From: a virus
DNA length: 24,696 nucleotides
Virus record (IMG/VR): IMGVR_UViG_3300032241_002599
Coordinates: 1 to 24,696 of that record
Reading direction: 5' to 3' (one strand)
In this document: in pieces, positions 1 to 24,696 of the stretch
Position numbering within the stretch: position 1 is the first letter of the stretch
Layout: the number at the start of each line of letters is the position of its first letter
Made by a program: the position numbers and the translations under genes
Notes under the pieces: model-generated
Seen by the model: only the letters and a program-made list of their open reading frames with translations
Told to the model about the DNA's origin: nothing
Database searches by the model: none

Positions 1-161
1 GCTTGGTGTTCTTCTTGGGCTTTTTGGGTGGCAGCTTGTTGCGCTGCCTTATAGCGATCGAATCGCGCAGCTTCCAAGCTAAAGCCAATATAGCCAGCCA
101 AAAATAAAAGTGCAGCACATAGTCCAATTTTGACATAAGTTAATATCGGTAAGGGAAACAT
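1..161 (-). CDS. Partial Rz-like inner-membrane spanin (3' end outside window)
   Basis: Only the first 53 codons are present; the gene runs off the left edge. The N-terminus has one hydrophobic segment (about residues 11-28, rich in Leu, Ala, Gly), followed by a charged Ala/Gln/Glu-rich stretch that would form a coiled coil (RYKAAQQAATQKAQEEHQ). This is the layout of Rz-type i-spanins, which are anchored in the inner membrane and help disrupt the outer membrane after peptidoglycan is degraded. The ATG overlaps the stop of the preceding gene as TAATG, so the two are probably translationally coupled. Its place at the end of a run of small membrane proteins supports a lysis role. An endolysin was not seen and may lie beyond the edge. 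The assignment rests on topology and context, because the family has little sequence conservation. Confidence 0.6.
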   Translation of the reverse strand, partial: MFPLPILTYVKIGLCAALLFLAGYIGFSLEAARFDRYKAAQQAATQKAQEEHQ

Positions 162-517
162 TATTTTGTTGTGGTAATAGTGTCGGAACCCTTGGTAACT
201 GTTACCTTATCGCCGTCAACAGTTACTGACATTGGGGGTTCTTTATCGGCAAGATGATCTAGTTTACCGATTAGGTTTTGAATCACTTCAAACTCTGGTC
301 GGTCTTCTTTTTCTGTAGTGCCTGATACAGCATTCATCATATTAATAATAGCCATAATGGCGCCACCAGCCATACCAATCACCGCAGCAATCTTAGAGGC
401 ATCTAAAAAGATACTGGCTGCAACACTGATGACAATGATTGCGGTAATATAGGCAAGTCCATGCTTACCAATTGATCGACCTGCAACCTCTTTTGCTGAA
501 TCAAACTGCTCATCCAT
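161..517 (-). CDS. Small membrane protein of the lysis cassette (two TM segments)
   Basis: A 118-aa protein with two adjacent hydrophobic segments (about residues 21-38 and 42-62, rich in Ala, Ile, Gly and Met). A soluble C-terminal tail follows, ending in a Thr/Val/Lys-rich stretch. It could be a holin, an antiholin or an accessory membrane protein: it lies between a holin-like gene and a spanin-like gene, overlapping the first by 8 nt and the second by one base. I do not recognise a specific family. The predicted hairpin of two membrane helices with a cytoplasmic tail is typical of class II holins, but length and context alone cannot separate holin from antiholin. Confidence 0.5.
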   Translation of the reverse strand: MDEQFDSAKEVAGRSIGKHGLAYITAIIVISVAASIFLDASKIAAVIGMAGGAIMAIINMMNAVSGTTEKEDRPEFEVIQNLIGKLDHLADKEPPMSVTVDGDKVTVTKGSDTITTTK

Positions 518-746
518 TGTTATTATTCTCCGGTTCTGTTTTGGATTTCATAGCTACACTAGCTCCGCCAGCTGCTGAGACAATACCAAGCGACTCAGCT
601 AGTTCGCGAATGCTGACGGTGTTGTGTAGCACTTCATAAAAGGCTAAGGCAATCACGGCAGCCATACTGATGAGCCAAGTCACTCGGCCAATGTCGTAGG
701 TTGTATTGTCTTTGCCAGTAAGGAGTTGTTTAAGGATTTCTATCAC
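510..746 (-). CDS. Holin-like membrane protein (GTG start chosen)
   Basis: From the GTG at 746 the protein is 78 aa. It starts MIEILKQLLTGKDN, has a DIGRVTW segment, then one or two hydrophobic segments (WLISMAAVIALAFYEVL and an Ala/Gly-rich stretch), and a charged Asn-rich tail. The LLTG(K/R)DN...DIGR...W pattern is one I associate with small holin-like proteins of phage lysis modules. An upstream ATG at 818 would give 102 aa, but it would overlap the preceding gene by 89 nt, and the added residues look like out-of-frame translation of that gene. The GTG start leaves a 17-nt overlap. Neither start has a strong Shine-Dalgarno sequence. Confidence 0.55.
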   Translation of the reverse strand: MIEILKQLLTGKDNTTYDIGRVTWLISMAAVIALAFYEVLHNTVSIRELAESLGIVSAAGGASVAMKSKTEPENNNNG

Positions 747-969
747 GAAGAGAGTCCAATTTATCTTCAATGCGGTGAACGGCTTTGAGAACTTCTTCCC
801 AACGTATTGCAAAGTCATCTTTGCGGATATAATTGTCGGCTAAGTGGGTACGGATATCAGACAGGTCGTCTTTGAGTTCTTGAACTGCCGTCCAAAGCTC
901 TTTGCAGAACCAGCCAATTGCCACACAAATAAGTGGCAGTACGGTGTTAATTAGGGTTTGAATATCCAT
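730..969 (-). CDS. Small membrane-anchored coiled-coil protein, lysis cassette
   Basis: A 79-aa protein with an N-terminal membrane segment (TVLPLICVAIGWFCKELW, about residues 9-26). A highly charged helical stretch follows, with heptad-like spacing (ELKDDLSDIRTHLADNYIRK ... VHRIEDKLDSLRDRNP). This single-pass plus coiled-coil layout resembles XhlA-like and other accessory proteins found beside holins. Its stop overlaps the next gene if that gene uses its GTG start. An antiholin or holin-partner role is likely from context, not proven by sequence. Confidence 0.5.
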   Translation of the reverse strand: MDIQTLINTVLPLICVAIGWFCKELWTAVQELKDDLSDIRTHLADNYIRKDDFAIRWEEVLKAVHRIEDKLDSLRDRNP

Positions 970-970
970 T

Positions 971-1192
971 TTAGTTTATAGTTATGGTTGATGTTTCTGA
1001 ATTAATAGACATTGTCCCCAAACAGGAAATGTTCCAATCTTCTCCGTCCTGCTCATCGCAGCATGGAACGTTTATTTGAACGTGTTTTGTTAAATATTCT
1101 TGACCGTTTTCAAATACGCGCCAAACATGTTCTAAAGAGCCTCGTCCAGGTTGCCCTCTAGATTTGTTAAATCTAATAAGGTATTTATTCAT
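971..1192 (-). CDS. Conserved small protein of unknown function
   Basis: A 73-aa soluble protein starting MNKYLIRFNKSRGQPGRGSL, with HVWRVFENGQEYL in the middle and DWNISCLGTMSINSETSTI at the C-terminus. I recall near-relatives among small unannotated proteins of T4-like cyanophages and other aquatic phages (KSRG..GRG..HVWRVFE...DWNI), but I know no function. It contains three Cys residues, two of them adjacent (PCCDE), with no clear metal-binding pattern. Its ATG lies inside the end of the upstream oxygenase gene (8-nt overlap), so it is probably co-translated with that cassette. Confidence 0.55.
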   Translation of the reverse strand: MNKYLIRFNKSRGQPGRGSLEHVWRVFENGQEYLTKHVQINVPCCDEQDGEDWNISCLGTMSINSETSTITIN

Positions 1193-1742
1193 ATTGCACC
1201 CAACCTGTTAACGCATACTTAGTATTACTTAACGGAGGATTACCTCTATGTACATAAGTAAAACTTGCGGGCCAGATTACTAAAGTACCTTTTTTAGGCT
1301 TAATTCTAAGGTGCTGATATAAAAATTCAGTTTCTCCACCCTCTTCCACATCGTTTAAATATAGCATCCAAACTAATATTCTATTGGAAGTTTTTAACGA
1401 ATCTGCTTCACAATGCCATATATGGTAACCGCCACCAATTTCTGTTTTTTGTATTTTATAATCTAAACTTATATGCCTTGCTATTGTATTTAAAATATCA
1501 AATTCATACGCATATTTTTTATAACATTCACCCCAAAAAACACTATCAAATTCATCCGTAAAATTTTTATTATTTACGTTGCATAAAAAAGCAAAAAAAT
1601 CTTCTTTTGCAAATTTTTTAGCGTTATCGTGTGTTTGTCTGTTTTTTATATCTTCTGAGGGTAACGCATTAAACCAATTAACTAAATCATCGCAAAATTT
1701 ATGCGAAAAAGCATTTTCATATACGCCAATAAATTTATCCAT
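1185..1742 (-). CDS. 2-oxoglutarate/Fe(II)-dependent oxygenase family protein (cassette member 1)
   Basis: A 185-aa protein from the ATG at 1742; a TTG nine bases upstream is an alternative start. The C-terminal half shows the double-stranded beta-helix iron-binding triad: H110-C-E112 in YHIWHCEAD, and distal H165 in YVHRGNPP, with K175 or a nearby basic residue able to hold 2-oxoglutarate. The GGETEFLYQHLRIKPKKGTLVIWPA stretch is typical of prolyl-hydroxylase-like (P4Hc) proteins. Such enzymes couple oxidation of 2-oxoglutarate to hydroxylation of a peptide, nucleotide or small molecule; the substrate here is unknown. It has HxE where most of the family has HxD, which still binds iron in some members. 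It is first of five such genes counted from the left, at the promoter-distal end of the cassette. Confidence 0.8.
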   Translation of the reverse strand: MDKFIGVYENAFSHKFCDDLVNWFNALPSEDIKNRQTHDNAKKFAKEDFFAFLCNVNNKNFTDEFDSVFWGECYKKYAYEFDILNTIARHISLDYKIQKTEIGGGYHIWHCEADSLKTSNRILVWMLYLNDVEEGGETEFLYQHLRIKPKKGTLVIWPASFTYVHRGNPPLSNTKYALTGWVQYE

Positions 1743-1743
1743 T

Positions 1744-2382
1744 TTATACAATAATTGGTGAGTTTACTTTTTGGGGCTGTTTTAACTGCGTTCCAATATT
1801 TAAATGCAAAAACTTAACGGGCGTGTCTGACCTATTTCTTGAAAAAGAATGAGGTAACCAAGCGTTAATAAAATACAAACAACCCGCTTTTGGCTCAATA
1901 TTGATCATACTACTCGCCATGGATTCATTATTTACGTCTAATTCCGGCAAGTCTATTTGTTTTTTAGCGGGCCTAGGGTCATGTAAAAACATCTTTAAAC
2001 TTTCTGCGGGAGTTTGCAAAAAGTAAAAAGCAGTTAATTGAACGCCGTTTGCATGTACGTGTTCCTCCATGCTTCCGTTTTTATAGTATTCTTGCGCCCA
2101 AATATTTTGACAAGTCAAATCTAAATTGCTTAAATTATACCCTTGGTCTTTTAAAATTGTATCGCCTATTAAAAGCGTATAGTCTAAAAAATCTTTTACC
2201 CGATAATCTAACGTAAAATCTTCCGTCATTAAAATTGGATTGTTTTGGTCAAACTGCTGAACTTGTTTTTGTTTGTTAGCAAACTCTTCCGCAATAGGAA
2301 ATAGCAAATTTATAAATTCAAGTTTTTCAATGCTGTAAATACCGCATTGAAATACTTGTTTTAAATTTAATACATTAGACAT
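1744..2382 (-). CDS. Putative divergent 2OG-Fe(II) oxygenase (cassette member 2)
   Basis: A 212-aa protein. The centre has MEEHVHANGVQLTAFYFLQ (H108, H110, N112), followed about 70 residues later by YFINAWLPHSFSRNRSDTPVKFLHLNI (H178, K190). This matches the shape of the 2OG-FeII_Oxy_5-type core (HxH/N ... GxLxxFxxxLxH...R/K), but the second iron ligand is not an obvious Asp or Glu. The sequence departs more from the family than its neighbours do, so catalytic competence is uncertain. The ATG overlaps the upstream stop as TAATG. A structure prediction showing a cupin-like double-stranded beta helix with H108/H110/H178 clustered would settle the fold. Confidence 0.6.
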   Translation of the reverse strand: MSNVLNLKQVFQCGIYSIEKLEFINLLFPIAEEFANKQKQVQQFDQNNPILMTEDFTLDYRVKDFLDYTLLIGDTILKDQGYNLSNLDLTCQNIWAQEYYKNGSMEEHVHANGVQLTAFYFLQTPAESLKMFLHDPRPAKKQIDLPELDVNNESMASSMINIEPKAGCLYFINAWLPHSFSRNRSDTPVKFLHLNIGTQLKQPQKVNSPIIV

Positions 2383-2933
2383 TACATTGGCTCCAAATTA
2401 AAAGAAACGGATATACGGGTGTCGTTTGTCATATTTGGGCGAACAGAATGTTCCAACCAACTTGGAAAAAGAATTAAACGTCCTTCTTTGGGCGCGTACT
2501 CAACTTGCCCATGTTGCATAAGTTGGTTGGGTTTATGAATCCTTAAATTTCCGTCTTTACCATTGGTTTTTAAATAGTAAACACCACTAATGTATCCAGG
2601 GACGTGATCGTGACGTTCCTGATACTGGTATTTATTATAATAGTTAATCCAGCTAAATGTAAGTTTTAATTTTTTAGGTTTTGAATTTAAATATGGATTA
2701 AATTGATCGGCAGCTAAAAATATTGCATTTTTAATTTCATTTAAATTAAATTCTTCTATTAAATTTTCAATTGAGGTAAATGTAGCATTTACATTGTCCC
2801 CCCAACATTCAAGTAAAACTTTATTTTTTAATAGTGGTTCAATATTTAAAAATTCATTAAGAATTTTTTGTTTTGTGTCTTCTGATACATCTTCATAAGC
2901 GACAAGTGTAGGAAACCAGGTTTCAATTTTCAT
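2382..2933 (-). CDS. 2OG-Fe(II) oxygenase family protein, 2OG-FeII_Oxy_5-like (cassette member 3)
   Basis: A 183-aa protein from the ATG at 2933, which overlaps the upstream methyltransferase stop as ATGA; a TTG start at 2948 is less likely. It begins KIETWFPTLVAYEDV, the usual N-terminus of this family. It then has SWINYYNKYQYQERHDHVPG with YISGVYYLK (H108-D-H110), and LFPSWLEHSVRPNM followed by DTRISVSFNL (H162, R173). These are the characteristic blocks of the phage and bacterial 2OG-FeII_Oxy_5 family. The H-x-H pair replaces the usual H-x-D/E, as I recall for many members of this family. The substrate is unknown. Confidence 0.82.
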   Translation of the reverse strand: MKIETWFPTLVAYEDVSEDTKQKILNEFLNIEPLLKNKVLLECWGDNVNATFTSIENLIEEFNLNEIKNAIFLAADQFNPYLNSKPKKLKLTFSWINYYNKYQYQERHDHVPGYISGVYYLKTNGKDGNLRIHKPNQLMQHGQVEYAPKEGRLILFPSWLEHSVRPNMTNDTRISVSFNLEPM

Positions 2934-3505
2934 TTTATCCACATCCAAGTATCATCAAATATACTTAATTGGCTTACAATGTTGTTGTCGCTTCTAAACT
3001 TTAATACAGCTTGTTGTACTACCTCTCCGGTCCAGTCATGCCCGGAAAACAACCCTTTTTCTTTTACCTTTGGATACCAGTCATTTAAATCTGATATGAC
3101 TTGTTCTTGTGTCATATATGTATCCAAAAACACAAAATCTAAACTAGCATTTTGACAGTGCTGGGCTACTATTTTGCTGTCTTCTTCTATAAAAAGTGCT
3201 TTGTCTGTGTGACCTGACCATTTAACGTTATGGTGCGCAATAAACTTAATTAATTCAATTTCTTTTTGATCAACAATATGATATGGCTCATTTGGATTAT
3301 ATGGATTACGTATAAAATCAGAATACGGTTTATAGTTATCAATTAAATACAGTGTTTTTATATTAGGGCAGTTTTGCAACAGTGTGCAAGAGGTGTGCGC
3401 TTTAAGTACTCCTATTTCTGCCCCAATTAAATTTTCCCCCAATAATAAATTTATTGGATGCACTAAACTTTGACCGTCTACTTGTTTAGATTCAAATTTA
3501 TACAT
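2930..3505 (-). CDS. Class I SAM-dependent methyltransferase (Methyltransf_24-like)
   Basis: A 191-aa protein with a Rossmann-type methyltransferase core. Motif I is GAEIGVLKAHTSC (residues 28-40), an acidic residue that could hold the SAM ribose lies at the end of strand 2 (LYLIDNY, D56), and strand 4 is LDFVFLDTYMT. Further on is KEKGLFSGHDW, the GGxxxxHD-type motif of Methyltransf_24 proteins. Some relatives act on sugars or peptides, but the target here cannot be told. It sits inside the oxygenase cassette with overlapping start and stop codons on both sides (TAATG and ATGA), so it is likely translated together with the oxygenases and may act on the same substrate. Confidence 0.8.
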   Translation of the reverse strand: MYKFESKQVDGQSLVHPINLLLGENLIGAEIGVLKAHTSCTLLQNCPNIKTLYLIDNYKPYSDFIRNPYNPNEPYHIVDQKEIELIKFIAHHNVKWSGHTDKALFIEEDSKIVAQHCQNASLDFVFLDTYMTQEQVISDLNDWYPKVKEKGLFSGHDWTGEVVQQAVLKFRSDNNIVSQLSIFDDTWMWIK

Positions 3506-4107
3506 TATTTAAATTCCGGACCACCAACCCAAATAACTAAAGATCTTCTAATTCCTCTAGTTACTGGCGCAACTCTGTGCAGCGTGTAAGAAGGAAAAAA
3601 CCAAGCCCTTCCTTTTGGAGTTGCCAAAGTAATAGGGACATCGGATTCTGGTTTAATTTGCAATTCGCCACCATCATACTCTAAAGGATCTGAAAGCGCA
3701 AGGGTCATTGATAGTTTACGAGGTACAGAGTTATCCCGTATTCCTGCATCCACATGCCATTCATAACCGCCATGTATAGATGAATCGTAAATGCTTAATT
3801 GAATTGGTTCATAGCATCCAGACAAATCAAAACGAAAAAAAGAAGCATTAATATCTGAAACTACTGCAGCAATTTTTTCCCAAATAAACATTGTATCTTT
3901 ATTTGGACTTATCCAAGCTATTTTACTTCTTCGTATGTTATGGTTTACTGTTCTATTTTCTTGATTACCGCCTATAACACCGTCTTCAGTTTGCAACCAT
4001 TCAGGTAACGCCAATATTGCATTTATTTCATCTGAACTAAATATATTGTCACAAAACGCATGGGTATCTTTTCCTGTTGTGTTTTTAGGAAAAATCGGAA
4101 ATAACAT
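3505..4107 (-). CDS. 2OG-Fe(II) oxygenase, PKHD-type hydroxylase-like (cassette member 4)
   Basis: A 200-aa protein with the most canonical active site of the cassette: H118-V-D120 in GGYEWHVDAG, distal H177 in YTLHRVAPV, and R187/R188 in GIRRSLVIWVGG for 2-oxoglutarate. The DGGELQIK and GRAWFFPSYTLHRV blocks match PKHD-type (YbiX/PiuC-like) prolyl-hydroxylase-fold enzymes. The length suits a single catalytic domain. It overlaps the next gene by a TAATG junction and starts 2 nt after the preceding gene. In phages these enzymes are widespread with unknown substrates; protein or nucleotide hydroxylation are both possible. Confidence 0.87.
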   Translation of the reverse strand: MLFPIFPKNTTGKDTHAFCDNIFSSDEINAILALPEWLQTEDGVIGGNQENRTVNHNIRRSKIAWISPNKDTMFIWEKIAAVVSDINASFFRFDLSGCYEPIQLSIYDSSIHGGYEWHVDAGIRDNSVPRKLSMTLALSDPLEYDGGELQIKPESDVPITLATPKGRAWFFPSYTLHRVAPVTRGIRRSLVIWVGGPEFK

Positions 4108-4109
4108 TT

Positions 4110-4685
4110 TTAAATCCTGTTTTTTATAAACGTTGGAGAGCGTCTAATTATAGCATCCCCAGCATTTTCTATAAAGCTACCATTTTTTCTTACGTAATGC
4201 AAAAATACTTGGCCACTATAATACCCATCGGGGCCATTGCATATATTTCTCCAATGTGGCACATCGCAACCGCTATAAATTACACCATCCCCAACGTTCA
4301 ATTCAAATTTTTGGTTACCCATACAAATTGGCCAACTGTATTCGTGTGATCTACCTAATTGTATTGTAACACTAACTTCGCATGCTGGTCTATCAGTATG
4401 CTTTTCCAATATATCCCCATTAGAATATAATCTAGCATAGGAGTATGTGGGCAACAATTCTTCCCCAACAATTTCTTCCATAAGAGGCCAAAGATGTTCC
4501 AGTAAAGTGTCAAAAATAAGATGATGACTTAAAATAGCTTTAGCATTTGGTATTTGCTCATCTCCCTTAATTTGTTCATCGCTTTGACGCAGTAATACAT
4601 GTGTGAAAAATTGACAAAATTCATTTGGTATTAAATTTGAAACTTTAATAGCCTTTTGTTTATTTAGTAATTTTTCAGAAATCAT
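4110..4685 (-). CDS. 2OG-Fe(II) oxygenase family protein (cassette member 5)
   Basis: A 191-aa protein with H96-T-D98 in LEKHTDRPACEVSVTIQLG, distal H144 in GCDVPHWRNI, and Q159 where an Arg or Lys would usually bind 2-oxoglutarate (YYSGQVFLHYV). The SYARLYSNGDILEKHTDR block is typical of P4Hc-like domains. The beta-helix turn NVGDGVIYSGCDVPHWR is well preserved, so iron binding looks intact. The lack of a clear basic 2-oxoglutarate ligand is noteworthy. It is the promoter-proximal oxygenase and is joined to the upstream fibre-associated gene by a TAATG overlap. Confidence 0.82.
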   Translation of the reverse strand: MISEKLLNKQKAIKVSNLIPNEFCQFFTHVLLRQSDEQIKGDEQIPNAKAILSHHLIFDTLLEHLWPLMEEIVGEELLPTYSYARLYSNGDILEKHTDRPACEVSVTIQLGRSHEYSWPICMGNQKFELNVGDGVIYSGCDVPHWRNICNGPDGYYSGQVFLHYVRKNGSFIENAGDAIIRRSPTFIKNRI

Positions 4686-5026
4686 TAGGATATCGTTGTC
4701 GTTGTCGTTGTATTTTGTGGAGCTAAATCAGTTACATTATAACTCAAAGTTTGACCAACCATATTTTTATATGCCGATTCTTTTGTTGGGTCAGAAATAA
4801 ATGCCTCTTTAGTTTCTTGAATTTGCGCTTGCCACATGCCAGCGGCAGCAATTAATTTAGGTATTTGTGTTACATCAGTAACATCTGGAAACATTGTATA
4901 CGGTTGATACGATAAAATTGGATATTGTGTTGGATCTTGAAATTTAGTTGTATCAGATGCAAAAGATACTAATAAAGAATGTGAATTCTCATCGTATCCA
5001 ACAATTTTCATAATTAATGTGTTCAT
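4685..5026 (-). CDS. Small fibre-associated protein of unknown function
   Basis: A 113-aa protein starting after a good Shine-Dalgarno sequence (AAGGAAA). It has a beta-rich N-terminal half (KIVGYDENSHSLLVSFASD), a helical segment (LIAAAGMWQAQIQETKEAF) and a Thr-rich tail. Small proteins of this kind often follow fibre genes, and a tail-fibre assembly or chaperone role is possible, but I do not recognise a family. Its location between the glycine-rich adhesin-like gene and the oxygenase cassette is the main clue. Confidence 0.45.
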   Translation of the reverse strand: MNTLIMKIVGYDENSHSLLVSFASDTTKFQDPTQYPILSYQPYTMFPDVTDVTQIPKLIAAAGMWQAQIQETKEAFISDPTKESAYKNMVGQTLSYNVTDLAPQNTTTTTTIS

Positions 5027-5042
5027 TTTATTTCCTTAAAAT

Positions 5043-5999
5043 TTAAGCTACACCACCCAAACGAGTTCCAGTTGCGGGCCAAGTTACAAATGGGTTGCCC
5101 GTAATATAGTTACCTGTTGATCCGCCAGCACCTCCTGCGCCTGTAGGACTATTAGTAGAATTTCCAGTCCCACCAGTAGAACCAGGAGAACCTAAACCGC
5201 CACCAGATCCGCCAGATCCGCCTTGACCGCTATTCGAGCCCCTTGGACCAGTCCAAGTTTGACCGCTACCGCCCCCTCCTCCAGTATTAGCAGTTCCAGG
5301 GCTTCCTGGATTTCCAGGGGATGGGTGCTGTGCAGGAGGCCCGTTATTAACTGCTGGACCACCGCTACCAAAATTTGAACCAGCCCCACCGCCACCACCT
5401 CCTCCTACTGATCTACCAGTACAACAACCTCGAGTAGAATAACCTCCACCACCACCACCGCCACCACCAGAAGCTACTGTTCCATTATTAGTTACTGTAG
5501 TAGGACGGTTTACATATAATGCACTTCCTGCTCCAGCACCGTTACATCCAGTTCCATTTGAAGATCCTGCTCCACCAGAACCACCTGCGCCAACAATAGT
5601 TCCATTATTTACGATGGTTACTGTATCTCCCGGATTGAACGAAGCAGGTACTAACATTGCGTAAGATCCTGTCCCGCCAGAGCCTATGCTTACACCCGAA
5701 TTAATTGTGACAATTGCAGCTGTTTTCCCCGCAACGTATCCTGGATTAGAAGATACTGCTGAATACACACAGTAATTTTGTGTACTAGAAGAAATAGTAA
5801 TGTTAATTGTAACATTATTGGATTTTCCATAAAAGTTGGTTGGCATAACAATTGCCCCACTAGGAACTCCAGCCAAAGTTCTAACAGCGGTATCGTTTAA
5901 ACTAATTTGAGCGGTACCCGGACCGCCGTTTTCAATTTCAATAGATTGTCCGGCAGTTGTTCCACCTAGGCTAATTGGGCCTGAAGAGTTCATTGTCAT
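5043..5999 (-). CDS. Glycine-rich virion protein, adhesin/fibre-tip-like
   Basis: A 318-aa protein. The N-terminal 60 residues (SSGPISLGGTTAGQSIEIE, ALAGVPSGAIVMPTNFYGKS-like) match a module I associate with phage tail and adhesin proteins. A beta-rich middle follows, then about 170 residues dominated by Gly, Ser, Asn and Pro, including runs of seven to eight glycines. Interspersed Gly-rich loops recall the polyglycine-II sandwich tips of T-even gp38 adhesins. Two Cys pairs lie in or near the Gly-rich part (GCCTG and single Cys). It is probably a receptor-binding or fibre-tip protein on the virion surface. Its start overlaps the upstream fibre stop (TAATG). Confidence 0.6.
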   Translation of the reverse strand: MTMNSSGPISLGGTTAGQSIEIENGGPGTAQISLNDTAVRTLAGVPSGAIVMPTNFYGKSNNVTINITISSSTQNYCVYSAVSSNPGYVAGKTAAIVTINSGVSIGSGGTGSYAMLVPASFNPGDTVTIVNNGTIVGAGGSGGAGSSNGTGCNGAGAGSALYVNRPTTVTNNGTVASGGGGGGGGGYSTRGCCTGRSVGGGGGGGAGSNFGSGGPAVNNGPPAQHPSPGNPGSPGTANTGGGGGSGQTWTGPRGSNSGQGGSGGSGGGLGSPGSTGGTGNSTNSPTGAGGAGGSTGNYITGNPFVTWPATGTRLGGVA

Positions 6000-6754
6000 T
6001 ATGGAGTTCCAAATGCAGTTACGTTAGCTAATAGAGTTAAGTTACCAGAAGAATCTAGCGACATAATTTTAGTTGCGCCGTTATAGAAGTTTAACACACC
6101 AGATTGTTCAACAATACTAAAGTTGGTTGTTTTATATGCACCGTCAACCAACAAATTACCAACACCAGGATCTGTTGCTGTACCAATTGATACCCCACCA
6201 GCTGCAGAAATACGCATGCGTTCGACAGTGGCTGTTTTAAATACTTGGGGTGCGCTTACATCGGTTCCAAATACGGATAAAGTATTGGTTTGGTCCCAAT
6301 ACCATTGTGTTTTTTCTGTTCCATTATTATACAACGAAACCGTGGTAAATTGTTGGCCAGCATTATCAACTAAAACGTTATTTGAGTTTCCACCTTTTAC
6401 ATACAGTGTTCCAGGTGTGGTTGTAGAGCCAATAGATACTGTTGTTGCAAAAGTATTGGTATTTGTAAAGTTATTTACTGTATTTAATATTGAAGCGCCG
6501 TTTGTTCCCGAATATCCTGAATACCCAGAGTAACCTGATGTTCCGGTACCAACTGCACCACTGTAGCCACTAAAACCGCTATAACCAGACAGACCAGTAA
6601 GTTGAGTTACAACGTTAGATAGGTTTTTGTAATATATTGTCCCGTCTGCTACGTTAAACGCAAGCTCGCCCGTAACCAAGTTACCCGCTGACGGTACATG
6701 GCCGGTTGTAGAGCTGTAATACAGCTGAATGGGTGCGTAGCCTGATTGGGCCAT
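5999..6754 (-). CDS. Tail fibre protein with short Gly-X-Ser repeat
   Basis: A 251-aa protein. The N-terminus (PIQLYYSSTTGHVPSAGNLV, GELAFNVADGTIYYKN) is the phage-fibre attachment-type module. It is followed by a Gly-X-Ser stretch at residues 54-86 (SGYSGFSGYSG ... SGYSGYSGYSG), then a beta-rich region with repeated motifs such as SIGSTTTPGTLYVKG, MRISAAGGVSIG and IMSLDSSGNLTLL, typical of fibre shafts. Unlike the larger fibre at 9413-11545, it lacks an S74 chaperone. It shares the Gly-Tyr-Ser repeat with that fibre, which suggests common origin or recombination between the two. It is 3 nt downstream of the glycosyltransferase gene. Confidence 0.75.
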   Translation of the reverse strand: MAQSGYAPIQLYYSSTTGHVPSAGNLVTGELAFNVADGTIYYKNLSNVVTQLTGLSGYSGFSGYSGAVGTGTSGYSGYSGYSGTNGASILNTVNNFTNTNTFATTVSIGSTTTPGTLYVKGGNSNNVLVDNAGQQFTTVSLYNNGTEKTQWYWDQTNTLSVFGTDVSAPQVFKTATVERMRISAAGGVSIGTATDPGVGNLLVDGAYKTTNFSIVEQSGVLNFYNGATKIMSLDSSGNLTLLANVTAFGTP

Positions 6755-6757
6755 AGT

Positions 6758-7192
6758 TTATTCCTTTAGATGCTCTAATATTTCTTTTGGTTTTACAAAG
6801 CGATCATTACGGTGCTCGGTGGCTTCCCACCATATAAATTGATTAGCTACTAAACATGATCGGTCTTTTAGTAGATTAATATTTTCTGGATGCCCCCAAA
6901 TCAGTGGATCAGACGGCCCCCATAACACAATTCCTTTTTTACCCTCATCCCAAGCTAAATGCTGGAAAAAGCTATCAACTCCAATCCAAGTTCGACATTC
7001 TTGAAGCAGCTTACGTAATTCTGTTATTGGCAACTTTTTCCTAAAATCAGGAACAAGTTGTTTTTCACCTTCTAAACCAACTTGAATAATTGGTTCATCA
7101 ATCTTGCTAACTAACTCTTCCCAATACGGGTAGTTTTTTGGGTTTTCTTTACCTGTTCTGAGCTTTTGTGCGTACGGTGCTATGATAATCAT
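6758..7192 (-). CDS. GT9 (heptosyltransferase)-type C-terminal domain as separate protein
   Basis: A 144-aa protein containing only the C-terminal Rossmann half of a GT-B, family 9-like glycosyltransferase. It begins with the strand that opens that domain (MIIIAPYAQK), has ELRKLLQECRTWIGVDSFFQ then HLAWDEGKKGIVLWGPSDP (residues 59-95), and IWGHPE. These are the donor-site blocks of ADP-heptose:LPS heptosyltransferases. The matching N-terminal half is fused to the upstream GT2 gene, and the two genes overlap as ATGA, so they are likely made together and may assemble into one enzyme. Alone, this protein lacks the acceptor domain. Confidence 0.75.
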   Translation of the reverse strand: MIIIAPYAQKLRTGKENPKNYPYWEELVSKIDEPIIQVGLEGEKQLVPDFRKKLPITELRKLLQECRTWIGVDSFFQHLAWDEGKKGIVLWGPSDPLIWGHPENINLLKDRSCLVANQFIWWEATEHRNDRFVKPKEILEHLKE

Positions 7193-8163
7193 AAATATAG
7201 CTTCCTATATGCACTTTCTAAATCGCATTTCCACTTCCACTGGTCCATCTTTTTGTAAACGTTCCAAGTGTCTAAATCCCCAAACAACTGGATTGCTTCT
7301 GCTATAGATTTCCCGGGAACCACTTCAGGGTAACAGCTAAAAACTTCAGCGTCAGGTATTGAAGGAAGTACATGGCTGAATACAATATGGTCACCGAGAC
7401 CGCAATTGAGAACCACAATGGTTTTATCACGATGCGCAAGAATATTTCTGAAAATTTGCTCATCATGTTCATACATTTCCCTTTTTGTTTCGCTACGAAT
7501 CCCGCCCTGCGGATTCTTCATGTGCCAGGTCACTGCGTTTGGTACTACTAAAATGCTGTAACCTTTTTGTTGCAACTGGTATGTGAATAGAGTTTCTTCC
7601 CTGTGCGCTACGCGCGAAAGACCCAAATTATAATCAGCAATCCCAGCACGGTATAAAAAAGAGCAGTGTAGATGGTCAACTTCTTGAGCCACGTTAAACT
7701 TACCCCATTGAATATTTGGTTCAGAATTAATGTTATCAATTCGCCCACTCACTCCAGCGGTTGTTGGTAAATATGGTGGAGTCCAAATATGGCTTCCTAC
7801 TGCACCAAGTTTTGGCCACTTCTCTGTCCAACTGTAAAGCTCTTCCAATACGTTTGGTTCGGGGATTGCATCGTCATCACAACGCCACACCCATTCATAG
7901 CCCATATTGTTTGCTGCTTGGTGAATATGATGCTGACCTTTTTTCTCAGCATATAACCATTCCCACTCAATTCCTTTGTGCTGTAACATCTGGAAAAAGT
8001 ATTGGTAAATCATCTCTTTCCGCATGTCCTGCGGCTCATCATTATCATCAAAAACAATCAGCTTATCCGGCCGTTTAGTTTGATTAATAATGGCATTTAA
8101 TACTAAAGGCAGTGTTGTGAAGTACCGCCCCCGTGTTGCCACGGAGCACAGTACTTTACTCAT
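7189..8163 (-). CDS. GT2-family glycosyltransferase fused to a GT9-type N-terminal domain
   Basis: A 324-aa protein. Residues 1-235 form a GT-A family 2 glycosyltransferase: an N-terminal VLCSVATRGRY nucleotide-binding strand, a WRCDDDAIPEPN metal-binding motif (D96-D98), and later SRVAHREETLFTYQLQQKG. Residues about 246-324 are a second Rossmann half starting KTIVVLNCGLGDHIVFSHVL; the GLGDHI motif is the signature of the GT9 N-terminal domain. The ORF stops just where the linker to the GT9 C-terminal domain would be, and that domain is the next gene. It overlaps the upstream gene by 8 nt. A role in modifying virion fibres or host surface glycans is inferred from position only. Confidence 0.8.
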   Translation of the reverse strand: MSKVLCSVATRGRYFTTLPLVLNAIINQTKRPDKLIVFDDNDEPQDMRKEMIYQYFFQMLQHKGIEWEWLYAEKKGQHHIHQAANNMGYEWVWRCDDDAIPEPNVLEELYSWTEKWPKLGAVGSHIWTPPYLPTTAGVSGRIDNINSEPNIQWGKFNVAQEVDHLHCSFLYRAGIADYNLGLSRVAHREETLFTYQLQQKGYSILVVPNAVTWHMKNPQGGIRSETKREMYEHDEQIFRNILAHRDKTIVVLNCGLGDHIVFSHVLPSIPDAEVFSCYPEVVPGKSIAEAIQLFGDLDTWNVYKKMDQWKWKCDLESAYRKLYL

Positions 8164-9376
8164 TGTCCCACCTGCAAATCATCAAGTTACTTGGATTAGC
8201 AACATTTACCGCTTGCATCTTTTCAGAGATTGTCCCATCATGGCTTATGTATGCAAACTTAAAGCCAGGAAAATCTTTTTCTGTCAAACCATGCAACTTG
8301 TGATGCTCGCCCCAAAAGCCCTTTGGCTCGTTGTGTGGCACTGTAATTAGTAATCGTTTGCAGTGCTTTTTGAGCTTTTCAACAATTTCTAATCCGTTGT
8401 CAAGGTGCTCGATTACTTCAAACGCAATAATGTTGGTGTATGTACCCAGCTCATACGTATTAATGTCTGCTTGGTAAAACGTTGCGTCGTCAGACCATTC
8501 TTGCTCTTTAGCTACGTCTACAATAATGGGATCGTAATCCAATCCCATGTATGCTTTGGTGTTTAGAAACGGATAGCCGTAACCTGTAGAGCACCCAATT
8601 TCAAGCACAGAGCCTGGTAAAATGTTTTTCCCTGCCCATTCATATCTTTGCGTTTCACGGGGAAAAACTTCATCATCTTTTAAAAACACCGCGCGTTCGT
8701 AGTTGTTTGACAAACGCCATTTATACCATTCGGTATTGTATTTTTTTGCTAACTTAAGCTCATTTTTCAAGAAAACATTGCTCCAATCTGACACAAGCTC
8801 CGGATCATGTACTGTTCCTTCGGCTTTATGGTAGATTGGGAACGATCCATCGTCCCAGTTAGCGTCAATCTTAAATCCAGCCTTTTCGGCTTCTAAGCAA
8901 AACTCAATGTCTTCGCAGCCGCCAGTACTGTAGTCTTCGTTTAAAAAACCAATTGTTTGGAACACTTTCGGGTCAATCATTACACAGAAAAACACCGCAA
9001 AACGGCGCTGTGTGATATGAGAAAACTGAGTCCAAACTGCTGAAATATCACCCTTAGAATCTAGCTTTTCTAACCAACCATTATCGAGAATAATGGTGTC
9101 ATTGTTCAGCAATACAATTTTATCGCCTTTACAAACCTTAATACCTTTGTTTGTGGCTTTGGCAAACCCCAATGGGGCATCGCTCCAAGCGACGTACAAA
9201 TTAGGTACTGCTGTTACTAAATAATCTAAATATGCCCTTGTATTATCTGTGCAACCGTTGGCACTGATAATCAGCTCTACATCGTCCATATTGGAGTGCT
9301 TGATGATAGAATCAACGCAAGGTTTTAAATATTTCTCACAATTATTGTAAGTTGGTATTACAATACTATATTTCAT
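8156..9376 (-). CDS. GT2 glycosyltransferase-SAM methyltransferase fusion
   Basis: A 406-aa two-domain protein. Residues 1 to about 215 are a GT-A glycosyltransferase: SIVIPTYNNCEKYL at the N-terminus, LLNNDTIILDNGW as the metal-binding motif (N91-D93), and TGGCEDIEFCLEAEKAG as the acceptor-side ED motif. Residues about 250-406 are a class I methyltransferase: GSVLEIGCSTGYGYPFL (motif I), YMGLDYDP (motif II) and IIAFEVIEHLDNG (motif IV-like). The protein could add a sugar and methylate it or a neighbouring group. A Shine-Dalgarno sequence (AGGA) precedes the ATG. It is the first gene after the large fibre, which suggests the virion fibre or the cell surface as a target, but the acceptor is not known. 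Confidence 0.82.
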   Translation of the reverse strand: MKYSIVIPTYNNCEKYLKPCVDSIIKHSNMDDVELIISANGCTDNTRAYLDYLVTAVPNLYVAWSDAPLGFAKATNKGIKVCKGDKIVLLNNDTIILDNGWLEKLDSKGDISAVWTQFSHITQRRFAVFFCVMIDPKVFQTIGFLNEDYSTGGCEDIEFCLEAEKAGFKIDANWDDGSFPIYHKAEGTVHDPELVSDWSNVFLKNELKLAKKYNTEWYKWRLSNNYERAVFLKDDEVFPRETQRYEWAGKNILPGSVLEIGCSTGYGYPFLNTKAYMGLDYDPIIVDVAKEQEWSDDATFYQADINTYELGTYTNIIAFEVIEHLDNGLEIVEKLKKHCKRLLITVPHNEPKGFWGEHHKLHGLTEKDFPGFKFAYISHDGTISEKMQAVNVANPSNLMICRWDNE

Positions 9377-9386
9377 GTTGTCCTAA

Positions 9387-9412
9387 AGGAGTTCATACGA
9401 ACCCCTATTATA
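9387..9412 (-). promoter_or_regulatory. TATAAT box and hairpin between fibre and glycosyltransferase genes
   Basis: The 36-nt gap holds, in minus-strand order, a perfect TATAAT (9412-9407) right after the fibre stop, then a hairpin AGGGGTTC-GTAT-GAACTCCT (9406-9387; one G-U pair), then the AGGA of the next gene. There is no good -35 box 17 nt upstream, and the hairpin has only three Ts after it. It could be a weak promoter, a partial terminator or a mRNA-processing hairpin. Confidence 0.3.
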
Positions 9413-11545
9413 TCACAGCTTTTTAATCCTATCTACTTCGTCAGCTAGTTCTTTAACTGCTTCGATAATTAGCGCTGTTAGACGTTCGTAATGAACAGTC
9501 CAGTATTTTTCATCAATTGGCGCAGGAACAACAATTTCAGGCAATACTGCTTGAACTTGTTGGGCCGATACGCCAACTTCACGTTTTACTTCATAACCAA
9601 GGGCTTGTGCTGTTTCATTAGCTTCATAGTAGAAACCATTAAGTGTACGTAACTTAGCCAATGCGCTTTCAATATTGCCTAATTTTGTTTTTAGACGATC
9701 ATCCGAATAATACGCTGTAATGTTGTTAGTGGCACGAATTTCACCCGCGGTTCCAGAAGCTGGTGTGCCGACACCTAAAGAACCAATTTGATATGATCCC
9801 GTTGTGCTTGCAAAACCACTGTATCCAGAAGTTCCACTGTATCCAGATGTTCCACTATATCCAGAAATACCACTATACCCAGATGTGCCGATACCGCTAT
9901 ATCCAGAATAGCCAGAAATACCACTTGATCCTGTAGCTCCAGAAATACCGGAAAAACCACTATAGCCACTATATCCTGAAATACCACTGTATCCGGAGAA
10001 ACTGCTATATCCAGAGTATCCAGATGTTCCACTATAACCAGAGGTTCCTATTCCACTGTATCCGGAAAAACCACTGTATCCGGAAATACCACTTGATCCT
10101 GTAGCTCCTGAAATACCAGAAAAGCCAGAAAAGCCAGAAATGCCACTATAGCCAGAAATACCGCTGTAGCCAGAAATACCACTGTAGCCAGAAATACCAG
10201 AACCACTATAGCCAGAAATACCAGAACCACTATAGCCAGAAAGCCCAGAAATACCACTATAGCCAGAAATACCACTATAGCCAGAAATACCACTATAGCC
10301 AGAAATACCACTATAGCCAGAAATACCACTATAGCCAGAAATACCACTATAGCCAGAAATACCAGAAAAACCACTATAGCCAGAAAAGCCGCTGACACCG
10401 TTAATGATTGCTAAAAACACCGGTAAATTATTTGCAAATCCAGTGGTTCCGGTTCCTAATGATTTTATTAGTGTTACTGGATATCCCCAATAGCTATTTG
10501 ATGCTCCGGGATTATAGTTAACAGGCGTACCAGTAATTTGCCAAACTTGGTAGTTGTCGCTATTTGTTTCATCTTGAATGATGAACTCTTCAGACTTTGT
10601 AATGAACGACAAGAAAATATCAATGTCGGCGCCAGTTTGAGTTTTGTGTGAAACATAAACTTCTGTTGCGCTAGTTTGAGTAGCATTATTCCAAATAAGA
10701 AAACCATCTCCGGGGTATCCTGAAGTAATGGTTGTATTTGCTTCGTATGGAAACGAAACAGTAGAAGATCCCGGTGTTCCAGAAAAGCCACTATATCCTG
10801 AAATACCACTATATCCTGAAATACCGCTATATCCTGAAAAACTGCTATATCCAGAATATCCAGAAATGCCACTATAACCACTATAACCAGATGTTCCAAC
10901 GCCAGAATAACCAGAAAAACCACTATAGCCACTGTATCCTGAAATGCCACTATAGCCAGAAATGCCACTATAGCCAGAAATGCCACTATAGCCAGAAATG
11001 CCACTATAGCCAGAAATGCCACTAAAACCACTATAGCCGCTATAGCCACTTACACCCGAGCCAGAATATCCAGATATACCAGAAAAACCAGAAAGACCAG
11101 AAATGCCACTATAGCCAGAAATGCCACTATAGCCAGAAATGCCACTATAGCCAGAAATGCCACTATAGCCAGAAATACCACTAAAACCACTATAGCCGCT
11201 ATAGCCACTTACACCCGAGCCAGAATATCCAGATATACCAGAAAAGCCGCTTAAACCACTAAAACCACTAAAACCACTAAAACCACTAAAACCAGAATAT
11301 CCAGAACGTCCTGAATATCCAGATATTGGGCCTAAAACTTGTGTTGAGCCATCACTATAATAAATAGTTAAATTGCCGGTTGTTGGGTCATACGTTATTG
11401 AGGTAATTAATTTACCTGGTGAGGCGGCATTAGCAATTTGCGAAATGGAAGCCTGTTTTGTAATACCATTTTGAACTACAACAGCTTGCTCATTACCCGT
11501 TAAGGTAATAGCGACTGGTAGTTGTGTTATTGACTGATCTGCCAT
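9413..11545 (-). CDS. Large Gly-X-Ser-repeat tail fibre with C-terminal S74 intramolecular chaperone
   Basis: A 710-aa protein. Residues 1-73 are a short N-terminal domain (MADQSITQLPVAITLTGNEQ). Two long Gly-X-Ser blocks follow, at about residues 74-256 and 384-578, where X is mostly Tyr, Ile or Phe. They are separated by a globular domain of about 125 residues. The C-terminal domain (about 590-710) is a peptidase S74 chaperone: YYSDDRLKTKLGNIESALAK starts at 612 with the catalytic-type Ser614 and Lys619 of the SDxRLK motif, and ends in a coiled-coil-like helix. S74 domains guide trimerisation of fibres and then cut themselves off. Gly at every third position suggests a collagen-like or polyglycine-II-like shaft, though Pro is nearly absent from the repeats. 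Likely a host-recognition fibre. Confidence 0.88.
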   Translation of the reverse strand: MADQSITQLPVAITLTGNEQAVVVQNGITKQASISQIANAASPGKLITSITYDPTTGNLTIYYSDGSTQVLGPISGYSGRSGYSGFSGFSGFSGFSGLSGFSGISGYSGSGVSGYSGYSGFSGISGYSGISGYSGISGYSGISGYSGISGLSGFSGISGYSGSGVSGYSGYSGFSGISGYSGISGYSGISGYSGISGYSGISGYSGYSGFSGYSGVGTSGYSGYSGISGYSGYSSFSGYSGISGYSGISGYSGFSGTPGSSTVSFPYEANTTITSGYPGDGFLIWNNATQTSATEVYVSHKTQTGADIDIFLSFITKSEEFIIQDETNSDNYQVWQITGTPVNYNPGASNSYWGYPVTLIKSLGTGTTGFANNLPVFLAIINGVSGFSGYSGFSGISGYSGISGYSGISGYSGISGYSGISGYSGISGYSGISGLSGYSGSGISGYSGSGISGYSGISGYSGISGYSGISGFSGFSGISGATGSSGISGYSGFSGYSGIGTSGYSGTSGYSGYSSFSGYSGISGYSGYSGFSGISGATGSSGISGYSGYSGIGTSGYSGISGYSGTSGYSGTSGYSGFASTTGSYQIGSLGVGTPASGTAGEIRATNNITAYYSDDRLKTKLGNIESALAKLRTLNGFYYEANETAQALGYEVKREVGVSAQQVQAVLPEIVVPAPIDEKYWTVHYERLTALIIEAVKELADEVDRIKKL
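9813..10395 (-). repeat. Gly-X-Ser coding repeat, block 2
   Basis: Tandem 9- and 18-nt units encode GYS/GIS/GFS triplets, the commonest 18-mer being GGTATTTCTGGCTATAGT. Between about 10250 and 10355 this unit is repeated almost without change, pointing to recent expansion by slippage or recombination. Copy number may vary between isolates, and short-read assembly may collapse it. Confidence 0.9.
10778..11325 (-). repeat. Gly-X-Ser coding repeat, block 1, with internal tandem duplication
   Basis: The same 9/18-nt units occur as in block 2. In addition, a longer segment of roughly 150-170 nt appears twice in tandem: the stretch around 11020-11085 (CACTAAAACCACTATAGCCG through GATATACCAGAAAA on the plus strand) recurs nearly identically at about 11180-11248. 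The duplication keeps the reading frame. Confidence 0.85.
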
Positions 11546-11548
11546 ATT

Positions 11549-12229
11549 TTATGTATAAGTAAATGCGCCATGCAGTGTTGTAGAACCAAAAGTAGAAACA
11601 GCAGTTATATCTACTGGACCTGTTGTGTTATAAAATGGCGATGTTAATGTAATTTCTGTTGGATTTACAACTGTAAATCCAACATTTATTCCACCAAATT
11701 TAACATTAGCTATGTTAACAAAATTTTTACCGGTTAAAGTTACAAATGTTCCGCCGTTTTTACTACCGGTGTTAGGTGAACAAGAAATAATTTCTGGTAC
11801 TATTGTGTTTTGATACGGGGAAAGTCCACCAGCAGTTGTTAAATCGCCAGGCATTCCAGCAGTTGTTGCAACACGTGATGTTTGTGTGATAAATATTGAA
11901 TCACGGTTTGAATTGTTTGGCTGACGTACCAGTTGATTTGGTGGGCTGTCAATTGGGCCATTTGGTGCAAAACTTGTAGCTAATTGATGTCCGCCAACTG
12001 GGCCTGTACTAATGTCTTGATCTGGACGCGGAAAACGTAATGCAATGTTTTCCGTTTGAATGGCGGGTAAACGCCATGGGTCAAAATTGTCTAAATCGTC
12101 TTTGCATACCCGCATGCCAGGGAAGTTTGGATCTGGCATTAGATCCACGTAGGCAAACTTCCTGTTGCAGCGATCACAGATCGCTACAGACAGGACTGAA
12201 TTGCCACGGGTATCTAAGTAAACAGGCAT
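11549..12229 (-). CDS. Virion-type protein with zinc-ribbon-like N-terminus and IPT/TIG domain
   Basis: A 226-aa protein. The N-terminus carries CDRCNRKF and, about 20 residues later, MRVCKDD, a three-Cys plus Asp arrangement that might bind zinc. The middle is low-complexity (Pro, Asn, Gln, Thr). Residues about 143-226 form a clear IPT/TIG immunoglobulin-like domain: PEIISCSPNTGSKNGGTFVT, LTGKNFVNIANVKFGG, then a final beta strand GAFTYT. Ig-like domains on phage virions often decorate heads or tails and bind carbohydrate loosely. The gene starts 9 nt after its upstream neighbour and sits 3 nt upstream of the large fibre gene, consistent with a structural role. Confidence 0.65.
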   Translation of the reverse strand: MPVYLDTRGNSVLSVAICDRCNRKFAYVDLMPDPNFPGMRVCKDDLDNFDPWRLPAIQTENIALRFPRPDQDISTGPVGGHQLATSFAPNGPIDSPPNQLVRQPNNSNRDSIFITQTSRVATTAGMPGDLTTAGGLSPYQNTIVPEIISCSPNTGSKNGGTFVTLTGKNFVNIANVKFGGINVGFTVVNPTEITLTSPFYNTTGPVDITAVSTFGSTTLHGAFTYT

Positions 12230-12238
12230 TTAAGTGCC

Positions 12239-13030
12239 TTAAGCGGTCTGACTGTTGTTTTTAATTAACTTACCAGCAATAATTACACCAGCAGCAATAG
12301 TACCGGTATTAGTTACTAACTGCCACTGAATATCAGTTTTTTCCGCGTACAAAAACGGATCAGAAGATCTATTAGCTGTGTAAATAGATACAAATGGTTG
12401 TTGCAATACAGTTAATTTAACACCGTTGGTGTTGTTAATAGCCTGTACTTTGTAAGTAATAATAGTGGAACCAGTATAGCTATTAGAAGTATTAACTTCT
12501 GCTAAATCTAAGTAAAAGCTATAGCCGGCGGGCACAGTATAAATAGTACTTTGCGACTTACCAATACCAGCGTTAATTTGAGCAACAATATTGCTAGACT
12601 GCTTTACTGTAATTACACCAGCGTTAGTGATTTGGCTTGTACCAGGTGAAGTCATTAACAAACTATTAATACGTAAGTAGCTGTTAACCGTTGTAACACC
12701 TGTTGTGCCATTTAACGCAATAGTTTCAGATATTGGCGCAAAGTTTGCATCTAAACCAGAAATTAAAATCTTTGTGTTGGTATCATCAGAAGCCGATGTG
12801 CTTACTGCAGTCATCGTTGTTGCAGATGTTGGGTATGTGTATACAGTTGCGTTTTCCCAAATAGGAATAGCCGTAGTTGTTACAGAAGTCTGGTATCCAA
12901 ACAAACTTAATGTTTGGTGTCCCATAATTTGATTACGAGAAACTTGCAAATCAAACGGCTCGTAAGCGCCTTGAACGGTTACGGAATGGGGAGGTGATGG
13001 ATTTTGCTGTAAATTTGTAACGAGTGCCAT
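12239..13030 (-). CDS. Putative virion structural protein
   Basis: A 263-aa, beta-rich protein with many Thr, Ser, Asn and Ile and almost no Cys. The N-terminus is ALVTNLQQNPSPPHSVTVQG, and conserved-looking features include YEPFDLQVSRNQIMGHQTLS and VPAGYSFYLDLAEVNTSNSY. The composition and position between capsid and fibre genes fit a head-fibre, decoration or neck protein. I do not recognise a named family. It has a good Shine-Dalgarno sequence (AAGGAAA) and lies just downstream of a 9-bp-stem hairpin. Confidence 0.5.
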   Translation of the reverse strand: MALVTNLQQNPSPPHSVTVQGAYEPFDLQVSRNQIMGHQTLSLFGYQTSVTTTAIPIWENATVYTYPTSATTMTAVSTSASDDTNTKILISGLDANFAPISETIALNGTTGVTTVNSYLRINSLLMTSPGTSQITNAGVITVKQSSNIVAQINAGIGKSQSTIYTVPAGYSFYLDLAEVNTSNSYTGSTIITYKVQAINNTNGVKLTVLQQPFVSIYTANRSSDPFLYAEKTDIQWQLVTNTGTIAAGVIIAGKLIKNNSQTA

Positions 13031-13053
13031 AATTAATTTCCTTAAAGTTAAAG

Positions 13054-13074
13054 TAGGGGGCTAAAAGCCCCCTA
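13054..13074 (-). terminator. Intergenic hairpin, possible terminator or attenuator
   Basis: A perfect 9-bp inverted repeat (TAGGGGGCT/AGCCCCCTA, loop of 3) lies between two structural genes. No T-tract follows on the minus strand, so it may stall RNA polymerase only partly or protect mRNA ends rather than fully terminate. Confidence 0.5.
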
Positions 13075-13079
13075 GGCAA

Positions 13080-13649
13080 TTAATTATTGGTGTAACCTTG
13101 GCCAACGTTGATGATAGAACCAGTGTAGTTACGTGCTGTGTAATCTACAGAGATTGTGCCACCCAAAGTACCAGTATTAGCAGATACAGTAGCTGCAGAG
13201 AATGTCAATGAAGCATCCAATGTGCCAATGTTTTCGAGGATAGCTGCAGTTGCTGCAGTTGCTGTGAATACACCAGCGATACGGCCGCCAGCTGCTGTTG
13301 GGGTAATTGTACCGATTGCTGTAGTTGTAACAGCGCCGGTTGTTGGGTTAGTAATGTTGATTGAAACAGTAATAACGCCGCCAGTCAAGCCAGTTGCAGC
13401 TGTATCTTGGTACAATGCAACACCTTCAATGATTGCACCAGCTGGTAACTCAAATGGAACTGGAGTAGTTGTGCCAACAGGAGCTGTTGTGAAGGTTGTA
13501 GCACCAGAAGTTGTGCTTGTGATTGGGTTGGTAATGAAGGCTTGCTGAGAAACGCGGGCTGCACCAGTGTTATCTGGAGCGATTACGCCGTTGTTTGTTG
13601 GGTTATTGTACTTATAGATTCGGACTGGGCCGGTAAAAGATACTGACAT
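13080..13649 (-). CDS. Putative virion structural or decoration protein
   Basis: A 189-aa protein of very low complexity, rich in Thr, Ala, Gly and Val, with no Cys. It starts SVSFTGPVRIYKYNNPTNNG and has beta-repeat-like segments (VSINITNPTTGAVTTTAIGT, LTFSAATVSANTGTLGGTIS). It follows the capsid gene after a terminator and a copy of the 30-nt candidate promoter, so it may be made at a separate, high level, as a head decoration or major tail protein would be. No family recognised. The AGGAAA Shine-Dalgarno sequence is well placed. Confidence 0.5.
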   Translation of the reverse strand: MSVSFTGPVRIYKYNNPTNNGVIAPDNTGAARVSQQAFITNPITSTTSGATTFTTAPVGTTTPVPFELPAGAIIEGVALYQDTAATGLTGGVITVSINITNPTTGAVTTTAIGTITPTAAGGRIAGVFTATAATAAILENIGTLDASLTFSAATVSANTGTLGGTISVDYTARNYTGSIINVGQGYTNN

Positions 13650-13745
13650 TTGATTTTTCCTATCAAGAGGGTGACCATACTAGATACTTGATTATCTCAC
13701 CGGGTAGATTACGGGAGCTATGTATGGACTGTTCTACCTATACCT

Positions 13746-13775
13746 ACTAATGCAAAAAATAGACCGAATCCGCCC
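13746..13775 (-). promoter_or_regulatory. Candidate phage promoter motif, copy A
   Basis: On the minus strand this is GGGCGGATT-N11-TTGCATTAGT, followed by AGG and TATAGG. It lies right after the capsid-gene terminator and about 100 nt upstream of the 13080-13649 start. This is where a promoter for the next transcription unit is needed. See the finding on the four copies. Confidence 0.65.
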
Positions 13776-13783
13776 CAAAATGC

Positions 13784-13809
13784 AAAAAAGCCACCCGAAG
13801 GTGGCTTTT
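13784..13809 (-). terminator. Intrinsic terminator after the major capsid gene
   Basis: On the minus strand: AAAAGCCACC-TTCG-GGTGGCTTTTTT. The GC stem of 6 bp (extended by A-T pairs), stable TTCG tetraloop and six-T tract make a textbook rho-independent terminator. It starts 18 nt after the capsid stop codon. The A-tract on the other side could also let it work on the plus strand. Confidence 0.9.
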
Positions 13810-13827
13810 CTGTATTGCTTTGGCTTA

Positions 13828-14745
13828 TTACAGACCAGGTGTGCCGTAAATGTTACGTGCGTCGTGCCAGCCGGTCGCATAGCGCTCGGTAGCCTTGTAA
13901 CGCATAGAATCAGTTTCGAAATCACCTTCCATAGATTTCTCCATTGGGCGGCGCATTACGAGCATGAGACCATTTTCAGCGTCAGTCTGAACCCACCAGG
14001 CTTTGCTAGAGGACAAACGTGTTACAACGTGTGTACCTTTAGGCAACATACCTGTTGATTTGATTGGGTTCAAATCGTTGTCAGCTGTACCAGAACGGAG
14101 TACAGACTTGAGGATAACCTCTGCCTGGAACTCGAGTGCTGGAGGAACAACTAACTGTTCTGCCTTCAAGCGAATACGCTTACCGTTGTTGTCGATAGCG
14201 GAGCGGATTTGAATCAACATCTGTTCAACAGAAGTTTGGCTCAAAGAAGCTGCTGTAGACAACTGGTTAGAGTAAGAAGCACCGTTAGCGATTGGGTGAG
14301 CTGTATTGATCAATGTTACGCCATCACCACCTGTGTAGCCAGCTGTGAACGCGAAGTTCAACAAGTTAGCGCACAAAGTTTCCTTAGTTTCAATCATAGA
14401 TGAAGCTAAGTGCTTAGCGAAAGTTGAGCCGATACGGATGTGATCGCCGTCTTCCATCAATACTTTGGTCAAAGCGTAAGCCAAGCCATAGATTTGGTAG
14501 ATGAAACGGGTGATGTACAATGTACCACCTTGATCGTAGCTAACTGGAGTGCCGTCAGGCATTGCAGGAGCTGCGTTCATACCATAAAGCATTACTTCTT
14601 CGTGGTAGTTACGTGGAATACCTTGGATCTGTTCTACGAAACCTTTCCACTCGTCAGAGCGTTGTTCGTATACACCATCAAAGACTTCGTTGATAATCGG
14701 TTCGACTACCGCACGAAAGTCCGTACTGCGCATTGGGGTTGCCAT
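13828..14745 (-). CDS. Major capsid protein, HK97-fold type
   Basis: A 305-aa protein with the layout of HK97-fold capsid proteins of the Mu gpT-like type. Key blocks are EEVMLYGMNAAPAMPDGTPV then YDQGGTLYITRFIYQIYGLA (E-loop and spine-helix region), ALTKVLMEDGDH, MIETKETLCANLLNFAFTAG, and GDGVTLINTAHPIANG, close to the DG..L....HP block of that family. The C-terminal half has LVVPPALEFQAEVILKS and SSKAWWVQTDAENGLMLVMR, typical of the A-domain. It would assemble on the scaffold-like product encoded upstream, possibly helped by the phage GroES. It is followed by a strong terminator, as expected for a highly expressed gene. No protease gene is apparent nearby. Confidence 0.85.
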   Translation of the reverse strand: MATPMRSTDFRAVVEPIINEVFDGVYEQRSDEWKGFVEQIQGIPRNYHEEVMLYGMNAAPAMPDGTPVSYDQGGTLYITRFIYQIYGLAYALTKVLMEDGDHIRIGSTFAKHLASSMIETKETLCANLLNFAFTAGYTGGDGVTLINTAHPIANGASYSNQLSTAASLSQTSVEQMLIQIRSAIDNNGKRIRLKAEQLVVPPALEFQAEVILKSVLRSGTADNDLNPIKSTGMLPKGTHVVTRLSSSKAWWVQTDAENGLMLVMRRPMEKSMEGDFETDSMRYKATERYATGWHDARNIYGTPGL

Positions 14746-14768
14746 GTGCTATTTCCTTTCGTTATTGA

Positions 14769-15431
14769 TTAAACCGAGATCGACGGAGCGACCAATTGGC
14801 TGTTAGCGACTTGAACCTGAACGATTGTGTAAGCATCGCCCCAAGCGTTGGTTTGACCAGCTGGGAATGCTGCTTCACGTCCGAGTCCAACAACTTTAAC
14901 TTGACCTTGAGCGCCGAGAGCTACAGAAGTAGCTGCCAAAGCTGTTTGGCTAAAGCCTGCACCACCGTTACCAATAGAGTAACCTACGGTTGGGTTGTTA
15001 GTTGCATCAAAGTTGTACTCTTGTCCGATTGCTGTAGTAGCTACAGAACCGTTTACTTGTGCTTCGTAAACCAATGCTGGATCACTGAATACCCAGAAAA
15101 TGATTTGTGTAGAAGCATCTAAAGTTGTTTTAGAAGCCCATTTAGCTACAGAACGGCGACCTTGTGAGTCTGTGAATTCAACACCGTCGAATACACCGAA
15201 CATGCGGCTAGTAGCTGCTAAAGTAGCAGCAGGCACTAATTGGCCAGAGGAATTGATTTCCACTGGTTGATACTGGTAGAAAGCCTGGCCAGTTGTGAGT
15301 CCATAAGGTGCGTTGTATGTGTTGTCAGTAGCAGCTTGGAAGCTGTTTGTGCCAACAAATGCAGTAGCACGGTCTAGACCACTTGGGTGGTAAGCCGGCT
15401 TCAGACCAAAGGGTTGGTATGTCGTAGACAT
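14769..15431 (-). CDS. Capsid-adjacent structural protein, probable head decoration
   Basis: A 220-aa protein starting STTYQPFGLKPAYHPSGLDR. It continues with GLTTGQAFYQYQPVEINSSG, then RMFGVFDGVEFTDSQGRRSV and FWVFSDPALVYEAQVNGSV. It is beta-rich and Cys-free. The gene lies directly upstream of the capsid gene with a 23-nt gap. The FGVFDGVEFTD...W..... pattern is one I associate with phage structural proteins encoded next to capsid genes; a head decoration or stabilising role is likely, but I cannot name the family. Confidence 0.6.
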   Translation of the reverse strand: MSTTYQPFGLKPAYHPSGLDRATAFVGTNSFQAATDNTYNAPYGLTTGQAFYQYQPVEINSSGQLVPAATLAATSRMFGVFDGVEFTDSQGRRSVAKWASKTTLDASTQIIFWVFSDPALVYEAQVNGSVATTAIGQEYNFDATNNPTVGYSIGNGGAGFSQTALAATSVALGAQGQVKVVGLGREAAFPAGQTNAWGDAYTIVQVQVANSQLVAPSISV

Positions 15432-15458
15432 TAATGTTTCCTTTGTTTTTGAAGAATG

Positions 15459-16016
15459 TTATGAAAAACGAATATTACTATTCGCCTTATTAGTTTCCTT
15501 TTCCATTTCCAAAATACCACCTTCAAGAATAGATCTGCCACCTTTACCTTCTTGTGCGGTTGAACGCACTTGAGCGGTAATGTTTTTCTGATGCTCAAGG
15601 GGATCCTCGAGATGCAGCATGCGCATAACTTCTTGATAGATTTCTTCTGGTAACTTGAAGAGAACCATTTCGTTACAGCTAACACAGCCTTCAAACTTGC
15701 CCGAGCTCATCTTGCCTAAGTTCTCAAAGCCTTTACCTAAATCCGAGGCTTTCACTGGCTCATATCCCAATGCTAATCGTTTGTCGATACTGTCATAATT
15801 ATTTGTGGTGGATAACCAACACAGGTGAAACCCGGGAATAACCCCGCCTGGCAAGTCCGGCAAAGCCGAATTTTGCCATTTATCACGGAACGCAGCTACA
15901 CGCTCCTTTTTGGATAATGCTGTTGGATCGTTATTTTCGATCCGCTCTTTCGTTTCTTCGACTCGCTCTAAGAGACGGTCTTCTAAGTCACGTTTGATTC
16001 TTGGATTTGTTGCCAT
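15459..16016 (-). CDS. Conserved phage protein of the head module, function unknown
   Basis: A 185-aa protein with a charged, helical N-terminus (RIKRDLEDRLLERVEETKER). A distinctive block GFHLCWLSTTNNYDSIDKRL then ALGYEPVKASDLG follows, with the segment SGKFEGCVSCNEMVLFKLPE (two Cys, possible redox or metal role) and a helical C-terminus. I recall related unannotated proteins near capsid genes in other aquatic phages, without a known function. It lies between the scaffold-like and the capsid-adjacent genes, so a role in head assembly is likely. Confidence 0.55.
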   Translation of the reverse strand: MATNPRIKRDLEDRLLERVEETKERIENNDPTALSKKERVAAFRDKWQNSALPDLPGGVIPGFHLCWLSTTNNYDSIDKRLALGYEPVKASDLGKGFENLGKMSSGKFEGCVSCNEMVLFKLPEEIYQEVMRMLHLEDPLEHQKNITAQVRSTAQEGKGGRSILEGGILEMEKETNKANSNIRFS

Positions 16017-16021
16017 TTTAA

Positions 16022-17008
16022 TTAACCTTTATTTTGACGATCATACTGCGCGTAGGCGCGGATCATTTTGTTTCGTTTTTCTACATCATCCCATGCGCCA
16101 GCATCTTTAATTGCGCTAACACGCTCACGGCTTAGTGTGATGGTGCCAGGCTTTTGTGCTGTGGTACTTGCTGACCTGCTTGAAGCTGTTGGTCCGGCAG
16201 TACGCTTGCCTTCTTTGCTACCTTTACTGGTGTAACGGTGCGGAAGGCGGGATTGCAAACGATTATCTAACTCTTCCCAATACTCAGGATCGCTTGGATC
16301 CCAACCATCAGTAACGAGCTCTTGGTCAATTACTTTAGCAATCTTACTATCGACATCGCGCGCTTGTGGATCGTACCAAGAGTTCTTTTTAAGCCATTTA
16401 GTGGCATTCTGTTGAACTTCAGTAGTGATCGGGTTAGGCACGTTTTGCTTAGGTGCCTGCGCGTTATCGATTTGTTGTTTCTTATAATGTTGAGCTTCTT
16501 TTAGTCGCTGTTTAGCTTCTGTAAGCTGCTCTAAATATTCCATTTGATTTACTGCATCACCAGCTTGAGCAGCTTGCATCATTTTCATCTTTGCGTACTC
16601 TACGCGGGTGGCTTCGTCTTCGATAGCCTTGTCCAGTTGTGCAAATTGGTAAGATGATGCTGTATTTTCAACTCTGGCTAAACGCTCAGCTAATTCAGCA
16701 TTGCGGCGCTCAAGTGCAGTAATCTTGTTCTTTGCGGAGAGGTCACGCTGTTTCTTTAACTCTTTTTTGAGTCTGCGCTCTTCACGACGGGCTTCACGGA
16801 TCGCTTCACGCTCTTCATCCGTTTTGCCTTTGTTGTCGTCGTCTTCGCCACCTTCGTGGTCGTCGTCGTCATCGTGCTCTTCGTGCTCTTCTTTTTTCTG
16901 TACTTTTTCTTCTTCGTGATCTTCGACTTCGTCCGGGATCTCTATTTTGGCTAGTACCGAGCCATCTTCCCGTTCCTTAATGGGAACGTCTTTTTCATTT
17001 TCTGCCAT
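16022..17008 (-). CDS. Scaffolding-like head assembly protein
   Basis: A 328-aa protein. The N-terminal 65 residues are extremely acidic (EEKVQKKEEHEEHDDDDDHE). A long charged coiled coil follows (about residues 65-190, RREERRLKKELKKQRDL onwards). The C-terminal part includes WLKKNSWYDPQARDVDSKIA and DPEYWEELDNRL, then a Ser/Thr-rich linker and a basic end. An acidic N-terminus plus central coiled coil upstream of the capsid gene is the usual makeup of phage scaffold proteins, which form the inner core of the procapsid and are removed later. A separate protease domain is not seen in it. Confidence 0.7.
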   Translation of the reverse strand: MAENEKDVPIKEREDGSVLAKIEIPDEVEDHEEEKVQKKEEHEEHDDDDDHEGGEDDDNKGKTDEEREAIREARREERRLKKELKKQRDLSAKNKITALERRNAELAERLARVENTASSYQFAQLDKAIEDEATRVEYAKMKMMQAAQAGDAVNQMEYLEQLTEAKQRLKEAQHYKKQQIDNAQAPKQNVPNPITTEVQQNATKWLKKNSWYDPQARDVDSKIAKVIDQELVTDGWDPSDPEYWEELDNRLQSRLPHRYTSKGSKEGKRTAGPTASSRSASTTAQKPGTITLSRERVSAIKDAGAWDDVEKRNKMIRAYAQYDRQNKG

Positions 17009-17028
17009 ACATACTTTCTACAAAGTTA

Positions 17029-17466
17029 TTAGTCTACAAACGCTTTCATTTTCTGTGCTGCCTCAAATGACTTGATCTTAGAAATTACTTCACGCGCCTG
17101 AAGTGTAATAAACACTACAGCTGCGCCATCATCGTCAGGTTGCACAACAAAACGGTCACCGCCGTACTTAATGGTGCGAACTAAATCGCCAACTTGACAC
17201 CAAGGGCCTTCTGGCCATGGAGTTAAGTCATCTGGGCTCTTATATGCTAAGGGACCAATGCCACGTACTTTAGCTACTGTCTCATTAAACTTGAGAGTTT
17301 GTCTGGTTTCTTCCACAAGGAAGATACCGCCTTTACTTGTGAGCTTTTCACGGCGCAATTGCACCAATACTCGGTCTCCAAGAATTTCTACACCAGGATC
17401 TACATCGGGAAAACACTCTGCTTCTGTTCGTGTATCCGGTTCGTCCTTTTCTTTAATATCAATCAC
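17029..17466 (-). CDS. GroES-like co-chaperonin (Cpn10 fold)
   Basis: A 145-aa protein with a GTG start at 17466, preceded by AAAGGA. Residues about 26-110 match the GroES fold: GVEILGDRVLVQLRREKL, the mobile loop TSKGGIFLVEE (GGIFL at 46-50, the part that contacts GroEL), KFNETVAKVRGIGPL, and QVGDLVRTIKYGGDRFVVQP. It is longer than host GroES (about 97 aa), having an acidic 24-residue N-terminal tail and a helical C-terminal tail. Phage GroES-like proteins such as T4 gp31 team up with host GroEL to fold the capsid protein; the position between portal and scaffold genes fits that. Confidence 0.82.
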   Translation of the reverse strand: MIDIKEKDEPDTRTEAECFPDVDPGVEILGDRVLVQLRREKLTSKGGIFLVEETRQTLKFNETVAKVRGIGPLAYKSPDDLTPWPEGPWCQVGDLVRTIKYGGDRFVVQPDDDGAAVVFITLQAREVISKIKSFEAAQKMKAFVD

Positions 17467-17489
17467 CCTACGGTAATCCTTTCTAAGCT

Positions 17490-17678
17490 CTACAGCTCTT
17501 CATCTTCCGTTAAAAGTTCGTCAATAATGTCCAAAACGGCTTGGAACCCTTCGTGGCGACCGACTAAACGTTGGTAATCCTCAAAAGTATTAACGTTGAT
17601 TCCTGAAGCAATACCTGCCGCAAGTTTCTGTTTTTCGTCTCTCGTACGAGAGATAATTTGTGACAAAAAGTCTTTCAT
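17490..17678 (-). CDS. Small helical protein directly after candidate promoter B
   Basis: A 62-aa protein starting MKDFLSQIISRTRDEKQKLA, with YQRLVGRHEGFQAVLDIIDE and an acidic C-terminus. The ATG at 17678 is chosen over a start at 17717, because the extra 13 residues would overlap the whole candidate promoter. No obvious Shine-Dalgarno sequence precedes it. A small protein of this type (YQ.LVGR..GF...L..I) often lies between portal and capsid genes in such phages; the role is unknown. Confidence 0.6.
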   Translation of the reverse strand: MKDFLSQIISRTRDEKQKLAAGIASGINVNTFEDYQRLVGRHEGFQAVLDIIDELLTEDEEL

Positions 17679-17684
17679 ACTCTT

Positions 17685-17714
17685 ACTAATGCAACAAAGG
17701 GCAAAAATCCGCCC
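17685..17714 (-). promoter_or_regulatory. Candidate phage promoter motif, copy B
   Basis: On the minus strand: GGGCGGATT-N11-TTGCATTAGT, exactly six bases before the ATG at 17678. It starts just after the stop of the 69-aa gene. It would drive the GroES, scaffold and capsid genes. Confidence 0.6.
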
Positions 17715-17720
17715 CAAATT

Positions 17721-17930
17721 TTAATAAAAGTTTCCGCCGCCGATATCTTTAAGATTCTTATCTGGTCCAACTTTGCTGTCTTTAGCCATTTTGTTCTGGT
17801 TAAGAACTGCATTGTTTGAACGTTTGGAACCGGAGTTACCTTTGTCAATAGTTGTTTCGCCAGGGCCGCCGCCGGAGCTTTGTTTACCCATTTGTTTGTA
17901 AGTTTGGCGAAAGCCTAATTCGTCTGCCAT
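17721..17930 (-). CDS. Small hydrophilic protein after the portal gene
   Basis: A 69-aa protein rich in Gly, Lys, Ser and Asn (ELGFRQTYKQMGKQSSGGGP ... SKVGPDKNLKDIGGGNFY). It has no Cys and no hydrophobic segment. It is 2 nt from the portal stop and ends just before candidate promoter B, so it is the last gene of the terL-portal unit. No family recognised; it may be disordered. Confidence 0.55.
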   Translation of the reverse strand: MADELGFRQTYKQMGKQSSGGGPGETTIDKGNSGSKRSNNAVLNQNKMAKDSKVGPDKNLKDIGGGNFY

Positions 17931-17932
17931 GA

Positions 17933-20821
17933 TTATTGCCCTTCAGTAGGTTGTGGTTGTGCTGCTTGTTGTTCTTGTTGTTGCTGTAATGCTTGTTGAT
18001 GCTGTTGATCTGCCTGCATTAATTGTTGCTGATGCGCTTGGTCGTTTTGTTGCAAGGTTTGTTGGTGTGCTTGTTGTTGCGCTGCCATATCTTGCTGAGC
18101 TTTTTGGGCTTCAATTTGGTTTTGAACCTGTTGAGCTTGTTGATTGAACTGTTGTTGTTGTACAGCTAAGCCATGTTGGCGAATATCTTGTTGAGCTGTT
18201 TGAATTGCTTCCATTGCTGACTGATTTTGCTCAGCATCAAGGGCAATTTGTTGTTGGCTCATGTTAGCTTGGGCTGTAATCATAGCAACACGCTCTTTTG
18301 CAGCGTTATTAATGTTAGCCATAGCAATGTCTGTTGCATTACGCTGGTTATCAATGTTAGTTTGCGTAGTGTACTTAGCTTGAAGTTCTTGAACTTTTTG
18401 TTGCAGCTCAGCAATCTTGAGTTGATACTCTTGCTCTTGCTTTTTAACATCAATTTGCATGTTAGCTTGAGCTTCTTCTTGCTTACGCTTAGTCTCAGCC
18501 ATCTGTGTCTGCATAATTACCGCAGCAGTTGGGTCAGACATCATTGCAGCTTGCTGTTGTGCTTGTTGAGCTTGAGCAACTTTCTGAGCCAGAGCTTGGA
18601 TTTGCTGGATATACGGTGCCAAATTGGTTTTAGCGTCGTTATCAACCATGCGTGAGGCCAAAGCAATCGCTTTTTGTGCATCTGCATCCAGGGGTTTCTC
18701 TTTATTCAACTCAAATTCGTCTTTACCGTTAGCTGCTTTAGATACATAACCGCGCATTTCTTGTAAATAATGCAAAGTTAAGTGTTGCTTGATATGTTCT
18801 AAGGCGTGGGGGGCAAATGTTGGTCCAATTACAGGGTTTCCACCGTAAGCTGGGTTGTTTGCATATTCCAAATGCACCTGAATGTGTGCTAAATGGTCTT
18901 GATCTGGGAACGCAGCAGCTGGTTGCCCCATAGTCATCGAAACGTTTTCGAGTGCTGGGTTAGATTCTACAATACCAACTGGGTTTGGAAGTACTTCTGC
19001 AATCGCTGGGATCTTTAACTGGTCTAAAACACGCTGGTAAACTGAGCGTAAGTTAAACATTCCTGGGGGCGCGGTAGAAGCCATTTGTAAAAGGGCTTGG
19101 TTTTGCGCAAGTCTTTGTGACTCAGAGAAAATATTAGGGTCAGAAACTGGACGAACGTCTGAGTTGTACGCAAAATCACGTACTTCAATCTCTTCGCCGG
19201 ACTGATTGTCCATTTCATCGAGGTACCAATGATTGATACGTGAGATGATTTGTAATGATTTAGCTTGTGAACGATGTAAACGTGCATGAATGCTGGAGAA
19301 TACTTTAGCCCCTTGCTCAATCAGAGCTTGGGTTGTGCCCACTGGCATCTGGTTATTAGCTTCGCCAATTTTTTCTTCGGCTGTTGTTACTACACCTTTA
19401 GCTGCAGTTGTCAACCAACCGAGCAAATCAAAGAGAACGCTTGATGGTGGGTTAAATGGCATTGGCATCGCAATCTTGCGAACGTCATCAACACCAGGTG
19501 CACCTTCAATTTCTACAACTTGAGTTGGCTCGATTCTGTCAGACTGTCCTCCAATGCGTCCACCTTTGAGTTTAAGCATTGTCTGGCTGTTGTTGATGTG
19601 AGCAGCGTCAAGAAGAGCGCGCAAAGAACCAGTAAGAGCAGCGGAAAGACCACCAATAAGATGAGGCAATCCAATAGCGTAAGCTCCACGCCAAGGAATA
19701 AACTTGAACTCAACGTACCAATCCATCTTTTCAAGTTTTTCATCGCCGGATTCCCAGTTGCGATAGAGAGACAACACTTCAGAAGTGGTCTCATCAATGG
19801 TTAAAATATATGGTGCGCGGCGACCTTCTGTTTCAGGATCGTCTTCTAAGCGAAGGAAACAAGTAATCTCATATACGCGGCGTAAGCCGTCAATGTTTTT
19901 AGATGGGTTTTGTCTGCCTTCAATTTTGTCGTTAGCTTCTTGGCTACGGGTTTGTTCTGTAAGCGGTGCATCAGAACTGTATTGGGAGTCAATGTCACGG
20001 TAAACACCGGTTTCAACTCGCTGCAAGAAAATGTCTTCGGTAATATCTTGAACTTCAGTTACGCGTTGTGCTGTGTAAAAATTAGATGCTGCGTAAGGAA
20101 GAATAATTGCGTCAATCGGTACCCATTCGCATGTTGGACGCTTTTGTTCGTCGTCAAAACGCCATTTAAGGAACTGGGAACCGCCGAGTGGGAGTTGGGT
20201 CAGCAACTGCTCCATCTCGTCACGGTATTCTGGAATTTGTTCTGTAAGCTGCCAGTTCATAAAGGTTACTTTACGATCGGCTGTGCTTTCTTTCTTTCGG
20301 TCTGAGATGCCTTTGATGTTTGATTTAACCAAGCCATCTGGTGGAAGTAGCTCTTTGGCTGAGGAAGCTGCGAAGTCAACGCAAGCCTCGGCCATGACGG
20401 GATGAACAACTTTAGAAGCACCGTCGAAAGTAGCACCGCCAGGAGCGTCCTTACCAAGGCCGGTCCTACGAAGTCCTTCTTCGTATTGTTTGTCACGTTG
20501 TGAACGTGCTTCTTTGTCGACATCAATAAGATCCAAATATTCGATAGCCAAAGACTGAAGGGTTTGTTCGTCAAACACTTCTGCTAAGTTCTCATAAAAC
20601 TCTGGATTCTTTTGTGGGCCTTGTTTTTCTTGAAAGTTTACTACTACAGAACCGTCATCAAGCTCGATAACTTCTTGTTCTACTTGGTCATCATCCAAAT
20701 CAAACAAATCAGCGTACGCCTCCATATCAGCGTCCTGGTCTTCCTTTTCGTGAAGATCGCGTTCGCTATCGAGGTTTGGCAAATTGCTGCCTTGTTGGAT
20801 TGGTAATTGTGGTTGTGCCAT
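17933..20821 (-). CDS. Portal protein with a long Gln-rich C-terminal tail
   Basis: A 962-aa protein. After an acidic N-terminus, the body (about residues 75-700) contains portal-like features: RSQRDKQYEEGLRRTGLGKD, WRFDDEQKRPTCEWVPIDAI followed by ILPYAASN, WYVEFKFIPWRGAYAIGLPH then LIGGLSAALTGSLRALLDAA (the helix near the channel wall), and TAAKGVVTTAEEKIGEANNQ. Portals form the dodecameric DNA channel at one capsid vertex. From about residue 740 the sequence is a Gln/Ala-rich coiled coil running to the end (QQQQFNQQAQQVQNQIEAQK ...). This is longer than most portals and may reach into the head or tail. The gene directly follows terL and candidate promoter C. Confidence 0.85.
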   Translation of the reverse strand: MAQPQLPIQQGSNLPNLDSERDLHEKEDQDADMEAYADLFDLDDDQVEQEVIELDDGSVVVNFQEKQGPQKNPEFYENLAEVFDEQTLQSLAIEYLDLIDVDKEARSQRDKQYEEGLRRTGLGKDAPGGATFDGASKVVHPVMAEACVDFAASSAKELLPPDGLVKSNIKGISDRKKESTADRKVTFMNWQLTEQIPEYRDEMEQLLTQLPLGGSQFLKWRFDDEQKRPTCEWVPIDAIILPYAASNFYTAQRVTEVQDITEDIFLQRVETGVYRDIDSQYSSDAPLTEQTRSQEANDKIEGRQNPSKNIDGLRRVYEITCFLRLEDDPETEGRRAPYILTIDETTSEVLSLYRNWESGDEKLEKMDWYVEFKFIPWRGAYAIGLPHLIGGLSAALTGSLRALLDAAHINNSQTMLKLKGGRIGGQSDRIEPTQVVEIEGAPGVDDVRKIAMPMPFNPPSSVLFDLLGWLTTAAKGVVTTAEEKIGEANNQMPVGTTQALIEQGAKVFSSIHARLHRSQAKSLQIISRINHWYLDEMDNQSGEEIEVRDFAYNSDVRPVSDPNIFSESQRLAQNQALLQMASTAPPGMFNLRSVYQRVLDQLKIPAIAEVLPNPVGIVESNPALENVSMTMGQPAAAFPDQDHLAHIQVHLEYANNPAYGGNPVIGPTFAPHALEHIKQHLTLHYLQEMRGYVSKAANGKDEFELNKEKPLDADAQKAIALASRMVDNDAKTNLAPYIQQIQALAQKVAQAQQAQQQAAMMSDPTAAVIMQTQMAETKRKQEEAQANMQIDVKKQEQEYQLKIAELQQKVQELQAKYTTQTNIDNQRNATDIAMANINNAAKERVAMITAQANMSQQQIALDAEQNQSAMEAIQTAQQDIRQHGLAVQQQQFNQQAQQVQNQIEAQKAQQDMAAQQQAHQQTLQQNDQAHQQQLMQADQQHQQALQQQQEQQAAQPQPTEGQ

Positions 20822-20859
20822 AATTTCTATAAATTTGTTGGATGGATGTCCCTATATAC

Positions 20860-20889
20860 ACTAATGCAATAAATAGCGGTAATCCGCCC
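20860..20889 (-). promoter_or_regulatory. Candidate phage promoter motif, copy C
   Basis: On the minus strand: GGGCGGATT-N11-TTGCATTAGT, then GTA and TATAGGGA. It begins 3 nt after the terL stop and ends about 39 nt before the portal ATG. Its downstream TATAGG matches copy A at the same offset. Confidence 0.65.
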
Positions 20890-20892
20890 TTA

Positions 20893-22335
20893 TTATTGCG
20901 CGTAGGGGTTAGCTAGCCGTTTACGGGGGTCCTCGTCGGCATAATCGTAATCTCGGGCTGGAAGGGGGTCTAATCGAATCCAGCCGCTATCTCTGAGAAC
21001 TCGCAGGGCTTGGGATAGAGAATCCACGTAGTCATCATGCCCTCCTGCTTCTGGGAACGAACAAACTTGGCGTAGGAAACGTTTGGCCCATTCTGCAAAC
21101 TCTTCTTTTTTAGTAGGCTCTTCCGGGATGTAAACTTTACCCTTAGCTATCAGAGGTGCCACAATGTTAAGACGTTGTACCTTATCCGCACGTCCAGGGT
21201 TGTATGCTCGTACGGGGGTGCCAGATCCCTGAAGTTCCTGAATAAGGGAAATACCAGCCGACTTGTCTTCCATCAGAATGAGGTCAGCTTTACGACCCTT
21301 AGCAAAGGTATTGTCTGCTCCATAAACAACTTCCTTAAAGTCGTCGATTACTTTACGGCGCAGTTCTGGGTAGCTGAGGTGGTGGTCCCATGCGTCCAAA
21401 AGGATAACGCAGGTTCCGGAATCTTCTTTTTCAAATATACCCCACACTGTACATGCTGTTGGGTCGTTGTGTGTTTTCTCTGAGGTAGCTGGGTCGTATG
21501 AAGCAATAACGTATTCCAGATTGGGCGTTGGTTTATTGGCAGGCCATAGGCGAAACATCTTACGTTTAATAATACCAGATGATTCTGGGTCAAGGATCTC
21601 ACCATAAATCTCTTGCCGACCAATGTCGGTACCATCGTATGTCTCTAGCTGTTTGAAAAACGTTTCTGAAAGATTGGCGCGGTTGTCGTAGGAGCTGGCG
21701 TTTGCAACGTAGACGTCGCCCCCGACTTTGCCTTCGTTGAGGTCAACGATGAGCTCTTTTGGTTTTGGTGTGGTGGTAATAATCTGCTGGACTCGTGGGA
21801 GTCTAGGATCTCGCAAACGTAGGGTAAACTGTACGCCATCGTATGCGTCGTCAATATAATCGAAAGCGCACAGCTCATCGAACCAGGCTCCGTGATACTG
21901 TTTACCACGATAACGTTCGGGTTCGGAGGCTGGGATTCCCTGAATGAGGCTTCCGTTGATAAGGGTAATCTCAAAGAGGGACTTGTTGTAATCTCGGATA
22001 AGAGACGCGGGTATGATATTAAGAAGACCGGAGTCTCCTTCGAAGCAAGTTGCACGGATATCATTAGAGGTTGGGGCGGTGACAAGCCAGCGAGTGTTAT
22101 CGTAGTTCCAAGCGCGTATGCCAATCCAATGAGACGCCGTGTGAGTCTTACCTGATCCGCGACCAGCCAGCATAAGAAACGTATCATACTCCCCGTCCTC
22201 CGGTTCTTGTTGGTGTGGTAAGGCTTGTAGTTTCCATTTGATTTGCCAGATAGCGGCATCGAGCTGAGCTTTGGGCCAGTGTTGCCGGTCAGTAATAAAT
22301 TTGGTTAATGTCTTTTCTTGTTGCGGGGTTAACAT
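20893..22335 (-). CDS. terL: Terminase large subunit
   Basis: A 480-aa protein with both domains of TerL. ATPase: Walker A LAGRGSGKT (residues 56-64), Walker B with catalytic Glu GAWFDEL (149-155), preceded by the conserved EPERYRGKQY. Nuclease: SYDPATS (D281), LILMEDKSAG (E356, D357) and GGHDDYVDSL (D434, D435), a plausible RNase H-like acidic triad. The enzyme pumps and cuts DNA into the procapsid through the portal, and its length is normal. The ATG lies inside the last codons of the upstream intein-like ORF (ATGTTAA junction). No small-subunit gene is obvious next to it. Confidence 0.95.
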   Translation of the reverse strand: MLTPQQEKTLTKFITDRQHWPKAQLDAAIWQIKWKLQALPHQQEPEDGEYDTFLMLAGRGSGKTHTASHWIGIRAWNYDNTRWLVTAPTSNDIRATCFEGDSGLLNIIPASLIRDYNKSLFEITLINGSLIQGIPASEPERYRGKQYHGAWFDELCAFDYIDDAYDGVQFTLRLRDPRLPRVQQIITTTPKPKELIVDLNEGKVGGDVYVANASSYDNRANLSETFFKQLETYDGTDIGRQEIYGEILDPESSGIIKRKMFRLWPANKPTPNLEYVIASYDPATSEKTHNDPTACTVWGIFEKEDSGTCVILLDAWDHHLSYPELRRKVIDDFKEVVYGADNTFAKGRKADLILMEDKSAGISLIQELQGSGTPVRAYNPGRADKVQRLNIVAPLIAKGKVYIPEEPTKKEEFAEWAKRFLRQVCSFPEAGGHDDYVDSLSQALRVLRDSGWIRLDPLPARDYDYADEDPRKRLANPYAQ

Positions 22336-23327
22336 ACGGCTATGAATCCTTCTCCGACCAGGTAGCTATTATCAGCTCCTTCGGTTTCAATATGGACGCA
22401 CAACTGCGACGGCAGTTTTTCTATCCGGGTAATATAACGTCGCGCCTGATGCACGATTGGTTTTGTATGCGGCTCTTGGTTTTGTACTAATTGTAACTTA
22501 GATCTGAAATTAAGTGTAAAAGTTTTTCTGTATTCGTTAACTTCAAGGGATGTCTTATGCCCTAATGATTCTACCAGGCCCTGGATTTGCTGAACGATAG
22601 GAAGGCGGGTATGTGTGAATCTAAACAATCCCGTCTTTTTGGAATATGACTTGGACTTGGCGCACAGAATACCTTTGAGTAGTTCCAATCGCTGCTCGGT
22701 CGAAGCTAAGAGGTAGTTGTTTGGAATACGATACGGTAGATCAAAACTAAGGTGGGAATCAATAGTGGGAAATACCGAAAAGTATCGTTCCCCGTTAGAA
22801 TGTTTGCCACGTTCCACAATCTGGTACCCTGCGCTTTTAAACTTCTCAACTAGGAAGTCATGGTTGCCTTTAGAAAAGTGCATTCTTTTTTGGCGGGTTT
22901 CGTGGGTAAAGAACCAATAGCCAAAGATAAAGGGAGGAACTGGTAGAGACTGGTGGGGAAATTCCAGGGGCTTGGTGGTGGGTATGCTAAAAGCCCTAGC
23001 TGTTGCTGTTTGCATTAAGTTGTCAGCCGGTAGGTCTGAGACTTTACGAAACTTTAAAGGGCGTTTAAATTTAAACTTACCTTTGTATTGGAGGAGTCGA
23101 TCACGGTACAGTTTGTCCTCAATCTGGAATCCCAGGTGGGCATCTCCTGCCACAGTAAGGTGGTCGTTAAAAGAAACTAGGTAGCAATCTTTTGACCTGT
23201 ATTCTTGGACTAATGTGATTTTACAGGGAAAACCCTCTTTGTTAAACACATAGTCCCCGACCCTTAGATCGTGGGCAGTCTTCCAATAATCAAGCGTTAG
23301 TACCTTTTGATTCGCTAAAATTGCCAA
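22329..23327 (-). CDS. Freestanding intein-derived Hint/LAGLIDADG-like protein, degenerate
   Basis: A 332-aa ORF with the block order of an intein. Residues 5-28 are block A (ANQKVLTLDYWKTAHDLRVG DYVF), 57-68 block B (LTVAGDAHLGFQ, His present, the usual Thr replaced by Gly), 309-332 blocks F/G (CVHIETEGADNSYLVGEGFI then AVC). A LAGLIDADG-type endonuclease region fills the middle (FIFGYWFFTHE at 133-143, EQRLELLKGILCAKSKS at 211-227). Key residues are missing: no Cys/Ser at the N-terminal splice position, the C-terminal HN dipeptide is absent, and the Asp of both endonuclease helices is replaced. There is no ATG before residue 104; a TTG at 23327 is the likeliest start. It overlaps terL and the upstream gene. 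It may be a relic or a repurposed protein. Confidence 0.7.
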   Translation of the reverse strand: MAILANQKVLTLDYWKTAHDLRVGDYVFNKEGFPCKITLVQEYRSKDCYLVSFNDHLTVAGDAHLGFQIEDKLYRDRLLQYKGKFKFKRPLKFRKVSDLPADNLMQTATARAFSIPTTKPLEFPHQSLPVPPFIFGYWFFTHETRQKRMHFSKGNHDFLVEKFKSAGYQIVERGKHSNGERYFSVFPTIDSHLSFDLPYRIPNNYLLASTEQRLELLKGILCAKSKSYSKKTGLFRFTHTRLPIVQQIQGLVESLGHKTSLEVNEYRKTFTLNFRSKLQLVQNQEPHTKPIVHQARRYITRIEKLPSQLCVHIETEGADNSYLVGEGFIAVC

Positions 23328-23592
23328 AGTTTTTCATTACCCAATAATCTAACCAACGCCCTAGCGGCGCTCTTATGCTGATCTCCACAGAGGGAGGCAG
23401 CTTCCTAACATCAAACCGTTCTGTAACTTTTAACCTAAATTGAATGTAAGCCCTGGTTTCTTTTGGAAACACTTCGGCTGGTACATCCACTAAGTCTATA
23501 AAGTCTTTGTTGGCCACCAATACCCGAAAGCCACAAAACTTTCTTTTTGCATTTTCCAATGCGCCTTGGATTTGGTAAACATACTTGGTCAT
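23290..23592 (-). CDS. Unknown 100-aa protein at the start of the leftward operon
   Basis: A soluble 100-aa protein (MTKYVYQIQGALENAKRKFC ... RWLDYWVMKNFGNFSESKG). It is the first gene of the leftward (late) unit, with its ATG exactly six bases after candidate promoter D and no clear Shine-Dalgarno sequence. It overlaps the intein-like ORF by 38 nt in another frame. A TerS-like or DNA-binding function would be plausible from its position ahead of terL, but nothing in the sequence shows it, and I do not recognise a family. Confidence 0.5.
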   Translation of the reverse strand: MTKYVYQIQGALENAKRKFCGFRVLVANKDFIDLVDVPAEVFPKETRAYIQFRLKVTERFDVRKLPPSVEISIRAPLGRWLDYWVMKNFGNFSESKGTNA

Positions 23593-23598
23593 ACATCA

Positions 23599-23628
23599 AC
23601 TAATGCAAAATCCTTGTTGTTCTCGCCC
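23599..23628 (-). promoter_or_regulatory. Candidate phage promoter motif, copy D (diverged left half)
   Basis: On the minus strand: GGGCGAGAA-N11-TTGCATTAGT. The right half is identical to the other copies, and the left half keeps GGGCG. Spacing is unchanged. The ATG of the next gene follows after six bases, as in copy B. It would start the whole leftward unit. Confidence 0.55.
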
Positions 23629-23660
23629 TAATCCAAGAAATAAAGTCAAAATTGTCAGGG

Positions 23661-23770
23661 TTGTCACAGTAGTCACCCTTGTTTCAACTCTTTTTTATTT
23701 TATTAAAAAAAAAAAAAAAAAAAAAAAAAATAAGTCAAAGTAAGGGGTACTACTATGACTACTGTGACAA
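23661..23770. repeat. 15-bp perfect inverted repeat flanking an A26 tract
   Basis: TTGTCACAGTAGTCA at 23661-23675 recurs inverted as TGACTACTGTGACAA at 23756-23770. The 80-nt interior contains a T-rich stretch followed by 26 consecutive A (23705-23730). The exact A count is uncertain because homopolymers are error-prone. Confidence 0.85.
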
Positions 23771-23804
23771 ATCGCTTGTAAGTCATTGATAGTTCGTTAT
23801 TAAA

Positions 23805-23819
23805 TAAGAATGATTCTCA
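23805..23819. promoter_or_regulatory. Fur-box-like palindrome
   Basis: TAAGAATGATTCTCA is a 7-1-7 palindrome that differs at one base from TGAGAATGATTCTCA, the classical Fur-type core. In a phage it may be coincidence or a site for another regulator with a similar half-site. Confidence 0.3.
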
Positions 23820-23873
23820 ATTAATTTTTAGCATTTTCTAACGGCGCAAATTATAAAAACTCAGGCTTGGTGG

Positions 23874-23908
23874 GGCCCCCGGGACAGCGCCATGGGGGTC
23901 TGTTTTTT
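23874..23908 (+). terminator. Possible rightward terminator
   Basis: GGCCCCC pairs with GGGGGTC (one G-U) across a 13-nt loop, and six Ts follow (23903-23908). It would act on plus-strand transcripts, for which no gene is visible upstream, so its purpose is unclear; it may block antisense transcription. Confidence 0.4.
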
Positions 23909-23909
23909 C

Positions 23910-23935
23910 GGGGTGTCGCTTTTTTACAACACCCC
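23910..23935. repeat. GC-rich hairpin
   Basis: GGGGTGT (23910-23916) pairs with ACACCCC (23929-23935) across a 12-nt loop containing six Ts. No T-tract follows on either strand, so a terminator role is unlikely. Confidence 0.45.
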
Positions 23936-23991
23936 CCTAGCAAAAAGGAGGGGTATCGTTTCACATTATGAGATGCTATTCCACAATGCGG

Positions 23992-24228
23992 TATGCACCA
24001 CATTGGTGCGCTATGTTAGTGCCTACTAACCTATGCACCACATTGGTGAAGTAAGTAAGCACTTACTAACTATGCACCAACATAGTGCATTGGCATAATG
24101 GGGACAGAGTGCGTTTAAACAATGCACCACATTGGTGCGCTATGTTAGTGCTTACTAACCTATGCACCAATATGGTGCGCTATGTTAGTGCCTGTTTGCG
24201 TTAGTGGTTACTAACCTATGCGGGTGCG
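23992..24228. repeat. Array of paired palindromes (about five 39-56-bp units)
   Basis: Units start near 23992, 24032, 24071, 24121 and 24161, with a degenerate sixth at 24217. Each usually begins TATGCACCACATTGGTG. Palindrome 1 is GCACCA-N3-TGGTGC (unit 3 diverged). Palindrome 2 is GTTAGT-N4-ACTAAC; unit 2 instead has GTAAGT-N4-ACTTAC, still perfect. The two alternate along the array. It resembles operator or iteron arrays. Confidence 0.85.
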
Positions 24229-24383
24229 AGGGGCTAGGTGGGGGAGTGGACTAAATACAACAGTAAAGCCAAGAAACATACCACTAACATGACAATCCAA
24301 TTAGGCGCATTTAAAGCCCCTTTTTAGCCGTTTGCCTGTCAGATGGGGTATAGGTATCACCCACCCAACGATCTCGATTTATT

Positions 24384-24416
24384 AGGGTAAACCCTTAAGG
24401 GTAAACCCTATTAGGG
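24384..24416. repeat. Tandem AGGGTAAACCCT palindromes
   Basis: AGGGTAAACCCT occurs at 24384-24395 and 24398-24409 (period 14), with a half copy TTAGGG at 24411-24416. Each is an AGGGT/ACCCT palindrome around AA. It lies about 110-140 nt before the start of the rightward gene, a natural place for an operator. Confidence 0.7.
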
Positions 24417-24526
24417 AAAGCGATAGGTCAGCACACAGGCACAAGGGCAAAAACTCTGTATAGTTACAAGTAAGGCAAGCAATAACGCAAGCCCCCTTAT
24501 AAACACTACCAAAAGGATAGACCAAA

Positions 24527-24696
24527 ATGCAAACACTAAACAGAGAAGCGTATCTCAATTACATAACAGATAGCTACATTCGCCCGCACTTTGCTAGCAA
24601 GGGCTACACAATCCCCCAAAATGTCAGAATGAGTTGCTCTCTGACATCACGCAAGAAACACATAGGCGAATGTTGGTCGAGTATCGCAAGTGAGGA
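24527..24696 (+). CDS. Partial SprT-like metalloprotease-family protein (3' end outside window)
   Basis: The first 56 codons of a rightward gene, with Shine-Dalgarno AAGGA about nine bases before the ATG. The visible part (NREAYLNYITDSYIRPHFAS, then KGYTIPQNVRMSCSLTSRKK, then HIGECWSS) matches the start of a small phage SprT-like family: the IP..VR.SC and IGECW blocks normally precede a substrate-strand and the HExxH zinc motif, which lies beyond the window. Its function in phages is not settled. It is the only plus-strand gene found and probably opens the early operon. Confidence 0.7.
   Translation, partial: MQTLNREAYLNYITDSYIRPHFASKGYTIPQNVRMSCSLTSRKKHIGECWSSIASE

Follow-up and report, generated by a model that had tools for sequence, protein, structure and literature searches.

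The five divergent iron oxygenase genes and the methyltransferase gene in a 24,696-nucleotide stretch of DNA from an uncultured phage (IMG/VR record IMGVR_UViG_3300032241_002599, positions 1 to 24,696; hereafter the window) are coupled to a Gly-rich fibre-tip adhesin gene, and the reading we favour, tentatively, is that this cassette is an assembly-time modification module whose putative substrates, to be hydroxylated, are the adhesin or fibre proteins that the phage itself encodes. All six genes were found as exact open reading frames on the minus strand where an earlier sequence-only reading had placed them, namely g1 (1185..1742), g2 (1744..2382), g3 (2382..2933), g4 (the methyltransferase, 2930..3505), g5 (3505..4107) and g6 (4110..4685); for g1 and g3 the ORF list begins at an earlier TTG, and the ATG starts lie in frame. 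The g2-g3 and g4-g5 junctions are TAATG-type overlaps (-1), g3 and g4 overlap by 4 bp, and the gaps are 1 nt at g1-g2 and 2 nt at g5-g6. Such a single tight gene row supports translation of the five divergent oxygenase-fold proteins and the methyltransferase together, as had been proposed. The tight coupling held up, but the proposed limits of 1185 and 4685 did not, because the row continues into s73 (971..1192, minus strand), which overlaps g1 by 8 bp and is translationally coupled to the oxygenases, and into s113 (4685..5026, minus strand), joined to g6 by TAATG, and then reaches the adhesin gene (5043..5999, minus strand). Next to the adhesin gene lies a fibre protein gene with a short collagen-like stretch (5999..6754, minus strand; phrog_1699, E 2e-5; weak PF01391 match below the cut-off), beyond which are three glycosyltransferase-type genes (6758-9376). 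The cassette oxygenases probably share a transcript with the Gly-rich fibre tip and the possible chaperone s113.

The profile searches and structure prediction suggested by the sequence-only reading assigned all five to the double-stranded beta-helix (DSBH) oxygenases, g1, g2, g3 and g5 by Pfam sequence profile and g6 by an AlphaFold2 model and Foldseek. The curated Pfam cut-offs were exceeded by g1 (PF13640, E 8e-13; also phrog_61, E 5e-50), g2 (PF13759, E 8e-11), g3 (PF13759, E 9e-23), g5 (PF13640, E 7e-16; with a sub-threshold match to the PRK05467/YbiX models) and g4, a class I SAM methyltransferase (Methyltransf_24, PF13578, E 2e-9; 38.8 against a cut-off of 26.3 bits). Single-protein scans retrieved no relatives for g6 and two for g3, and relatives were collected by alignment searches. 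Across 60-190 relatives each, the iron triad is conserved in all five oxygenases: H / E (40) or D (20) / H in the g1 family, an invariant three-His H-x-H..H in the g2 family (124/124), H / H (131) or D (34) / H in the g3 family, HxD..H in about 185 relatives of g5 and HxD..H in 134/134 of the g6 family. The 2-His-1-carboxylate triad is thus present in g1 (HxE), g5 and g6 (HxD), while g3 is mostly and g2 solely HxH. This family-wide conservation bears out the variety of ligands (HxD, HxE, HxH) seen earlier, and the one His triad that had been called approximate does depart from the standard triad but is actually a conserved variant.

A basic residue after the distal His normally anchors 2-oxoglutarate (2OG). 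It was found about 8-11 residues past that His in g1 (+10 K), g3 (+11 R) and g5 (+10 R), and no canonical R/K was found in the family alignments of g2 or g6. Because of this absence the designation 2OG is unproven for g2 and g6. By profile and H-x-H motif g2 and g3 belong to the TIGR02466/PF13759 family, whose structures (PDB 2rg4, 3bvc) are of proteins without known function that share the H-x-H motif of g3. Whereas g3 also passes the TIGR02466 cut-off, g2 scores 40.6 against 62.5, and the g2 group differs from the 2rg4/3bvc family in its invariant third His, in having no conserved R/K after it and in its coupling to s73.

The g6 family (phrog_2954, E 2e-44) is annotated 'ferrochelatase' in phage databases (PHROG, GenBank). 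No Pfam match was obtained for g6, including none to Pfam ferrochelatase, nor any useful match of its sequence to PDB sequences. The AlphaFold2 model is confident (pLDDT 92.6), and its best Foldseek match is the prolyl-4-hydroxylase of Pseudomonas putida (E 1e-8) among 544 PDB chains at E<=0.001, with PpP4H, PBCV-1 vCPH and PHD2 among the peptidyl-prolyl hydroxylases matched; no chelatase fold was seen. Since this confident model matches prolyl hydroxylases, we rejected the ferrochelatase assignment and, on the predicted structure, regard the label as wrong and g6 as a DSBH oxygenase. A literature search found no previous correction of the label. The likeness to protein prolyl-4-hydroxylases (P. 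putida P4H on EF-Tu, PBCV-1 vCPH, PHD2) covers the fold and the HxD..H site; identity is 8-16%, and the canonical 2OG-binding Arg/Lys is missing from its usual place. The prolyl hydroxylases matched by the model act on proteins. When the profiles of g6 and g5 were compared with each other no match emerged, and the two are related by fold only.

At the downstream end of the cassette, s73 (73 aa) is an overlooked small protein of a hitherto undescribed family, with no match in Pfam, PHROGs or NCBIfam; its model (pLDDT 97.2) is all-beta, with neither a fold match nor a useful sequence match in the PDB. An alignment of 41 sequences was built, and in a set of 79 loci anchored on s73 alone an oxygenase gene lies directly upstream of s73 in 67 (background 18/687), mostly overlapping it by 1 or 4 bases. 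For 58 s73-coupled enzymes the best match within the window is g2; the pairing of s73 with this three-His type of enzyme is strict. At loci lacking an oxygenase directly before s73, a gene for a tail assembly chaperone (PF16778) may take that place (2/2 tested), and in MW202545 s73 lies away from the annotated tail genes. Its loop RGxPGRG resembles by eye a loop of ribosomal protein L16, which is hydroxylated by YcfD; given no sequence or fold match in the PDB, this likeness was set aside.

On the other side of the cassette, the adhesin matches phrog_2056 'tail fiber protein; host specificity' (E 5e-6) and phrog_11439, and its alignment has conserved Gly-rich blocks, as in Gly-rich adhesins of the gp38/gp24 type. 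The arrangement recalls Pam3 gp24 (chaperone gp25) and S16/T-even gp38, where a Gly-rich tip gene follows the fibre gene and a small gene comes next; unlike in those systems, s113 (113 aa) is only a candidate fibre chaperone, and comparison of adhesin and s113 with PDB sequences gave no useful match, none being to a solved fibre tip. The alignment and conserved gene order place s113 between adhesin and oxygenases likewise in L009-L012 and L246-L248, and its alignment was too weak for scanning. Around s113, 79 loci have oxygenases downstream of it, 9 upstream and 2 on both flanks, and 6 have none nearby; the linkage therefore withstands rearrangement, and oxygenase and adhesin genes stay together across rearranged gene orders. 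A scan with the adhesin alone found an oxygenase within six genes in 51 of 65 loci, though many contigs end early. Gly-rich ORFs number 7-9 per 100 kb in oxygenase- or s73-anchored loci versus 0.8 in methyltransferase-anchored ones. When loci were anchored on g5 or on s73, these ORFs lie 2-3 genes from 2OG genes (p about 0.002-0.008); in the g6-anchored set the distances are not below those of permuted positions (p 0.1-0.9). The relatives being homologous to one another, these locus counts are not independent.

We compared the cassette with those of hundreds of other viruses. The sequence-only reading had called such a run unusual, which did not survive: HTVC008M has five tandem oxygenase genes (gp72-gp68, on the opposite strand to the adjoining tail genes), 16/80 loci around g6 relatives have at least four, and multi-2OG cassettes are widespread, aquatic phages included, and already in the literature (PMC9599517, PMC9602691, PMC3037559). 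These pelagiphage and cyanophage cassettes (HTVC008M gp72-gp68; S-SM1 051-061, surrounded by small hypotheticals; HTVC023P-type, Wittmers et al. 2022) also contain tandem divergent 2OG-type genes of the same protein families and end in or adjoin the 'ferrochelatase' family, which has been read as a heme-iron partner, a reading that the g6-family fold does not support. They differ from ours in that here the methyltransferase and s73 are included and the row is continuous with the adhesin gene; what is new is this context of adhesin, s113 and s73 rather than the oxygenase run. That the cassettes of HTVC008M and S-SM1 and the s73 of MW202545 are placed elsewhere counts against the favoured reading. 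A search for the same gene order, also suggested earlier, recovered fibre-adhesin-s113-g6-g5-g3-g2-s73 in L246 and L247, where g6, g5, g3 and g2 keep their positions and those of g4 and g1 are taken by another gene. Members are swapped among close relatives in this way, and the earlier proposal of sequential modification of one substrate found no support. Such differences in enzyme sets are unlike a fixed pathway. Relatives of g4 adjoin 2OG genes in 30 of 79 loci, and its nearest PDB sequences include O-methyltransferases.

Viral collagen is reportedly hydroxylated and glycosylated by the mimivirus L230 system. The window likewise combines a collagen-repeat fibre (PF01391, E 3.5e-49), glycosyltransferase genes and P4H-fold enzymes, but its repeats are Gly-Tyr/Ile/Phe-Ser, almost lacking Pro and Lys; with repeats in just 3 of 49 related records, collagen was rejected as a general substrate.

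The shifting composition of the cassette among close relatives would also fit fibre-adjacent recombination hotspots of tailed phages that gather unrelated oxygenases as independent morons, with different jobs and no common substrate, as would the hypervariable fibre regions of pelagimyophages (PMC7029224) and the 24 2OG genes, in at least 13 phylogenetic clusters, of the single S-SCSM1 genome (PMC9602691). We consider this unlikely: a random hotspot is not expected to place other 2OG genes at 64 of the 80 loci around g6 relatives, nor to keep the strict g2-s73 pairing. Quite unlikely, too, is that during infection the enzymes act on a glycan or receptor at the host surface, perhaps to prevent superinfection or to stop new virions adhering to debris, in which case they would adjoin fibre genes since both concern the receptor; the three glycosyltransferase-type genes favour it, and there are sugar O-methyltransferases among the Methyltransf_24 enzymes. 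In pelagiphages, the glycosyltransferases of the fibre region have been interpreted likewise (PMC7029224). Of 49 related records, however, no more than 5 gave a GT2 match, one above the cut-off, which led us to reject a glycosyltransferase as conserved companion and to disfavour glycan as general substrate, and nothing ties five different oxygenases to glycan chemistry. Among fibre, surface glycan and DNA, the substrates first suggested, fibre fares best.

Biosynthesis of a small molecule or peptide, hydroxylated, methylated or halogenated by oxygenases, methyltransferase and, elsewhere, FAD-dependent halogenases, was proposed for a cluster of cyanophage S-SSM6a (Iyer et al. 2021, PMC7824862), and agrees with the L053 ORF that joins a halogenase domain to a g6-type domain and with the tryptophan halogenase gene adjoining a 2OG gene in HTVC008M. 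It is improbable here, as no core biosynthetic enzyme (NRPS, ligase, carbamoyltransferase) was recognised among the window genes scanned and the conserved companions are virion genes. Least probable of all is a role in host metabolism, by 2OG drawdown or nucleic acid modification or repair, as put forward for cyanophages (Sullivan et al. 2010, PMC3037559): burning 2OG needs no five specialised, mutually divergent active sites, g2 and g6 are without the canonical anchor, g6 is matched best in Foldseek by hydroxylases of peptides and small molecules rather than by AlkB, and the cassette is located in the structural block.

Under the favoured reading of a virion-directed module, the oxygenases would employ Fe(II) and O2, with 2OG as well in g1, g3 and g5 whereas g2 and g6 probably anchor it differently or rely on another co-substrate; while the virion is being assembled, they would add hydroxyl groups to side chains of the adhesin or of fibre proteins encoded nearby. 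The three-His enzyme may be partnered by s73 as adaptor subunit or substrate, and g4, which only some relatives have, would cap some of the hydroxylation products.

Phages with several oxygenases have been on record since 2010 with no substrate assigned, while the usual readings (2OG drain, DNA repair, heme-iron partner) point experimenters elsewhere than the virion. A short, testable list of proteins follows from the link to the adhesin, from the revised identity of the 'ferrochelatase' family and from the strict pairing of g2 with s73. Rows that travel with a Gly-rich tip gene and s73 suggest enzymes that chemically finish the phage's own attachment proteins. It is possible, if rather doubtful, that aquatic tailed phages carry a dedicated post-translational maturation line in which oxygenases, some of them three-His, hydroxylate the Gly-rich adhesin or s73, on this view a small conserved tail protein, before assembly and so tune host recognition. 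If receptor-binding tips are chemically modified, sequence-based prediction of host range would change.

In the 24,696-base IMG/VR virus record, the six ORFs described by the sequence-only reading were recovered, all on the minus strand. Profile searches placed g1 (1185-1742) and g5 (3505-4107) in PF13640, g2 (1744-2382) and g3 (2382-2933) in PF13759, and the interposed methyltransferase g4 (2930-3505) in Methyltransf_24, all above the curated Pfam cut-offs, confirming four of the five proposed oxygenases. The fifth, g6 (4110-4685), had no match in Pfam and was assigned to phrog_2954, 'ferrochelatase', in PHROGs (E 2e-44). The same family was entered as 'Hyp. with ferrochetalase domain' by Sullivan et al. 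2010 (PMC3037559), and Wittmers et al. 2022 (PMC9599517) built their 'partner AMG' reading on the ferrochelatase label.

The AlphaFold2 model of g6, computed from an alignment of 31 IMG/VR relatives (mean pLDDT 92.6, pTM 0.89), matched 544 PDB chains at E <= 0.001 in Foldseek, with a prolyl-4-hydroxylase of Pseudomonas putida at the top (E 1e-8) and a viral collagen prolyl hydroxylase and PHD2 within the top 50, in agreement with the proposed oxygenase identity. Because the model matches hydroxylases and H96, D98 and H144 are invariant (134/134 relatives), the ferrochelatase label is unsupported; judging from the model, the 'ferrochelatase' partner of phage oxygenases is one more oxygenase. 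The window oxygenases match phrog_2954, phrog_3531, phrog_2297 and phrog_274, which are named 'ferrochelatase', 'DNA endonuclease' or 'DNA endonuclease V'; these names seem to have been passed on to oxygenases by mistake, for instance to SSM1_053 of S-SM1, which retains H-x-D and a distal H. The g6 domain was also found within larger ORFs of 365-453 aa, apparently two fused oxygenase domains, in fourteen fetched IMG/VR loci (L014-L018, L029, L034, L035, L038, L056, L059, L061, L079 and L084).

Alignment of each oxygenase family over all fetched loci bore out the claimed variety of metal ligands and identified the differences as family traits. The ligands are H, E (40) or D (20), H in g1, with K at +10; H, H (131) or D (34), H in g3, with R at +11; and H, D, H in g5, with R at +10. 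All 124 g2 relatives carry H, H, H, with no conserved R/K beyond the distal His in their alignment, and the g6 family has H, D, H, where an invariant R at +2 was the only conserved R/K beyond the distal His among 134 relatives. The H-x-H of g3 is common to its PDB relatives 3bvc and 2rg4. From these residues, all five enzymes should bind metal, and putative 2-oxoglutarate dependence is supported by signature in g1, g3 and g5 only.

The genes at 1185-4685 stood, but the module continues past both ends. Upstream, s113, a 113-aa gene (4685-5026, minus strand), overlaps g6 and follows the adhesin, a Gly-rich fibre-tip gene (5043-5999, minus strand) that matches phrog_2056, 'tail fiber protein; host specificity'. 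In the nearest relatives, loci L246 and L247, the genes run fibre, adhesin, s113, g6, g5, another oxygenase-type gene, g3, g2 and s73, the small downstream gene, with identities of 64% for the adhesin, 58% for s113, 69% for g6, 64% for g5, 39% for g3, 52% for g2 and 56% for s73. When loci were anchored on the adhesin only, an oxygenase lay at most six genes away in 51/65. Seen from s113, the oxygenases lie on the downstream side in 79 cases and on the upstream side in 9; 2 cases have them on both sides and 6 have none. As oxygenases occur on differing sides of s113, the association outlasts gene-order changes. Gly-rich ORFs numbered 7.1 and 8.9 per 100 kb in oxygenase-anchored loci versus 0.8 in methyltransferase-anchored ones, about tenfold. 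Within-locus position permutation supported their close proximity to oxygenases, at 2-3 genes (p 0.002-0.008), for the g5-anchored and the s73-anchored set; it was unsupported in the g6-anchored set. Since the loci share ancestry and each scan took the 80 best, all these numbers express linkage within a region the size of the tail-tip module, not independent events.

Downstream, s73 (971-1192, minus strand; 73 aa) directly follows g1 with an 8-bp overlap. It represents an undescribed, strongly conserved viral family with strict coupling to a three-His oxygenase: searches of Pfam, PHROGs and NCBIfam returned no match, and its all-beta model (pLDDT 97.2) matched no PDB fold (best E 0.9) and, among viral models, a few relatives, most of them uncharacterised. 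At least 582 relatives occur in IMG/VR, one in GTDB species genomes and a single one among 50,697 phage records, the last adjoining a '2OG-Fe(II) oxygenase' gene. Among 79 loci fetched with s73 alone (L314-L392; alignments A10, A11), the ORF directly upstream was an oxygenase in 67, with 58 belonging to the PF13759-type group and 9 to the PF13640-type group, compared with 18/687 for other genes of these loci. The junctions are mostly 4- or 1-base overlaps, and 58/72 coupled enzymes are nearest to g2. Median pairwise identity is higher for s73 (0.68) than for its enzyme (0.41). In some loci where s73 does not follow an oxygenase, a gene for a PF16778 tail assembly chaperone precedes it (2/2 tested). 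The s73 protein may serve the enzyme as adaptor subunit or as substrate, or it may be structural.

The sequence-only reading was sound in its observation, somewhat understated the extent and overstated the rarity of the run. Among 80 IMG/VR loci with a g6 relative, 64 contain a same-strand run of at least two oxygenase genes, 43 of at least three, 16 of at least four and 5 of at least five. A row of five, the g6 family last, is present in Pelagibacter phage HTVC008M; S-SM1 has a looser group, HTVC033P three near one another, and cyanophage S-SCSM1 24 oxygenase genes of such type (PMC9602691). Relatives of g4 directly adjoin an oxygenase gene in 30/79 cases. The window run, five with only a methyltransferase interposed, is in the upper tail of the known distribution. 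In L053, a 657-aa ORF (4564-6537) within a six-gene oxygenase run matched the g6-type oxygenase profile as well as Trp_halogenase (PF04820, E 2e-38).

Other window genes include a 710-aa fibre (9413-11545) that has eight stretches of collagen repeats, built on Gly-Tyr/Ile/Phe-Ser almost without Pro, and carries a Peptidase_S74 chaperone domain at its C terminus. A GT9 fragment (6758-7192), a GT2 (7189-8163) and a fusion of GT2 glycosyltransferase and SAM methyltransferase domains (8156-9376) form a small sugar cluster amid the fibre genes. The structural block encodes a GroES-like co-chaperonin (Cpn10, PF00166; 17029-17466), and the ORF immediately upstream of the terminase gene (22329-23327), which matches part of terminase PHROG profiles, resembles by eye a free-standing intein/Hint-type protein.

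The phage's own attachment proteins are favoured as the substrate, because the adhesin linkage persists through rearrangements, the cassette is co-directionally coupled with fibre genes and the g6 fold resembles peptidyl hydroxylases. The variable enzyme sets weigh against this, as does the location of some cassettes in other phages away from fibre genes. Modification of glycan or collagen is possible in this window, which holds both glycosyltransferases and collagen repeats, but is weakened for the family as a whole since neither is a conserved companion (5/49 related records with glycosyltransferases, 1 above cut-off; 3/49 with collagen repeats). Alongside the attachment-protein explanation, the biosynthetic reading that Iyer et al. 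2021 (PMC7824862) put forward is kept open, because FAD-dependent halogenases are linked to some cassettes (L053, HTVC008M). The cassette type itself is already published and so far unexplained; what is new here is the corrected identity of one member, g6, the conserved tail-tip context and the coupled small protein s73.
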